This document shows, piece by piece, positions 1 through 58,304 of a stretch of DNA of 58,304 nt. The position numbers and the translations under genes are program-made. Source of the DNA: Thermoleophilia bacterium (GTDB lineage: Bacteria > Actinomycetota > Thermoleophilia > Gaiellales > Gaiellaceae); assembly GCA_009694305.1 (NCBI GenBank), contig SHVL01000010.1:1-58304 (forward strand), in the 5' to 3' direction. The notes below the pieces were generated by a model. The model did not search any database. It had not been told where the DNA came from and worked only from the letters and a program-made list of their open reading frames with translations. Every line of letters begins with the position of its first letter. The stretch's first letter is position 1.

Positions 1-45
1 GGACTTTGCAGTGCAGATCCTCGCCCCAACGAGCTAAGCGGCTCT

Positions 46-82
46 CTGGCTCGGGCGCGCGCCTGCCGCGCGCCCGAGCCAG
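46..82. terminator. Strong 16-bp-stem hairpin downstream of the epimerase gene
   Basis: Bases 46-61 and 67-82 form a perfect 16-bp inverted repeat around a 5-nt loop. It lies 25 bp past the stop of the minus-strand epimerase gene, where transcription of the smc unit would end. No T-run follows on either strand, so it is a hairpin-type end signal or mRNA 3' stabiliser rather than a classic intrinsic terminator. Role inferred from position. Confidence 0.45.
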
Positions 83-107
83 CTGAGGCGGGCCAGTGAC
101 GCTGAGG

Positions 108-971
108 TCAGCCCGTCGCCACGATCTCCGTGATGTACTCGCTCACGGTCTTCGAGGCCGACCAGCCGAGCGCATTGGACTTCGTCACGTCGAGCTTCGC
201 CGTCATCCGGTTGCCCTTCGCCTCGGGCTGCATCACGATCGGCGCGCCGAACATCTCCGCGATCTCGAGGATCGAGTGCGAGTCGGACGCACCGAGCCCG
301 AATTCGTCACCAACGCCCCTCTCCCCGATCAGAAGGAGGCCATCGACGATGTCGTCGACGTGGGTGAAGATGCGCTGCTGGGTCCCGGGCGATCTAACGG
401 GGAGCGGCTCGCCCGCGAGCCGCTTCTGCCGGAAGATCTCGATCAGGGTTCCGTAGGTTCCTGCTCGCTCGCCCGGCCCGAAGACGTTGTAGAAGTACGT
501 GATCGCGAACGGAAGCCCGTACCACTCGCCGTAGTTGCGCACGAACTCGGAGTTCGTCGCCTTGGTGAACGCGTACGGGCTCTGGTCACGCCCGAGCCCA
601 CCGTCGGCGAACTTCGTGGACGAGCCCGCGTAGACGAGCTTCGGTCGCTTGCTGCGCCAGTGCTCGAGGACGTGGAATGTCCCGTGGACGTTCAGATCCC
701 AGACGACGTCGGGCTCGACGAGGCTGGCCGCGACCCTGGAGTACTCGCCGAGGTGATAGACGAGATCCGGCGCTTCCGGCACCGTCGTCGCGATGTCGCG
801 TGTGTGCGCGTCGCGATAGTCCACACCGGGCATCTCGTTCTCCCGGGTGCCGGCGACGTAGTTGTCGAGGGAGATGACGGTGTCCCCGAGAGCCACGAGG
901 CGCGCACAGAATCGGGAGCCGATGAAGCCGGCACCGCCGGTAACGAGGATTGTCCGTGCGCCCGGCTCCAT
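108..971 (-). CDS. NAD-dependent epimerase/dehydratase (extended SDR, UDP-sugar epimerase-like)
   Basis: A 287-aa extended short-chain dehydrogenase. The Rossmann nucleotide-binding motif TGGAGFIGS lies at residues 11-19 and the catalytic YAFTK (YxxxK) at 133-137, after a serine-rich strand (AGSST near 115). The family (GalE-like, WcaG) acts on nucleotide sugars in the cytoplasm with NAD; which sugar cannot be told from sequence. It starts at ATG 971, 21 bp downstream of the smc stop on the same strand, so the two may be co-transcribed, although no functional link is known. A long hairpin follows the gene. Confidence 0.85.
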   Translation of the reverse strand: MEPGARTILVTGGAGFIGSRFCARLVALGDTVISLDNYVAGTRENEMPGVDYRDAHTRDIATTVPEAPDLVYHLGEYSRVAASLVEPDVVWDLNVHGTFHVLEHWRSKRPKLVYAGSSTKFADGGLGRDQSPYAFTKATNSEFVRNYGEWYGLPFAITYFYNVFGPGERAGTYGTLIEIFRQKRLAGEPLPVRSPGTQQRIFTHVDDIVDGLLLIGERGVGDEFGLGASDSHSILEIAEMFGAPIVMQPEAKGNRMTAKLDVTKSNALGWSASKTVSEYITEIVATG

Positions 972-992
972 CAGTCTCCGCGCCCCGACGGG

Positions 993-3900
993 CTACAGGG
1001 CGGTAACCGCGGCGTTGTCGTGCTGCGGCAGCCGCCGCGAGATGACCTGCGAGATGCCGTCGCTACCCATCGTGACGCCGTACAGAACGTCGGCCGCCTC
1101 CATCGTGCGCTTCTGATGGGTGATCACGATGAACTGCGCACGGTCGGAGTAGCGACGCAACAGCCCCACGAAACGCAGGGTGTTCACATCGTCGAGGGCG
1201 GCCTCGACCTCGTCGAGAAGGTAGAACGGGCACGGCCTGGCGAGAAAGAGGGCAAAGAGGAACGAGATAGCCCCGAGCGCCTTCTCACCACCCGACAGCA
1301 GGCTGAGGCGCGTGATCCGCTTTCCTGCAGGCCTGAGCTCGACCTCGACACCGGCCTCGCGCCTGCTGTCGGCGTCGTCGGCGTCGTCGTCTGGGTGCAC
1401 GAGCCGCAGCCGGCCCTCGCCTCCCGGGAAGAGGGTCGCCGAGACCTCCTCGAAATGGCGCGCGACCGTCTCGAACGTGTCGTCGAAGCGCCGCTCCACC
1501 GTCTCCGCAAGCTCATCGCGGAGTTTCGCGATCTCGGCAAGGGACGCCTCGAGATCCTGCCGCTGGGTTGCCAGGTCGTCGAGCCGCTCCTTTTCTGCCT
1601 CGTACTCCTCCTTGGCCAGCGGATTGACCCTGCCGAGATCCTCACGCCGGGCATCGAGCCGGTCGGCTCGCGCTGTGAGCTCACCCCGGTCGTCTCCCTC
1701 GGCCGGGACGTCCGCACCGGCCGCGTCAAACCGGCGCTGCGCCTCCTCGGCCTCGGCCTCAAGACGCGCAAGTGCAACCTGCACCGTCGTCGCATGCTCG
1801 GTCGCATCGTCGGCCTGCCGACGGGCCTCGACCTCTGCCGCACCGAGACGGCGCAACTCCTCACCGAGGAGCGTCGCCCGCTTCGCACCCGCGTCTACGC
1901 GCGCCCTGACCGGGGCCTCGAGGCGCGCAGCCATCTGCACCGCCTGCTCAAGGCCGGCACCGAGCGACACCACGGCATCACAAAGCCGCACGAGCATGTC
2001 GGGGTCGAGCGCCGACCGTCGGGGGCGACGCTCGAGCAACGCCGCGTCGGCGCTGCGGGCCCGGGCGGCGGCCTCCTGCGCGCCCTCGGCTGCCCGGTCG
2101 GCAAGATCGAGCAACGACACCGCCTCGGCACCGAGCTCTTCTCTGCTGCCCGACTCGTCCGCGGGATTCGCGCCGACACTGCCTCCGAGTCGGGCGACGA
2201 CGACCTCCGCCTCCTGTGCGCGCGCCACCGCAGCGGCCGCATCGCGGGTTGCATCGGCCTCGAGGACAGAGAGGCGACGAAGCTCGGCCCCGAGATCACC
2301 CGCTTGCTGCGCACCGACCGTCAGCCGTGCCGCAATGGGCTCCTCGAGCCCGGTCGCGAGGAGACGGGCACGCCCGAGAGCCGATTCCAGCTGCGCAACG
2401 CATTCGACGAGCAGACCCAGGAGCTCCGGGTCAACGTTCCGCACCCTGAGATGAGCGACCTTCGCAAAAGCCTCTTCCGCAACAGCTGCCGCCGCCGCGG
2501 CCTCCTCTGCTGCGTGTGCCGCACTCGACGACCGCCCGGCAAGCTCGGCCGCCCCGTCGGCGAGCGCTCGGCGACGTGCGTCCATCTCGAGCAGCACCGC
2601 CTCCGCTGTCTCCCCGGCGAACCACAGCTCACCACGCTCGGGGTCGTAGCCGTGCCCCTCGCTCGTGATCACCGTTGCGTGGGTTGCATCGAGCAGACGA
2701 TCGGCAGCGACGAGCCAGAAACCGTCGAGAAGGCGCAGCGCCGCGGCGCTCCCGGTCGCAAGCGAGCCAAGCGGCCGCGCGCCCTCGACGGGTGGCGTTG
2801 TCACCGCTGCAGCATCGCGGTCAACGATCACCGTGAGGCTGCCAAGGCCTTCCCGGCGTGTCTGCTCGAGCAGCTCGAGCCCGTGGCGGGCATCACCGGT
2901 GAGGACGGCCGACGCACGCCAGGCCAGTGCGGCAGCAACGGCGCGCTCCGCTCCCGGCTCGACCGCGAGGGCCGAGAGGGCGAGCGTTTCGCCGGCGGCC
3001 GCGAGGGCACTTGCGGCGGGCGGGATGCCCTCGCGCTCGGCAAGAGCCCGTTCGAGAGCCTGGAGGCGCTCGTGCGCCGATCGAGAGCGCTCGGCAACGT
3101 CATCGCGTTCCGATGCCGCGGCACGCGCCGCCGCTGTCAGCTCGTTTGCCCGCTGCTCGAGCTCGAGCGGTGAAAGCCCTTCCCGTTGCTCGATCTCCCG
3201 GGCCGTTACGAGGTCTATCTCCAGTGCGTCCCTCAGGGACGCGGCGGACTCCTGTCGCAGGCCGAGACGCTCGCGTGAGGCACCGAGCGCGACGAGCCGG
3301 CGATTCGCACCCTCCTGCCCTCCCGTCGCGTCTGCAAGCGCAGCTTCGACGCGGCCGCGGTCGGCACGCAGCTCCGCAACGGTTGCCTCTGCCTGACCGG
3401 AGAGGCGGCGCTCGAAGACCGCGACGCGCGAGTGCGCGAGACGGGCACGCTCCGACGCCTGGCCGTACGCCTCCGCCGCGTCGCGCGCCACCGTCGCAGC
3501 CGCGCGGGCCGCATCCTCGAGCACGAGCACGGCGGCGGCGCTGCGATCAGCAACAGCCTGCTCGGCCTCGACCAGATCGCCACGCAGCCGCTCCTCGAGG
3601 GCGGCGGCCGACTCGCGTCGGAGGCCGAGACGTTCACTTGCACCCTGCAGGCGGAACAGCGCTCCGAGCGCAGTCTCGCGGCCACCGGCTGCGTCGGACA
3701 ACCCGTCCTCCGCCTGCCGCCGTTCCTCGAGTAGCGCCGTGAGCCGCTCCTGCGCACTGCGCCGCACGATCGCGACAGCATCGCGGCGGGCCTCCGTGTC
3801 GGCACGCCGCTCTGCCACGGCGAGCAGGTCGAGCTGTGCGATCCGCGCCCGCAGCGCCGCGATCTCGACCGCGAGCTTCTCGGCGCGCTCCGCCGCAGTA

Positions 3901-4532
3901 GCCTGGAGTGCCAGCGGGCGAAGACGTTTCTTCACCTCCTCCTCGACGTCCCGGGCACGCTCGACCTGGATCCCGACGCGCGCAAGCTTGAGCTCTGCAC
4001 GGTGCTTGCGACGCTTGAATTTTCCGAGGCCCGCAGCCTCCTCGACGAGGTGACGCCTGTCCTCGGGCTTCGAGGCCAGCACGGCATCGACCTTGCCCTG
4101 CGAGACGATCGAGTGCATCGAGCCGCCGAGACCCACATCCGCGAGCAACTCGACGAGATCGGTGCGTCGCACGGCCGCCTTGTTGACGAGGTACTGGCCC
4201 TCGCCGCCGCGCACGAGGCGACGCGTGATCGAGATCTGACCGAAGTCCACGTCGCCGCCAAAGCCGCCATCCTCGTTGTCGAACACGAGCTCGACCTCGC
4301 AGTGATCGGCAGGCGGGCGGGTCTCCGAGCCACCAAAGAGCACGTCGTCGGGCTTCTCGGCCCGCATCTCCGACGGCGCCAGCGACCCCGCAGCCCACAC
4401 GATGGCGTCGGCGACGTTCGACTTGCCGGAGCCGTTCGGGCCGACGACGACCGCGACACCCGGCTCGAGGGTCAGCTCGAGCGGGTCCACGAACGACTTG
4501 AAGCCGCGAATCTTGATGGATTGGAGGTGCAC
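993..4532 (-). CDS. smc: Chromosome segregation protein SMC (condensin ATPase)
   Basis: A 1179-aa SMC protein, the usual family length. The N-terminal head has Walker A GPNGSGKSN near residues 33-41. Two long Ala/Glu/Arg-rich coiled-coil arms flank a hinge near residues 520-600. The C-terminal head carries the ABC signature LSGGEKAL (about 1079) and Walker B with LLDEVEAALDD (about 1100-1110). SMC dimers bind ScpA and ScpB, both encoded at 40.8-42.2 kb, to organise and segregate the chromosome. The start is GTG 4532 (MHLQSIKIRGFKSF), matching the family N-terminus. Gene order rnc...smc is common in actinobacteria. A 1025-codon open frame on the opposite strand is a high-GC shadow. Confidence 0.97.
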   Translation of the reverse strand: MHLQSIKIRGFKSFVDPLELTLEPGVAVVVGPNGSGKSNVADAIVWAAGSLAPSEMRAEKPDDVLFGGSETRPPADHCEVELVFDNEDGGFGGDVDFGQISITRRLVRGGEGQYLVNKAAVRRTDLVELLADVGLGGSMHSIVSQGKVDAVLASKPEDRRHLVEEAAGLGKFKRRKHRAELKLARVGIQVERARDVEEEVKKRLRPLALQATAAERAEKLAVEIAALRARIAQLDLLAVAERRADTEARRDAVAIVRRSAQERLTALLEERRQAEDGLSDAAGGRETALGALFRLQGASERLGLRRESAAALEERLRGDLVEAEQAVADRSAAAVLVLEDAARAAATVARDAAEAYGQASERARLAHSRVAVFERRLSGQAEATVAELRADRGRVEAALADATGGQEGANRRLVALGASRERLGLRQESAASLRDALEIDLVTAREIEQREGLSPLELEQRANELTAAARAAASERDDVAERSRSAHERLQALERALAEREGIPPAASALAAAGETLALSALAVEPGAERAVAAALAWRASAVLTGDARHGLELLEQTRREGLGSLTVIVDRDAAAVTTPPVEGARPLGSLATGSAAALRLLDGFWLVAADRLLDATHATVITSEGHGYDPERGELWFAGETAEAVLLEMDARRRALADGAAELAGRSSSAAHAAEEAAAAAAVAEEAFAKVAHLRVRNVDPELLGLLVECVAQLESALGRARLLATGLEEPIAARLTVGAQQAGDLGAELRRLSVLEADATRDAAAAVARAQEAEVVVARLGGSVGANPADESGSREELGAEAVSLLDLADRAAEGAQEAAARARSADAALLERRPRRSALDPDMLVRLCDAVVSLGAGLEQAVQMAARLEAPVRARVDAGAKRATLLGEELRRLGAAEVEARRQADDATEHATTVQVALARLEAEAEEAQRRFDAAGADVPAEGDDRGELTARADRLDARREDLGRVNPLAKEEYEAEKERLDDLATQRQDLEASLAEIAKLRDELAETVERRFDDTFETVARHFEEVSATLFPGGEGRLRLVHPDDDADDADSRREAGVEVELRPAGKRITRLSLLSGGEKALGAISFLFALFLARPCPFYLLDEVEAALDDVNTLRFVGLLRRYSDRAQFIVITHQKRTMEAADVLYGVTMGSDGISQVISRRLPQHDNAAVTAL

Positions 4533-4568
4533 CGCCGACCCAAACTAACGACGCCCACGGACGGTGGC

Positions 4569-4586
4569 GACAGGCCAGAGCCTGTC
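4569..4586. repeat. Small GACAGGC...GCCTGTC hairpin in the smc/DUF1295 divergent gap
   Basis: A 7-bp perfect inverted repeat with a CAGA loop in the 83-bp gap between the divergent smc and DUF1295 genes. Very similar hairpins occur at 17780-17797 and 28608-28623. This suggests a small dispersed palindrome family or a shared structural role; promoter or terminator function is not established. Confidence 0.35.
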
Positions 4587-4615
4587 TCACGCGTCGCGGC
4601 GACTACTGTCACGGC

Positions 4616-5410
4616 ATGATCTCGTCGCCCTGGCTCCTCCTTCTCGTCGGCGCAGTCGGTGCGAGCACGATGATGATCGGCGTCTGGCTCGTCTCGATCC
4701 GGATCTCGAACGCGAGCTACGTGGATGTCGCCTGGGCGTTCGGGATCGCCGGCACGGCCATCGCCTACGCTCTGCTCGCGGAGGGATCGACCCTCCACCG
4801 CGTGCTCGTGGCCGGCCTCGGCATGACCTGGGGCGTGCGGCTCGGAACGTATCTGCTGGCCCGGCTCGCAGGAAAGGAGGAGGACGGGCGCTACCAGGAG
4901 CTGCGACGGCGGTGGACACCAAACGTCAACCGGGCGTTCTTCGTCTTCTTCCAGGCGCAGGCCGGCTTCGTGCTCGTGTTCTCGCTGCCGTTCGCCTTCG
5001 TCGCTGCCGACCGCGGCGAGATGACCTGGCTCTCCTGGGTCGGCGTCGTCCTCGCGCTCGGCTCGATCGCAGGGGAGATGACGGCCGATACACAGCTGGC
5101 CGTCTGGAAGGGTAACCCGGCAAACAGCGGGAAGACGGCACGGAACGGGCTCTGGGGCTGGTCGCGCCACCCCAACTACTTTTTCGAATGGCTGCACTGG
5201 GTCGCCTGGGCGGTGATCGCGTTCTCGTCGCCCTACGGGTGGGTCGCGATCTTCGTCCCGGTCTTCCTCTTTGCATTGTTGTTCAAGGTGACGGGGATTC
5301 CCGAGACCGAGGCGCAGTCTCTCCGCAGCCGTGGGGACGACTACCGGCGCTACCAGGAAGAGGTCTCGGTGTTCGTCCCCCTGCCGCCGAAGCGGAAGCC
5401 CGCGGCGTGA
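4616..5410 (+). CDS. DUF1295 integral membrane protein (steroid 5-alpha-reductase-like fold)
   Basis: A 264-aa polytopic membrane protein with about six hydrophobic segments. It has the DUF1295 hallmark near the C-terminus: [15 protein letters not shown] followed by a final helix and a GDDYRRYQ tail. This C-terminal pattern is shared with 5-alpha reductases and isoprenylcysteine methyltransferases, which bind NADPH or SAM cofactors at the membrane; the substrate of DUF1295 members is unsettled. Its stop overlaps the GTG start of the cyclopropane-synthase-like gene (GTGA at 5407-5410), so the two are translationally coupled and probably act on the same lipid. It is transcribed divergently from smc. 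Confidence 0.85.
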
Positions 5411-6378
5411 TCGCCGACCGCGTGGTCGGACGGGGGCTCCTGCCTGACCCGCTCCTGCGCGCCGCGATCAGGCAAAGCTGCCGTCTCCGTCTCCGTCGTG
5501 AGCGGCTCCGCGGGATCGACGCATTCGAGCAGACGGTCGCCGGAATGGCGACCGGCCCGATCGCGATCGAGACCGCCGCCGCGAACGACCAGCACTACGC
5601 GGTACCAGCCCGATTCTTCGAGCTCGCGCTCGGGCCACGTCGCAAGTACTCGGGCTGTTTCTGGCCGGACGGAGTCGAGACGCTCGCGGACGCAGAGGAG
5701 ACGATGCTCGCACTCACGTGTGCCCGCGCAGGGATCGAGGACGGGATGGAGATCCTCGACCTCGGCTGCGGCTGGGGCTCGCTCTCCGGGTGGATCGCGG
5801 AGCGGTATCCGGCCTGCCGCGTCCTTGCAGTGTCGAACTCGAGCCCGCAGAAGGCGTTCATCGACAACCTCGGACATCCCAACATCGAGGTCGTCACGGC
5901 CGACGTCAACGTGTTCGAGACGAGACGACGCTTTGACCGGGTCGTCTCGGTCGAGATGTTCGAGCACATGCGCAACTGGAGCGCGCTCCTGCACAGCGTG
6001 CGCGGAATGCTCTCGGACGACGGGAAAGCGTTCGTGCACGTCTTCGCCCACGTGCGCTACGCGTACGCGTTCGATCGATCGTGGATGGGCCGCCGTTTCT
6101 TCACCGGCGGGATCATGCCGTCGGACGACCTCCTGCTCCGGTTCACGGACGACCTCGTGGTGCGTGAGCACTGGCGCGTCGGAGGCTCTCATTACGCGAG
6201 GACGGCCGAGGCGTGGCTCGAGAACCTCGATGCAGGGCGAACCGAGGCGCTCGCCATGCTCGGCTCCGAGGGTGCGCTGAACGAGTGGCGCGCCTTCTTT
6301 CTCGCCTGCGCGGAGCTCTTCGGATTCGCGGGCGGGAACGAGTGGATCGTCAGCCACTACCTGCTCGAGCCGCGCTAG
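5407..6378 (+). CDS. Cyclopropane-fatty-acyl-phospholipid synthase-like SAM methyltransferase
   Basis: A 323-aa class I methyltransferase of the CFA-synthase/coclaurine N-methyltransferase-like group. A conserved block after residue 60 reads [17 protein letters not shown] and then YSGCFW. The SAM motif [10 protein letters not shown] is at 117-125. A long frame is open upstream to 5188, but that part lies inside the DUF1295 gene; GTG 5407 overlaps its TGA and gives a normal-length protein. CFA-type enzymes methylate unsaturated acyl chains of membrane phospholipids. Pairing with DUF1295 suggests a two-step lipid modification such as methylation then reduction. That product is inference. Confidence 0.85.
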
Positions 6379-6431
6379 CCCGGCGAACGCCAGGCGCAGG
6401 CGGGGAGACGACGAACGCGCCGCATGAGATG

Positions 6432-6458
6432 CGGGCGGGACAGGTCCCGCCCCTACGG
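6432..6458. repeat. 27-bp palindromic dispersed repeat, copy 1
   Basis: The core is GGGCGGGAC-AG-GTCCCGCCC (6433-6452), 9-bp arms around 2 nt, plus a CCTACGG flank. The whole 27 bases recur exactly, inverted, at 40769-40795. Both copies sit between convergent genes. Here the repeat includes the TAG stop of rnc (6453-6455). It could act as a bidirectional transcription end signal or be a REP/MITE-like element. Confidence 0.8.
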
Positions 6459-7220
6459 AAGGCGGGGCGCGACGTGTGCCATCGCCTCGAGTGCCTGCCT
6501 CGCGGCACCCTGCTCGGCTGCTTTCTTCGTCGAGGCCCGGCCAATCCCGACCTGCTCTCCGGCAATCACGGCCACACACACAAACCGGCGGTCGTGCGGT
6601 GGGCCTTCGACGTCCACGACGCTGTACTGCACCTGGTTGCCCGAACGCGCGAGCGCCTCCTGCAGTTCCGTCTTGTTGTCTATATGGCCGGTGCAGGCAA
6701 ACTCGATCAGCGAATCGAACGCCTCGACAACGGCCCTCTCGGCCTCCTTGAACCCGTGCTCGAGATAGACGGCGGCGATCGCCGCCTCGAGCAGCGCCGC
6801 GAGCACATTGCGGCTACGCACGATCCTGTCGAGCTCGGCCTCCGGCACGTCACGGGCCTGCTCGAGGAGGAGCCGGCCGAGGTCGAGCTCTTTCGCCACG
6901 GCCGCGCAGCTGTGACGGGAGACGACATGCGCACGGATCTTGGCGAGCCTCCCCTCGGGCGCGTCGGGGAATCGGTCATAGACCGCCCGCGCGATCGACA
7001 GCTCGAGCACCGAGTCGCCAAGGAACTCGAGTCGTTCGTAGGACGACCCGCGATCGGTTGCCCAGGAGGTGTGGGTGAAGACGTGGTCGCGACGCGCCGG
7101 GGGAAGAGATTCGATCAGGCGCGCGAGCGCACACCCCTTCCCTTCGCTCTTCGACTCCGGCCTGGCATCCCCCCGTTCAGGAGTCCGAACACGTCGCGGC
7201 GTGCCCTTGTCGTCCGACAT
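6453..7220 (-). CDS. rnc: Ribonuclease III
   Basis: A 255-aa double-strand-specific endoribonuclease that processes rRNA precursors and structured mRNAs. The signature ERLEFLGDSVL is at residues 62-72, with the second catalytic acidic cluster in ALLEAAIAAVYLEHG. A C-terminal dsRNA-binding domain runs from about 180 (NKTELQEAL) to 247 (ASTKKAAEQGAARQAL). It starts at ATG 7220; the first 30 residues are a charged extension. The stop codon and the last few bases lie within a dispersed palindromic repeat (6432-6458), so the exact C-terminus (HVAPRLP) may have been set by repeat insertion. It follows acpP by 99 bp. Confidence 0.96.
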   Translation of the reverse strand: MSDDKGTPRRVRTPERGDARPESKSEGKGCALARLIESLPPARRDHVFTHTSWATDRGSSYERLEFLGDSVLELSIARAVYDRFPDAPEGRLAKIRAHVVSRHSCAAVAKELDLGRLLLEQARDVPEAELDRIVRSRNVLAALLEAAIAAVYLEHGFKEAERAVVEAFDSLIEFACTGHIDNKTELQEALARSGNQVQYSVVDVEGPPHDRRFVCVAVIAGEQVGIGRASTKKAAEQGAARQALEAMAHVAPRLP

Positions 7221-7319
7221 TCAGGCCACGAGCCTGGTTGCCGGGCGACAAGGGCGCGCCGCTCGTTTCAGGCGATTCCAGGGAGGGATGCTCACTCGCA
7301 GCAAGCCCTCACGCGACCG

Positions 7320-7568
7320 CTACTCCTGATGCGCTACGACGTAATCAACAGCCTGACCAACGGTCGTGAGCATCTGTGCATCTTCGTCGGAGATCTTGAT
7401 CCCGAACTGATCCTCGAGCTCCATGATCAGCTCGACGAGATCGAGGGAGTCAGCATCGAGGTCGTCCTGGAACGACGCCTCCTCCGAAAGAGCGCCCTCC
7501 TCCGCACCGAGTTGCTCGATGAGAACGGTCTTGACGCGCTCGGATACTTCTTCACGGGATAGTGCCAC
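7320..7568 (-). CDS. acpP: Acyl carrier protein
   Basis: An 82-aa acidic four-helix carrier of fatty acyl chains. The DADSLDLVE motif places the 4'-phosphopantetheine attachment Ser at residue 41. It starts with GTG 7568, 6 bp after the plsX stop. PlsX uses acyl-ACP as substrate, so the plsX-acpP pair is functionally coherent and probably one transcript. Confidence 0.97.
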   Translation of the reverse strand: MALSREEVSERVKTVLIEQLGAEEGALSEEASFQDDLDADSLDLVELIMELEDQFGIKISDEDAQMLTTVGQAVDYVVAHQE

Positions 7569-7574
7569 TGTTCT

Positions 7575-8585
7575 TCAACCTCTCGTTGTGCCGGACAGGT
7601 TCGTGGAGCGTGACGACTCTACCACGCGTTCCGGAAGGGCCACGGCCAAACGGCCGACGATATCGTGGCCTACCCCGCGGGCAGCCAGCCTGACAGCGTT
7701 CTCGATCGCATATCGTGAGCTCGATCCGTGCGCGATCACGACGAGACCACGAAGCCCCAGAAGATAGCCGCCTCCCGTCGTCTCGGGATCGAGCCGAGAC
7801 CGGAGGCGCGTCACCGCCGGACCGATCAGAAGACCGCCGACCTTCCCTCGAGTCGTCTCCGTGATCTCCCCTCGGAGGGCGCTGAGCAGGCTGTGAACCG
7901 TGCCTTCGAGCGTCTTGAGGGCCACGTTGCCGGTGAAGCCGTCACATACGATGACATCCGTCTCGCCGGAGAGCAGCGCGTTTCCCTCCATGTTCCCCTC
8001 GAAGCGAAGCGAGCTGGCCGAGAGCAGTGCGTGCGCGTCCAGGGTCAGCTGATTCCCCTTCTCCGGCTCCTCCCCGATAGACAGAAGGCTGACCCGGGGC
8101 CGCTCGATACCGAGAACTTCCTCGGCGAAGATCGATCCCATGAAGCCGAACTGCAGCACATGCTCGGGCTTCGCATCCGCCGTCGCCCCGGCGTCGATGA
8201 GCACACACGGCCCGTGATCGCTCGGGATCACGACGGCGATGCCGGGACGGAACACGCTTTCGAGCCGACGGATGTGAAGCAGGCTCGCCGCGAGCACGGC
8301 CCCGGTGTTGCCCGCCGAGACGACCGCGTCGGCATTCCCGTCACCGACGGCACGGACGGCACGGACGAGTGACGAGTCCGGCTTGCCGCGCACAGCGTCG
8401 GCCGGCTTGTCGTCCATCTCGACCATTCCATGCGTAACGACATGGTCGAGGCCGCAGGTGTCGAGACCGGCGGGGCCGTAGATAACCGGCTGCACCTCGG
8501 ACGTCTCGGCAGCCAGAGCACCGGCCACCCTCTCTACCGGATCACGGTCGCCCCCGAGGGCGTCCACGGCAATCCGGACGCGCAT
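7575..8585 (-). CDS. plsX: Phosphate acyltransferase PlsX
   Basis: A 336-aa enzyme that converts acyl-ACP plus phosphate to acyl-phosphate, the activated donor for membrane phospholipid synthesis. Family features include the N-terminal AVDALGGD, SAGNTGAVLAASL near 90, and GFTGNVALKTLEG near 230. The frame stays open upstream, but ATG 8585 gives the canonical MRVRIAVDALGGD start. It lies 5 bp downstream of rpmF and directly before acpP. FakA/FakB in the same gene run make the same intermediate from exogenous fatty acids. Confidence 0.96.
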   Translation of the reverse strand: MRVRIAVDALGGDRDPVERVAGALAAETSEVQPVIYGPAGLDTCGLDHVVTHGMVEMDDKPADAVRGKPDSSLVRAVRAVGDGNADAVVSAGNTGAVLAASLLHIRRLESVFRPGIAVVIPSDHGPCVLIDAGATADAKPEHVLQFGFMGSIFAEEVLGIERPRVSLLSIGEEPEKGNQLTLDAHALLSASSLRFEGNMEGNALLSGETDVIVCDGFTGNVALKTLEGTVHSLLSALRGEITETTRGKVGGLLIGPAVTRLRSRLDPETTGGGYLLGLRGLVVIAHGSSSRYAIENAVRLAARGVGHDIVGRLAVALPERVVESSRSTNLSGTTRG

Positions 8586-8590
8586 CCGAC

Positions 8591-8779
8591 CTACGGTGCC
8601 GGGGTTCCGAGCGGCTGAATCTCGCGCCCCCGGTACGTCTTGCACGTCGGGCACGCGTGGTGAGCCCGTGTCGGCGCACCACAATTCGAGCAGACGTTGA
8701 CGCTCGGCATGGCAATGCCGTGCTGGGCGCGACGCTTGTCGCGGCGGGCCTTGGAGGTCTTTCGCTTGGGGACTGCCAT
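8591..8779 (-). CDS. rpmF: 50S ribosomal protein L32
   Basis: A 62-aa large-subunit protein beginning MAVPKRKTSKARRDKRR. Two CxxC pairs (residues 30/33 and 43/46) form a zinc ribbon. ATG 8779 is chosen because it starts the family exactly; the longer open frame upstream is not coding. The rpmF-plsX order is widely conserved. Confidence 0.97.
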   Translation of the reverse strand: MAVPKRKTSKARRDKRRAQHGIAMPSVNVCSNCGAPTRAHHACPTCKTYRGREIQPLGTPAP

Positions 8780-8862
8780 GGGCGGGTGCAGAGTGTACCG
8801 GAACCCGCCCGGCAGGGCTCCGGTTGGGAGAGATACCGACCTGCACACCGGCGGGGCAAGGC

Positions 8863-9270
8863 TCAGATCGCTAGCAGGGTGCCGAGCGCGCGTGGCCGGA
8901 TGTCCAGCCCTCGGAGTTCGTCGAGCGGAATCCATACCGGCTCATGCGTGCCACTCTTTTCCCGCTCCTCGTCGGTCCGGAGCGCATGATCAGGCCATGT
9001 CCCCGTGCCAAAGCTGCCGCCGACGATCCAGGCGTCGTAGTAGAGGAAAGTGGAGCCTCCAAACGCCTCCTCGTGGACGAGCGGCCCCAGTTCGACCTCG
9101 ACCCCCAACTCCTCCAGCGCCTCCCTTCGTGCTGCCTCCTCAGACGTCTCGCCCTCCTCGACGCCGCCGCCAGGAAAGAGAAAGTACGTTCGCCCTGCGC
9201 GGACACGGCGGATCAGGGCGACCCTGCCATGATCCACGAGAACGATCCGGGCACGAGAACGAAGAGTCAT
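8863..9270 (-). CDS. NUDIX hydrolase
   Basis: A 135-aa protein with a complete Nudix box (GGGVEEGETSEEAARREALEELGV, about residues 34-57, GX5EX7REUXEEXGU). The family cleaves nucleoside-diphosphate-X compounds; the short N-terminus (MTLRSRARIVLVDHGRVALIRR) resembles ADP-ribose/NTP pyrophosphatases, but the substrate is not predictable. ATG 9270 overlaps the TGA of the yceD-like gene (ATGA), so it is coupled to it, although a Nudix gene is not a standard member of the yceD-rpmF unit. Confidence 0.9.
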   Translation of the reverse strand: MTLRSRARIVLVDHGRVALIRRVRAGRTYFLFPGGGVEEGETSEEAARREALEELGVEVELGPLVHEEAFGGSTFLYYDAWIVGGSFGTGTWPDHALRTDEEREKSGTHEPVWIPLDELRGLDIRPRALGTLLAI

Positions 9271-9776
9271 GATGCGTCGCGCAGCGGCTCGAGTGCCGCC
9301 CATCGTGGATCGGCAACCGTCTCCTCGTGGCCGTGAGGCTCCTCGTTCAGGTCTTTGCCGCAGACGGGGCAGAGCCCCGAGCAGTCCCGACGACAGAGGA
9401 TCTGCTCGGGCAGGGCCGTCGCGATCGAATCCCGGGCCCACTGCGAGAGCAGCAGCTCACCCCCGACGACGTACTCCGACCGGAGATCCTGCGGCGAGTC
9501 ATCGGCGGTCGCGTGATACTCACGCGCGTCTATCTCCACGCCAACCGCAGCATCCTGCAAGCAACGCATACAGGGCCCGTGGAGACGCGACCCGAACGTC
9601 AACCGGAAGACATCTCCGCTGACGGCCCGCTGAGCCTCGAAAACGGCCTCGGCCTCCGCCGGCACCGGGAGATACCGCTCGCCTCCGAGCTCGAACGGCT
9701 GCAGCGCAACCGTCACTCCTTCCCGGTGCTCGTCACCGAGCCGCAGGCGAAGACGGCGCAGAGGGTACGTTGTCAT
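9267..9776 (-). CDS. DUF177/YceD family protein (large-subunit rRNA accumulation)
   Basis: A 169-aa YceD-type protein. The paired cysteines CMRC (about 69-72) and the C-terminal CRRDCSGLCPVCGKDLN (about 128-144) are the family hallmark. In bacteria and chloroplasts the family is linked to 23S rRNA accumulation and is typically encoded next to rpmF. Here rpmF lies downstream with one Nudix gene between them. It starts at ATG 9776. Confidence 0.9.
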   Translation of the reverse strand: MTTYPLRRLRLRLGDEHREGVTVALQPFELGGERYLPVPAEAEAVFEAQRAVSGDVFRLTFGSRLHGPCMRCLQDAAVGVEIDAREYHATADDSPQDLRSEYVVGGELLLSQWARDSIATALPEQILCRRDCSGLCPVCGKDLNEEPHGHEETVADPRWAALEPLRDAS

Positions 9777-9817
9777 CGACCCAGAGTAGCCTGCGGCATC
9801 CGGGGAGCCTCGTCGGC

Positions 9818-10336
9818 CTACACGTAGGAGTCGTCGTCCGAGCCGGAGCCGACCGGTTCGATCGGGCCGATCCCGGACATGACCGATTCCTGCGAGCGCT
9901 CGTGCAGCCGCTCCCGGCCACGACGGACAGCGACGAGGAACTTGTCGAGGTTGACCTCGAGCGTCGAGAGAATCCCGTCGGCCCAGTCCTCCATCTCGAG
10001 CCGCGTCTCGCGCGCCTGCCTGCGGGCGTCGTCAACGATGTCCTGCGCCTGCCGCTCGGCGATCTTCACGATCTCCGTCTGTGACGCCTCACGCACGGCC
10101 TGATCGCGCGCTTCGCCGATCAGCCGGTCGCATTCGCGCTTCGCCTCCGCGAGCATCTCCTGCCGCTCCTTGACGATCCAGCGGGCCTGCTTGATCTCCT
10201 CGGGGATGGTGGCGCGCATCTGGTCGAGAATGTCGTAGATCTCTTCACGGTCGATACGCACCTGGTCGGTCAGCGGCACGGCCTTCGAGTTGTGTACGAG
10301 ATCGTCGAGCTTGTCGATGAGTACGAGAACGTCCAT
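9818..10336 (-). CDS. SepIVA/DivIVA-like coiled-coil protein
   Basis: A 172-aa cytoplasmic protein rich in charged heptads. A central coiled coil (about 45-120) contains KQARWIVKERQEMLAEAKRE and EIVKIAERQAQDI; the tail is acidic and Ser/Gly-rich. Position beside coaD and rsmD and upstream of yceD/rpmF matches the mycobacterial DivIVA-family septation factor SepIVA, and also proteins labelled ATP synthase B-like. A role in polar growth or septation is inferred from this synteny. It starts at ATG 10336, 9 bp after coaD. Confidence 0.75.
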   Translation of the reverse strand: MDVLVLIDKLDDLVHNSKAVPLTDQVRIDREEIYDILDQMRATIPEEIKQARWIVKERQEMLAEAKRECDRLIGEARDQAVREASQTEIVKIAERQAQDIVDDARRQARETRLEMEDWADGILSTLEVNLDKFLVAVRRGRERLHERSQESVMSGIGPIEPVGSGSDDDSYV

Positions 10337-10345
10337 GACTCGATC

Positions 10346-10861
10346 TTACTCCTGTGGGCTCAGAGGGGCACCGGGTCGGCCGTTCGGGAACAGTTCCCTG
10401 AAGCGGCGCGCCACGGCCTCGGGCACGAGTTCATCAACCTTTCCGCCGAACGACGCAATCTCCTTCACGCCGCTCGACGAAATGAAACTGTACTGCGGGC
10501 TCGCCATCACATACATCGTCTCGATCTCCGGCGCGAGCAGCCGGTTGAGATGGTTCATCTGCGCTTCCCATTCGAAGTCGGCAATCACGCGAAGCCCTTT
10601 GACCATCGTCTTCGCGTCGTACTTGCGGGCAAAGTCGACGACGAGCTCGTGGAAGACGTCAACCGTGACATTCGGGAGAACGGCGAGCGCCTCTTCGAGA
10701 AACTCGACCCGTTCCTCGAGCGAGAACATCGTCGCCTTGTGGTGGGGATCGCGCACTACACCGACGACGATCCTGTCGAAGATCGACGCGGCCCGACGGA
10801 TCACGTCGATGTGGCCATTTGTGACGGGATCGTAGGTGCCCGGGTAGATAGCGGTGATCAT
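10346..10861 (-). CDS. coaD: Phosphopantetheine adenylyltransferase
   Basis: A 171-aa nucleotidyltransferase for the fourth step of CoA synthesis (4'-phosphopantetheine + ATP to dephospho-CoA). The GTYDPVTNGHIDVI motif (residues 8-21) includes the TxGH nucleotide site, and the C-terminal ISSSGVKEIASFGG is typical. ATG 10861 overlaps the rsmD stop (ATGA), the usual rsmD-coaD coupling. Confidence 0.97.
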   Translation of the reverse strand: MITAIYPGTYDPVTNGHIDVIRRAASIFDRIVVGVVRDPHHKATMFSLEERVEFLEEALAVLPNVTVDVFHELVVDFARKYDAKTMVKGLRVIADFEWEAQMNHLNRLLAPEIETMYVMASPQYSFISSSGVKEIASFGGKVDELVPEAVARRFRELFPNGRPGAPLSPQE

Positions 10862-11385
10862 CGTGTGTACAGGGTAATGCGCGCGGAGCCGTAGCGTCGG
10901 CTGGTGATGAGCTCGAGGGGCAGCTCGGGCTCGACTCGCGCGGCGGTCTCGACGACGAGGAGCCCTCCGGGGGTGAGCGCCGCAGGGAGCGCTTCGCCGA
11001 GGCGAGGCTCGAGATCGGGCCATGTCCCGTACGGCGGATCGACGAGAACGAGGTCGTACGTGCGACCTCGTTCCTCACGCAGGGCCTGGAACGCATCCTT
11101 CCGGAGGACGAGCGCCCCCGTCAGGCGAAGCTTCTCGAGGTTGTCCTGGATCACCCTGCAGGCGGCCCGGTCGGACTCGACGAAAACGCAGCGCCGCGCG
11201 CCCCGTGAGAGCGCCTCGAGACCCATCGCGCCCGAGCCCGCGAAGAGGTCGAGCACAGCGGCACCCTCGACCGGGCCGATCAGGGTGTAGGCGGCCTCGC
11301 GCACGCGGTCGCCCGTGGGTCGTGTCGTATCGCCCTTCGGAGCGGCAATTTTCGCTCCGCGGCGGTCACCGGCGATGATCCTCAT
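10858..11385 (-). CDS. rsmD: 16S rRNA (guanine966-N2)-methyltransferase RsmD
   Basis: A 175-aa SAM-dependent methyltransferase with MRIIAGDRRG at the start, SAM motif LDLFAGSGAMGLEAL near 48-62 and the catalytic VDPPYG near 120. It modifies 16S rRNA during 30S assembly. ATG 11385 is chosen because the MRIIAGxxRG start is diagnostic; the longer frame runs into the toxin gene. It overlaps coaD by 4 bp and lies 22 bp after the VapC-like gene. Confidence 0.95.
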   Translation of the reverse strand: MRIIAGDRRGAKIAAPKGDTTRPTGDRVREAAYTLIGPVEGAAVLDLFAGSGAMGLEALSRGARRCVFVESDRAACRVIQDNLEKLRLTGALVLRKDAFQALREERGRTYDLVLVDPPYGTWPDLEPRLGEALPAALTPGGLLVVETAARVEPELPLELITSRRYGSARITLYTR

Positions 11386-11407
11386 CGGGGCAGCGTACGC
11401 CCCCCGG

Positions 11408-11818
11408 TCAGAAGACGTTGGCCCCGGGCGCCTCGACTGCCAGCCCCGCCGCAGCGGCGGCAGCCGCGAGCCTCCGGTCGTACACCAGCATGATGTCGGG
11501 AGCAACTGCGATCGCGGTCGCGAGATGGATCGCGCCGAGCGGGCGAAGGCTCTCGGAGGCGATCCCGGCGGCGACCCGTGCTAGTGCGACGTCGGTGTCC
11601 ACGAGTACGACTCCGTCGAGCACGTGCGCGAGATCGTCGGCCTCGGTCTCCGCAACGAGGCCGGCGACGCGAAGGGCACGGGTCACCTCGGCAATCGACA
11701 CGACACTCGTGACAACGTCGGCGCCCCCGGGAATCGCTGCCACGAGAGCACGGCTCTCCGGTTCGCGAACGATCAGCTTCAACAGCGCGGACGCGTCGGC
11801 GTAGACGACGCTAGAAAC
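11408..11818 (-). pseudogene. VapC-like PIN-domain toxin, probably inactivated
   Basis: The reading frame encodes a PIN-domain RNase-like protein of about 135 aa: VVYADASALLKL (first catalytic Asp), SIAEVTRAL (Glu) and LVYDRRLAAAA (last Asp). The usual LDAIHLATAL block reads LGAIHLATAI, so the third acidic residue is Gly. No ATG, GTG or TTG occurs in frame between an ATG/GTG far upstream (12094, inside and before the antitoxin) and the first catalytic motif; codons at the expected start are GTT (11818), GTC and GTC. Loss of start plus loss of an active-site Asp suggests decay, although a non-standard start coupled to the antitoxin stop is possible. It overlaps the antitoxin 3' end. Confidence 0.7.
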
Positions 11819-12068
11819 GGTCTTCCCGCCCTTCCGCGACGATCTCGGACGTGGAGCGATCGAGAGGCCACTCGAGGGATGGCTCGCGGGGCTCGAACGG
11901 CCGCCCCGGTGTCGCGCGGCCTTCTGCGATGAGCCGATCGATACCCCGCCCGGTGTACGGGGCGATGACCGCGACGGGTTTGCCGTCGCGGGTGACCTCG
12001 ATGCGCTCGCCGCTCTCCACCCTGCGGAGGACGACGGTGAGTGCGTCGCGGAGTTCGCGGATTCCCAT
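11811..12068 (-). CDS. Phd/YefM-type antitoxin (VapB-like)
   Basis: An 85-aa prevent-host-death family antitoxin: MGIRELRDALTVVLRRVESGERIEVTRDGKPVAVIAP is the DNA-binding domain, followed by a flexible acidic tail that would wrap the toxin. ATG 12068 is preferred; GTG 12080 is in frame but lies inside the 18-bp palindrome just upstream. In this family the antitoxin binds a palindrome over its own promoter. The adjacent PIN toxin appears degenerate, so this antitoxin may persist as a regulator or as protection against related toxins. Confidence 0.88.
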   Translation of the reverse strand: MGIRELRDALTVVLRRVESGERIEVTRDGKPVAVIAPYTGRGIDRLIAEGRATPGRPFEPREPSLEWPLDRSTSEIVAEGREDRF

Positions 12069-12072
12069 TCTG

Positions 12073-12090
12073 GTAGCCACCGGTGGCTAC
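12073..12090. promoter_or_regulatory. 18-bp perfect palindrome, candidate antitoxin operator
   Basis: The sequence GTAGCCACCGGTGGCTAC is a perfect palindrome ending 4 bp before the antitoxin ATG at 12068. Toxin-antitoxin operons of this type autoregulate through such sites. It also sits in the 64-bp gap downstream of recG, so binding would act at the junction of the two units. Confidence 0.65.
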
Positions 12091-12132
12091 ACACTAGCAG
12101 CGCTTGTTGACCTCGGCGCCGCCGGGCGAGCC

Positions 12133-14241
12133 TCAGGAATCGCCGATGTGCTCGGAATCCCCCAGCAGGCGATCGACTGCGGTCGCAAGCTCACCCTCGT
12201 CCTGGAGCGCCCGCGCGACGTCTCGCGCCCGCTCGAGCAGGCCCGTGTCCTGGCGCAGACGGGTGAAGTGGAGGTCAGAGAGGCCCGCCTGCCTCGCGCC
12301 GAGCAGCTGGCCTTCGCCGCGGATCTCGAGGTCGCGTTCGGCGAGCTCGAAGCCGTCGCTCGTCTGCACCATCGCCTCGAGCCGATCGTGGGCGACGTCC
12401 GTGAGCTCCTCCTTCGGCCCCGAGACAAGGAGGCAGTACGACTGCTCCGCCCCACGCCCCACGCGGCCGCGCAGCTGGTGGAGCTGGGCGAGGCCGAAGC
12501 GGTCGGCCTCCTGCACGATCATGATCGTCGCGTTCGGCACGTCAACGCCGACCTCGATCACCGTCGTCGCGACCAGCACGTCGATCTCACCTGACTTGAA
12601 GTCGGCCATGATCGCGCGCCGCTCCGACGGCTTGCGCCGGCCATGCAGGCAGCCGACACGGAAGTCCTTCAGCTCGGCTCGGCGCAGCCGCTCGGCCTCA
12701 TCCTCTGCCGCACGCGCGACGGTCACCTCCGATGCCTCGATCAGCGGACAGACGACGTACGCTTGCCGGCCGTCCCGAAGATGCCGCGTCAGCCGCTCGT
12801 AGGCCTCGGAGCTACGGTCGTCGGTGACCCACGCGGTCACGATCGGCTTGCGGTTTGCGGGAGGAAAGGAGACCTCGGAGACCGAGAGGTCGCCGTAGAC
12901 CGTGAGCGCGAGCGTCCGGGGGATTGGCGTCGCTGTCATGTGGAGCACGTGCGGCGCCCGGCCTTCGGCGAGTGCCGAGCGCTGCTCGACGCCGAAGCGG
13001 TGCTGCTCGTCGACGACCGCGACCGCAAGGTCGCGGAAGCCCACCTCCTTCTGGATCAGGGCGTGGGTGCCGACGGCGATCTGCACGTCGCCCGATGAGA
13101 TCAGCTGCCGGACGTTCGCGTGCTCCTTCGCCGTGAGTGCGCTCGTGAGCAGGGCGACGCGCACGCCGAGTTCGGCACAGATCGCCTCGATCGTGAAGAA
13201 GTGCTGCTCGGCGAGCACCTCGGTGGGCGCCATCAGAGCTCCTTGCCGGCCCGCCTCGACGGCGCGCAGGAGCGTGGCAAGCGCGACGACCGTCTTGCCG
13301 GAGCCGACGTCACCCTGGAGCAGCCGCTGCATCGGTGTCGTCCGCGCGAGGTCGCCGTCGATCTCGGCGATCGCCTGCTCCTGTGCGTCTGTGAGCGTGA
13401 ACGGGAGCACCTCGCGGTAGCGCCGCAGGAGGCCACCGGCGGGAGGCAGCGCCTCGGCAACGAGCAGCTCCCGCTCGGCGGTGCGACGGGCGAGCGCGAG
13501 CTGCAGGACGAGGAGCTCGTCGAAGGCGAGACGCCGGCGGCCGACCTCCGCCTCCTCGGGCGAACGGGGCCGATGCAAGGCGACGAGCGCATCGGCACGG
13601 AGCGGCATCCGCTCGGCGGTTACAAGCGACGCCGGCAACGCATCACCCTCGGCCCGCACGAACTCGAGCGCCGCACCCACGAGCGCGCGCAGCTGCTTCT
13701 GGGCGAGCGCCTCGCTCGCCGGGTACACGGGCGCGTAGTCGGCGGTCTCCGTGGCCTCGCCGAGGTCATAGCTCGCCACCTGGAACCCGTAGCGGCTCGG
13801 CTTTCCGCGCAGGCGCACGCGCGTACCCGGGACGAGTTGCGCCTCGAGCCACGGCTGGTTGAACCACGTCGCTTTGATCTCACCGGTGTCGTCGGCCACC
13901 CGTGCTGTGAGGATGCGTAGCCGTCCGCGGCCGCGGCGCGACGAGGTGCCGAGCACGACTCCCTCGATCACCGCCTCCTCCTCGCCGAAGAGATCGCGGA
14001 TCGCCCTCTCGTCGATCGGCCGCTCGTAGCGGCGAGGCCGGTGCCCGAGCAGGTCACCGACGGTACGGAGGCCGAGCTTGGCCAGGCGGCCGCGCACCGC
14101 GGGGCCGACCTTCGGCAACGTCTCGACCCCGGCCTCGAACACCTCGGGCCGAGGGGCGCTACGAGGACGGGGCCAGGCCGTCGGCGGGTCGGCACCGGCG
14201 AAGCCGACCGGAAGCAGGATCGGTATGAGTGCGTCTGGCAC
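12133..14241 (-). CDS. recG: ATP-dependent DNA helicase RecG
   Basis: A superfamily 2 helicase that reverses stalled forks and resolves branched DNA. The N-terminal wedge/OB domain (LPKVGPAVRGRLAKLGLRTVGDLL) precedes motif I GDVGSGKT near 310, motif II DEQH near 410, the SAT-like TATPIPRT, and motif VI QLRGRVGRG near 600. A GTG at 14262 would add 7 residues, but GTG 14241 is preferred because a good -10 (TATACT) ends 8 nt before it, implying leaderless or near-leaderless mRNA; this gives 702 aa. It is downstream of the histidine-kinase fragment. Confidence 0.95.
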   Translation of the reverse strand: MPDALIPILLPVGFAGADPPTAWPRPRSAPRPEVFEAGVETLPKVGPAVRGRLAKLGLRTVGDLLGHRPRRYERPIDERAIRDLFGEEEAVIEGVVLGTSSRRGRGRLRILTARVADDTGEIKATWFNQPWLEAQLVPGTRVRLRGKPSRYGFQVASYDLGEATETADYAPVYPASEALAQKQLRALVGAALEFVRAEGDALPASLVTAERMPLRADALVALHRPRSPEEAEVGRRRLAFDELLVLQLALARRTAERELLVAEALPPAGGLLRRYREVLPFTLTDAQEQAIAEIDGDLARTTPMQRLLQGDVGSGKTVVALATLLRAVEAGRQGALMAPTEVLAEQHFFTIEAICAELGVRVALLTSALTAKEHANVRQLISSGDVQIAVGTHALIQKEVGFRDLAVAVVDEQHRFGVEQRSALAEGRAPHVLHMTATPIPRTLALTVYGDLSVSEVSFPPANRKPIVTAWVTDDRSSEAYERLTRHLRDGRQAYVVCPLIEASEVTVARAAEDEAERLRRAELKDFRVGCLHGRRKPSERRAIMADFKSGEIDVLVATTVIEVGVDVPNATIMIVQEADRFGLAQLHQLRGRVGRGAEQSYCLLVSGPKEELTDVAHDRLEAMVQTSDGFELAERDLEIRGEGQLLGARQAGLSDLHFTRLRQDTGLLERARDVARALQDEGELATAVDRLLGDSEHIGDS

Positions 14242-14249
14242 CTGCAGCG

Positions 14250-14278
14250 AGTATAGGACCACGACCGGCGTGGGTCGA
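14250..14278 (-). promoter_or_regulatory. Candidate recG promoter
   Basis: On the minus strand a -35-like TCGACC (14278-14273), 17-bp spacer and -10 TATACT (14255-14250) stand 8 nt before GTG 14241. This would give recG its own promoter with almost no leader. Four of six -35 bases and five of six -10 bases match the consensus. Confidence 0.5.
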
Positions 14279-14290
14279 GCAGCCTCTCTC

Positions 14291-14306
14291 AGCCTGGATC
14301 CAGGCT
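14291..14306. promoter_or_regulatory. 16-bp perfect palindrome between kinase fragment and recG
   Basis: AGCCTGGATCCAGGCT is a perfect palindrome at the end of the kinase fragment and 13 bp upstream of the recG -35. It could be an operator for recG or a short end-of-transcript hairpin. No known motif is recognised. Confidence 0.35.
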
Positions 14307-14773
14307 CAGCCTGCTGGGACGCAGACGACGACCTCGCGGCCGCCGCCCTGCGCGTCGAGGAGCTCGATCGTGCCGCCGTCCACCTCGACGAGCCTCCGGG
14401 CGATCGAGAGCCCGAGGCCCGACCCGCCTGCTCCTGATTCGCTGCGCCAGAACCTGTCGAAGGCGCGCTCCTTCTGCTCGGCGGTCATTCCGGGGCCCTC
14501 GCCGGCGACATGGAGTTCGACGATCCCACCCGCTGCTCGGAGCACGGAGACCGTGACAACCGGGCCTTCCGGTGCGTGCCGTAGGCCATTCGAGACGAGA
14601 TTGTCGATCACCTGGACTGCCCGATCGCTACCGACCCGCGCGTTCACGGGCACCGGGGCGTCGAGGCGTAACCGCACCTCGCCCGCCGTCGCGCGCCACG
14701 CGCCAACGCGCGCGACTGCCACTCCTGCGAGGTCAACGACCCGCGCAGGCGCGACACCTCCTCGGACACGCAC
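14306..14773 (-). CDS. Truncated histidine-kinase ATPase domain (HATPase_c)
   Basis: From GTG 14773 a 155-aa protein consists only of a GHKL ATPase domain with a short N-terminal piece typical of the region after the dimerisation helices. Visible boxes: N-box DNLVSNGLRHAP (57-68), G1 GEGPGM (91-96, where the usual DxGPG Asp is Glu), F-box FDRFWRS (105-111), G2 GSGLGLSI (117-124). There is no phospho-acceptor His box, HAMP or sensor region; upstream sequence is the fakB gene. It is either a remnant of a sensor kinase or a stand-alone ATPase working with the response regulator two genes upstream. It starts 44 bp after fakB; the frame is open further upstream but overlaps fakB. Confidence 0.7.
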   Translation of the reverse strand: MRVRGGVAPARVVDLAGVAVARVGAWRATAGEVRLRLDAPVPVNARVGSDRAVQVIDNLVSNGLRHAPEGPVVTVSVLRAAGGIVELHVAGEGPGMTAEQKERAFDRFWRSESGAGGSGLGLSIARRLVEVDGGTIELLDAQGGGREVVVCVPAG

Positions 14774-14817
14774 GTCCCCGTACCGGGGCCCGACGACGGA
14801 GACAACGACAGAGACGA

Positions 14818-15684
14818 CTAGTCGTCCTGGAACCAGAAGAACCCGACTGAGCCGGGGCCTGCGTGGGTGCCGACGACTGCGCCAAGGTTCTCCACCAGCT
14901 CGATCTCGGCCAGGGGCCTCGACTCGAGCGCGAGCGCGGAGACGTCCTCCACCCACTCCGGGGCGTCGGCGTGCGCGATCGCAACCCTGAGCCCGGGGCG
15001 GTCTTCGGTTGCCTCCTCGAAGAGGCGACGGAACTCGGCGAGCGCCTTCTGGCGGCCACGGACCCGGCCGACCGGGACGACGACGCCGCTCTCGACAGAC
15101 AGGATCGGCTTCACACTCAGCAGGGTGCCGGCGAGCGCCTGCGCCTTGCCGATGCGCCCCCCCCTCTGCAAATACTCGAGCGTGCCAACGGTGAAGACGA
15201 CGCCGTTGTCGCGTTTGAAACGGTCGATCAGCTCCTCGATCTCGGCATCACTCGTACCCCTCGCAAGCCGCCGCTCGATCGCGAGCGCAAGCATCGCAAC
15301 CGCGAGCGACGCGGTCTCGGAGTCGATCAGCCGCACCCTGTCGGCCCCGAAGATGCCCGCAGCCTGCACCGCGGAACCGTAGGTGCCCGAGAGCTCCCGG
15401 GACAGATGAAGCGAGTAGATGCGGTCGTAGCGCGCGAGGTCCTCGTAGGCGCGCAGGAACTCACCGGGCTTGGGCTGCGCCGTTGTCGGCAGCGCCGGGG
15501 CGCTCCTCAGGCGCTCGTAGAAGTCGTGCCCCGAGATCCCGACGTGGTCGAGGATGTCCTCGCTGCCAAAGAGGACGTGGAGGGGGACGACCCGGATGTT
15601 GTCGAAGCGCTCACGGGCCTTCGCCTCCGGAAAATCGGAGGTCGAGTCGAGGACGATCGCGGTATTCTCGGAGGTGAGGTTCAC
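14818..15684 (-). CDS. fakB: DegV family fatty-acid-binding protein (FakB)
   Basis: A 288-aa DegV protein. TAIVLDSTSDFP at the N-terminus, SRELSGTYGSAV near 92, LIDSETASLAVAMLAL near 118 and LEYLQRGGRI near 165 are the family's fatty-acid-binding and interface segments. FakB presents exogenous fatty acids to the kinase FakA, which makes acyl-phosphate. GTG 15684 overlaps the stop of the response-regulator gene (GTGA). The longer open frame upstream is a shadow inside that gene. It shares an operon with fakA, with plsX further downstream. Confidence 0.9.
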   Translation of the reverse strand: MNLTSENTAIVLDSTSDFPEAKARERFDNIRVVPLHVLFGSEDILDHVGISGHDFYERLRSAPALPTTAQPKPGEFLRAYEDLARYDRIYSLHLSRELSGTYGSAVQAAGIFGADRVRLIDSETASLAVAMLALAIERRLARGTSDAEIEELIDRFKRDNGVVFTVGTLEYLQRGGRIGKAQALAGTLLSVKPILSVESGVVVPVGRVRGRQKALAEFRRLFEEATEDRPGLRVAIAHADAPEWVEDVSALALESRPLAEIELVENLGAVVGTHAGPGSVGFFWFQDD

Positions 15685-16058
15685 GGGGTGCCTGCTGACC
15701 GTATCGCGTCCACGATCTCGGCCGTCGAACAGCCCTTCTCGAGAAGGGCCGATACACCGGCGGCGAGCACCCGAGTGCGCTCCTCGGGCGTCGCCTCGGC
15801 TGTCAGGCAGATGACGGCGACACCCGGGGCGATCGCATGGACGGCAGCGGCAGCCTCGTCTCCCTGGAGCCCCGGCAGGCGATAGTCCATCACGACGACA
15901 TCGGGAGCGAACTCGGCAACGGCAGCGGCGACCTCGCTCCCGTCGGCCACCTCGCCGACGACCTCGATCCCGTCGCGGCCATGCAGGAGCAACACGAGCG
16001 TCGAGCGGTACACGTCGTTGTCGTCGACGAGCAGGACGCGCAGAGGAAGCGGTGTCAC
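15681..16058 (-). CDS. Stand-alone receiver-domain response regulator
   Basis: A 125-aa CheY-like receiver with all phosphorylation residues: Asp12/Asp13, phospho-acceptor Asp58 (VVMDYRLPG), Thr86 (CLTAEA) and Lys108 (LLEKG). There is no output domain. Its GTG start overlaps the fakA stop and its stop overlaps the fakB start, so it is translationally locked between the two halves of the fatty acid kinase. A kinase ATPase fragment follows fakB. A control role in fatty acid uptake is inference from this arrangement. Confidence 0.9.
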   Translation of the reverse strand: MTPLPLRVLLVDDNDVYRSTLVLLLHGRDGIEVVGEVADGSEVAAAVAEFAPDVVVMDYRLPGLQGDEAAAAVHAIAPGVAVICLTAEATPEERTRVLAAGVSALLEKGCSTAEIVDAIRSAGTP

Positions 16059-17614
16059 GCGAACACGAGCAAGGCGTAGTGGGGCTGGCCGCCGTCGAGC
16101 ACCTCGAGCTCCACCCGCGGGAACGCGTGCGCAAACCGCCTGCAGAGCTCGTCGAGCCGTGGCCCGTCAACACCCGTGATCGCGGTGAAAGTGTCCGCCC
16201 CGTCGGCAAGAACGCCCCTTGCTACCGTCAACACGACCTCGTCAAAGTCAGAGCCACACACGAGAACGCGTCCGTCGGCACGCCCGAGCCACTCGCCTGC
16301 TCGCACCTCGACGCCGTCGATGATCGTCGTCTCCACAGCCGTCGCCACGTCGCCCGTCCGGAGGCCGTCGAGCGCAGCGGCCATTGCCTCCATGTTCTCT
16401 TCGGCCCGGTCCCCGTGGGAATACGCCTCGTTGACCGCGACGAGGCCCGCCTGCAACGAGTCCGTTTCGACGACGCGAACCTTCCTGGACGTGAACTCGG
16501 TTGCCTGCAGGGCTGCGCCGACGGCGTTCGGGTCGTTCGGCAGGACGACCACCTCGGGAGCGCGAGCTCTCTCTATCGCAGCCAGGATCTCCTGCACGGA
16601 CGGGCTGCCCGTGAGACCGCCCTCGATCACGATCACCTCCCCGAACTTTCTTCCAAACAGCCGCCGGTTGCCGGCACCGGGCGCAACCGCGACGACGGCC
16701 GTCTGCAGGTCGGTGAGCCTCTCGCGGATCTGCTCGTCCATGTCCGCGACGGCGACGCTCGACACGATGCCACGAGACCGCGCACACTCGATGGCGCGTT
16801 CTGCGTCGTCGGTGTGGACGTGGACACGAAGCAGCGAGGGGCCGCCGACGACGTGCAGCGAGTCGCCGATCTGCCCCAGCTCCTCCGCGAGTGCCTCCCG
16901 GTCGAGGGCGCTCCCCTCAACGACGAAGTTCGTGCAGAACTGGAAGGTCGAGAACTCGTGCTCGATCTCGGGAAACCCGTCCTCGTCCACGGGTGCACTC
17001 CCGGGCACGGGGATGCCCGCAACCGAGAAGTAAATGCCGCGCAGGATCTCGACGAGGCCGACGCCGCCCGCATCGACCACACCCGCATCACGGAGCTTCG
17101 GCAACTGGTTCTGCGTTTCGGCAACGGCGACTTCACCGCGTTCGACGACGAAGGCGAGCAGTTGCGATTTGTCGAGCCCTCCGGCCTCGGGCAACTCCGC
17201 TGCCGTCGCCATCGCCTCCATCACGGTCAGCATCGTCCCGTGCACCGGATGATCGATTGCGCTCATGGCCTCGTCGGAGGCAGAGCGGAGCGCGTCGCGG
17301 ATCGTCACCGCTTCGACCCCGGCCTGTTTGCCGAGCACCCGGGCGAGGCCCCGGACGATCTGACTCAGGATCACGCCCGAGTTTCCGAGCGCGCCCCTCA
17401 GAGCTGCATCCTCGAGCTCCTTTGCCACGGCCGCGTGCCCCGTCGCCAGCGACCTCTCCAGCTCATCGACGATGAACTGGACGGTGAGCGTCATGTTGGT
17501 TCCCGTGTCACCGTCCGGAACCGGGTAGACGTTGAGACGGTTGATGCGCGCGCGGTGCGCCTCGAGGTTCCGGAGCGCGTCACGCGACACCCTCCGGGCG
17601 ACATCCATCTCCAT
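16055..17614 (-). CDS. fakA: Fatty acid kinase FakA (DAK2/DhaL domain protein)
   Basis: A 519-aa protein with an N-terminal DhaL (DAK2) kinase domain, NVYPVPDGDTGTNM at 28-41 and GNSGVILSQIVRG near 77 for Mg-ATP binding, and a second HGTMLT segment. A FakB-binding middle/C-terminal domain follows (DAGGVGLVEILRG near 177; VVVLPNDPNAVGAA near 345). It phosphorylates fatty acids held by FakB to give acyl-phosphate. ATG 17614 gives a normal N-terminus. It follows rpmB, a common order in Gram-positive bacteria, and overlaps the response regulator by 4 bp. Confidence 0.92.
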   Translation of the reverse strand: MEMDVARRVSRDALRNLEAHRARINRLNVYPVPDGDTGTNMTLTVQFIVDELERSLATGHAAVAKELEDAALRGALGNSGVILSQIVRGLARVLGKQAGVEAVTIRDALRSASDEAMSAIDHPVHGTMLTVMEAMATAAELPEAGGLDKSQLLAFVVERGEVAVAETQNQLPKLRDAGVVDAGGVGLVEILRGIYFSVAGIPVPGSAPVDEDGFPEIEHEFSTFQFCTNFVVEGSALDREALAEELGQIGDSLHVVGGPSLLRVHVHTDDAERAIECARSRGIVSSVAVADMDEQIRERLTDLQTAVVAVAPGAGNRRLFGRKFGEVIVIEGGLTGSPSVQEILAAIERARAPEVVVLPNDPNAVGAALQATEFTSRKVRVVETDSLQAGLVAVNEAYSHGDRAEENMEAMAAALDGLRTGDVATAVETTIIDGVEVRAGEWLGRADGRVLVCGSDFDEVVLTVARGVLADGADTFTAITGVDGPRLDELCRRFAHAFPRVELEVLDGGQPHYALLVFA

Positions 17615-17779
17615 CAGGACTGTCGCTCGCCGTTCATCGGCCGGTCGCCTGCCTGCGCAGCCGCTCTGCCCGCGGCCGAGATCCGATCAAGGCCGATTAT
17701 CGGAATCGGGTAAAGGCGCTGCTGCACCCCGCGAGAGTAGACGACGCAAGGCCGCTCGGAGCCACGTCGTACCCACGGT

Positions 17780-17797
17780 GACAGACCGAAGCCTGTC
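17780..17797 (-). terminator. UUCG-type hairpin just past rpmB
   Basis: On the minus strand GACAGGC-TTCG-GTCTGTC forms a 7-bp stem (one G-U pair) closed by a stable cUUCGg tetraloop, 8 bp past the rpmB stop. No U-tract follows, so it may be a processing or attenuation hairpin rather than a full terminator. It resembles the hairpin at 4569-4586. The rest of the 191-bp rpmB-fakA gap holds nothing I recognise. Confidence 0.4.
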
Positions 17798-17805
17798 GCC
17801 AACTG

Positions 17806-17997
17806 CTAGATCGCCTTGGTGACCTTGCCGGCCTTGAGGCAGCGGGTGCAGACATACGCCCGCGTCGCCTTGCCGTTCAGCATCATGCGCACCTTCTGCA
17901 GGTTCGGGTTGAAGCGGCGTTTGGTGGCGACCATCGAGTGGCTCCGGTTGTTACCGAAGCCGGGCTTCTTCCCGCAGAGTGAGCAGATCTTCGACAT
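17806..17997 (-). CDS. rpmB: 50S ribosomal protein L28
   Basis: A 63-aa ribosomal protein starting [21 protein letters not shown], with CxxC at residues 5/8 and 50/53, the zinc-binding (C+) form. ATG 17997 gives the exact family start. It precedes fakA, as in many Gram-positive genomes. Confidence 0.97.
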
Positions 17998-18043
17998 CCG
18001 GCTCCGGAGTGTACCGAAAGCGCGAACGCCGGTATGACGGGAG

Positions 18044-18811
18044 CTATCTGGCAGCCGCCGCTCGGAGGTTCGCGAACAGATCGGCCATTTCGAGGCCCGT
18101 GCGGACAGCCTCGGCTCCCTTGCCGTAGCGACTCTCGGCCTGGTCTGCGTGGTCGAGGGTGAGCAGTCCGAAAGCGACCGGAACGCCGGTCTCGATCCCA
18201 GCCAGCTGCAGACCGCTCGCAGCCTCGGCCGAGACGTAGTCGAAGTGGGGCGTATCACCACGGATCACGCAACCGAGGGCGACGATGCAGCTGAAGCGGC
18301 GCGTCTTTGCGAGCGCCATCGCAGCGAGAGGCAGCTCGAATGCACCTGGAACAGGCATCACCGTGACCGATTCGCGCGCGACGCCGAGAGCGTCGAGCTC
18401 GGAGAGAGCCGAGGCGAGCAGCTCGGTCGTGACGTCCCCGTTGAACCGTCCCACGACGATGCCGACGCGCCGGTTCTCCCCCGTCGTCTCGCCCTCGAGC
18501 ACGGCATACCCCTCCGGCACCGAGAGATCACCGGGCGCATGTTCCGACACGCCGGTGACACGGTCGACGACGGGCGCCTCCACAGCCTCCGGAACTACCT
18601 CCACATCCGGCACCTCGGCAGGAGCAGGATCGCCTTCGAGCTCGACCGGGGTCGAGTCTGCAGCGGGCCACCCGCCGAGAACGTTCTCGCTCGACGCATC
18701 GAGGTCCGAGATCTCCGTGGCCTCACTCGCTGCCTGGACGGGTGCATCCTCGTCGGCCAGAAGGTCTCGGGGCTCGTCGTCCCAGCTGGGTGAGTCGTAG
18801 CGGTCGCTCAT
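18044..18811 (-). CDS. ribH: 6,7-dimethyl-8-ribityllumazine synthase with acidic N-terminal extension
   Basis: The C-terminal ~143 residues are a complete Rib[13 protein letters not shown] (117-128), [28 protein letters not shown] and [15 protein letters not shown], the penultimate step of riboflavin synthesis. Ahead of it lie about 110 residues rich in Asp, Glu, Pro and Ala with no fold I recognise. The extension starts cleanly at ATG 18811, 21 bp after ribBA, and keeps the same frame without interruption, so it appears genuine. RibH normally forms pentamers or 60-mer shells; a disordered acidic arm on each subunit would be unusual. Confidence 0.93.
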
Positions 18812-18832
18812 TCCCGCCAGCCTAACGATCGC

Positions 18833-20101
18833 TCAGGAGGTCTCCGGGTCGAACCGCACCCGCTGGTGGTGTTCGATGTCCCCGATCGTATGTCCCAGCT
18901 TGTTGCGCTTCGCGTCGAGGTACTCCCGATTCTCGGAATTCGGCAAGATCTCGATCGGCTCGTGCGCGACGACCGACAGCCCGAAACCGGAGATGCCGCT
19001 GATCTTCTTCGGGTTGTTCGTGAGCACCCGGATCGTGGTGAGACCGAGGTCTGCGAGGATCTGTGAGCCGATGCCGTACTCCCGCGCGTCGGCTGCGAAG
19101 CCGAGCTGCAAGTTGGCCTCCACGGTGTCGAGGCCCTGCTCCTGGAGCTCGTAGGCCCGCAGCTTGTTCAGGAGGCCGATGCCCCTCCCCTCCTGCGCGA
19201 GGTAGAGCAGCACTCCAACACCCTCCTCCTCGATGCGACCAAGGGCGCGGTCGAGTTGCTCGCCGCAGTCGCAGCGCCGGGAGTGAAAGACGTCGCCCGT
19301 GAGACACTCGGAGTGGACGCGCACGAGCACGTCGGCTACCCCCGCGACCTCGCCCTTGACGAGCGCGACGTGGTGCTTCCCGGTCAGCACCTCCTCGTAG
19401 GCCACCGCCTCGAAGAGGCCGTGATCTGTCGGCAGCCTCACCGAGACGATGCGGTTCACCAGCTTCTCATGCCGACGCCGGTACTCGATCAGGGCGGCGA
19501 CGGTGACCATCTTGAGGTCGTGGCGCTCGCAGTACCCGGTCAGGTCGGAGACCCGCGCCATCGTTCCGTCGTCATTCATGATCTCGCAGACCACGCCCGC
19601 CGAGAAGAGGCCGGCGAGGCGGGCGAGGTCTACCGCGGCCTCGGTCTGTCCGGAACGCTGCAGAACGCCACCGGTGCGGGCGCGCAACGGAAAGACGTGA
19701 CCGGGTTGGACGAGGTCGTAGGCCGTCGAGGTCGGATCGATCGCAACCTGAATCGTGTGCGCACGGTCGTGCGCGGAAATGCCCGTCGAAACGCCCTCAC
19801 GCGCCTCGATCGAGACCGTGAACGCCGTACCGAAGGGTGTCTCGTTCTGATCGGTCATCTGGCGCAGGCCGAGTTCCTCACACCGCTCGGGCGTGAGGCA
19901 GAGGCAGATCAGGCCCCGGCCGTGCATCGCCATGAAGTTGACGGATTCGGGCGTGACGAACTGCGCCGCAATCGTCAAGTCGCCCTCGTTCTCGCGATCC
20001 TCGTCGTCCACCACGACCACGAACCGTCCACAGCGGATCTCCTCGATCGCCTCCTCGACAGAGGCGAACACGGTGTCGGGTGCCTCGATGCTCACGACCA
20101 C
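18833..20101 (-). CDS. ribBA: Bifunctional DHBP synthase / GTP cyclohydrolase II
   Basis: A 422-aa fusion for the two entry reactions of riboflavin synthesis. The N-terminal RibB half has [11 protein letters not shown] near 31-41 and HTIQVAIDP near 133. The C-terminal RibA half has the zinc cysteines in [20 protein letters not shown] (about 264-283) and [20 protein letters not shown] 20101 is used; a further GTG two codons on is also possible. It lies between ribE and ribH. Confidence 0.96.
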
Positions 20102-20135
20102 ATCGTACCCCGCCGAAGCACGCTGGCTCCGCCCC

Positions 20136-20729
20136 CTACGCGAGAGGCGGCAGCAGGCGCTCGACGTACTTCGCGAGCACGTCTACCTCGAGGTTGACGT
20201 GGTGCCCCGGCATGAGCCCGGCAAGCGTCGTCCGAGACACCGTGTGAGGTATCAGCGCCAGTCCAAATACGTCCTCGTGAAGCTCTGCGACCGTCAGCGA
20301 GACGCCCTCCACCGTGATCGAGCCCTTCTCGACGCAGTAGCGCAGAATGTCAGGAGGAGCCTCGACGAGCACCCTCAGCCCCTCCCCCTCGGTCTCGGCC
20401 GACCGCACCCTGCCGATGCCGTCCACGTGGCCCTGGACGATGTGGCCGCCCATCGCGTCACCCGCAAGCAGGGCCGGTTCGAGATTGACGGCCGCTCCGC
20501 TCCCGAGGCCTGCGAGCGTTGACCGGGAGAGGGTCTCGGGGCCCGCATAGAAGGTCAGCCGAGACCCCTCGACGGTCTCTGCTGTCAGGCAGACGCCGTT
20601 GACTGCGACCGAACCGCCGATGCCGACGAGCGGAGCCGTGAGGGGCGCTACGATCTCGAGCCGAATGCCTTCTTCACCGCCGCTGACGGAGGTGACCGAT
20701 CCCACTTCGCGGACGATTCCCGTGAACAT
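20136..20729 (-). CDS. ribE: Riboflavin synthase alpha subunit
   Basis: A 197-aa trimeric enzyme with two similar beta-barrel halves: [12 protein letters not shown] at the start, [13 protein letters not shown] near 44 and the second repeat [12 protein letters not shown] near 150. It dismutates lumazine to riboflavin, using the product of RibH from the same gene run. ATG 20729 gives the diagnostic MFTGIV start. Confidence 0.96.
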
Positions 20730-20755
20730 GGCCGGAAGGCTACCGCGTCGGTGGC

Positions 20756-21694
20756 CTACGGCTCACGGAGGTAGGCCTCGAGGAGCACGTCGCCGCCGAC
20801 CGGCCGCGCCGAGAGGCGAGAGAGCTGCATTGACGCGGAGATCTCGCCGAGAAAGCGTGGCCCGTCGCCCGACAGCGTTGGCGCGACGAACAGGAGCAGC
20901 TTGTCAACGAGGCCTGCCTCCAGGAATGCCGTTGCAAGCGTCGGGCCACCCTCTAGCAGGAGCGACTGCACGCCCTCTGCCGCTAGAGCAGCCAACTCGT
21001 CGAGAAGAGGGGCCTGGCGGAGCTCGAGTCCCGAGCCGGCCGGCAGCGGCCCGCTGCCGAAGGCAAGCCTCCTCGGTTGGCGCACGACCGGGACATCTCG
21101 CGCATCGAGGCGTGGCGCGTCCGCACGCACGGTTCCCATCCCGACCGCGACCGCGTCCGAGGCAGCGCGCAGCTCGTGCACGAGACGTCGGGACGCCTCC
21201 CCGGTGACCCAGCGCGCCCCCGGAACCGTCACTCTCCCGTCGAGCGTCATCGCGACCTTGTAGGTGACGAGCGGACGCGCGAGGGCCTTCCACGTGCGCC
21301 AGGCCTCGTTCTGGTGCCGCGCCTCGAAGCTGTCCTCGATCTCGACCTCGAGCCCGGCCTGACGCAGCCGTTCGACACCCCCCGCTGCTTCGGGGTTCGG
21401 GTCGAGGCAGCCGACGACGACACGCGAGATGCCCGCCGCGACGATCGCGTCGGCGCACGGCGGGGTTCGCCCGTGATGGGCGCACGGCTCCATCGTGACG
21501 TAGAGCGTGGCTCCACGGGCACGCCCGGCGGCAGCGGCGAGCGCCACGATCTCACCGTGGCGGCCGCCGTAGGCTTCCGTCACGCCCTCTCCGACAACCG
21601 CGCCCGCTGCGACGACGACGGCGCCGACCGTGGGATTCGGGTAGGCAGCCCCCGCTGCGTCGTTCGCAAGACCGAGTGCGCGCTCGAGGCTCAT
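20756..21694 (-). CDS. ribD: Riboflavin biosynthesis deaminase/reductase RibD
   Basis: A 312-aa bifunctional protein. The cytidine-deaminase-like half has HGEIVAL (zinc ligand and general base; the more usual form is HAE) and MEPCAHHGRTPPCADAI for zinc. The C-terminal reductase half (KVAMTLDGRVT near 162, LLEGGPTLATAFLEAGLVD near 256) uses NADPH. ATG 21694 overlaps the rpe stop (ATGA). No FMN riboswitch precedes it; it is internal to the operon. Confidence 0.94.
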   Translation of the reverse strand: MSLERALGLANDAAGAAYPNPTVGAVVVAAGAVVGEGVTEAYGGRHGEIVALAAAAGRARGATLYVTMEPCAHHGRTPPCADAIVAAGISRVVVGCLDPNPEAAGGVERLRQAGLEVEIEDSFEARHQNEAWRTWKALARPLVTYKVAMTLDGRVTVPGARWVTGEASRRLVHELRAASDAVAVGMGTVRADAPRLDARDVPVVRQPRRLAFGSGPLPAGSGLELRQAPLLDELAALAAEGVQSLLLEGGPTLATAFLEAGLVDKLLLFVAPTLSGDGPRFLGEISASMQLSRLSARPVGGDVLLEAYLREP

Positions 21695-22374
21695 CCGGCC
21701 GCGGCAGCGGCGATGCGACGATAGGCAGCGACCGGGTCGGGGTCTGCGAAGACGGCGTTTCCGGCGACGAACAGGGTCGCACCTGCCGCCCGTACCGCCG
21801 CCACGTTCGCCTCATCGACACCGCCGTCTACCTGGATCGGGATCGCGACGAGGGCTGCGAGCTCCTCGATCCTCCCGTATGCCTCGGGCATGAACGGCTG
21901 CCCGGAGTAGCCGGGCACGATGCTCATACAGAGGATCATCTCGGCTCCGGCTTCGTGGGCGAACGCAGCCGCCTCCGCGGGCCCGGTGTCCGGATTGAAC
22001 GCGACGCCCACCGCGAGCCCGAGCGCGCGGGCGGCGTCGGCCACCCCAAGGGGATCATCCGACGTCTCGAGGTGAAAGGTGACCGAGTCGGCACCGGACT
22101 CTGCGAACTCGGCAAAATGATGGGCCGGACGGGCGACCATCAGGTGGCAGTCGATCACGCCGCCCGCCGCGTGAATCAGCGGTGCGATCGAACGCAGAAC
22201 GACCGGCCCGATCGTTACCGGCGGAACGAAGTGGCCGTCACCGACATCGAAATGGAAGATGCGGCAGCCGGCACCGAGCAGCGTCTCGACCTCCTCGCCG
22301 AGGCGGGCGAAGTCGGCGGCGTACAGCGACGGCTCGACCTCACTGGTTCCGCGAACCCACGCTGCCCATCCCAT
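21691..22374 (-). CDS. rpe: Ribulose-phosphate 3-epimerase
   Basis: A 227-aa TIM-barrel enzyme of the pentose phosphate pathway. Motifs: EPSLYAADFARL, HFDVGDGHFVPPVTIGP, CHLMVARP, MSIVPGYSGQPF and IQVDGGVDEANV. Ribulose 5-phosphate is a precursor for RibB, which makes its place next to ribD sensible. A few residues before EPSLYAADF are an extension. The usual order rsmB-rpe-ribD is kept. Confidence 0.95.
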   Translation of the reverse strand: MGWAAWVRGTSEVEPSLYAADFARLGEEVETLLGAGCRIFHFDVGDGHFVPPVTIGPVVLRSIAPLIHAAGGVIDCHLMVARPAHHFAEFAESGADSVTFHLETSDDPLGVADAARALGLAVGVAFNPDTGPAEAAAFAHEAGAEMILCMSIVPGYSGQPFMPEAYGRIEELAALVAIPIQVDGGVDEANVAAVRAAGATLFVAGNAVFADPDPVAAYRRIAAAAAG

Positions 22375-22443
22375 GGCACGAGTCTACGGCCTCCACCGGC
22401 CCCGGCGCGACGGAACAGTGGACACTGCGTCACAGGATTTCGC

Positions 22444-23685
22444 TCACGGAATGTGGAGACGTGCGATGAAGAACCCGCTCGTCCGGTGGACGTGCGGCAG
22501 CGTCTGCAGGAAACCGGGCCGGGTGAGATGCCGGAACTGCGGCCACTCCTCGGCAAGCGAGAGGTCAACCTCGAGGCCGGACGCGTCAACCACGGCCTCT
22601 GCCTCGTCGCGGTTGACGGTGCAGACGGAGTAGACGACGGTGCCGCCCGGTCGCACGCGCGCCGCCGCTGCCCGGAGGAGCTCGAGCTGCAGCTCGGGTA
22701 GTGGCTGAGAGCGCCACCGGAGATCGGGCCGCGCAGCGAGCACACCGAGCCCCGAGCATGGAGCGTCAACGAGCGCCCGGTCAAATCCGGTGAGAGCGAC
22801 GGGAAGCTCACGGCCGTCGGCGCAGACGACCTGAACGTTCGTGGCGCCGAGCCGAGCCACATTCTCCTCCAGCTCCCTGGCACGAGACGCACTCGCCTCG
22901 ACCGCGACCACGTCTCCTGCGAGCATCGTCGCCTTGCCGCCTGGCGCCGCACACAGGTCGAGCACGCGCTCTCCCGCCTGCGAGCCGACACACAGCCCCG
23001 CAAGCTGCGAGCCGACGCTCTGGGGCCAGACCCGCCCCTCCTCGAACATCCGGTCGTCCATGTGATCGACGTGCCAGGCACCCGGCACATCGGGGTCGGC
23101 CACGCCCTCGACCTCGCCGCGCACGAGCCGCACGACGGTCGGCGGGGCCTCGTTCTGGGCCTCCATCAGTGCGACCGCACCCGCGGCTCCGAGGTCGCGC
23201 CACCATGTCTCGGCCACCCAGTCGGGGTAGGAATGGCGCAACGCCGCCTCCTCCCACGTCACCTCGGGGAGCGCCTCGACCGAGGCCCTGCCCTCGTCGG
23301 CTATTCGTCGCAGCACGGCGTTCGTGAACGGCACCGCCCGCTCGAGCCGAGCCCGGCGCACGAGCTCGACCGATTCGTTGACGGCCGCGTACCGGGGAAC
23401 ACCGTCCAGGAAGACGAGCTGGAAGGCGCCGAGCCTCAGAGCCGCGCGAACGGGGTCGTCGAGGCGTCTGACGGGCCGCCGACCGACCGTCTCGATCACG
23501 TAGTCGAGCGTCCGCGTTCTCTGCACGGTGCCGTAGGCGAGCTGCCGGGCGAGGGATCGGTCGCGATCAGCAAGCCCCGCTGCGGCAGTTCGCAGGGCAC
23601 GGTCGGTGTACGCCTCGTGCTCGAAGACCCGTCGAATCACGTCGAACGCCGCCGCGCGCGCCGGCGAGATCGCTGCAGCTTTCAC
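22444..23685 (-). CDS. rsmB: 16S rRNA (cytosine967-C5)-methyltransferase RsmB
   Basis: A 413-aa enzyme with an N-terminal NusB-like RNA-binding domain (ARAAAFDVIRRVFEHEAYTDRAL) and a C-terminal SAM methyltransferase: DLCAAPGGKATM, DAPCSGLGVL (catalytic Cys motif) and YSVCTVNRDE. GTG 23685 overlaps the fmt stop (GTGA), giving VKAAAISPARAAAF; the frame upstream is a shadow within fmt. Confidence 0.95.
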   Translation of the reverse strand: MKAAAISPARAAAFDVIRRVFEHEAYTDRALRTAAAGLADRDRSLARQLAYGTVQRTRTLDYVIETVGRRPVRRLDDPVRAALRLGAFQLVFLDGVPRYAAVNESVELVRRARLERAVPFTNAVLRRIADEGRASVEALPEVTWEEAALRHSYPDWVAETWWRDLGAAGAVALMEAQNEAPPTVVRLVRGEVEGVADPDVPGAWHVDHMDDRMFEEGRVWPQSVGSQLAGLCVGSQAGERVLDLCAAPGGKATMLAGDVVAVEASASRARELEENVARLGATNVQVVCADGRELPVALTGFDRALVDAPCSGLGVLAARPDLRWRSQPLPELQLELLRAAAARVRPGGTVVYSVCTVNRDEAEAVVDASGLEVDLSLAEEWPQFRHLTRPGFLQTLPHVHRTSGFFIARLHIP

Positions 23686-24485
23686 TGCAGGCCGCGCAAC
23701 CAGGCGGCCGCGTCCATCCGCCTGCCGCCGTCGGGTTGAACCTCGATCGGCTCGAACGCCCCGTTCGCCCCGACGCGCGCCTGCCACACCGTCACCGGCC
23801 GGCCGTGCAACTCGGCCCGCGCACCGATGTGCGGAGAGAGCGCCCGCACCCGGCGGACAAGATCGTCGGCCTCGAGCGCGAGGTCGAGAACCCGATCCTC
23901 GGGCGTGATCTTGTCGGCGTAGACGACGCCACAGCTTTCCTGGGCCACGAAAGACGGTTGCGCGGCGGAGAGCACGTCGGCGAGAAGCTCGACTGCGACC
24001 CGCGCAGCCTGCTCGAACACGGCGGCGGCATCGTCCTGCGGGCCGATCGGGAACGACCGCCGGGCGGCAATCGGGCCTGCATCTAGCTCGGCGACCGTCT
24101 CGTGGATCGTCACTCCCGTCTCGACGTCACCGGCGAGGATCGCCCGCTCGACGGGCGCCGCTCCGCGCCAGCGTGGCAGGAGCGAGGGGTGGACGTTGAG
24201 CCAGGATCGTTCCATGAGCACCTCCTCCGGGATCAGGAGGCCGTACGCACAGACGACGACGACCGGCGCGCCGAGATCGAGGCCTGGCTCCGGGCGATCC
24301 GGCTGCAGCACCGGCACGCCAAGACGCTCCGCCACGACCTTCGCAGGAGGTGGTGCGATCAGGCGCCCACGCCCACGGGGTGCATCGGGACGGGTCAGGA
24401 GAGCCGAGATGTCATGCTGCGCGGCGAGCTGCTCGAGCACGTCCGCCCCGAACGGCGCCGTCGCAGCGACGGCGATCCGCGCCAC
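23682..24485 (-). CDS. fmt: Methionyl-tRNA formyltransferase
   Basis: A 267-aa enzyme that formylates initiator Met-tRNA from 10-formyl-THF. Catalytic block LNVHPSLLPRWRGAAPVERAI near 101-121; the C-terminal OB-fold begins near VVYADKITPED. It is shorter than the usual ~310 aa, mainly through a compact N-terminal Rossmann domain and C-terminal domain, but no motif is missing. GTG 24485 lies 2 bp after the def stop, and the family N-terminus (RIAVAATAPFGADVLE) follows directly. Def removes the same formyl group later. Confidence 0.94.
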   Translation of the reverse strand: MARIAVAATAPFGADVLEQLAAQHDISALLTRPDAPRGRGRLIAPPPAKVVAERLGVPVLQPDRPEPGLDLGAPVVVVCAYGLLIPEEVLMERSWLNVHPSLLPRWRGAAPVERAILAGDVETGVTIHETVAELDAGPIAARRSFPIGPQDDAAAVFEQAARVAVELLADVLSAAQPSFVAQESCGVVYADKITPEDRVLDLALEADDLVRRVRALSPHIGARAELHGRPVTVWQARVGANGAFEPIEVQPDGGRRMDAAAWLRGLQ

Positions 24486-24487
24486 GC

Positions 24488-25081
24488 CTATCTCGACAGA
24501 ACGAGCTTCGGCCGCAGCTGCGCCAGTGCCTCGCGCCGCGACTCCGGATCGGTGCGATCGATGATCAGCTTGCCGTCGAGATGGTCGAGCTCGTGTTGGG
24601 CGACGAACGCCGTCCATCCCTCGAGCTCGAAACGCAACGGCGCACCGTCGGTGCTCACCCCCTCGAGCGTCACCTCGACAGATCGTTCGACCGGCACGCG
24701 CACGGGCCCGAGCGAGAGGCAGCCCTCTTCGTGGACGTCAACGCCCACGCCCATCTTCGTGAGCACCGGGTTGACGACCACCAGATCTTCGTAGTCGCCG
24801 TTGTGGAACACGAATACCCGGCGGAGGATCCCGACCTGCGTTGCGGCGAGGCCGATCCCGTCGGCATCGTGCTCGAGCGTGAGCATCCGTACCGTGAGCT
24901 GCACGAGCTCCTCGTCGAAGCTCTCGACCTCGTTCGCACGCATCCGCAGAATCGGGTCGCCGTACTGGCGGATCTGTGACAGCGCTGCCTGCCGCCGCGC
25001 ACGCGCCTCCGCCTCGAGCTCATACTCGTCCCCGTCACCGCCGTGGTCGTGGTCGCCGTGGTCGTGGTCGTGGTCGCTCAT
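24488..25081 (-). CDS. def: Peptide deformylase with His/Asp-rich N-terminal tail
   Basis: A 197-aa metalloenzyme with all three motifs: GIGLAATQVG, EGCLSL and QHELDHLDG (metal ligands Cys, His, His). It removes formyl groups from nascent proteins. Residues 2-19 are almost only His, Asp, Gly (SDHDHDHGDHDHGG...), encoded by repeats of GACCAC; such tails are typical of metal-handling proteins rather than deformylases. ATG 25081 is the only plausible start in this frame for that tail; no nearer start exists before QIRQYGDPILR. It sits in the conserved priA-def-fmt order. Confidence 0.95.
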   Translation of the reverse strand: MSDHDHDHGDHDHGGDGDEYELEAEARARRQAALSQIRQYGDPILRMRANEVESFDEELVQLTVRMLTLEHDADGIGLAATQVGILRRVFVFHNGDYEDLVVVNPVLTKMGVGVDVHEEGCLSLGPVRVPVERSVEVTLEGVSTDGAPLRFELEGWTAFVAQHELDHLDGKLIIDRTDPESRREALAQLRPKLVLSR

Positions 25082-25121
25082 GCCGCGAGTCTAGCCGCGC
25101 AGGCTGATCATGCGCCCGTTC

Positions 25122-27053
25122 CTAGAGCGACTGTGGATCCACGTCTACGACCACTGTGAGACCTCGTTTGCGCAGCTCGGGACTTGCGGCGACGAGGAGA
25201 GCAGCGGCTCGCCGAGCGAGCGCCCGCGGCGCGCGCGTCTTTGCCACGAGCTGTGCCCGGTGGCGGCCGCGCAGCCGCAGGAGCGGCGCAGGGCCGAGAA
25301 CGGTTCCCTCCACGTCTTCGAGGCCGGTGCGAATCTCGCGGAGCAGCTGGGCGATGCCGACTGCGTCGGGCCCGGAGGCGATGATCGAGACGAGATGGCT
25401 GACCGGGGGATAGCCAAGCGCCGTCCGCCGCTCCAGCTCCTCGGCGAGAAAGCCGACGACGTCGTGCCGCTGCGCAAACTGAAACGGCATCGCGTCCGGC
25501 TGAAAGGTCTGTACGAGCACGAGCCCCGGTGCGTCGCGTCCGCTGCGGCCCGCGAGCTGAGTGACGAGCTGGAAGGTGCGCTCCTCGGCACGGAAGTCGG
25601 GGATGGCAAGGCCGGTGTCAGCATCCACGACGGCGGCGAGGTCTACCCCCGGGAAGTGGTGGCCCTTGGCGACCATCTGGGTACCCACGAGCACGGCCCT
25701 GTCGGCTGCCCGGAAGCGTTCGAGCACCTCGCGCAGGGCACCCGGGCGGGCAGCCGTGTCGGCATCGAGACGGATGCGCTCGAGCTCGGGGACATGCCGT
25801 TCGAGCTCCTTCTCGAGACGCTGTGTACCGGCACCGATGTGAACGAGCTCCACGGAGCCACAGGCAGGACACGTCTCGGGAATCGGCTCTCGATGACCGC
25901 AGTGGTGGCAGTGAAGGCCGTTGTCCCCGTGCAACGTCAACGCGACATCGCAGCTGCCACATCGCCGCGACACCCCACAGGCCCGGCAGTGAATCGCGGG
26001 CGTCACTCCCCGCCGGTTGAGCAGGAGAATCGCCTTCCCGCCGCGATCGACCAAGCGGCCGAGTTCGGTGAGCAACGGCGCCGACAGCGGATAGCCACTC
26101 TCGCGACGGAGATCGACGATGCGCACCCGTGGCATCGGTGCGCCGATGCGGGAGGAGAGGACGATCCGCTCGAGCGTCGCCCAGCTCTCCGGCCGCGGCG
26201 TGGCGCTGCCGTACACCGCGACTGCGCCCTCGAGGACAGCACGCTTCGCAGCGACGGTGCGCGCGTCGTACCGCGGGTCGGACTCCTGCTTGTACGAGGA
26301 GTCGTGCTCCTCGTCAACGATCACGAGCCCGAGGTCGCGCATCGGGGCGAAGATCGCCGAGCGCGCGCCCACAACGACACGCGCCTCACCCCGCGCGACC
26401 CGATCGCGCTCGTCCCGGCGCTCGGCCTGCCCGAGCGCAGAATGGAGAATCGCGACGGTGTCGCCGAAGCGCTCGCGGAATCGACCGACCGTCTGCGGTG
26501 CAAGCGCGATCTCGGGGACGAGCACGATCGTGCCGAGTCCCCGCGCGAGAGCGGCCTCACAGGCCTGCAAGTACACCTCCGTCTTGCCGCTCCCGGTCGG
26601 CCCGACGAGCAGAAGGTGGGTGCCGACCTTCCCGTCCATTCCCGCAACCACGCGTTCCACGGCCACGGTCTGCTCCGGCGTCAGCGCGGCAGGGCTCGGC
26701 TCACCCGGAAGCGACTCGCGCTCCGCGGGTGAAGGTCGCTCGCCACGCGGCGCCCTGCGCCCCGGTGCGACGAGCTCGAGCGCGCGCGCAGGCGTCGTGC
26801 CGTAGTAGTCCCCGAGCCAGAGTGCGAGGTCTACGAGCGCCGGCGGAACCTCGTCGAGCACCTTGCCGACGGTCGCGAGCCTGATCCCGGGGGGAGGCTC
26901 GACTCCCACCTCGACAACGACACCGCGCGTCGTGCTCCGCCCGAGCCGCAGCTGCACGACCGCCCCCTTGCCGACATCGTCCGGCACCTCGTAGGTGAAC
27001 AGACGCGCGACCGCACGTGAGGAGACGAGGGGATAGACGGAGGCCAGCGGCAT
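25122..27053 (-). CDS. priA: Primosomal protein N' (PriA helicase)
   Basis: A 643-aa replication restart helicase. An N-terminal DNA-binding part precedes Walker A GPTGSGKTEV (151-160) and motif II DEEHDSSYKQ near 238. The central zinc-binding region CRACGVSRRCGSC...CHHCGH...CPACGS is present, followed by QMVAKGHHFPG and the AGRSGRD motif. Many actinobacterial PriA proteins have lost helicase motifs; this one keeps them. The start is ATG 27053, 20 bp after the iron permease gene. Confidence 0.95.
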   Translation of the reverse strand: MPLASVYPLVSSRAVARLFTYEVPDDVGKGAVVQLRLGRSTTRGVVVEVGVEPPPGIRLATVGKVLDEVPPALVDLALWLGDYYGTTPARALELVAPGRRAPRGERPSPAERESLPGEPSPAALTPEQTVAVERVVAGMDGKVGTHLLLVGPTGSGKTEVYLQACEAALARGLGTIVLVPEIALAPQTVGRFRERFGDTVAILHSALGQAERRDERDRVARGEARVVVGARSAIFAPMRDLGLVIVDEEHDSSYKQESDPRYDARTVAAKRAVLEGAVAVYGSATPRPESWATLERIVLSSRIGAPMPRVRIVDLRRESGYPLSAPLLTELGRLVDRGGKAILLLNRRGVTPAIHCRACGVSRRCGSCDVALTLHGDNGLHCHHCGHREPIPETCPACGSVELVHIGAGTQRLEKELERHVPELERIRLDADTAARPGALREVLERFRAADRAVLVGTQMVAKGHHFPGVDLAAVVDADTGLAIPDFRAEERTFQLVTQLAGRSGRDAPGLVLVQTFQPDAMPFQFAQRHDVVGFLAEELERRTALGYPPVSHLVSIIASGPDAVGIAQLLREIRTGLEDVEGTVLGPAPLLRLRGRHRAQLVAKTRAPRALARRAAALLVAASPELRKRGLTVVVDVDPQSL

Positions 27054-27073
27054 CCGCCGAGGCTAGCCGTTGC

Positions 27074-27793
27074 TCAGGCGGATGCCGACTTCCGGCCCAC
27101 CGGCCGGAAGAAGAGCCACAACGTCGGCGCAGCGAGAAGAGCGAATGCGCCCCAGAGGATCAGCTGATTGGAGGGGATCACGCCGGCCTCGGCGAGCTCC
27201 TCGAGCCCCTTTGCGAGCAGCCAACCTGCGAACAGGAGCAGTATTGCGCTTGTCACCGTGAAGAACCGCCGTAGGTCGAGCCGATGCGAACCACGGTAGA
27301 ACGCATACCCGAGCCCGATCGCGAGAACGAGGCCAACGACGGCAGAGGCGAGCGACACGAGCGGACTCGTCGCTCCCGTCGTCGAGAACAGAAGCAGCGA
27401 GGTCTCGATGCCTTCCCGCACGACGCCGACGAAGGCCACGGCTCCAAGGCCGATTGCCGAGCCATCGGCAAGCGCGGCCTGCGTCTTCCCCTCGAGGTCG
27501 GTACGGATCGACCGGGATTGGCGGCGCATCCAGAAGATCATCCAGACGAGAAGGGTGGCGGCGGCGATCGTGGTGATTGCCTCGAACAGGTACTCGGATG
27601 TCCCCTCCAACTCGGCACCCACCGCAAACAGCGTGATCCCGACGATCGCACTGACGCAGAGGGCGAGAGCGATGCCGATCCAGACTGCCGCAAAACCGTC
27701 TCGACGGTTACTCCGGTCGAGGAACGCGAGCACGGCTGCCACAACGAGTGACGCCTCGAACCCTTCGCGCAAAACTACGAGCCCTGAACCCAT
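27074..27793 (-). CDS. FTR1-family high-affinity iron permease (EfeU-like)
   Basis: A 239-aa membrane protein with about seven helices and two iron-binding REGxE motifs: VLREGFEASL (residues 7-16) and VVREGIETSL near 127-136. FTR1/EfeU proteins move ferric iron through the membrane. No EfeO or EfeB partner is nearby. A DtxR-family repressor is transcribed divergently and a palindrome sits 22 bp upstream of ATG 27793, so iron-dependent control is likely. It lies directly upstream of priA on the same strand. Confidence 0.92.
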   Translation of the reverse strand: MGSGLVVLREGFEASLVVAAVLAFLDRSNRRDGFAAVWIGIALALCVSAIVGITLFAVGAELEGTSEYLFEAITTIAAATLLVWMIFWMRRQSRSIRTDLEGKTQAALADGSAIGLGAVAFVGVVREGIETSLLLFSTTGATSPLVSLASAVVGLVLAIGLGYAFYRGSHRLDLRRFFTVTSAILLLFAGWLLAKGLEELAEAGVIPSNQLILWGAFALLAAPTLWLFFRPVGRKSASA

Positions 27794-27815
27794 CCTGTCC
27801 TTGCCACCCTTCCGT

Positions 27816-27833
27816 TGTAAGGTCTGCCTTACA
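27816..27833. promoter_or_regulatory. Candidate DtxR-family operator (iron/manganese box)
   Basis: TGTAAGG-TCTG-CCTTACA: 7-bp perfect inverted arms around 4 nt, in the 94-bp gap between the divergent FTR1 permease and DtxR-type genes. The AGGT...CCT core resembles DtxR/IdeR boxes. A metalloregulator binding here could control both genes. Confidence 0.6.
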
Positions 27834-27842
27834 TACTACCGG

Positions 27843-27852
27843 TACTATAGTA
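27843..27852. promoter_or_regulatory. AT-rich palindrome TACTATAGTA, likely -10 region
   Basis: A 10-bp perfect palindrome in the otherwise GC-rich divergent gap. TATAGT on the plus strand (27846-27851) is a fair -10 for the DtxR-type gene, and being symmetric it reads the same on the minus strand. An adjoining TACCGGTA palindrome (27837-27844) adds to the symmetry. Confidence 0.4.
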
Positions 27853-27887
27853 ATAAGCGAGCAGGGGTGTCAATCGAGAGGTGACGC

Positions 27888-28574
27888 GTGGCGCAAGGGC
27901 AGGGGCATTCGGTGGACGAATACCTCGAGACGATCTATTTTCTCGCATTCCCGATCGGCGAATATCGCCCGGCAACCGCCTCGAATGCGATCGCCTCGCG
28001 CGTGGCCGAGATGCTCGGCGTCTCCCGGGCCTCCGCCGGCGAAATGCTGAAGCGGCTCGAGGCCGAGGGCCTCGTCGAGCGAGGAGAGCAGAAGGAGGCG
28101 ATCCTCACGTCGACCGGTATCGAGCGGGCCGAGCGCGTCGTCCGCAAGCACCGTCTGATCGAGCGCTTCCTGACCGATTTCATGGGATACACGGCCGCCG
28201 AGTCTCATGTTCACGCCGACGAGCTCGGTGACACGTTCTCGGATGACATGGTCGAGCGGATCAACGAGCGTCTCGGGTTTCCCGACCGCTGCCCGCACGG
28301 CTGGCCGATCGCGACCGACGTCGAGCAGGCAGAGAACGCGGAGCTCGTTTCGCTCGCCGACCTCTCGCCGGGAAGTGAGGCCGAGATCGTCCGGCTCGCC
28401 GAGCACGACGGTGATCTCCTCCACTGGTTCTACGAGAACGGGTTCGCACCCGGTATCAGGGTGCTCCGCCAGGCCCCGGTCGGTGACGGGCCCCTCCTCG
28501 TCGAGATCGACGGGGACACACGGGCAATCGACGAGAAGCTCGCGCAGGGCCTGTACGTCCGCCCGGCTGCATAG
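27888..28574 (+). CDS. DtxR/MntR-family metal-dependent repressor
   Basis: A 228-aa regulator with an N-terminal winged helix (YLETIYFLAF, ASRVAEMLGVSRASAGEMLKRLEAEGLV), dimerisation/metal domain (VVRKHRLIERFL near 84) and C-terminal FeoA/SH3-like domain (LVSLADLSPGSEAEIVRL). In DtxR/MntR relatives the segment before SDxx carries E..EH metal ligands; aligned here (residues 108-117, VHADELGDTF) these positions read Asp, Gly and Asp, so the metal site differs. GTG 27888 follows a GAGAGG Shine-Dalgarno. It probably controls the divergent FTR1 iron permease. Confidence 0.9.
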   Translation: MAQGQGHSVDEYLETIYFLAFPIGEYRPATASNAIASRVAEMLGVSRASAGEMLKRLEAEGLVERGEQKEAILTSTGIERAERVVRKHRLIERFLTDFMGYTAAESHVHADELGDTFSDDMVERINERLGFPDRCPHGWPIATDVEQAENAELVSLADLSPGSEAEIVRLAEHDGDLLHWFYENGFAPGIRVLRQAPVGDGPLLVEIDGDTRAIDEKLAQGLYVRPAA

Positions 28575-28607
28575 CCGGCGGTCCGGAGGAACAGGGCAGA
28601 GGCGGCG

Positions 28608-28623
28608 GCAGGCTTCAGCCTGC
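28608..28623. terminator. Hairpin between convergent dtxR-type gene and metK
   Basis: GCAGGCT-TC-AGCCTGC, a 7-bp perfect stem, lies in the 76-bp gap between two convergent genes. No T-run. It resembles the hairpins at 4569 and 17780. A bidirectional end-of-transcript role is plausible. Confidence 0.35.
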
Positions 28624-28650
28624 TCTCCCGGGTGTCGGCTGTGAGGAAAC

Positions 28651-29892
28651 CTACGCCGAAGCGAATGCGGCAAGACCGGCGGCGGCCCGGAGCTCCTCGG
28701 CCCTGTCCGTTCTCTCCCACGTGAAATCGGCGTCATCACGGCCGAAGTGGCCGTACGTGGCGGTCTTCTGGTAGATCGGGCGACGCAGGTCGAGGTCACG
28801 GATGATCGCACCCGGACGCATGTCGAACCGCTCGTGCACGAGGCTCTCGATCATCTCCTGCGAGACGACGTTCGTCCCGAAGCAGTCGATGAGCACGCTG
28901 AGCGGATGCGCCACCCCGATTGCATAGGCGACCTGAATCTGGCACCGGCCGGCGAGGCCAGCGGCAACGACGTTCTTTGCCACGTAGCGCGCCGCGTAGG
29001 CAGCCGATCGGTCTACCTTGGTCGGATCCTTGCCCGAGAAGGCCCCGCCACCGTGTGGTGCGGCCCCGCCGTAGGTGTCAACGATGATCTTGCGTCCCGT
29101 CAGGCCCGTGTCCCCCATCGGGCCGCCGATCACGAACTTGCCCGTGGGGTTGACATAGACGAAGTCGCGATCGCCGAAGCGCTTCTCGTCGTAGAGGTCC
29201 GCCGGGAGGATCGGTCGCAGGACGTGCTCGATCAGGTCGGGCTTGATCAGCGATTCGGCGTCGAGCCCGTCGCGATGCTGCGTCGAGATCAGGACGCGCT
29301 CGATCTCGACCGGATGCTGGTGACCGTGCTCGTCTACCTCGTAGCGGATCGTCACCTGCGCCTTGCCGTCCGGCCGCAGGTACGGCAGAACGTCGGTCTT
29401 GCGGATGTCGGCGAGCCGACGGGTGATGCGGTGCGCGAGCTGGATCGGCAGCGGCATCAGCTCCTCGGTCTCGTCCGAGGCATAGCCGAACATCATTCCC
29501 TGGTCGCCGGCACCGACCCGGTCGATCGGATCGGTATCGCCGTGCTGCACCTCGAACGACTCGTCCACGCCCTGCGCAATGTCGGCCGACTGTTCGTCGA
29601 GCGCCACGATGATCCCACACGTCTCGGAATCGAATCCGTACTTGGCACGGGTGTAGCCGATCTCGGCCACCGTCTTGCGGACGATCCGCGGGATATCGAC
29701 GTAGGTCGTGGTCGTGATCTCGCCTGCCACGACGACGAGGCCCGTCGTGATGAGCGTCTCGCAGGCGACTCGCCCCTCGGGGTCGTTGGCAAGGACGGCG
29801 TCGAGGACGGCATCCGAGATCTGGTCGGCAATCTTGTCGGGGTGACCCTCGGTGACCGACTCCGAGCTGAAGCTGAACGAACGGGAACTCAT
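28651..29892 (-). CDS. metK: S-adenosylmethionine synthetase
   Basis: A 413-aa enzyme making SAM from methionine and ATP. Motifs: [15 protein letters not shown] near 10-24, [12 protein letters not shown] near 122, [19 protein letters not shown] near 278. ATG 29892 is used because an upstream in-frame start at 29952 would overlap gpsA and add non-family sequence. SAM feeds the methyltransferases in this window; no SAM riboswitch precedes this copy. Confidence 0.97.
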
Positions 29893-29932
29893 CGAGCGAA
29901 GACTAGCCAAAGGTCGGCGGGGCACGAGGAGA

Positions 29933-30889
29933 TCACTCGAAGGTCGGATCACGCTGCATCAGTGACCCCATGAGGTCGGTGAGAGGGACGCCCTCGAGCA
30001 CTGCGCAGACGCCCTCGGTGATGGGCATCTCGACCCCGAGTCGGCGCGAGAGGTCACGAAGGACGGGTGCCGTCGCGAGGCCCTCGACGACCGTGCCGAT
30101 CTCGGCAACCGCCTCGTCCGGCGTGGCTCCCCGCGCGATCAACTCGCCTGCGCGGCGGTTGCGCCCCGCCTTCGACCAGCACGTGACGATCAGATCTCCC
30201 ATGCCTGCGAGGCCCGCAAACGTCTCGGGGCTCGCGCCGGCCGCCTCCGCAAGACGCCCCATCTCGGCAAGGCCACGGGCGACGAGGGCGGCCTTTGCGT
30301 TGTCCCCGAGCTCGAGCCCGTCAGCGCCTCCTGCCGCAAGCCCGATCACGTTCTTCGCAGCAGCGCACAGTTCGACACCCACGACATCGTGGTTCACGTA
30401 GACGCGGAACACGGCGGAATTGATCGCCAGCTGGATCTGCACGGCGAGCGCGTGATCCTCACCCGCGACCACGACGGCGGCGGGGAGGCCGCGGGAGACC
30501 TCCTCGGCGATGGTCGGTCCCGACAACACCGCCACCGGCCGGTTCCTGACGAGCATCGAGAGGCGATTGCCGGTGGCCGGGTCGAGCCCCTTCGTGAGGC
30601 TGAGGATCGGGCACCGGCCCGGAAGAGCGGCGACGGTCGAGCCGAATGCTGCACTCGTGACCGCGACGACCACGAGGTTTGCTTCCGCAACCGGCGCGCC
30701 ATCGACGGTGGTAGCTGCGATTCCCTCGAGATCGAGATGCGAGAGATAGCGGGGATTGCGCCCCGTCGCCGCAATCGCCGCTGCCTGGGCGGGGTCGCGG
30801 CAGGCGAGTGTCACCTCGTGGCCCCGGTCGCGGAGCACCGCCGCAAACGCGGTGCCCCAGGAACCGGCGCCGATCACGCTGACGCGCAC
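29933..30889 (-). CDS. gpsA: Glycerol-3-phosphate dehydrogenase [NAD(P)+]
   Basis: A 318-aa enzyme that makes sn-glycerol 3-phosphate for phospholipids. Rossmann motif [10 protein letters not shown] (7-16), substrate-site KGLDP near 99, [29 protein letters not shown] near 179. GTG 30889 gives the family start ([11 protein letters not shown]) and lies 2 bp after the der stop. Acylation of the product by PlsC-type enzymes is encoded in the same operon. Confidence 0.96.
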
Positions 30890-30891
30890 GC

Positions 30892-32286
30892 CTACTCGCT
30901 CTTGACGAAGTCGATCGAGACGGGAACACCCTCGAGCTCGAAGCGCTTGCGCAGCTCGTTCTCGACCCAGTAGCCGTAGTCGCGCGTAACGAGGCTCGGA
31001 GCATTCACGAAGATCCGGAACCTTGGCGGGCGGGTACTCACCTGTGTCCCGTACATGAGCTTCAGGCGCCTCCCCCGCTCGCCCTGCGGCCCCGGGCGCG
31101 CCTCCTTCAGCTCGCCGAGCGCCCGGTTCAGCTCGCCCGTCGGGATTCTCCCGTTGTGCTTTGCAAAAAGCTCCTCCACCTTGTCGAGCAGCCGGCCGAC
31201 GCCACGGCCCGACTTCGCGGAGACGGCGATCACGGGCGGCCGCTGCCGCAGGCGGCGTCCCAGGTGCCCCTGCGCTTCAACGATCTCGAGCTCCGTCACA
31301 TCCCATTTCGAGAGCACCGCGAGCGTCGAGCAACCGGCCTTGCGGGCCACGTCGGCGACGGCGAGGTCCTGCTCGACGATCCCCTCCGAGGCATCGAACA
31401 GCACGAGTGCCACGTCGGCGCGGTCGGCGGCCTGAAGCGCGCGCAACTCCGAGTAGTACTCGATCCCCTGCCGCTGCTTGCGACGGCGGCGCAGCCCCGC
31501 TGTATCTACGAGCACGAAGGTCGTGTCACCGCGCTGCAACACCGTGTCGATCGCATCGCGGGTCGTCCCGGGAACCTCCGAGACGATCACCCGCTCGCGG
31601 CCCACAATCCTGTTCAGGAGCGACGACTTCCCCACGTTAGGGCGGCCGAGAATGGCGACCCTGATCGCCTCCGTCCCGATCGCGACCTCGCTCGTGCCGG
31701 GCAGGCGAGAGACGATCTCGTCGAGCAGGTCACCCGTCCCATGGCCGTGGAGGCCCGACAGAGGCCAGGGCTCACCCAGCCCGAGACGGTGAAACACCGC
31801 CGATTCGCTGTCGCGGCTCGGATCGTCGATCTTGTTCGCAAGCACGATCACCGGCCGCTTCTTCTTGCGGAGGATCACCGCGAGCTCCTCGTCGCCGGGG
31901 GTGATCCCGGCGCGTGCATCGACGACGAACAGTACGAGATCGGCCTCGTCGATCGCGGCGAGCGCCTGCTCGGTGATCTTCGAGCCGAACGGCCCTCCGT
32001 CAGCCTCGTCCACCCCGCCGGTGTCGATCAGCCGGAACCATGTACCCGTCCATTCGCAGAGAAGCTCCTTCCGGTCACGGGTCACGCCGGGCGTCTCGTG
32101 CACGACCGCTGCCCGCGTCTGGGTGAGACGGTTGATCAACGTGGACTTGCCGACGTTCGGAAAGCCGACGATGGCGACCGTCCCGGCGATCTCTCTCGGG
32201 GACTCGACCTCCTCGAACTCGTCGATGTCGTCGAGGTCGTCGAAGTCGTCGATTGCCTTCGCGTCTGCCTCTTCGATACCGCTCAT
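30892..32286 (-). CDS. der: GTPase Der (EngA), ribosome assembly
   Basis: A 464-aa protein with two tandem GTPase domains: G1 GFPNVGKST with G3 DTGG, then G1 GRPNVGKSS with DTAG, and a C-terminal KH-like domain (FRIFVNAPSLVTRDYGYWVENELRKRF). It acts in 50S subunit maturation. ATG 32286 overlaps the plsC stop (ATGA). The first ~38 residues are very acidic (DDFDDLDDIDEFEEVE), a common actinobacterial Der extension. Confidence 0.96.
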   Translation of the reverse strand: MSGIEEADAKAIDDFDDLDDIDEFEEVESPREIAGTVAIVGFPNVGKSTLINRLTQTRAAVVHETPGVTRDRKELLCEWTGTWFRLIDTGGVDEADGGPFGSKITEQALAAIDEADLVLFVVDARAGITPGDEELAVILRKKKRPVIVLANKIDDPSRDSESAVFHRLGLGEPWPLSGLHGHGTGDLLDEIVSRLPGTSEVAIGTEAIRVAILGRPNVGKSSLLNRIVGRERVIVSEVPGTTRDAIDTVLQRGDTTFVLVDTAGLRRRRKQRQGIEYYSELRALQAADRADVALVLFDASEGIVEQDLAVADVARKAGCSTLAVLSKWDVTELEIVEAQGHLGRRLRQRPPVIAVSAKSGRGVGRLLDKVEELFAKHNGRIPTGELNRALGELKEARPGPQGERGRRLKLMYGTQVSTRPPRFRIFVNAPSLVTRDYGYWVENELRKRFELEGVPVSIDFVKSE

Positions 32287-32933
32287 GCCGGTGGCACCGC
32301 TTCGGGACGGCCGAGCTCGTGCATCTCGACGAGAAACGCGAAGAGCCCGTGGATCTTCTCCTGGAGCATGGCCGACGCCTCCCTGTAGCCCTTGCCGCCC
32401 TTCGGCAGGCCCTCGAACCGGATCGGCTCGCCCCAGGCAAGCGAGATCGGATGCAGGTTTCCGGGCTTCCACGTCTGCGTCCCGTGGATGGCGACCGGAA
32501 TCACCGGGACATCCTCCTGGAGCGCAACCATGGCCGCCCCCGGCTGAATGTCCCCGGGCACGCCACCCTTCTGACGCGTTCCCTCGACGAACAGGCCGAG
32601 CGCGAGACCGTCACGCACGATTGCCCGCATCGTCCTCACGGCATCGCGGTCGGACTCGCCACGGCGCACCGGGAAGGTGCCGAAGGCTCGGATAGCCGTG
32701 CCGAGCCCGGGAACGCGGTGCGCCTCGACCTTCGCCATGTAGTAGATCGTACGCGGGCAGGCGGCACCCAGTGAGATCGGGTCTACCCAGTGAAAATGGT
32801 TGCAGGCGATCACGAGGCCGCCGCTCTGCGGGACACGATCCTTGCCGTAGACCTTCAGCCGGCCCGTGAGCTTGACGGCCGTTCCCAGGGTCGGGCGCCC
32901 GAGGGCCCAGACCCTGTCCGCCGTCGTGCTCAT
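32283..32933 (-). CDS. plsC: 1-acyl-sn-glycerol-3-phosphate acyltransferase
   Basis: A 216-aa acyltransferase with the catalytic NHFHWVD (HX4D) near 45 and the substrate motif FVEGTRQKGG near 113. It adds the second acyl chain to lysophosphatidic acid at the membrane. ATG 32933 overlaps cmk (ATGA), and its own stop overlaps der. Its neighbour gpsA supplies glycerol phosphate. Confidence 0.92.
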   Translation of the reverse strand: MSTTADRVWALGRPTLGTAVKLTGRLKVYGKDRVPQSGGLVIACNHFHWVDPISLGAACPRTIYYMAKVEAHRVPGLGTAIRAFGTFPVRRGESDRDAVRTMRAIVRDGLALGLFVEGTRQKGGVPGDIQPGAAMVALQEDVPVIPVAIHGTQTWKPGNLHPISLAWGEPIRFEGLPKGGKGYREASAMLQEKIHGLFAFLVEMHELGRPEAVPPA

Positions 32934-33559
32934 ACGGCCCGCTCCCGCAGCAGCCCTTCGATCCGGTCGATGACCTCGTCCAGGCTCAGCAGCGTCGTAT
33001 CGACCTCGATCGCATCGGGCGCCCGATGCGTGTTTGCCGCGTCACGCTCGTCCCGGCGACGCATGTCGTCGGCGGTCATGTCCACCGTGATGCCGTCTCT
33101 CTCCGCGTGGCGACGTTCGGCGCGCACTCTCGCATCGGCGACGAGCCAGACCTTGAGCTCGGCCTGTGGAGCGACGATGACGCCGATGTCGCGTCCCTCG
33201 ATCACGGAGTCGCCCTGCTCACCGAGGATACGCTGGCGCTCGCGCATCACTTCACGCACCTCGGGATGGCGGGCAACGATCGGCACCGAGGAGTCGATCA
33301 CGGGCTCCCTGATCTTCGTCGTGACGTCATGGCCCGCAATCGAGACCGCGTCTCCGTCGTCGAATTCGATCAGGTTGTCACGCGCGAGCTCCTCGAGCGA
33401 GGTCACGTCGTCGAGCGCGATGCCCCGGCGCAGAGCGAGCCAGGTGAGGGCCCGGTACATCGCCCCGGTGTCGAGATACCGAAAACCGAGCCGTGCGGCG
33501 AGCGCCCGGGCAACCGAGCTCTTGCCCGCCCCTGCGGGACCGTCGATCGCGACGATCAT
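32930..33559 (-). CDS. cmk: Cytidylate kinase
   Basis: A 209-aa (d)CMP kinase: P-loop GPAGAGKSS (7-15), RYLDTGAMYRALT near 27 and EGRDIGVIVAP near 120. ATG 33559 overlaps the aroA stop (ATGA). The aroA-cmk-plsC-der chain is fully overlapping, indicating one polycistronic message. Confidence 0.96.
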   Translation of the reverse strand: MIVAIDGPAGAGKSSVARALAARLGFRYLDTGAMYRALTWLALRRGIALDDVTSLEELARDNLIEFDDGDAVSIAGHDVTTKIREPVIDSSVPIVARHPEVREVMRERQRILGEQGDSVIEGRDIGVIVAPQAELKVWLVADARVRAERRHAERDGITVDMTADDMRRRDERDAANTHRAPDAIEVDTTLLSLDEVIDRIEGLLRERAV

Positions 33560-34848
33560 TCTGCCGCCTCTCTACGGAGTGAGTCGAGAAGATCGAAGAA
33601 GCCCGGGAAGCTTACCGCCACGCACCCGGCGTCCTCGATCTCGACACCGTCGGCCGAGGCGAGAGCCGCGATTGCGCCGAGCATGGCGATCCGGTGGTCG
33701 CCACGACTCTCGATCCTGCCACCCCGCGGGCGGGTCGGGACCCCTCGAATCCGGAAGCCGTCGTCGGTTCCGAGCACGCGCTGGCCCATTGCCCGCAACG
33801 CATCGACCGTCGCCTCGACGCGGTCGGACTCCTTGGCACGAAGCTCCTCGGCCCCGCGCAGGCGGCTGTTGCCGTGCGCGCACGATGCGGCGAGCGCAAA
33901 CAGCGGCAGCTCGTCGATCGCGAGCGGCACCTCGGGGCCGAGGACGGTAGTCGCCACGAGCTCGGCGGAGCGCACGTCGAGGTCGCCGGCGGGCTCGCCG
34001 CCGATGCGACGACGGTTGTACACGGTCACGCGCCCGCCCATCCGCTCCAGGATCGTCAGCAGGCCGGTACGCCGGGGGTTGAGGTTGACACCGTGAATGT
34101 GAAGCTCGGAGCCGGGAACGAGCGTCGCGGCGACGATGAACGGCGCCGCCGAGGAGAAGTCTCCGGGAACCTCGATCTCGCTCAACTCGAGCCGCTCCGC
34201 GGGCTGCACGGTGACACTCTTCTCGCGCCGCGTGATCATGACTCCCGCCGCCTCGAGCATCAACTCCGTGTGATCGCGTGTCGGTGCCGGCTCCACCACC
34301 GTCGTCTCCCCGGTTGCAAAGAGGCCCGCGAGCAGGATCGCCGACTTCACCTGGGCGCTCGCAACCGGCAACTCGTAGGTGATCGAGCGCAGCTGCCGGG
34401 CGTCGATTCGGAGTGGCAGATGACCGTCCTCGGTCTCGATGCCCGCGCCCATCCGAGAGAGCGGCTCGGTGACGCGCTTCATCGGACGGGAGCTGAGTGA
34501 TGCGTCTCCCGTGAGCTCGAACCGCTGCCCGTTCTGACCCGCGAGGATGCCGGTGAGTAGACGCACGAGCGTGCCCGCGTTCGCACAGTCGATCGGCCGC
34601 CCCGGCGAGACGAGCCCGCGCAGCCCCTGGCCGAAGACGTGCAGCGTGTCGTCGTCGTGCTCGTAGACCGTGACCCCGAGGGCGCGGACGGCCTCGATCG
34701 TCGCCTCGGTGTCGGCCGAGCGGCCAAAGCCCGTGACTCGCGTCTCGCCGTCGCAGAGCGCCCCGAGCAGCACGGCCCGGTGCGAGATCGACTTGTCGCC
34801 GGGTACGGCCATGTGCCCCACGATGCGGGTGAGGGGATCGACCTTCAC
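33556..34848 (-). CDS. aroA: 3-phosphoshikimate 1-carboxyvinyltransferase (EPSP synthase)
   Basis: A 430-aa shikimate-pathway enzyme joining shikimate 3-phosphate and PEP. Motifs: PGDKSISHRAVLLGAL (17-32), NAGTLVRLLTGILAGQ near 90 and LPLFALAASCAHG near 310, with ESDR near 335. GTG 34848 overlaps the tyrA stop (GTGA), so it is coupled to tyrA, which draws on the same pathway. Confidence 0.96.
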   Translation of the reverse strand: MKVDPLTRIVGHMAVPGDKSISHRAVLLGALCDGETRVTGFGRSADTEATIEAVRALGVTVYEHDDDTLHVFGQGLRGLVSPGRPIDCANAGTLVRLLTGILAGQNGQRFELTGDASLSSRPMKRVTEPLSRMGAGIETEDGHLPLRIDARQLRSITYELPVASAQVKSAILLAGLFATGETTVVEPAPTRDHTELMLEAAGVMITRREKSVTVQPAERLELSEIEVPGDFSSAAPFIVAATLVPGSELHIHGVNLNPRRTGLLTILERMGGRVTVYNRRRIGGEPAGDLDVRSAELVATTVLGPEVPLAIDELPLFALAASCAHGNSRLRGAEELRAKESDRVEATVDALRAMGQRVLGTDDGFRIRGVPTRPRGGRIESRGDHRIAMLGAIAALASADGVEIEDAGCVAVSFPGFFDLLDSLRREAAE

Positions 34849-35939
34849 TCGTCGATCACGGGCGCAACGACGACGCCATAGCCCTGCTCTTCGAGCAACG
34901 TGCAGGCGCGCGTGGCCTCGTCCTCGCCGGCAACGATCACCGTGAGCGTGCCTCCACGATCTGTCGAAAGATGCTCCAGCTCGAAATCCTCGACGTTGAT
35001 GCGCTCGGCACCGAGCGCCTGGAAGATGCCGGCGAGCACGCCCGGGCGATCCGGGAGATGGACTCGCAGCCGCTGGAGCGCGCCGGGGTCACCGTAGGCC
35101 GTGGTGAGCATCCGGCGGCGGTTGACTGCTGCCTCCGCGATCCAGCGCGCAATCTGACCACCGTCCTGCGCCGTCAGCGCGGCCTCGAGTTGCTCGATCC
35201 GACTGCGGTACTCGGCAAGCGCAGCGACGACGGCTTCACGGTTGTCGAGAAAGATGTCCACCCAGATCCGGGGGTTCGCCCCCGCGATCCGCGTCATGTC
35301 ACGCAGCGAGCCGCCCGCAGCCTGCAGCGGATCATGACCGTCCACCCTGGTGGCACCCGCCTGGTTGAGCAGGACGTTCGCCAGAGCGTGCGGCAGATGA
35401 CTCGTGACAGCCACGAGCCGGTCGTGCGCCCCGGCGTCGATCACCACGGGCCGTGCGCCGAGCGCCGTCACGAACCCGTGCACGATGCGGAGAAGCTCGG
35501 GCCCTGTACCCGGCGTCGGTGTCAGGAACCACGTGGCCCCCTCGAAGAGCTCGGCGTTTGCTCGGTCGGGCCCACGCGTCTCCACGCCACAGATGGGATG
35601 CCCGCCGATGAAGCGAGCATCGTCCCGGGCCGCGGCACAGACTGCGCTCTTCGTCGAGCCGACATCGGTGACGACGCAGTCCGGGTCAGCGAGGTCGAGC
35701 ACCTCGCAGACGACGTGCGGCAACTCGGCGACCGGCGCCGCGACGAGCACGAGGTCGGCGCCCGCAACGGCCTCAGCGAGCGTGGCAGCGGGATCGACGG
35801 CCTCACGTTCGTGCGCCACGCGCAGAACGTCCGGGTCGGGATCCCAACCGCGCGCACCCACGCCGGAACGCCGGGCCGCGAGCGCCACGGACGCGCCGAT
35901 CAGGCCCGTCCCGACGACGGTGATGTTCCGGAGCGCCAT
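34845..35939 (-). CDS. tyrA: Prephenate dehydrogenase with C-terminal ACT domain
   Basis: A 364-aa enzyme of tyrosine synthesis: GTGLIGASVALAARRSG Rossmann motif near 10, TDVGSTKS near 92, GGHPICGVE near 111, SHLPHALANVL near 178. A C-terminal ACT domain (LRVHLPDRPGVLAGIFQALG near 292) probably gives feedback control by an aromatic amino acid. ATG 35939 follows the DAHP synthase stop by 5 bp; a longer frame upstream is a shadow. Confidence 0.95.
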   Translation of the reverse strand: MALRNITVVGTGLIGASVALAARRSGVGARGWDPDPDVLRVAHEREAVDPAATLAEAVAGADLVLVAAPVAELPHVVCEVLDLADPDCVVTDVGSTKSAVCAAARDDARFIGGHPICGVETRGPDRANAELFEGATWFLTPTPGTGPELLRIVHGFVTALGARPVVIDAGAHDRLVAVTSHLPHALANVLLNQAGATRVDGHDPLQAAGGSLRDMTRIAGANPRIWVDIFLDNREAVVAALAEYRSRIEQLEAALTAQDGGQIARWIAEAAVNRRRMLTTAYGDPGALQRLRVHLPDRPGVLAGIFQALGAERINVEDFELEHLSTDRGGTLTVIVAGEDEATRACTLLEEQGYGVVVAPVIDE

Positions 35940-35944
35940 CGCCT

Positions 35945-37297
35945 CTACCCGCGCATCAGCTCTGCGACCCGAAATGCCAGGTCGAGCGACTGACGGGCGT
36001 TCAAGCGCGGGTCGCAGAGCGTTTCGTATCGGGTGTCGAGCTGATCCTCGAGCACGGCTTCCGAGCCGCCGAGGCACTCCGTCACGTCCTCACCGGTGAT
36101 CTCGAGGTGGACGCCGCCGGGCCACGTTCCCACCTCGTGGTGTGCGGCGAAAAAGCCCTCGAGCTCGAGGAGGATGTCGTCGAGGCGACGCGTCTTGTGC
36201 CCCGAATCCGTCACGAAGCCGTTTGCGTGCATCGGGTCGCAGACCCAGACCACGGGAATCTCTGCCTCTCGCATCGCCCGCAGGAGCGGTGGCAGAAGCT
36301 CCCGCACGCGACCTGCTCCGAGGCGCGTGATCAGCGTCAGCCGGCCCGGCTCCCGCCGCGGATTGAGCTTCTCTGCGAGCGCCACGAGCTCGTCCGGCTC
36401 CATCGCCGGCCCAACCTTGAGCCCGACGGGATTGTGCAGCCCCGACAGGAACTCGATGTGGGCACCGTCGAGTTGCCGGGTGCGCTCGCCGACCCAGAGG
36501 AAATGGCACGAGCACGCATACCAGTCGCCCGTCGTCGAGTCCTTGCGCACGAGCGGCTCCTCGTAGTCGAGCAGGAGCGCCTCGTGGCTCGTCCATACGT
36601 CAACCTCGTGAATCGAACGCTCGTCGCCGAGGTCGATGCCGATCGCCTGCATGAAGCGCAGCGCCCGGCCGATCTCGTTGGCGATCGTCTCGTACCGCTG
36701 GCCCTCGAGCGATGTCGAGACGAACTCCTGGTTCCAGGTGTGCACCTGGGTCAGGTCGGCAAAGCCACCCTTCGTGAATGCGCGCAGCAGGTTGAGCGAG
36801 GAGACCGCCTGATAGTAGGCCTGCACGAGCCGCTCGGGGTCTGGCGTACGGGCCGCCAGCGTGGGCTCATCGGAATGAACGGCGTGGCCGCGGAACGAGG
36901 GCAACTCGACGCCGTTGACCATCTCGGTGGGCGAGGATCGCGGCTTCGCGAACTGCCCGGCGATGCGGCCCACCTTGATCACCGGCAGCGTCGCACCGTA
37001 GGTCAGCACGGCGGACATCTGCAGCAGCAGCTTCAGCCGCTCCCTGATCGCGATCACCGACAGCTCGTGGAACGACTCGGCACAGTCGCCCGCCTGGAGC
37101 AGGAACGCCCGGCCCTCCGCAGCCTCACCGAGCTGGTGCCGGAGGGCACGAGCCTCACCGGCGAAGATCAACGAGGGCAGCAGTCCGAGCCGCTCGCGAA
37201 CGGCCGCGAGCGCGTCTGCATCCGGCCACTCGGGCTGTTGGAGCACCGGAAATCGGTGCCATGAGGAAGGACTCCAGGTCGGGTCGATGGACGACAT
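35945..37297 (-). CDS. aroF: Class II 3-deoxy-7-phosphoheptulonate synthase (DAHP synthase)
   Basis: A 450-aa class II (plant/mycobacterial type) enzyme for the first shikimate step, condensing PEP and erythrose 4-phosphate. Motifs: LLQAGDCAESF near 68, KVGRIAGQFAKPRS near 106, the metal/substrate HGTW-equivalent region VWVCDPMHANGF and EVGTWPGGVHLEITGEDVTECLGG. ATG 37297 is preferred over an upstream start at 37339 because it matches the family start and sits 6 nt after a near-perfect -10. Heads the aroF-tyrA-aroA operon, divergent from trpS. Confidence 0.95.
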   Translation of the reverse strand: MSSIDPTWSPSSWHRFPVLQQPEWPDADALAAVRERLGLLPSLIFAGEARALRHQLGEAAEGRAFLLQAGDCAESFHELSVIAIRERLKLLLQMSAVLTYGATLPVIKVGRIAGQFAKPRSSPTEMVNGVELPSFRGHAVHSDEPTLAARTPDPERLVQAYYQAVSSLNLLRAFTKGGFADLTQVHTWNQEFVSTSLEGQRYETIANEIGRALRFMQAIGIDLGDERSIHEVDVWTSHEALLLDYEEPLVRKDSTTGDWYACSCHFLWVGERTRQLDGAHIEFLSGLHNPVGLKVGPAMEPDELVALAEKLNPRREPGRLTLITRLGAGRVRELLPPLLRAMREAEIPVVWVCDPMHANGFVTDSGHKTRRLDDILLELEGFFAAHHEVGTWPGGVHLEITGEDVTECLGGSEAVLEDQLDTRYETLCDPRLNARQSLDLAFRVAELMRG

Positions 37298-37303
37298 TGC
37301 CCC

Positions 37304-37309
37304 ATTGTA
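37304..37309 (-). promoter_or_regulatory. -10 box (TACAAT) for a leaderless DAHP synthase mRNA
   Basis: TACAAT on the minus strand lies exactly 6 nt before ATG 37297, so the expected transcription start is the start codon itself. No convincing -35 is present at 17-18 bp; the position is occupied by the inverted repeat at 37319-37343, which suggests regulator-dependent activation or repression. Confidence 0.55.
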
Positions 37310-37318
37310 GACACGGGT

Positions 37319-37343
37319 CGTTTTGACGCTGCCGCTCAAAACG
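37319..37343. promoter_or_regulatory. Inverted repeat CGTTTTGA-N9-TCAAAACG, candidate operator
   Basis: Perfect 8-bp AT-rich arms (37319-37326 and 37336-37343) around 9 nt, in the 182-bp divergent region between DAHP synthase and trpS. It is 21 bp upstream of the aroF start codon, over the expected -35. The spacing is typical of a dimeric regulator site. Control of aromatic synthesis is inference. Confidence 0.55.
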
Positions 37344-37479
37344 GCTACAAACTCAGGACAGTGTCCTCGCTCTCCCTCCCCGGCCTCGTGCGGGGCTCGT
37401 GCGCCAGCAGGACCGGGCTTCTCAGCAGGGCCGGGTGCGCTCGCGCGTTTCGGCCGTGACCGCGAGCGAAAGGACCCCC

Positions 37480-38460
37480 ATGCGCATCTTCTCCGGCATC
37501 AAGCCGACCGGCGACTCCACGCTCGGCAACTACTCCGGCGGCTTCCGGCAGTACGCCGCTACCCAGGAGCAGGGCGATGCGACCTTCTGCATCGTTGACC
37601 TCCACGCGATCACGGTGGAGTACGACCCAGCCGACCTCCGCGAGAGAACGCTCGACCTCTTCGCGATGCTGATCGCCACCGGCCTCGATCCCGACCGCAC
37701 GACCGTGTTCGCCCAGAGCCACGTCACCGCGCACGCCGAGGCGAGCTGGCTCTTGTCGGCGGTCGCCGGATACGGGCAGCTGGGACGGATGACGCAGTTC
37801 AAGGAGAAGGGCCGGGAGCAGGAACACGTTGCCTCGGCTCTCTTCAACTACCCGGTCCTGATGGCGGGCGACATCCTGCTGTACCAGACCGACATCGTCC
37901 CGATCGGTGACGACCAACGGCAGCATCTCGAGCTCACCCGCGACATCGCGGAGCGGTTCAACGGGCGCTACGGCGAGGTGTTCACGGTGCCCGAAGGGGT
38001 CTACCCGGAGGTGGGGGCACGCATCATGTCCCTCCAGGATCCGTCCGCGAAGATGGGGAAGACGGGCAGCTCTGACCAGGGCACCGTACGGATGCTCGAC
38101 AGCCCGGAGGCGATTCTGAAGAAGTTCAAGACGGCGGTGACCGACTCCGGCCGCGAGGTGCGGCGGGCAGACGACAAGCCGGGTATCTCGAACCTGATCG
38201 ACATCATGTCGGTCGCGACCGGGAGCACCCCGGCGGCCGTCGAGTCCGAGTACGTGGATGCAGGCTACGGAGCGTTCAAGCTGGCCGTGGGAGAGGCGGT
38301 GGTTGCCCTGCTCGAGCCGATCCGGCTGCGCTACACGGAGCTACGCACAGACGAAGGCGAGTTGCTGCGCCTGCTTGCAGGAGGCGCGGACAGGGCACGG
38401 GCGACGTCGGCGCCGACGCTCGAGCGGATGTACGAGGCGATGGGATTCGCGCGGCTCTAG
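37480..38460 (+). CDS. trpS: Tryptophanyl-tRNA synthetase
   Basis: A 326-aa class I synthetase charging tRNA-Trp. The HIGH-like motif reads TGDSTLGNY (11-19) and KMSKS-like region reads SAKMGKTGSSDQG near 192-204. ATG 37480 gives the family start MRIFSGIKPTGD with GCGAAAGGA as ribosome-binding site; the frame upstream is not coding. No T-box leader is seen upstream. Divergent from the aromatic operon, with which it may share regulation. Confidence 0.96.
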   Translation: MRIFSGIKPTGDSTLGNYSGGFRQYAATQEQGDATFCIVDLHAITVEYDPADLRERTLDLFAMLIATGLDPDRTTVFAQSHVTAHAEASWLLSAVAGYGQLGRMTQFKEKGREQEHVASALFNYPVLMAGDILLYQTDIVPIGDDQRQHLELTRDIAERFNGRYGEVFTVPEGVYPEVGARIMSLQDPSAKMGKTGSSDQGTVRMLDSPEAILKKFKTAVTDSGREVRRADDKPGISNLIDIMSVATGSTPAAVESEYVDAGYGAFKLAVGEAVVALLEPIRLRYTELRTDEGELLRLLAGGADRARATSAPTLERMYEAMGFARL

Positions 38461-38520
38461 CGGTGCACGCGGCCGACGATCCGGGAACGACGAGCACCGG
38501 CTTCGAGCCCCTGACCAAAG

Positions 38521-38538
38521 ATCCCCCAAAAGGGGGAT
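38521..38538. terminator. Hairpin ATCCCCC-AAAA-GGGGGAT
   Basis: A 7-bp perfect stem with an AAAA loop, 60 bp past trpS, in the 215-bp gap to the convergent rluB-like gene. It is the first of two end-of-transcript candidates there. Confidence 0.5.
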
Positions 38539-38593
38539 GAGCCACCGGGTGCCTCTGTCGATACTTGCAGTACCCTCCCCAAAAGCTTCATCC

Positions 38594-38621
38594 GAAACGG
38601 CCCTTCCCCCGGGGCCGTTTC
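38594..38621. terminator. Bidirectional terminator-like hairpin between trpS and rluB-like gene
   Basis: GAAACGGCCC and GGGCCGTTTC are perfect 10-bp arms (38594-38603, 38612-38621) around 8 nt. The AAAC/GTTT ends give short A and T flanks on both strands, as in bidirectional intrinsic terminators of convergent genes. Confidence 0.65.
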
Positions 38622-38675
38622 ACTTTGTGGGACGACCCGCGCGTACGGTGACCGGCCGCGAGCCGTACGGGCAGG

Positions 38676-39368
38676 CTAGAGGCCGACGAGTCGCCGGAGC
38701 CCTTCCACCTCGTCACGGGTCAACGGCCGCGATTCACCTACGGCAACCCGACGGGCATCGAGGCACGCGTAGCCGGTGCGCCGCAAGGAAACGACCGGAT
38801 ACCCGACCGCCTCGCACATTCGCCGCACCTGCCGGTTCCGACCCTCGTGCAGCACGAGCTCGAGGCGTGAGCGGGCGAGCTGACGCGCCCGCGCCGGAGC
38901 AGTGAGGCCGTCCTCGAGCTCGACACCTGCGGCGAGAGCCGCTATTGCAGCGGGTGTCAGATCTCCTTCTACCTCGGCGACGTACGTCTTCTCGACGCCG
39001 TAGCGGGGGTGGGTCAGCCGGTGCGCGAGGTCACCGTCGTTCGTGAGCAGAAGCACTCCGCTCGTCTCGATATCGAGCCGCCCGACCGGCACCACACGCG
39101 CCTCGTGCCCGACGAGGTCAACCACGGTCGGTCGCCCCTCGGGATCGCTCGCCGTCGTGATCACCCCGGCCGGCTTGTTGAGAAGGACGTGGGCAAGTTC
39201 CTGCTTGCCCACCCTCTCCCCGTCCACCTCGACGACATCCCTCGCAGCGACGAACGTGTTGAGCTCGCCACGCTGCCCGTTCACCGTCACGCGACCCTTT
39301 TTGATCAGCTCGTCGGCGGCCCGACGCGACGCGACACCGGCCCGGGCGAGATAGCGATTGAGGCGCAC
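38676..39368 (-). CDS. RsuA/RluB-family pseudouridine synthase
   Basis: A 230-aa protein: N-terminal S4 RNA-binding domain (MRLNRYLARAGVASRRAADELI) and catalytic GRLDIETSGVLLLTNDG near 97, with the active Asp. The C-terminal LVLHEGRNRQVRRMCEAVGYPVVSLRR is typical of RluB/RluE/RsuA. Placement near scpA/scpB suggests the RluB type, which modifies 23S rRNA. GTG 39368 begins the S4 domain and is divergent from the aminopeptidase. Confidence 0.92.
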   Translation of the reverse strand: MRLNRYLARAGVASRRAADELIKKGRVTVNGQRGELNTFVAARDVVEVDGERVGKQELAHVLLNKPAGVITTASDPEGRPTVVDLVGHEARVVPVGRLDIETSGVLLLTNDGDLAHRLTHPRYGVEKTYVAEVEGDLTPAAIAALAAGVELEDGLTAPARARQLARSRLELVLHEGRNRQVRRMCEAVGYPVVSLRRTGYACLDARRVAVGESRPLTRDEVEGLRRLVGL

Positions 39369-39398
39369 GCAGAGGATTGTCGTCTACTCTCATGCGCG

Positions 39399-40604
39399 GT
39401 GCGCGATTACACCGACCTGACCCGGAGACTTGCCGACCTGATCGTCGGCTACGGAGCGAACGTACAGCCGGGCCAACTCGTCGGGATCACGAGCTATCTC
39501 GGGAAGGAGGAACTGACCCGGGAGATCGCCCGTGCAGCCTACGAGCGCGGTGCCCGCTACGTGGATGTCCTCTACTGGGATCACCGGGTCAAGCGCCAAC
39601 GGCTCTTGCACGGCGACCCCGAGACGTTCGACTACATCCCACCGTGGATGAACTCCCGCATGCAGACCTTCTCCGACGAGCATGGGGCACGGATCGCACT
39701 GTCGGGCACCCAGGCACTCGACGCGCTGGCAGGGATCCCCGCCGAGCGCACCGGGATCGACTCTCTCCCCTCACTGCCCGTAACCGGCGAGATCATCAAC
39801 CTCCGCACGACGAACTGGTGCGTGGCCCCGGCGCCGACGAAGGAGTGGGCAACAGCTGTCTACCCCGACGCCGAGCCCGATGACGCCTACGCCCGACTCT
39901 GGGACGCCATCGCGCACATCTGCCGTCTCGACGCCGAGGATCCGGCCGTGGCGTGGAACGAGCGGTTTGCCGAGATCTCGCAGAACGCCGCTGCCCTGAC
40001 AGCCCGCCGATTCGACGCGATCCGCCTGCACGGACCCGGAACCGACCTCACCGTGGGACTCTTCGCATCGTCTTCCTGGCAGGCGGCCGGGTTCACAACA
40101 GTGGACGGCCTCCACCACTTCCCGAACATCCCGAGCGAGGAGACGTTCACGACACCCGACCCCCTACGCGTTGACGGGCACGTCAGCTCGACGATGCCGC
40201 TCGAGCTCTACGGCTCGATTGTGAAAGGGATCCGGATCGAGTTCCAAGCGGGACGCGCCGTGAAGATCGACGCCGACGAGAATGCCGACACGCTCCGTAG
40301 CGCCTGCGCAAAGGACGACGGCGGCACGCGCGTCGGAGAGCTCGCTCTCGTGGACGGAGCCGGCCGGATCGGCCCACTCGAAACCGTGTTCTTCGACACC
40401 CTCCTCGACGAGAACGCAGCAAGTCACATCGCTCTCGGCTCCGCCTACCGTCAGGGAGTCAGTGACGAGGCCGACAAGCAGCGGGTAAACAGAAGCCAGA
40501 TCCACATCGACTTCATGATCGGCAGCCCGTCAGTCGCCGTGGACGGCAGCACGCGCGACGGCGAGCACGTGCCGCTCCTCCGCAACGGCACCTGGCAGAT
40601 CTGA
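39399..40604 (+). CDS. M29-family aminopeptidase (AmpS-like)
   Basis: A 401-aa thermophilic-type metallo-aminopeptidase. Family motifs: YGANVQPGQLVGI near 15, FPNIPSEETFTTPD near 244 (first metal Glu), the second half GELALVD near 308, and QIHIDFMIGS near 366 (metal His/Asp). It releases N-terminal residues from peptides. GTG 39399 begins at the family start (VRDYTDLTRRLADL); the frame is open 390 bp upstream only as a shadow of the rluB-like gene. A -10-like TACTCT ends 8 nt before it, suggesting a very short leader. Confidence 0.93.
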   Translation: MRDYTDLTRRLADLIVGYGANVQPGQLVGITSYLGKEELTREIARAAYERGARYVDVLYWDHRVKRQRLLHGDPETFDYIPPWMNSRMQTFSDEHGARIALSGTQALDALAGIPAERTGIDSLPSLPVTGEIINLRTTNWCVAPAPTKEWATAVYPDAEPDDAYARLWDAIAHICRLDAEDPAVAWNERFAEISQNAAALTARRFDAIRLHGPGTDLTVGLFASSSWQAAGFTTVDGLHHFPNIPSEETFTTPDPLRVDGHVSSTMPLELYGSIVKGIRIEFQAGRAVKIDADENADTLRSACAKDDGGTRVGELALVDGAGRIGPLETVFFDTLLDENAASHIALGSAYRQGVSDEADKQRVNRSQIHIDFMIGSPSVAVDGSTRDGEHVPLLRNGTWQI

Positions 40605-40612
40605 AGTCCGGA

Positions 40613-40762
40613 AAACCCGGGGCGGCCGACCCGACCACCGGCCCCACACGGGCGGGACAATCTCCGCCGAAACCCAAAGGTCCGTTCCGACACGCCGACA
40701 AACCCGGGGCTGCCGAACCGACCACCGGCCCCACGCGGGCGGGACAATCCCCGTCGAAACCC
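40613..40762. repeat. Two 63-bp direct repeat units
   Basis: Bases 40613-40675 and 40700-40762 match at 58 of 63 positions, with a period of 87 bp. Each contains CGGGCGGGACAAT and begins and ends with AAACCC. The intergenic stretch then runs into the palindromic repeat at 40769. Together these fill the 219-bp gap between the convergent aminopeptidase and scpB genes; no gene is seen there. Confidence 0.8.
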
Positions 40763-40768
40763 GAAAAC

Positions 40769-40795
40769 CCGTAGGGGCGGGACCTGTCCCGCCCG
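40769..40795. repeat. 27-bp palindromic dispersed repeat, copy 2
   Basis: Identical, in inverted orientation, to 6432-6458. The palindrome is GGGCGGGAC-CT-GTCCCGCCC. It again lies between convergent genes, here directly after the 63-bp repeat units. Confidence 0.8.
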
Positions 40796-40823
40796 ACCGG
40801 CGACCACACCCCGCGGGCCGCTC

Positions 40824-41426
40824 CTACGAGGCTCGCGCCTCCGCCACCTCGAGCAGACGATCGCAGATCGCTGCCTGATCTGCCCCGATGTCATCAAGAC
40901 GCGGCAACGCAGCAAGAGACTCCAGGCCGAAGACGCGTTCGAAGAGGGCGGTTACGCGATAGCGCACTGCACCACCGGGGCTGCTCTCGCGGCCGGCCTC
41001 CGCAATCAGGCCACGCTCGACGAGTGAGGCGACGGCAGAGTCCGCCGCCACACCTCTGATCTGGGCGATCTCGGGCCGAGACACCGGACCGAGGTAGGCA
41101 ACGATCGCCACGGTCTCGATTGCAGCCTGCGACAGGCCTCTCTCTACCGGGCGCTCGAACAGGCGAGCGCAGGCTTCGGCTGCCTCTCGCGCGGCACCGA
41201 AGGCGTACCCGCCTGCCACGTGCTGCAAGACGATGCCGCTGCGGCCCTCGCTGTAGCGCTCGCGTACCAGCCCGAGCGCCGTCTCGATCCGTTCGATGTC
41301 GTCGGCGGTCGCCTCGGCGAGCTCGTCCAGCGTCAGAGGCTGCGAGGCCACGACGAGCAGAGCCTCGATCACTCTTGCAAGCGAATCGACCGGGTTCGAG
41401 GTGATCAGGCGGAGCGGGCGATCCAC
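40824..41426 (-). CDS. scpB: Segregation and condensation protein B
   Basis: A 200-aa protein with tandem winged helices: ARVIEALLVVASQPLTLDELA and the conserved ALETVAIVAYLGPVSRPEIAQIRGV block near 105-130. ScpB binds ScpA and SMC to close the condensin ring. GTG 41426 overlaps scpA by 22 bp; the later GTG at the VIEALL segment would cut the first helix. Confidence 0.93.
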   Translation of the reverse strand: MDRPLRLITSNPVDSLARVIEALLVVASQPLTLDELAEATADDIERIETALGLVRERYSEGRSGIVLQHVAGGYAFGAAREAAEACARLFERPVERGLSQAAIETVAIVAYLGPVSRPEIAQIRGVAADSAVASLVERGLIAEAGRESSPGGAVRYRVTALFERVFGLESLAALPRLDDIGADQAAICDRLLEVAEARAS

Positions 41427-42184
41427 TGCAGCATCCTTTCGTCGTCGGAATCGGACACGGGCTCGTCGGCGCGAGAAATCCTGATCGGGGCAAACGGTGC
41501 GGCCTGCGAGATCACGATCTCGCCTTCCTTGCGCAACTCGAGTAGCGCGAGAAATGCCACGGCCTGCTCGACGCGTGAGAGACCCTGCATCTCGGTGTCG
41601 AAGTCGAAGCGACGACGACGCGTGAGGAGCGCCCGGAAACGTTCGACGAACTGTGAGACGGGTGGGAACCGGAGCGCCATATGCGAAAGCGAGACGGGCG
41701 GTGGCTCAACCGCGAGGCCCCGCATCGCCTCGACGAGCCTCAACGGCTCCTGCGGGGCTAGCCGGCGTTCCGGATTCGGTGCGAGCGGAGCGGGACCCAA
41801 TCGGAAGTAGAGCTCCCGCTGCCCTTCGAGCTGCTCTCGCAGCCAGATCGCGGCCGATTTCATCCGCCGGTACTCCGCCAGGCGACGCGCGAGCTCCTCG
41901 GCGGCCTCCTCCGGCTCCAACTCGGAAAGCTCCGCCTCCTCGTCGGGAAACAGGTGGCGCGCCTTCAGCTCGAGCAACGCGGCGATCAGGACGAGGAACT
42001 CACCACAGGCATCGAGGTCGAGCTCGTCGCGCTCGGCGAGACGCTCGACGAACGCCACGACGATTGCGGCCATGTCGATCTCCGAGGGCTGGATCGCATC
42101 CTTGAGCAGGAGCGTCAGGAGGAGGTCGAACGGCCCCTCGAAGGCATCGAGGTCTAGCTCGAGGTCACGGACAGCGCTGGCCAC
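41405..42184 (-). CDS. scpA: Segregation and condensation protein A (kleisin)
   Basis: A 259-aa bacterial kleisin. The N-terminal FEGPFDLLLTLLLKDAI (15-31) contacts the SMC neck, LLELKARHLFPDEEAE follows near 70, and the C-terminal winged helix (FLALLELRKEGEIVISQ near 210) binds the SMC head. It starts with GTG 42184. SMC itself is at 1-4.5 kb. Confidence 0.93.
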   Translation of the reverse strand: MASAVRDLELDLDAFEGPFDLLLTLLLKDAIQPSEIDMAAIVVAFVERLAERDELDLDACGEFLVLIAALLELKARHLFPDEEAELSELEPEEAAEELARRLAEYRRMKSAAIWLREQLEGQRELYFRLGPAPLAPNPERRLAPQEPLRLVEAMRGLAVEPPPVSLSHMALRFPPVSQFVERFRALLTRRRRFDFDTEMQGLSRVEQAVAFLALLELRKEGEIVISQAAPFAPIRISRADEPVSDSDDERMLQWIARSA

Positions 42185-42193
42185 GGTCGGACC

Positions 42194-43057
42194 CTAGCCT
42201 CCGGATCGGACGCGGCTCCTTGGCACGTCCATCCTCGGCCCTACCGGCGTTTCCGGCGAACTCCGTCGCCCCCGTCTCTGCGAGAGCACGAACCAGACGA
42301 TCCCGACGACAAAGACGATCGCCGAAATCCACGTGTTGACCCGGAGGCCGAGAACGTGGTTCGCCGGGTCGATGCGAAGAAGCTCGATCCAGAAACGTCC
42401 GAACGAGTAGATCACGATATAGAGGGCGAAGAGGCCCGGCGGTCGGGGGTGGAAGCGCCGCTCGACGACGTAGACGAGGACCACCGCGGCGAGCAGGTTC
42501 CAGAGTGCCTCGTAGAGGAATGTCGGGTGGTAGGTGGCCTGGTCGAGTGCGGAGAACGACCTGTGCGCTGTGTCGATCTCCAGTCCCCAGGGAAGGCCGG
42601 TTGCCTTGCCGTAGAGCTCCTGGTTCCACCAGTTGCCGATCCGCCCGACGGCCTGTGCGACAAGGAGGCCGGGTGCAAGGCAGTCGGCAAGAAGCCAGAC
42701 GTTTGCCCCGGAGCGCCTGGCGATCAGGCCTCCGACAAGGCATCCTGCAGCGATCCCACCCCACACGCCGAGGCCGCCCTTCCAGATTGCGAGCGGCCCC
42801 CACCACTGATCGGGGACCTGATTCCAGCTCGTGATGACGTGGTAGAGGCGGGCCCCCACGATCCCCGCGCCGACACCCCAGACAGCACAGCGGAAGATGA
42901 GATCCCAGTCGCCGCCGCGGTTGACCCACCTCGTGCCGGTGATCCAGATCGCGAAGCCGATGGCAGCGAGCAGGGACAGGCCGTACATATGGATCGTGAA
43001 CGGGCCGAGCTCGATGGCACCGCTACCGGGTGAGGGGATCGAGGCGAGAAGGTTCAT
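42194..43057 (-). CDS. lgt: Prolipoprotein diacylglyceryl transferase
   Basis: A 287-aa membrane enzyme with about seven helices. The Lgt signature GRIGNWWNQELYG is near 141-153 and HPTFLYE near 178. It attaches diacylglycerol to the lipobox Cys of lipoproteins at the outer face of the membrane. ATG 43057 gives the family N-terminus; a longer upstream frame lacks similarity. Confidence 0.95.
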   Translation of the reverse strand: MNLLASIPSPGSGAIELGPFTIHMYGLSLLAAIGFAIWITGTRWVNRGGDWDLIFRCAVWGVGAGIVGARLYHVITSWNQVPDQWWGPLAIWKGGLGVWGGIAAGCLVGGLIARRSGANVWLLADCLAPGLLVAQAVGRIGNWWNQELYGKATGLPWGLEIDTAHRSFSALDQATYHPTFLYEALWNLLAAVVLVYVVERRFHPRPPGLFALYIVIYSFGRFWIELLRIDPANHVLGLRVNTWISAIVFVVGIVWFVLSQRRGRRSSPETPVGPRMDVPRSRVRSGG

Positions 43058-43148
43058 CGTGACCCATTCTCCCCCGGGGGGCGGACGCCTTTGTTCGCGG
43101 ACGAGTGAGTCCCGACTCGTGGCCGGGATTCGGATGCCGAGAGACCGG

Positions 43149-43352
43149 CTAGAGGAGAATCTGGAGAGCGAGATCCACGGAGCAGCCGTTCTCGACAAGA
43201 TGCACCGCGAGGTGCAGGTCTATCTCGTGCGAGGCCGCGAGGACGGCAGCCGATTCGGGGTCATAGCCGACCCGCTCAAGCGACTCGACGCGCCACCGCT
43301 CGACGAGTTCGATCTGGGCGTCGGGTCGCTCCTGAATTTCGGTCGTGGCCAT
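43149..43352 (-). CDS. Small conserved-looking protein of unknown function
   Basis: A 67-aa mostly helical, acidic protein (MATTEIQERPDAQIELVERWR ... HLAVHLVENGCSVDLALQILL). No family recognised. ATG 43352 follows a GAGAGGCG ribosome-binding site at normal spacing; a TTG five codons upstream is less likely. The 167-bp region upstream is AT-richer than the neighbourhood and carries promoter-like TACTAG on the minus strand. The gene is transcribed toward lgt. Confidence 0.65.
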   Translation of the reverse strand: MATTEIQERPDAQIELVERWRVESLERVGYDPESAAVLAASHEIDLHLAVHLVENGCSVDLALQILL

Positions 43353-43519
43353 GATCGCCTCTCTCAACGTTTTGGGGTCACTCTAGTATTCGGTCGGGAA
43401 GCTCGATTGGATCTCCCCCTTTTTAGGTAATCCATTGCAGGAAATTGGAATGCCCCGGTGAGGACTTCGTAAGCGATCCGCTTCTCCCTCCCTCTCACCC
43501 TGGATCCAAACCCCCCACG

Positions 43520-43948
43520 TCAGTGCTCGAGCCACGCGAGCAACTGCCAGAACGGGTCGTTTGACGGAGGAACGAACGGCGGCTGACGGCGGCCCGAGCG
43601 GCGCTCCGCCCAGATGGCATATGACCGCAGCCGCTTCCCCAGGCGGCGACGCGTGGCGTCGGTTGGTGTGACGAGCGCCGTTGCCAGGGCGAAACGCCAA
43701 GCAGCCTCCTCGCTTTCGAGACGACGCCCGCTGCGGCCCGCCCCGACGAGATGGCCGATCTCGTGGAGCGCGATGAAGTAGCTCACCTGGCCGCGAACCG
43801 GAGGGACGCGGATCTCGAGCCGACGCTCGCGACGACCGTCACGGTGGCGAACGCTGATCACGACCGCGCGGCCCCTGCCCCCGACCCGCCGGATGCCGTG
43901 AGCCACGCAGAGGTCGTCGATGTGGAGGTCGAGAGTGTAGGGCTGCAT
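43520..43948 (-). CDS. ImmA/IrrE-type zinc metallopeptidase
   Basis: A 142-aa protein with the zinc motif HEIGHL near 72-77 in FIALHEIGHLVGAG and a downstream EEAAWRFA helix carrying the third ligand Glu, the ImmA/IrrE layout. Such peptidases cleave repressors in stress or mobile-element control, but no HTH partner gene is adjacent. ATG 43948 gives MQPYTLDLHIDDLC. The C-terminal third is Arg-rich. Confidence 0.75.
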   Translation of the reverse strand: MQPYTLDLHIDDLCVAHGIRRVGGRGRAVVISVRHRDGRRERRLEIRVPPVRGQVSYFIALHEIGHLVGAGRSGRRLESEEAAWRFALATALVTPTDATRRRLGKRLRSYAIWAERRSGRRQPPFVPPSNDPFWQLLAWLEH

Positions 43949-43990
43949 CGCGCGAGCGTAGTCCGTCCACTGGAGGTCACAAGCGCGGCG

Positions 43991-44016
43991 GGAGGGAGCA
44001 TCCTGACGCTCCCTCC
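43991..44016 (-). terminator. Hairpin downstream of dnaE
   Basis: GGAGGGAGC and GCTCCCTCC are perfect 9-bp arms (43991-43999, 44008-44016) around 8 nt, 43 bp past the dnaE stop and upstream of the peptidase gene on the same strand. No U-tract. Confidence 0.5.
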
Positions 44017-44058
44017 TGTGCGTACACGCGCCCACGTGCGCGCTCCCCGGAGACGCCT

Positions 44059-47000
44059 CTAGATGACCGATGCCTCACCGAGCAACGCCTTCGCCTCTGC
44101 GATGAAGTCCGAATCCGCCTGCACGCGGTAGCCGGGGCCGAGCGCGAGGGTTCGCGCACCCATCGATGTCTCGAGCGCAAGGTAGACGGGTGAGTCGCCC
44201 GGGAATTCCCTGACGAGGCGGGCGAATTCAGCGATCACGCCCGCTTCGGCCTGGCGCGCGTCGATCGTGAACCGCACCTCGCGGCGCTCGGCCACGGCCT
44301 CGAACGGCGTCAGCTCGAGGGCGATCAGCTTCGTCTCGCCCGCCTGCTTGTGATCCACGCGCCCCTTGACGACGAGGATCCGGTCGGCGACGCACAGCTG
44401 CTGCACACTCGAATAGAGCGCAGAGAAGACGACGACCTCGGCCGAGCCGGTGGGATCCTCCAGCTGCAGGAACACCATCGGGTCACCCTTCTTCGTCGTC
44501 AGGTGCTTCACCGTCGAGATGATCCCACCCACCGCGACCACCTCGCCGTCACGCCGTCGCTCGAGCTCGCCGAGCGTCGCGTCGGTCTTGCGGCGCAACT
44601 GGTCGCGCACCGCGCTCAACGGATGCTCCGAGACGTAGAGACCGAGCGTTTCCTTCTCGAGCCGCAGCAGCTCGGCCTTCTCGAACTCGCTCGTAGCAAT
44701 CGGCGGATGGTGCTTGCGCGCCACCTCCGCCTCCGGCTCGCCGCCGCCGAAACCGAGGTCGAAGATCGACCCCTGCCCCGCAAGCCGGTCGGCCGCGAGC
44801 TTCTGCCCGTAGGAGAGCGCCTGCTCGAGCACCCCGAGCATCCCCATCCGCGAGGCCCCCGTCGAGTCGAGCGCACCGCACTTGACGAGCGATTCGAGCG
44901 CACGTTTGTTCACGACCTGTGGATCAACCCGCTCCGTGAACTCCCAGATCGTCGCGAAGGTACCGCCCTCCTTGCGCGCGGTGATGATCGCGCGCGCGGC
45001 GTTGTCGCCCACGTTCTTGACCGCGTTGAGGCCGAAGCGGATCTTGCCCTCGACGACGGCGAAGTCGGTGGCCGACTGGTTCACGTCGGGCGGCAGCACC
45101 TCGATTCCCATCTCGTCGCACGCATTCACGTAGATCGGCACCCGGTCCTTCGTGCTCATCACCGACGAGATCAACGCCGCCATGTACTCGCACGGATGGT
45201 GGGCCTTCAGCCAGGCGGTGCGGTAGGCGATCAGTGCATAACAGACCGAATGGGCCTTGTTGAAGGAGTAGTCCTGCGAGGACTCCATATCCTTCCAGAG
45301 CTGATTCGCTACCGAAGGCGTCACGTTGTTGGCAGCGCAGCCGTCGAGGAACTTGCCCTTCAGCGATGCCATCAGCTCGTGCATTTTCTTGCCGATGGCG
45401 CGCCGCAGCGTCTCCGACTCGGCCGGAGTGAAGCCGGCCATCTGCTTCGCGATCATCATGTACTGCTCCTGGTAGATGCAGATCCCCTGCGAGTCGCTCG
45501 TGATCGCCTTCAGCCGCTCGTCGATGTAGGTGATCGGCTCGCGTCCGTTCTTGCGTGCCGCGTAGCTCGGGATGTACTGCATCGGCCCCGGCCGGTAGAG
45601 GGCGACGAGTGCGATCAGATCCTCGAACTCGGTTGGCTTCACCTGCCGCAATGCGTCGCGCATGCCCGAGGACTCGAACTGGAAGACACCGGCCGAGTCG
45701 GCCCGCGACAGCATCTCGTACACCTTGCGGTCGTCGAGCGGGATCGTGCCGATGTCGAGATTGCCGCCGATCAGCTCCACGGCCTTGTCGATCACGTCGA
45801 GGTTGCGCAGGCCGAGGAAGTCCATCTTCAGCAGGCCGAGCGCCTCGACGTTCTTCATCGAGACCTGCGTGACGATCTCCTGGTCGGCGCCCTTCTGCTG
45901 CAGCGGCACGACCTCGATCAGCGGTTGCGCACCGATCACGACGGCCGCTGCGTGGATCGAGTCGGCGCGGGTCAGGCCCTCGAGCGGCCGGGCGAGATCG
46001 ACGATCTCCTTTGCGACCGGGTCGTCCCTGACTGCGTTGGCAAGTTCCGAGCCCGACTTCAGCGCCTCCTCGAGCGTCTGGCCGGGGCCCTCTGGAATCA
46101 TCTTGGCCAGCCGGTCAACGGTGCCGTACGGAATGTCCAGCACCCGCCCGGCGTCACGTACAGCAGCCCGCGCCGCCATTGTCGAGAACGTGATGATCTG
46201 TGCCACACGGTCGCGCCCGTACTTCTCGGCGACGTAGTTGATCACGCGCTCCCGGCCCTCGACCGCGAAGTCGATGTCCATGTCGGGCATGTCCGTACGG
46301 GCCGGGTTGAGAAACCGCTCGAACAGGAGGCCGTAGCGGATCGGATCGACGTCCGTGATCCCGAGGCAGTAGGCGGCGAGCGAGCCGGCGGCGCTGCCGC
46401 GGCCCGGCCCGACCGAGACACCGTCGCGCCTGGCAAAGTCGATGAAGTCGGCGACGATCAGGAAGTAGTCGGCGAAGCCCATCTCGCGCACGGTCTTCAG
46501 CTCGAACTGGAGGCGCTCGGTCAGCTCGGGCGTAACCCTGTCGTAGCGCTTGGCGAGCCCTGCCTCACACAGCTCGACGAGGTAGTCGAACGCGTCGCGG
46601 CCGCCGGGGGTCGGAAACCTCGGCAACAGAACACGCTCGAGGTCGATTTCGACGTTGCAGCGGTCGGCAACCTCGAGCGTGCGGCGCATTGCGTCCTCGT
46701 GGCCGGGAAAATCGAGTGCCATCTCCTCGGGCGTCTTGAAGTAGAACTCGTTCGTCCCGAACTTCCAGTGCCCGGGGTTCTTCAACGTGTCGTTCGACTG
46801 GATGCAGAGAAGCGCCTCGTGAGGGTAGGCGTCGGTCGGGTCGAGATAGTGGACGTCACCGGTCGCGACGAGCGGCAGGCCCCGCTTGGCAGCGAGGCCG
46901 GGCAGCGCCTGGAACACCGGCTGCTGGATATCGAGGTGCCCGTTCTGGATCTCGACATAGGTGTTGTCGTGGCCGAAGATCTGCTCGAGCCGGTCGAGCT

Positions 47001-47460
47001 CCATCTCGGCATCGCCCATTCGCGCCTCGGAGATCGCCCTGGACACACGACCGGAGAGGCACCCGGAGAGTGCGATCAGGTCCGGCGCGTACTGCGACAG
47101 GAGCTCCCAGTCAACGCGCGGGCGGTAGTAGTAGCCCTCGAGGTAGCCGAGCGAGCAGAGCTTGATCAGATTCGCGTAGCCGGCGGTCGTCTCGGCGAGC
47201 AGCGTCAGGTGGGTGTTGTTCTTCGTCTGCTTCCACCGGTCGTCGGCCACGTACACCTCACACCCGATGATCGGCTTCACACCCTGTTCGCGAGCGGCCC
47301 TGTAGAGGTCGATGGCACCGGCGAGCGAGCCGTGGTCGGTAAGTGAGACGGCCGGCATCTCGAGTCGCGCGGCCTTGTCCACGAGCGCCGGGATCCTGCA
47401 CGCCCCGTCGAGAATCGAGAACTCGGAGTGAACATGGAGGTGAACGAACGGCGAAGACAT
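44059..47460 (-). CDS. dnaE: DNA polymerase III subunit alpha
   Basis: An 1133-aa replicative polymerase. The N-terminal PHP domain keeps HVHSEFSILDG (8-18) and LTDHGSLAG near 40. The polymerase core has GPGRGSAAGSL near 362 and the catalytic DMDIDF near 404, followed by YRPGPMQYIPSY near 625, a helix-hairpin-helix (PPDVNQSATDF) and a C-terminal OB fold. ATG 47460 gives the standard MSSPFVHLHVHSEFS start; the frame stays open for 850 bp upstream but that part is antisense to another gene. Confidence 0.97.
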   Translation of the reverse strand: MSSPFVHLHVHSEFSILDGACRIPALVDKAARLEMPAVSLTDHGSLAGAIDLYRAAREQGVKPIIGCEVYVADDRWKQTKNNTHLTLLAETTAGYANLIKLCSLGYLEGYYYRPRVDWELLSQYAPDLIALSGCLSGRVSRAISEARMGDAEMELDRLEQIFGHDNTYVEIQNGHLDIQQPVFQALPGLAAKRGLPLVATGDVHYLDPTDAYPHEALLCIQSNDTLKNPGHWKFGTNEFYFKTPEEMALDFPGHEDAMRRTLEVADRCNVEIDLERVLLPRFPTPGGRDAFDYLVELCEAGLAKRYDRVTPELTERLQFELKTVREMGFADYFLIVADFIDFARRDGVSVGPGRGSAAGSLAAYCLGITDVDPIRYGLLFERFLNPARTDMPDMDIDFAVEGRERVINYVAEKYGRDRVAQIITFSTMAARAAVRDAGRVLDIPYGTVDRLAKMIPEGPGQTLEEALKSGSELANAVRDDPVAKEIVDLARPLEGLTRADSIHAAAVVIGAQPLIEVVPLQQKGADQEIVTQVSMKNVEALGLLKMDFLGLRNLDVIDKAVELIGGNLDIGTIPLDDRKVYEMLSRADSAGVFQFESSGMRDALRQVKPTEFEDLIALVALYRPGPMQYIPSYAARKNGREPITYIDERLKAITSDSQGICIYQEQYMMIAKQMAGFTPAESETLRRAIGKKMHELMASLKGKFLDGCAANNVTPSVANQLWKDMESSQDYSFNKAHSVCYALIAYRTAWLKAHHPCEYMAALISSVMSTKDRVPIYVNACDEMGIEVLPPDVNQSATDFAVVEGKIRFGLNAVKNVGDNAARAIITARKEGGTFATIWEFTERVDPQVVNKRALESLVKCGALDSTGASRMGMLGVLEQALSYGQKLAADRLAGQGSIFDLGFGGGEPEAEVARKHHPPIATSEFEKAELLRLEKETLGLYVSEHPLSAVRDQLRRKTDATLGELERRRDGEVVAVGGIISTVKHLTTKKGDPMVFLQLEDPTGSAEVVVFSALYSSVQQLCVADRILVVKGRVDHKQAGETKLIALELTPFEAVAERREVRFTIDARQAEAGVIAEFARLVREFPGDSPVYLALETSMGARTLALGPGYRVQADSDFIAEAKALLGEASVI

Positions 47461-47664
47461 CGGGAGAGCCACTGTACCGTCGGCAGGTGACGGCACTCCT
47501 TGCTGTCTTTTGTCCGTGGCTCCGGGCGGAGGTGCACGGCCATCGAAGGTGTGTGCAGACACAGGGAAGCACGCGCACCGTGTCCGAACGAGGGATTGCC
47601 CCGTCGTACCGACCAACCGATGGCCTCCGGAGAGCATCAAACAAGCAGTGGAGGGAGAGCAAAC

Positions 47665-48390
47665 ATGAGACATCTTGCAAGCCTGTGCGGCGTTCTGTTC
47701 ACGGCCCTCGCCGTGACGGTGCCGGTGAGCCTCGCCGATGACAGCCCGATGACGGGCACAGGAGACAAGCCGGCCGTCAGGTGTGAGCGAACCATGCTTA
47801 CAGGGAAGATCGTGCGTGTCGAAACGGATGCGCTTGCGGTTGCGACGATTCGCCCCGGACGGGGTCGGTCTCTCGTCGTGCGGCTGACCGACGAGACCGT
47901 TGTACAGCAGGCCGGCGCGGTCGTGGATCGATCGGCCCTCGTACCCGGTAAGAGAGCCCGGTTCCTCGTCCGGGTCTGCAGGGGAGAGGGAAAGCGCCGC
48001 GTGACCGCCCGAATGATCGTTCTCGCCCGAGAGGACACAGGCCCCGCAGGTACGGGCGGCCCTCCGGAACCGAAGAGCCCCCGAGAGCCAGGCGACCCCA
48101 CGGCGACACCGAAACCGACCGAGGATGTCTGCGGCCGGACCGAGGGGGATGCCAGGGTTGTGGCGACCTCGCCATCGTCGATCACCGTGCTCACGAAGAC
48201 GGCCGAGGGTATCCGGGAACGGACGGCTACCGTCGATGGCGACACGGTCGTTCGCAAGAACGACGAGAGCGTGAGCGTCTCGGCCCTCAGGGCCGGCGAC
48301 TACGTCCACCTGAACGTCGTGATCTGCAAGTCGGGATCGTTGCGCGCCATGCGCATCCTCTTCCTGCGCTCCGCCGCAACACGGGTGTAG
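47665..48390 (+). CDS. Secreted protein with two DUF5666-like beta domains
   Basis: A 241-aa protein. Residues 1-23 are a signal peptide (MRHLASLCGVLFTALAVTVP, cleavage near SLA-DD). Two similar beta-rich modules follow: one from MLTGKIVRVETDALAV, one from DARVVATSPSSITVL, each ending with a TVVxxxxxxVxxSAL.xG pattern; a Pro/Thr linker joins them. The pattern resembles DUF5666/OB-like secreted proteins of unknown role. ATG 47665 follows GGAGGGAG. The 204-bp gap to dnaE holds the divergent promoters; I see no other element there. Confidence 0.75.
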   Translation: MRHLASLCGVLFTALAVTVPVSLADDSPMTGTGDKPAVRCERTMLTGKIVRVETDALAVATIRPGRGRSLVVRLTDETVVQQAGAVVDRSALVPGKRARFLVRVCRGEGKRRVTARMIVLAREDTGPAGTGGPPEPKSPREPGDPTATPKPTEDVCGRTEGDARVVATSPSSITVLTKTAEGIRERTATVDGDTVVRKNDESVSVSALRAGDYVHLNVVICKSGSLRAMRILFLRSAATRV

Positions 48391-48404
48391 CCGAGCCGGC
48401 AGCG

Positions 48405-48434
48405 GAGGTACGGCCCGGGAGCGGGTCGTACCTC
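48405..48434. terminator. 12-bp-stem hairpin between convergent genes
   Basis: GAGGTACGGCCC and GGGTCGTACCTC pair over 12 positions (one G-T) around a 6-nt loop, 14 bp past the secreted-protein gene and 25 bp before the convergent yceH stop. Likely a shared end-of-transcript structure. Confidence 0.6.
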
Positions 48435-48459
48435 GTCGCCGGTACGAGCGTCTCCCGGT

Positions 48460-49071
48460 CTACAGGCCGAAGTCGGTGAGCGTCGCACGCAGGGCGGCCA
48501 CCTCGGCCTCGAGTGCTGCGACCCGCTCCTCGAGAGGATCGCGGGCCAGTACCGGCCGCAGCGCGCCGGCCTCTGCCTGGTCGTCCACCTCGTCGCCGAG
48601 CAGCTGCGCGTAGCGCTCCTCCTTCTGGCCTGGACGCCGTTCGAGGCGAACGACGAGCGCGCGGACGACCAGCCGCTCGAGGGTCTCCTCCACCTCTGCC
48701 AACTCGCCGAATGCGTGCAACCGGTCTGTGCGCTGCTTCAGCTCACCGGGTGTCTGCGGCCCCCGAAGCATGAGCACGCAGAGGATCGAGACCTCGTCGT
48801 CGGCAAGCTCAAGGGTCTCCTGTACGAGCTGGCGGTACTTGACCGTGCGACTGCTCTGCCCCGAGGCGACTCGGGTCCACTCCTTGCGCCAGAGCCGTTG
48901 CAGCGCGTCCCGGATCTCCTCTTCGCCGAGTTCGACGACGGGGTCGCGGTTCGTCGCCTGATTACACGCGAGTCGCAACGAGTTGAGGGTCAGCGGATAC
49001 GTATCGGGTGTCGTCCGCTGCTTCTCGATCAAGCAGCCGAGAACCCGTATCTCGACGGAGTCTGCGTCCAC
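48460..49071 (-). CDS. YceH/DUF480 family protein
   Basis: A 203-aa protein with the DUF480 signature: EIRVLGCLIEKQRTTPDTYPLTLNSLRLACNQATNRDPVVE at the N-terminus and LMLRGPQTPGELKQR near 103. The fold is a tandem winged helix; function is unknown, with some links to outer surface or motility genes elsewhere. The C-terminal DPLEERVAALEAEVAALRA is a short coiled coil. It starts at GTG 49071, divergent from the DUF2237 gene. Confidence 0.9.
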   Translation of the reverse strand: MDADSVEIRVLGCLIEKQRTTPDTYPLTLNSLRLACNQATNRDPVVELGEEEIRDALQRLWRKEWTRVASGQSSRTVKYRQLVQETLELADDEVSILCVLMLRGPQTPGELKQRTDRLHAFGELAEVEETLERLVVRALVVRLERRPGQKEERYAQLLGDEVDDQAEAGALRPVLARDPLEERVAALEAEVAALRATLTDFGL

Positions 49072-49133
49072 GACGCCAGCCTATCGCGACGGTTGAGCAA
49101 GCACGCGCGTCAGCCGACCGGCAAAGTGGTGCC

Positions 49134-49508
49134 ATGCAGAAGGATCCAGATCGGAACGTTGTCGGCGGCGTACTCCTCCCGTGTTCGAGCGATCCCGTGA
49201 CGGGGTTCTTCCGGGACGGGTGCTGCTCGACGGGGCCAGAGGATCTCGGCAGCCATACGGTGTGTGCGGTGATGACGGAGGAGTTCCTGGCGTTCAGCCT
49301 GCAGACGGGAAACGATCTCTCCACCCCTCGCCCCGAGTGGGGATTTCCGGGCCTGAAGTCGGGAGATCACTGGTGCGTCTGCGCGCCACGGTGGCTCGAG
49401 GCCTACCACGCCGGTGTCGGCGCCCCCGTGGTTCTCGGCGCGACCCACGAGCGAGCGCTCGAGGCGGTGCCGATCGAGGCGCTGATCGAGCGCGCTACTG
49501 CTCCGTAG
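49134..49508 (+). CDS. DUF2237 family protein
   Basis: A 124-aa cysteine-rich cytoplasmic protein: RNVVGG, CSSDPVTGFFRDGCCSTGPEDLGSHTVCAVMT and GDHWCVCAPRWLEA are the conserved blocks. Function unknown. ATG 49134 gives MQKDPDRNVVGG; upstream frame is a shadow. Confidence 0.88.
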   Translation: MQKDPDRNVVGGVLLPCSSDPVTGFFRDGCCSTGPEDLGSHTVCAVMTEEFLAFSLQTGNDLSTPRPEWGFPGLKSGDHWCVCAPRWLEAYHAGVGAPVVLGATHERALEAVPIEALIERATAP

Positions 49509-49570
49509 CCGGATCACCATCACCCGGGTGGGGGAGACGGCCGGGTTCCCGCAGAGCCGATGCAAGTCTC

Positions 49571-50203
49571 ATGTTTGTCTATCAAGCAGACTCCGCAGCG
49601 CACTGCACCATCGAGACCTCACGTCTCCGTCTCGAGCCGTGGAACGACTCGCACTTCGATCGCTTCGCTTCGATGGCTCGCGATCCGGCCACCGGTCTCT
49701 CCACGAGGCGGAAGCGACTCGAGCCGGAGCACGTGACCGCCCTCCACGAGCAGTCACTCGCAACCTGGAAGGCCTACGGGTTCGGGAAGCGAGCCATCAT
49801 CGAGATCGAGACCGGCCTGTGGCTCGGGTACGTCGAACTGACACCCGGCAGACCGAACAGAGGCTCGCGCAACGAGGAGATCGAGCTCGGCTGCGTCGTC
49901 GCACCGTCGCGCGGGAGTGAAGGCATCGCGGTCGAGGCAACCCTGGCCGCCAGAGACGAGGCATTCCATCGCTGCCAGGCCGAGCAGTTGCTCGGCCTGC
50001 GCCGTGTCGAGGAAACCGCTACCGGGCGCGTGCTCGAGCGGGCGGGCTTTCGCCCGGTCTGCCTCTTCGAGCTCGAGGACGGGATCGTCGTCGAGGTCCT
50101 ACGCATCGAGCGCAGCGACTGGCTCGAGACGCCTGAGGGCCGCGTACGCCCGACCTTCGACTCCTACCGGACGGCAGGCACGGGCGGCCACGAGACACGC
50201 TAG
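49571..50203 (+). CDS. GNAT-family N-acetyltransferase (RimJ/RimL-like)
   Basis: A 210-aa acetyltransferase of the Acetyltransf_3 type: ETSRLRLEPWNDSHFDRFASM at the N-terminus, GYVELTP near 81, ELGCVVAPSRGSEGIAVEAT near 100 (acetyl-CoA loop, degenerate Q/RxxGxG/A) and VEETATGRVLERAGFRPV near 146. The substrate is unknown. ATG 49571 has no strong ribosome-binding site, so the start is less sure. Confidence 0.82.
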   Translation: MFVYQADSAAHCTIETSRLRLEPWNDSHFDRFASMARDPATGLSTRRKRLEPEHVTALHEQSLATWKAYGFGKRAIIEIETGLWLGYVELTPGRPNRGSRNEEIELGCVVAPSRGSEGIAVEATLAARDEAFHRCQAEQLLGLRRVEETATGRVLERAGFRPVCLFELEDGIVVEVLRIERSDWLETPEGRVRPTFDSYRTAGTGGHETR

Positions 50204-50214
50204 CCAGGTGGCTG

Positions 50215-50244
50215 TTGCCGACCGACGGCCGTCATCTGTAGGAT
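50215..50244 (+). promoter_or_regulatory. Promoter for the SAM-riboswitch transcript
   Basis: TTGCCG (50215-50220), an 18-bp spacer and TAGGAT (50239-50244). The predicted start near 50251 lies just before the riboswitch. Confidence 0.5.
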
Positions 50245-50269
50245 GGAAGTTCGGAAGCGGTCTCACCAC

Positions 50270-50363
50270 CGCTCTTCATCGAGAGAGGCCGAGAGTCCCG
50301 GCCCCGTGATGCCTCGGCAACCTGCCTCCGCGCAAGGTGCCACATCCGGGGTGATGTCGAGCG
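50270..50363 (+). promoter_or_regulatory. SAM-I (S-box) riboswitch
   Basis: The leader carries the S-box consensus: CTCTTCATCGAGAG, the G-rich AGGCCGAGAG, GATGCCTCGGCAACC and GCAAGGTGCCACATCC in order. The P1 helix is closed by CGCTC..CATC (50270-50280) with GATG..GAGCG (50353-50363). P1 ends 0-1 nt before AGGAGG (50365-50370), so SAM binding could mask the ribosome-binding site of the homocysteine methyltransferase directly. No terminator hairpin with U-tract follows, supporting translational control. Confidence 0.88.
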
Positions 50364-50373
50364 AGGAGGAGCG

Positions 50374-51261
50374 ATGACGACGACCGAGGCACGATCGTTC
50401 AACAGCCTGCTTGCCGCAGGACGCGTGCTGATAGCCGACGGGGCCACCGGCACGAACTACCAGACGATGGGCATGGAGCCCGGCCTCGCCCCCGAGGAGT
50501 GGCTCTTCGAGGCGCCCGAACGGGTCGTCGAACTGCATCGGGCGTTCATTGCCGCCGGCGCCGACATCGTACTCACCTGCACCTTCGGGGCGACGCCTTT
50601 GCGACTCACAGAGGGACCGCTCGCCGGGCGAACCCGCGAGGTCAACCTGCGTGCCGCCGAGCTCGCCCGCCAGGGCGCCGGTTCCGACCGGCTCGTTGCC
50701 GGGTCACTCGGTCCCACAGGTCAGCTGATCGAGCCGTACGGGCTCCTGAGCCGGGAGACTGCCGTGGCCGCGTATGCCGAGCAGGCACAGGCACTCCACG
50801 AAGGCGGCGTTGACCTGCTCGTCGTCGAGACGATCTTCGCCGTCGAGGAGGCAGTATGGGCCGTCGAGGGCGTGCAGAGCGCCTCCGACCTGCCGCTCGT
50901 CGTCTCGTTCAGCTTCGACATGGGCACCCGGACGATGATGGGGCTCCGCGCAACCGATGCCGTCGAGGCCGTCATCCCGCTCGGGGTCGCCGCCGTAGGA
51001 ACGAACTGTGGACGGTCGCTTGCCGACGCAGACCTCGTCGTCACCGAGATCCTTGCGGCCGCAGGAGACGTCCCTGTCTGGGTGAAGCCAAACGCCGGCG
51101 TGCCGAAGATCGTCGGTGCCGAGGTCGTGTACGAGGCGGGGCCCGAGATGCTGGCCGAACACGCCGCGCGCTACGTCGATCAGGGTGTGCGTATTGTCGG
51201 TGGCTGCTGCGGGTCAACTCCCGCGCACGTGGCAGCGATAGCCGCCGCTCTCGGGCGCTAG
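50374..51261 (+). CDS. Homocysteine S-methyltransferase family protein
   Basis: A 295-aa zinc-dependent methyltransferase of the BHMT/MetH N-terminal type. Substrate/zinc motifs: IADGATGTNYQ near 20, TNCGR near 210 (first zinc Cys) and GGCCGSTPAHV near 275 (two zinc Cys). It methylates homocysteine to methionine; the methyl donor (betaine, S-methylmethionine or other) is not told by sequence. A SAM-I riboswitch and AGGAGG precede ATG 50374, so it would be shut off when SAM is high. Confidence 0.9.
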   Translation: MTTTEARSFNSLLAAGRVLIADGATGTNYQTMGMEPGLAPEEWLFEAPERVVELHRAFIAAGADIVLTCTFGATPLRLTEGPLAGRTREVNLRAAELARQGAGSDRLVAGSLGPTGQLIEPYGLLSRETAVAAYAEQAQALHEGGVDLLVVETIFAVEEAVWAVEGVQSASDLPLVVSFSFDMGTRTMMGLRATDAVEAVIPLGVAAVGTNCGRSLADADLVVTEILAAAGDVPVWVKPNAGVPKIVGAEVVYEAGPEMLAEHAARYVDQGVRIVGGCCGSTPAHVAAIAAALGR

Positions 51262-51298
51262 AGGCGCATTCGAGAGCCGGAAGCGGGCACGCATTCTC

Positions 51299-51316
51299 GT
51301 CCGCCCGCAGGCGGAC
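51299..51316. terminator. Hairpin between convergent methyltransferase and cupin genes
   Basis: GTCCGCC-CGCA-GGCGGAC, a 7-bp perfect stem in the 57-bp gap between two convergent genes. No T-run. Confidence 0.45.
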
Positions 51317-51318
51317 GG

Positions 51319-52005
51319 TCAGCTACCCCCCGAGGCCTCACACTCGGCATTCGCGTAACCCGAGCGAAACGGGCGCGCGGCACCGGTGTGCTCGTCGAAG
51401 GTGTGACGCTCGACGCACCCCGTGTCGCTCGCGAGCAGGTGGATCGAGACCGAGGTCTCGGCGGAGGTCGTGCGTATCCGGTGGACATCGTCGGCCGGGG
51501 GAACGAGCACGTAGTAGTCGCCGGGAACGAGCGGCCGCCTGCGCGCCAGTTCGATCGCACCGTCCCCCGGCACGTAGAACTCCTCGTCCTGCGTCCCGGC
51601 GTACAGGCCGACGAGCCCCCAGGCGAGATGATCGTGAATCGGGGTCATGGAACCGGACGGGACAACGAGGCTGAAGAGACAGAGCGAGCGATCGGCCGAG
51701 CGAAAGAGGAGCCACTGGCCGATGCCTCCGCCCATCCTGCTGTCGGGCACATCCCGCTGAAACGTGAGAGGGAGCCAGTCGCGTTCTGTGAGCGCCTCCT
51801 CGAAGACGGGCCGCATGACCTCGCACGCGTCGGCAGCACTCGCCGATCGGTCGATCCTCTCCCTGACCGTGGCAACGAACTCGCGCACGAACGGCGTGTC
51901 GAGCACGAACTCGTCCGCGGCGAGCGGCGGCAGCCCGTGATGATCGTGCAGGTCACACACACAGTTCCTTGAGGTAGCGGCCGCAGGGCCCGACAGCCTC
52001 ATCAT
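51319..52005 (-). CDS. Cupin, cysteine-dioxygenase-like metalloenzyme
   Basis: A ~228-aa double-stranded beta-helix protein related to cysteine/thiol dioxygenases (COG5553-like). Iron ligands are suggested by PIHDHLAWGLVGLY and the later DDVHRI; GDYYVLVPPADDVHRI is typical. It may oxidise a small thiol such as cysteine or mercaptopropionate; substrate unproven. ATGs at 52014, 52005 and 52002 are possible; 52005 is placed best after GGGAG. It is divergent from the DMT transporter gene. Confidence 0.75.
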   Translation of the reverse strand: MMRLSGPAAATSRNCVCDLHDHHGLPPLAADEFVLDTPFVREFVATVRERIDRSASAADACEVMRPVFEEALTERDWLPLTFQRDVPDSRMGGGIGQWLLFRSADRSLCLFSLVVPSGSMTPIHDHLAWGLVGLYAGTQDEEFYVPGDGAIELARRRPLVPGDYYVLVPPADDVHRIRTTSAETSVSIHLLASDTGCVERHTFDEHTGAARPFRSGYANAECEASGGS

Positions 52006-52056
52006 ATCCGTCATCTCCCTGTGGGTGGCCGTCCTGCCGGCGGGTAGGGTCGGCGC

Positions 52057-52893
52057 ATGCCGGCATCGGCTTTTCTCCTCGCTTTCGCGGCGGCCTGGAT
52101 CCACGGGGTCAGCAACGTCTTCGTCGGTCGGCGGCAGGAGCCCGAGGCTGCTTTCGCGGTCATGATCGCCGTCGGGGTGATCGCTTTTGCCCCGGTGGCC
52201 GTGCTGACGTGGGACGTCGAAGCCGCTGCTCTCCCGTACATCGCCGGGTCGGCCGTGCTCGAACTCGGATACTTCGCATTCCTCGCAGCCGCCTACCGCG
52301 TCTCGGACGTCAGCCTCGTCTACCCGGTCGCCCGCGGCGTAGCGCCGGTTCTCGTCCTGCTCGGAGCCGCAGTGTTCCTGCGGCACGAAACAACCCTCGC
52401 GCAGGTAGCAGGTGTCCTCGGCGTTGCCATCGGGATCATGCTCGTCCGTGGAGTGAGACCACAGGCCCGCAGCGGTAACGGCAACGGCTTCCTGCTCGCG
52501 CTCGCGAGCGGCGCCTTCATCGCCGGGTACACGCTCGTGGACAAGCAGGCGCTCGCGCACGCCGCTCCCGTCTCGTTGATCGAGCTCGTGCTGGTCGGGC
52601 CCGCAATCATCTACCTGGCAGCGATCTGGCATGTCCGGGGCGCGGCCGCGCTACGACAGGAGGCGACGCCCGGCATCGCCCTCGTCGGCATCGTGCTCTT
52701 CGGCACCTACATCCTCGTGCTGTTCGCCCTCCGACTCGCGCCCGCGGCAAGCGTGTCGGCGGTCAGGGAGACGAGCATCGTGATTGCCTCGGCCGTCGCG
52801 GCACTCGTGGCCCACGAGCACGTCACCCGGAGTCGCTTTGCCGGCGCCGTCCTCGTCTCCGCCGGCATTGCGGTCGTCGTCCTGAGCTACTAG
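52057..52893 (+). CDS. EamA/DMT-superfamily transporter
   Basis: A 278-aa membrane protein with ten hydrophobic segments in two EamA repeats, each ending in the VYPVARGVAPVLV / AASVSAVRETSIVI pattern of drug/metabolite exporters. Substrate unknown. It starts at ATG 52057 and is divergent from the cupin gene. Confidence 0.88.
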   Translation: MPASAFLLAFAAAWIHGVSNVFVGRRQEPEAAFAVMIAVGVIAFAPVAVLTWDVEAAALPYIAGSAVLELGYFAFLAAAYRVSDVSLVYPVARGVAPVLVLLGAAVFLRHETTLAQVAGVLGVAIGIMLVRGVRPQARSGNGNGFLLALASGAFIAGYTLVDKQALAHAAPVSLIELVLVGPAIIYLAAIWHVRGAAALRQEATPGIALVGIVLFGTYILVLFALRLAPAASVSAVRETSIVIASAVAALVAHEHVTRSRFAGAVLVSAGIAVVVLSY

Positions 52894-52951
52894 CCACGCC
52901 GGTGCCGCCGGGTCGAGAGCGCGCGGCCACCGGGCAAGCCGACCTCGCCGG

Positions 52952-53863
52952 TCAGCGTCGGATCAGGTTCCTCGCGATGAAGAGCACGTTGGCGGGCCGC
53001 TCTGCCAGGCGCCTCATGAGATAGCGGTACCAATCCGGGCCGTACGGTGTCGCGACGAGCACGTCATAGCCCTTCGCGACGAGATCGAGCTGCAGCTTGC
53101 CGCGAACCCCGTAGAGCATCTGGAACTGGAACCGGTCGCTGCCGACGCCGTTCGCTTTCGCGAATGCGATCGCCCGGGCGATCAGTGCGGTGTCGTGCGT
53201 CGCGATCGCCGTGAATCCGCCCGCCGACAACGAGTGCTCGACAAGCGCGGAGTACGCAGCATCGACGTCACCCTTCTCGGGGTAGGCGACCGCGGCAGGC
53301 TCGAGGTATGCGCCCTTGACGAAGCGGAGGTTCGGGATGAGGTCGAGGAGCGATTCGAGGTCTGCCGGAGAGCGGTAGAGGTACGACTGCAGCACCGTCC
53401 CCACGTTCTCGTGTCCCTCCTCGCGAAGGCTCCGATAGACGCGAAGGGTCGCATCGACGAACGTTGACTCCTCCATGTCCAGGCGGACGAAGTTCCCCTG
53501 GCCTGCTGCGTGGGAGACCAGTTCGCCGATGTTCGCGCGCGCAAGTTCTTCGTCGAAGCCGAGTCCGAGATGGGTCAGCTTGAGAGCGATATTGACGCGA
53601 AGCCCCTCGGCCGCAATCCGGTCGAGGATCGCCGTGTAGCTCTCGACGACAATCCGCGTCTCGGCCTCGTCGTTGACCCCCTCGCCCAGGAGCGTCGTAT
53701 TGGCGAGAAGCCCCTTCTCGTTGAGGCCGCGTAGAACCACGACGGCCTGATCGAGCGACTCGCCCGCGACGAACCGAGCAGCACCAAGGCGCATACCGTG
53801 ACGGCGTACACCGCGCCGCAGCCGTGGGCTCTCGGCTGCGGCGAGAATTGCCTTCCTCAGCAT
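52952..53863 (-). CDS. Proline dehydrogenase
   Basis: A 303-aa FAD-dependent TIM-barrel enzyme of the monofunctional (Gram-positive/Thermus) type that oxidises proline to pyrroline-5-carboxylate. Visible: IALKLTHLGLG near 108, RLDMEES near 136, LRFVKGAYLEP near 179, FQMLYGVRG near 248 and the C-terminal YGPDWYRYLMRRLAERPAN. ATG 53863. The next enzyme (P5C dehydrogenase) is not in the window. Confidence 0.92.
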   Translation of the reverse strand: MLRKAILAAAESPRLRRGVRRHGMRLGAARFVAGESLDQAVVVLRGLNEKGLLANTTLLGEGVNDEAETRIVVESYTAILDRIAAEGLRVNIALKLTHLGLGFDEELARANIGELVSHAAGQGNFVRLDMEESTFVDATLRVYRSLREEGHENVGTVLQSYLYRSPADLESLLDLIPNLRFVKGAYLEPAAVAYPEKGDVDAAYSALVEHSLSAGGFTAIATHDTALIARAIAFAKANGVGSDRFQFQMLYGVRGKLQLDLVAKGYDVLVATPYGPDWYRYLMRRLAERPANVLFIARNLIRR

Positions 53864-53905
53864 CGCAGGTCTCCCGAGCAGCTCGCGTGAATCACCGGCG
53901 CCACT

Positions 53906-54307
53906 CTACGTCGGAGAGGCGCTCTCGTTCACGGTGAAGCGGTCGCTGCCAATTGCTCGAGCGGCGGCGACCACGAGGAAGGCCGTGCTACCGATCTGGA
54001 TTTCCCCGCACACTCCGGCGAAGAGCAGGGCGCGATTTCCGAACGCGTCAGCGAGCGTACTTGCCATGGCGAGACGTGTAAACACCCGCGAGACCACGAG
54101 CACGGCGAGGAGCGACGTCCCTGCCCCACCCCACGTCAGGTCGTCGAGCAGCAGGTGCGAGACCTGTGTGACAGCAAAGACGAGGCCGTAGCAGAGCTCG
54201 ATGTTTGACGCGTGCGCTTCCTCGGCGGCCGACCTGATGCGAAGGTACCGGCTCTTGGGTGCGCCCACGCTGGCGACCGGCCGACGCGCACCGCATGGCG
54301 GGCACAC
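53906..54307 (-). CDS. Hypothetical membrane protein with N-terminal CPPCG
   Basis: From GTG 54307 a 133-aa protein starts VCPPCGARR, then has two or three hydrophobic segments (LCYGLVFAVTQVSHLLL, AVLVVSRVFTRLAM, AFLVVAAARAIG). No family recognised. The single CxxC could be a metal or redox site. The start is uncertain; the longer open frame upstream is low complexity and Arg-rich and probably not coding. Confidence 0.45.
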   Translation of the reverse strand: MCPPCGARRPVASVGAPKSRYLRIRSAAEEAHASNIELCYGLVFAVTQVSHLLLDDLTWGGAGTSLLAVLVVSRVFTRLAMASTLADAFGNRALLFAGVCGEIQIGSTAFLVVAAARAIGSDRFTVNESASPT

Positions 54308-54340
54308 AATCAGCCTCTGGACAATCGTGCGAAATCGGAA

Positions 54341-54547
54341 ATGCTGTGTCCCGTGAGGGAAGACGGAGCAGCGGAAGAGCCAGACCCGATGATCGAACCA
54401 GACCCGCGGGAGTGCAGGTTCGAGCTGCCCCCGATCGAGTAGCCGCCAAACGCGAATGCGGCCGAGAAAGCGCGGGCCATCCTCCAGGTCATCGCGCAGA
54501 CCGAACGAGAGCGGGCGGCCACAGCCGCGCGCAAGAAAAAGGGCTAG
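54341..54547 (+). other. Two tiny in-frame ORFs split by a single TAG
   Basis: From ATG 54341 (or GTG 54353) an acidic peptide (…EEPDPMIEPDPRE…ELPPIE) ends at TAG 54440-54442. The same frame then continues 34 codons (PPNANAAEKARAIL…AARKKKG) to TAG 54545-54547. The second part has no start codon of its own. It may be a decayed gene with a premature stop, a readthrough product or chance. No family recognised. Confidence 0.2.
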
Positions 54548-54828
54548 TCGGCCTCGCGGGAGAGTTGCTCGCGGAAGACCCGGCGGAGCGCGTCTACCGT
54601 GCCGGCCGCGAGCGTCCGGTCGGTCAGCTCCTCCTGCTCTGCACGGTCGAACAGGTTGAGAAACGCAACAACCATCGGCTCGGGCCGTGTGGGACGACTT
54701 CCCGGCCGCCACGCGCAGCGCTGCTCGAGGTGCAAGAGGTTGGTGCGCTCGTCGTCACGGAGTGTCGGCTCGTGCTGCAAGAGCAGCCCGGCAAGCTCCG
54801 CCTGGATGTCCGAGGCTCGATCGGCCAT
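54544..54828 (-). CDS. Hypothetical protein downstream of infA
   Basis: A 94-aa, Leu/Glu/Arg-rich helical protein (MADRASDIQAELAGLLLQHEP … RRVFREQLSREAD). No family recognised. ATG 54828 has a GGAG just upstream and lies 19 bp past the IF-1 stop, so it is co-transcribed with it. Confidence 0.6.
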   Translation of the reverse strand: MADRASDIQAELAGLLLQHEPTLRDDERTNLLHLEQRCAWRPGSRPTRPEPMVVAFLNLFDRAEQEELTDRTLAAGTVDALRRVFREQLSREAD

Positions 54829-54847
54829 CAGGCCTGCTCCTTCGCTG

Positions 54848-55069
54848 CTAGCGGAGCCGGTAGACGATGCGGCCGCGGTCGAGATCGTACGGGGAAAGCT
54901 CGACCCTCACGCGGTCGCCGGGGAGCATTCGGATCCGGTACCGCTTCATGCGGCCGGCGGTGTAACCGATCATCTCGTGACCGTTGTCGAGCTTGAGCCG
55001 GAACATCCGGTTGCGGAGGGCCTCCGTGATCTCGCCCTCCATCTCGATCTTTTCTTCCTTGACGGCGAT
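54848..55069 (-). CDS. infA: Translation initiation factor IF-1, apparent AUC start
   Basis: A 73-aa S1/OB-fold protein when begun at ATC 55069: (I/M)[17 protein letters not shown] ... [47 protein letters not shown]-1 normally starts M-A-K-E-E-x-I-E-M-x-G; this alignment puts the start exactly at ATC. AGGAG (55081-55077) stands 7 nt before that ATC. The first in-frame ATG (55042) would delete nine conserved residues and lacks a good Shine-Dalgarno. No ATG, GTG or TTG is available upstream at a suitable place. The gene sits after cspA, not in the usual ribosomal-protein operon, so it may be a paralogue. Confidence 0.9.
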
Positions 55070-55148
55070 AACGCGGCTCCTTTCCTGGCTCGGTGGGGGA
55101 AGCGGCGCCCGTGGCCGCCGAGGCGGCCACGGGCATCCAGCGACCGAA

Positions 55149-55355
55149 CTACGAGACGACGACGACGTTCGTCGCCTCGGGGCCCTTCGCGCCCTCGCGG
55201 GCCTCGAACGTTACCTTTGCCCCTTCCGGAAGCGACTTGAAGCCGTCACCGGCGATGTTGCTGTGATGCACGAAAAGGTCCTTGGACCCCTCGGCGGGCT
55301 CGATAAAACCGAAGCCCTTTGCATCGTTGAACCACTTAACGGTTCCTTCTGCCAT
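55149..55355 (-). CDS. cspA: Cold-shock protein
   Basis: A 68-aa OB-fold RNA chaperone with RNP1 KGFGFIEP (13-20) and RNP2 DLFVHHSNI (26-34). ATG 55355 follows GGAGGTG. It is 79 bp upstream of infA on the same strand. The symbol denotes the family; which paralogue is unknown. Confidence 0.96.
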
Positions 55356-55534
55356 GTAAATACACCTCCCACCATTTATTCACGAACGCATTGGGAAGGC
55401 GCACACGCGCAAACCTGAGTCGCTCTAACTACCCGGCACGGTAGCAGTTCCACGACAAACGCGCAGGCTCATTTCCGTGCAGAGGCCACGCGGCAGTATT
55501 CCACTGGCGATAACGGTGGCGAAGGAGCGGCCCA
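55356..55534 (-). promoter_or_regulatory. Upstream region of cspA
   Basis: A 179-bp non-coding, comparatively AT-rich stretch before cspA. Cold-shock genes often have long structured leaders; the region has room for one, but I can define no element beyond the ribosome-binding site. Confidence 0.3.
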
Positions 55535-56299
55535 CTATCCGATCAAGACGTCGAGTGCGTCGTAGACCTCCTGCACCTGGGCGCGCGTGAGCGCATCGAT
55601 GTCAGAGGTTCCCGTAACCCGCTCGACGAGGGAGACGACCTGGGTACGATCGACGCCGCCATCCGGCCGCAGCAGCCCTGCGGAGCGAGCCATCCCCCAG
55701 ATCCGGCGGATCTGGGGCTCCGTTGCAGGTCGCGTATCGCCACGGGATCGCATCCGCATGAAGGCGGCGGCGTCGAGCTCGACGGTCTCCGGCGCGATCC
55801 CCTCCCCGAGCAGCACGCGGAGCAGTGCGACCGTGGCAAGCACGTCGCTCATCGCATCGTGCGCTCCCTCGAGCGGGATTCCACGCCGCTCACAGATCGA
55901 CTGCAGCCGGTGGTTGTCGGCAAGCGGCTCCACGAACCGGAAAGCCTCCAGCGTGCAGGCGGTCGCCGGCGGAAGGTAGTCGATTCCCGCACCCGCGAAT
56001 GCGTGTTGGAGCATTGGCAGGTCGAACCCGACGTTGTGCGCGACGAACACCGCTCCGTCGAGAATCGCGAGCACCTCGCCGGCCATCTCTGCGAACCGCG
56101 GCGCGCCCACGACATCCTCGTCGGAGATGCCGTGCACGGCGGTCGCCCCGGCAGGAATGGGCCGTGTCGGCCGCACGAGCCACGCCGAACGTGCAGTCTC
56201 GGCCCCGTCCGCATCGACCCGCACCACCGCGAGCGAGACGATCTCGTCCACCCGCGGGTTGGTTCCGGTGGTCTCACAGTCGAAAACGGCGTACGCCAC
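55535..56299 (-). CDS. DnaQ-like 3'-5' exonuclease (Pol III epsilon family)
   Basis: A DEDD-family exonuclease: Exo I FDCETTGTNP near the start, Exo II AHNVGFDLPML near 87 and Exo III GAHDAMSDVLA near 145. A C-terminal domain (EPQIRRIWGMARSAGLL … ALTRAQVQEVYDAL) resembles short helical modules appended to such nucleases. GTG 56299 gives 254 aa and places Exo I at the N-terminus; TTG codons at 56392 or 56482 would add sequence with no similarity I can see. Proofreading or DNA repair role is inferred. Confidence 0.88.
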   Translation of the reverse strand: MAYAVFDCETTGTNPRVDEIVSLAVVRVDADGAETARSAWLVRPTRPIPAGATAVHGISDEDVVGAPRFAEMAGEVLAILDGAVFVAHNVGFDLPMLQHAFAGAGIDYLPPATACTLEAFRFVEPLADNHRLQSICERRGIPLEGAHDAMSDVLATVALLRVLLGEGIAPETVELDAAAFMRMRSRGDTRPATEPQIRRIWGMARSAGLLRPDGGVDRTQVVSLVERVTGTSDIDALTRAQVQEVYDALDVLIG

Positions 56300-56761
56300 C
56301 GGTGACTGGACGTCTTCTCTCGCGCTTGCTCTACCGGGTCGCTCGACCAACGCGGCGCTCAGGGCCGGGTGCGTCGTGGGTACGGAGAGCAAAGCATCGT
56401 CTCGCGAGAATGTCGGCCGGATCGGACGACATCCGTCGCACGCGCACGGTGAGGCCGGGTATCGGCTGGCCGGAGCGAGCAACTGAGAAGACGTCTCTGG
56501 CGCGAGATATCTGGTGCCAGGAGGAGCACCGCCTCTGGGTGCGCCGCTCGTTCGGGATCGGCTGGTCGATCAACCTGGCCTGTTCTCCTCCAATGCACGC
56601 CATGCGTAGATGAGCCAGGGTTATCGAATCCCGCTTCGCAAACACCGCGGTGCGGTGCGGTTACGAATCCCACCCGCGGAAATGCCGCCCTCTCCAGCAA
56701 CTGGCAAAGAAACGGTGTCCCACGCCACACCGAGCAGCATTGCCAATCAGCGTGGGGGTCG
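56300..56761. other. 462-bp region without a supported gene
   Basis: Open frames here are short and mostly shadows or 5' extensions of the exonuclease. Two similar words GGTTATCGAATCCC (about 56619) and GGTTACGAATCCC (56659) recur 40 bp apart and recall a tRNA T-arm, but no tRNA fold fits. Otherwise I see nothing. Confidence 0.4.
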
Positions 56762-57301
56762 GTGAGCACGGTGGTACGACGGTTCATCTCGATGCCGCTC
56801 GTGGGGTGCCTCCTTGTTGGTGCTGTCGTCTCGGGACTGGGCTGCTCCGCCGCAACACCTCCATCTCCGACGATCTTCACCGCAGAGGACATCAAGGGCA
56901 CCTGGAATGCGACCGCGTTCAACTTCGTCGGCTCACACACCGACAAGGGGCAGTTGATCTTCACCCTCGACAGGGTCTTCGGTCGGACGGCCAACGGCAC
57001 CTACAGGTGTCGGCGGTGCCAGGGCCGTTCCGAGAAGTGTGCACACCAGGACTTCACAGGTGAGGATGGATGGAGCGACGACAAGGTCATCAGCCTCACC
57101 GTCATGCCTGACGGCCACATCGTCGGAGCGCACGAGAGGGGAATCTGGGTGGGGAAGCTTCAGCCCAATGACGTGCTCTGGCTTACGTACTCCCAGGTAG
57201 CAGACTCTGCGCTGGGTACGGCGGAAGACTGGAGTGGGGGCCCTGCAGCAGGCTGGCTTCGCGTTGATCGAGCGGAAGAGGAGAACGGAGCTTCCCCGTA
57301 G
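56762..57301 (+). CDS. Hypothetical exported protein, possibly a lipoprotein
   Basis: A 179-aa protein with a hydrophobic N-terminal signal (RRFISMPLVGCLLVGAVVSGLGC) and Cys28 in a weak lipobox (GLGC). The mature part has a CRRCQGRSEKC cluster near 82-92 that could bind metal. No family recognised. GTG 56762 is used; ATG 56792 is an alternative. Base composition is less GC-rich than upstream, as in the next gene. Confidence 0.55.
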   Translation: MSTVVRRFISMPLVGCLLVGAVVSGLGCSAATPPSPTIFTAEDIKGTWNATAFNFVGSHTDKGQLIFTLDRVFGRTANGTYRCRRCQGRSEKCAHQDFTGEDGWSDDKVISLTVMPDGHIVGAHERGIWVGKLQPNDVLWLTYSQVADSALGTAEDWSGGPAAGWLRVDRAEEENGASP

Positions 57302-57433
57302 CCCATGGGGCGCGAATCAGGATGACGGTTCGTCGCCGGGGCATGACAGGCGGGTGCGTTGCGAGGGCGAAGCAGCCCACCGCCCGGTGCCTTCCGGTGA
57401 AACGTGCGTCGGTAGAGCTATAGGCTGAGTTCG

Positions 57434-58156
57434 ATGGGCTCCGCCACCGAAAATCGGCAGAAAAACACCCCACTTGCAATCGTCCTGAACGGCTCGAGCT
57501 CCTCCGGTACATCAACGCTGTCCAAAGCACTGCTCGAGCAACTCACGGACGGAGCCGACGGAGACCCCACATCGGCCTTTGCTCGGGTGGCGTTCGACGA
57601 CGCTGTTCTACTGATCCCGGAAAAGCTGTATCCCATCAGCTTCGTGCGTCTTCAAGGAGGTGACCTCTCTCGGCTCGTTTCCCGTGTCCCACATGATGGG
57701 CGTGCAGCCTGGGAGTATGTCGATGAAAGCGATGCCTCAGGGAAGAACGGGGGGAGTCCTCGTGTGCGACTTGTTCTCGGCCCCCTCGGCCGCCGTCTGC
57801 TCAGCGGAGTTCACCGGAGTTGGGGTGCTCACCTCCAGTTGGGAACAAACCTGATCATCGACCATTTTCTCCAGGACGCTGACTGGTGCGAAGAGATGTT
57901 GGAGGTTCTGCACTCGGCGGGATGCCGCGTGTTCTTCGTCGGTGTCTACTGCTCAGTGGCAGAGCTAGAGCGGCGCGAGTCTTTCCGGAATGACGGTGAG
58001 CTCGAGGGCCGGCCGCTCGGCTTGGCACGACGGAGTGACGAACTCTGTCACGGCCACAACCTGGACTATGACGTCACGGTTCACACAGATGTGGAGACCA
58101 CCGAGGAGTCGGTCGAGTCGATTCTGTCTGCGATGCGGCGCGGCGGCTTGCTGTAA
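57434..58156 (+). CDS. Chloramphenicol-phosphotransferase-like P-loop protein
   Basis: A 240-aa protein like the CPT/Zeta kinase family: N-terminal IVLNGSSSSGTST (16-28), FDDAV near 54, the central conserved DHFLQDADW near 148-156 and C-terminal FFVGVYCSVAELERRE...GLARRSDELCH. The P-loop Lys (GxxxxGKS) is Thr26, which should weaken ATP binding unless compensated. It is longer than classic 178-aa CPT through a central insertion. Codon use has more A/T-ending codons than the housekeeping region, hinting at transfer. Drug resistance cannot be assumed. Confidence 0.75.
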   Translation: MGSATENRQKNTPLAIVLNGSSSSGTSTLSKALLEQLTDGADGDPTSAFARVAFDDAVLLIPEKLYPISFVRLQGGDLSRLVSRVPHDGRAAWEYVDESDASGKNGGSPRVRLVLGPLGRRLLSGVHRSWGAHLQLGTNLIIDHFLQDADWCEEMLEVLHSAGCRVFFVGVYCSVAELERRESFRNDGELEGRPLGLARRSDELCHGHNLDYDVTVHTDVETTEESVESILSAMRRGGLL

Positions 58157-58179
58157 GAACTCGAATCAAAATGAGACTT

Positions 58180-58206
58180 GTGCCGCCAAAACGCGCTGGG
58201 CGGCAC
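58180..58206 (+). terminator. Hairpin downstream of the CPT-like gene
   Basis: GTGCCGCC and GGCGGCAC form an 8-bp perfect stem around 11 nt, 23 bp past the stop. No T-run. The remaining ~100 bp to the window edge show nothing supportable. Confidence 0.4.
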
Positions 58207-58304
58207 GCTGCTTCGTCCTCGGTCGCCCGGATATGTCCCATATCTGCGGCTCCCTGCGTCCTCGCATCGCACTCGCCCATCACGCCCCAGCGACGAACCG
58301 TCAT

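Follow-up and report, generated by a model that had tools for sequence, protein, structure and literature searches.

A single-domain NarL-type receiver encoded between fakA and fakB and retained across a bacterial family, with a predicted role in acyl-phosphate and phospholipid metabolism

Introduction

The closest described counterpart of the enzymes treated here is the fatty acid kinase of Staphylococcus aureus, FakA-FakB (PMC9136124; PDB 7w7h and others). The domain architecture and catalytic residues of its FakA are the same as in the present FakA, its FakB belongs to the same family and carries the same Arg, and PlsX nearby, together with PlsY in most relatives, was counted as a further likeness. 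The fatty acid kinase of S. aureus has likewise been linked to two-component signaling, namely to SaeRS (PMC5539427); there, Fak acts on SaeRS indirectly via free fatty acids, without phosphorylating SaeR or SaeS, in the direction opposite to that considered here.

That a single-domain regulator can act on an enzyme has a precedent in EpsW of Myxococcus xanthus, which targets the phosphoglycosyl transferase EpsZ (PMC12802240). Like the receiver described below, EpsW is without an output domain, and post-translational contact with a biosynthetic enzyme has been proposed; however, for EpsW the upstream system (Dif) is known and the target has been demonstrated, whereas the present receiver gene is embedded in a lipid, ribosome and repair gene cluster and its role is predicted. 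The fakA-fakB operons sampled elsewhere have no receiver gene between the two genes, unlike the present locus, and no described precedent for a receiver embedded in a fakA-fakB operon was found in the literature searched, in agreement with an earlier note on this DNA that knew of no description of such an embedded switch.

Results

Locus anatomy

The window was the whole stretch of DNA that was analyzed (58,304 nucleotides). The gene order fakA, receiver, fakB and HATPase reading frame, the GTGA overlaps at both junctions (fakA/receiver and receiver/fakB) and the gap of exactly 44 bp from the fakB stop to the HATPase start, all as the earlier note had given them, were reproduced from the window coordinates (Table 1). 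For the HATPase reading frame, a longer mechanical ORF begins at 14956. Besides Fak, the product of plsX is the other source of acyl-phosphate encoded in the same cluster. Among relatives, fakA-receiver spacing ranged from -4 to +66 and receiver-fakB spacing was often -4; because exact 4-bp overlaps were thus not general, the earlier deduction that the three proteins are made in fixed ratio was not strictly supported by the family.

Table 1. Features of the receiver locus and its gene cluster in the window.
Feature	Coordinates	Strand	Product and start	Remark
fakA (DAK2 / FakA-like middle / FakA-like C-terminal)	16055-17614	minus	519 aa, ATG start	
Receiver-only response regulator	15681-16058	minus	125 aa, GTG start	NarL-type receiver without output domain
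fakB-like DegV-family fatty-acid-binding protein	14818-15684	minus	288 aa, GTG start	
HATPase-containing ORF	14306-14773	minus	155 aa, GTG start	Truncated sensor histidine kinase remnant; probably not a functional part
recG	12133-14262	minus		Downstream anchor of ancestral fakA-fakB-recG order
rpmB (ribosomal protein L28)	17806-17997	minus		Upstream anchor
plsX (acyl-ACP:phosphate transacylase family)	7575-8846	minus		Same gene cluster as fakA/fakB

Receiver, FakA and FakB proteins

Response_reg (Pfam PF00072) was matched at residues 8-120 of the 125 of the receiver (77 bits, cut-off 30), and the stop codon followed directly in the window and in all relatives read, leaving no output domain. 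The window copy carries D12 and D13 (acidic pair), D58 (phospho-acceptor), T86 and K108, as expected from the earlier description of a receiver with all phosphorylation residues, and with every active-site residue present a pseudo-receiver was rejected. D13, D58 and K108 did not vary among 66 family orthologs, of which 56 come from genomes with Fak and 10 from genomes lacking it, nor in a 25-row alignment, in which position 86 was T or S. An alternating beta/alpha receiver fold was seen in AlphaFold2 models of two family members other than the window copy (pLDDT mostly >90 across the receiver). The closest solved structures were the receivers of VraR, NarL and DesR; these and DevR belong to the NarL family, which supplies the nearest solved receiver domains by sequence and whose helix-turn-helix output domain is absent here. 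The protein is a true single-domain response regulator: a receiver of NarL type that lacks the DNA-binding domain.

FakA matched TIGR03599 YloV at 433 bits (cut-off 396) and the three Pfam domains DAK2, FakA-like_M and FakA-like_C, and FakB matched DegV at 245 bits (cut-off 27) and TIGR00762 at 263 bits (cut-off 100). The NCBIfam equivalog cut-offs were not reached by either protein (FakA_VfrB, NF038248, 284 bits vs. 975; FakB1, NF038249, 144 bits vs. 350), and they were therefore assigned only to the wider YloV/FakA and DegV/FakB families. Counterparts of S. aureus FakA N32, D38, D40, T41, N82, D185, C240, H282 and H284 were all present, with residue roles taken from the S. aureus enzyme (PMC9136124); the Mg/ATP residues and the middle-domain Cys-His-His were invariant in 57 full-length relatives. 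FakB R177 (in RGGRIG), the counterpart of FakB1 R173, was invariant in 61. Together, the sequences support a real, conserved and putatively phosphorylation-competent receiver embedded between an intact fakA and fakB.

Distribution and origin

The neighborhood survey that the earlier note had proposed, naming absence from all relatives as contrary evidence, found a contiguous fakA-receiver-fakB in 69 of 103 genomes of the window's bacterial family. A receiver ortholog (at least 123 bits) was present in 87 of the 103, across about 30 genera, and a chance neighbor was rejected by this family-wide synteny. Judged by operon type and relatives, the window's genome is probably actinobacterial, perhaps from Thermoleophilia. 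At the fakA place, no receiver match was found in the other families sampled from the order and class or in 28 loci of the phylum beyond the family; among 80 named fakA loci none had the receiver there, the one exception being a Chloroflexota with a different kinase island. In the order, class and phylum sampled outside the family, the ancestral order was fakA-fakB-recG. Because the receiver is missing from this place in all of these outside samples, a single insertion in the family ancestor, into an old rpmB-fakA-fakB-recG cluster holding plsX, is shown, and the receiver has been kept since. Two genomes (G134 and G226) kept fakA-fakB and lost the receiver, and in one genus (g11) the receiver adjoins a FakA shortened to the DAK2 kinase domain, fakB having gone from the place.

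Occurrence of the receiver was not limited to carriers of fakA and fakB. Ten genomes had the receiver without any fakA or degV (G013, G014, G103, G188, G195, G198, G203, G262, G263 and G275), in a family sample that includes many incomplete metagenome assemblies (G013 and G014 being only about 70% complete). They fell in seven genera and at six places on a RibH+RpmB+RecG tree, corresponding to about six independent losses, and rpmB-receiver-recG synteny was seen directly in all six fully resolved Fak-less loci. The receiver active site was invariant in these ten genomes too, and dN/dS of the receiver was 0.09-0.17 in close pairs without Fak vs. 0.20-0.29 in pairs with Fak. PlsX was found in 7/8 and PlsY in 6/8 of the Fak-less genomes tested.

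Co-evolution and docking

Evolutionary rates of the receiver correlated with those of FakA and FakB beyond housekeeping genes (mirror tree, 27 genomes; partial r = 0.45 and 0.50), dropping to small values, 0.23 (FakA) and 0.33 (FakB), once each was controlled for the other. Divergence of fakA and of the receiver outpaces that of fakB and recG in the window's genome: FakA sits on a very long branch (1.1, the median being 0.2) and the receiver on a longish one, while FakB and RecG identities were unremarkable. Joint replacement of fakA and the receiver by transfer in this lineage was considered; faster evolution would explain the pattern equally.

A receiver-FakA structure prediction had also been proposed earlier. 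Fused chains were taken from relatives with fakA and the receiver in one frame, the stop being read through (linkers of 34 aa in G015 and 27 aa in G148). AlphaFold2 returned pTM = 0.62 for the receiver with FakA and 0.58 with DAK2 alone; the domains were confident but their placement was not, the linkers were disordered, and these models, with no inter-domain error matrix, speak neither for nor against docking.

HATPase fragment

The HATPase fragment was matched by HATPase_c as its sole domain (79 bits, cut-off 26), with no HAMP, HisKA or phospho-acceptor His. It retains an N box and a GSGLGL motif within an uninterrupted frame of 155 codons; its G1-box (DxGxG) reads AGEGPG (Asp to Gly), vs. 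RDEGAG in the G006 ortholog and LDHGPS in G153, where a second and still shorter remnant lies. The G006 ortholog is intact (HAMP, HisKA and HATPase_c) and lies between fakB and recG beside its own OmpR-type regulator, and the same regulator with a HATPase match occupies that place in G246. Among the family loci read, only the window (G000) and these three genomes have HATPase sequence there. The fragment is a 5'-truncated remnant, the last third, of an unrelated OmpR/HisKA two-component system and probably not a functional part. The ORF reported 44 bp after fakB is present, but a role for it in the system did not hold, given no HisKA, no G1-box Asp and few relatives that have it; as a remnant only, it was rejected as the receiver's partner kinase.

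Discussion

Taken overall, the best explanation, which we hold to be rather probable, is a stand-alone NarL-type receiver served by an unlinked kinase and acting by protein contact within an acyl-phosphate/phospholipid cluster. The receiver would be co-transcribed with fakA and fakB, and a histidine kinase whose gene lies elsewhere would phosphorylate D58. Because there is no output domain, the receiver would have to act by touching another protein. As it persists at the locus, still under selection, in genomes that have lost both FakA and FakB, these would not be its only partners; it would likely target a different member of the acyl-phosphate/phospholipid pathway or, in a relay, a second kinase. 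Fak is possibly a further target where present, and its control may be one of several receiver outputs. The downstream HATPase fragment, left over from the decay of an unrelated two-component system, would play no part. Against this explanation it was counted that no kinase or partner of the receiver was found in this analysis. Insertion exactly between two co-functioning genes, together with the rate correlation with FakA and FakB, fits a Fak-linked role.

A switch dedicated to Fak, in which the phosphorylated receiver would bind FakA and/or FakB and tune acyl-phosphate output up or down, Fak-less copies being relics or re-targeted, is unlikely, because about six times independently fakA and fakB were lost while the receiver stayed, with its active site and purifying selection retained. 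The embedding of near-overlapping genes in 69 genomes, the receiver that stays beside a DAK2-only FakA in genus g11 though fakB has left, the correlated rates and the intact Fak catalytic residues argue for such a switch; the two genomes with fakA-fakB and no receiver and the absence of the receiver from all other fakA-fakB operons sampled argue against it, and the fused models, which are weak tests, gave no confident docking. Of the phosphorelay switch built into Fak that had been suggested earlier, the embedded, competent receiver stands, whereas dedication to Fak is weakened.

It is distinctly improbable that the receiver is a non-essential passenger riding in a stable operon. No partner is known for it, and G134 and G226 lost it while the operon persisted, but retention across about 30 genera with an invariant active site under purifying selection, and repeated survival of the deletion of both flanking genes, point the other way.

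Other receivers accept a phosphoryl group from acetyl-phosphate. A sensor that takes its phosphoryl group from fatty acyl-phosphate (FakAB, PlsX) and reports pathway flux would suit a cluster holding the receiver with both acyl-phosphate-making enzymes, the retention of PlsX in nearly all tested genomes with the receiver but without Fak, and the lack of a conserved linked kinase. We nevertheless judge it very improbable: within FakB the acyl chain lies buried, nothing in the sequences points to such a role, and in the single published test of this idea FakA, FakB2 and oleate gave no phosphorylation of S. aureus SaeR (PMC5539427). Slightly less credible still is a receiver phosphorylated by acyl-phosphate (from FakAB or PlsX) and not by a kinase, with contact feedback on phospholipid synthesis.

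That the HATPase serves as the receiver's kinase, or as the catalytic half of one, making fakA-receiver-fakB-kinase one signaling unit, is almost certainly wrong: its position 44 bp after fakB, its open frame and the retained N box and GSGLGL favor it, but the fragment corresponds to the final third of a HAMP-HisKA-HATPase kinase found whole in G006 with its own OmpR-type regulator, it has neither phospho-acceptor His nor G1-box Asp, only four of the family loci read have any such sequence, and a HisKA type with an OmpR partner does not fit a NarL-type receiver.

A decayed kinase fragment beside a receiver can thus mimic a complete signaling unit that does not exist. Repeated loss of Fak around a kept receiver provides a natural experiment, in which genomes that have the receiver with Fak, the receiver alone or Fak alone can be set side by side. 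Known links between two-component systems and lipids run via transcription or, for Fak and SaeRS, via free fatty acids; if the receiver does control the acyl-phosphate branch by contact, it would be a new meeting point of two-component signaling and lipid metabolism.

The fak operon of the window

Positions of fakA, the receiver gene, fakB and a HATPase reading frame, all on the minus strand, agreed with the earlier note, as did the GTGA overlaps on either side of the receiver gene and the 44 bp ahead of the HATPase frame. The surrounding cluster runs from rib genes and rpmB to recG, rsmD, coaD and plsX, and on to rnc and smc.

Features of the fak operon, with plsX of the same cluster
Feature	Position	Strand	Domain or remark
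fakA	16055-17614	-	DAK2/FakA-M/FakA-C (Pfam, NCBIfam)
receiver	15681-16058	-	Response_reg (Pfam, NCBIfam)
fakB/DegV	14818-15684	-	DegV (Pfam, NCBIfam)
HATPase ORF	14306-14773	-	HATPase_c (Pfam, NCBIfam)
plsX	7575-8846		cluster shared with fakA-receiver-fakB

FakA retains the Mg-ATP-binding residues and Cys-His-His set established for S. aureus FakA (PMC9136124), and FakB its Arg, all invariant among relatives, so the fatty acid kinase (Fak) looks functional from its residues. FakB residues 67-73 read TTAQPKP vs TTSQPTP in most relatives; the Lys, unique among 61 relatives, may touch fatty-acid binding. PlsX was present and PlsY unmatched in the window's genome; PlsY was present in same-genus relatives, and is possibly missing from the assembly. 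Between recG and rsmD (11408-12080), a PIN-domain protein (40.6 bits, cut-off 23.6) and a weak, sub-cut-off Phd/YefM-like antitoxin match form a VapBC-like pair.

Compared with near relative G001, identity was 50% for FakA, 62% for the receiver, 86% for FakB and 91% for RecG. FakA formed a very long branch with catalytic residues intact; fakA and the receiver gene may have been replaced by transfer or have undergone sudden fast evolution. FakA was divergent in genomes G003 and G004 too.

The receiver and the HATPase remnant

The receiver is a real, conserved, family-specific stand-alone protein with a complete phosphorylation site. D13, D58 and K108 were invariant in 66 orthologs, bearing out the intact residues previously noted, position 86 was Thr or Ser in the alignment of relatives, and models for two relatives predicted a complete receiver fold; it is therefore probably phosphorylatable. 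Its nearest solved relatives are the NarL-family receivers VraR, NarL and DesR, but it is followed by no output domain, nor are the copies in the relatives read.

The HATPase frame, taken in the earlier note for a kinase ATPase, is a remnant. Genome G006, of the same genus, has an intact OmpR-type system, regulator plus HAMP-HisKA-HATPase kinase, in its fakB-recG interval, and G246 has the same regulator with a HATPase match in its degV-recG interval. Aligned to the G006 kinase, the window's frame starts just ahead of the catalytic domain, is 65% identical to that domain, and has Gly in place of the G1-box Asp. It is therefore the end piece of an unrelated two-component system that has otherwise been lost, and was rejected as the receiver's kinase. 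The remnant in G153 (locus L207) is still shorter. Among family loci read, OmpR-type two-component genes were found only in L182 (G006) and L210 (G246), with remnants in the window and L207. ApbE-like and ferric-reductase-like frames (the latter by sequence reading only) precede the pair in G006.

Distribution and origin

In searches of relatives and the whole family (103 genomes), receiver orthologs scored 123 to 202 bits and other receivers ≤119.5 bits. Orthologs were found by position in 87/103 genomes. The neighbourhood survey proposed in the earlier note placed the receiver between fakA and fakB (degV), contiguous on one strand, in 69/103. Class-wide, all matches outside the family fell in the lower-scoring group (best 119.7 bits), and no out-of-family receiver lay at a fakA locus among the matches listed. 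Other families of the order and class had the gene order fakA-degV-recG or fakA-recG, and so did 28 loci elsewhere in the phylum and 80 named ones (Actinobacteria, Firmicutes and Chloroflexi). Presence across the family, and absence at the fakA loci sampled elsewhere, indicate that the receiver was inserted once, in the family's ancestor. One Chloroflexota assembly alone among the 80 had signalling genes in the fakA-degV interval (histidine kinase, double-receiver protein and receiver-GAF-HD protein; L034, 7594-12253), which amount to an independent island in the equivalent position.

Relationship of the receiver to Fak

A dedicated Fak switch, the two-component control raised in the earlier note, is unlikely. 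Evolutionary rates of the receiver correlated with those of FakA and of FakB beyond housekeeping genes. Fused-chain models, reading through the stop codons of natural in-frame neighbours, gave confident domains and disordered linkers for FakA-linker-receiver (G015, pTM 0.62) and DAK2-linker-receiver (G148, pTM 0.58). These models lend no support to a tight complex and offer no argument against one.

The receiver survives independently after Fak loss. Ten of the 103 genomes kept it with neither fakA nor degV found anywhere; rpmB, receiver and recG shared one contig in six (L178, L199, L201, L202, L203, L204), and in L177, L197, L198 and L200 rpmB adjoined the receiver, the right side being cut off or rearranged. 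These Fak-less genomes occupied six separate places on a RibH+RpmB+RecG tree (genera g33+g34, g29, G203 in g31, g35, g9 and g8); there was more than one independent loss, the exact number being uncertain as several forks placing them had support <95. Their receivers preserved the active-site residues, with dN/dS of 0.09-0.17 in closely related Fak-less pairs vs 0.20-0.29 in pairs with Fak, and 0.40 in the sole distant Fak-less pair, where synonymous sites were near saturation. PlsX was present in 7/8 and PlsY in 6/8 Fak-less genomes tested, so acyl-phosphate is presumably still produced. The reverse case, fakA-degV without receiver, occurred in two g31 genomes (G134, G226). In genus g11 (G016, G148, G153; L179, L205, L207, L231) the receiver-adjoining FakA is shortened to a DAK2-only protein, and a separate DAK2-DegV fusion is encoded elsewhere (602 aa in G016).

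No description of a receiver gene with fakA/fakB was found in the literature searched. In S. aureus, Fak affects SaeRS through free fatty acids only, and SaeR was not phosphorylated by FakA/FakB2/oleate (PMC5539427); for EpsW-EpsZ, a single-domain regulator is described as acting on an enzyme by contact (PMC12802240). We somewhat favor a reading in which the stand-alone receiver would be phosphorylated by an unlinked kinase and would act through protein contact. Its target would lie in a relay or in the acyl-phosphate/phospholipid pathway, and Fak would be no more than one of its targets.
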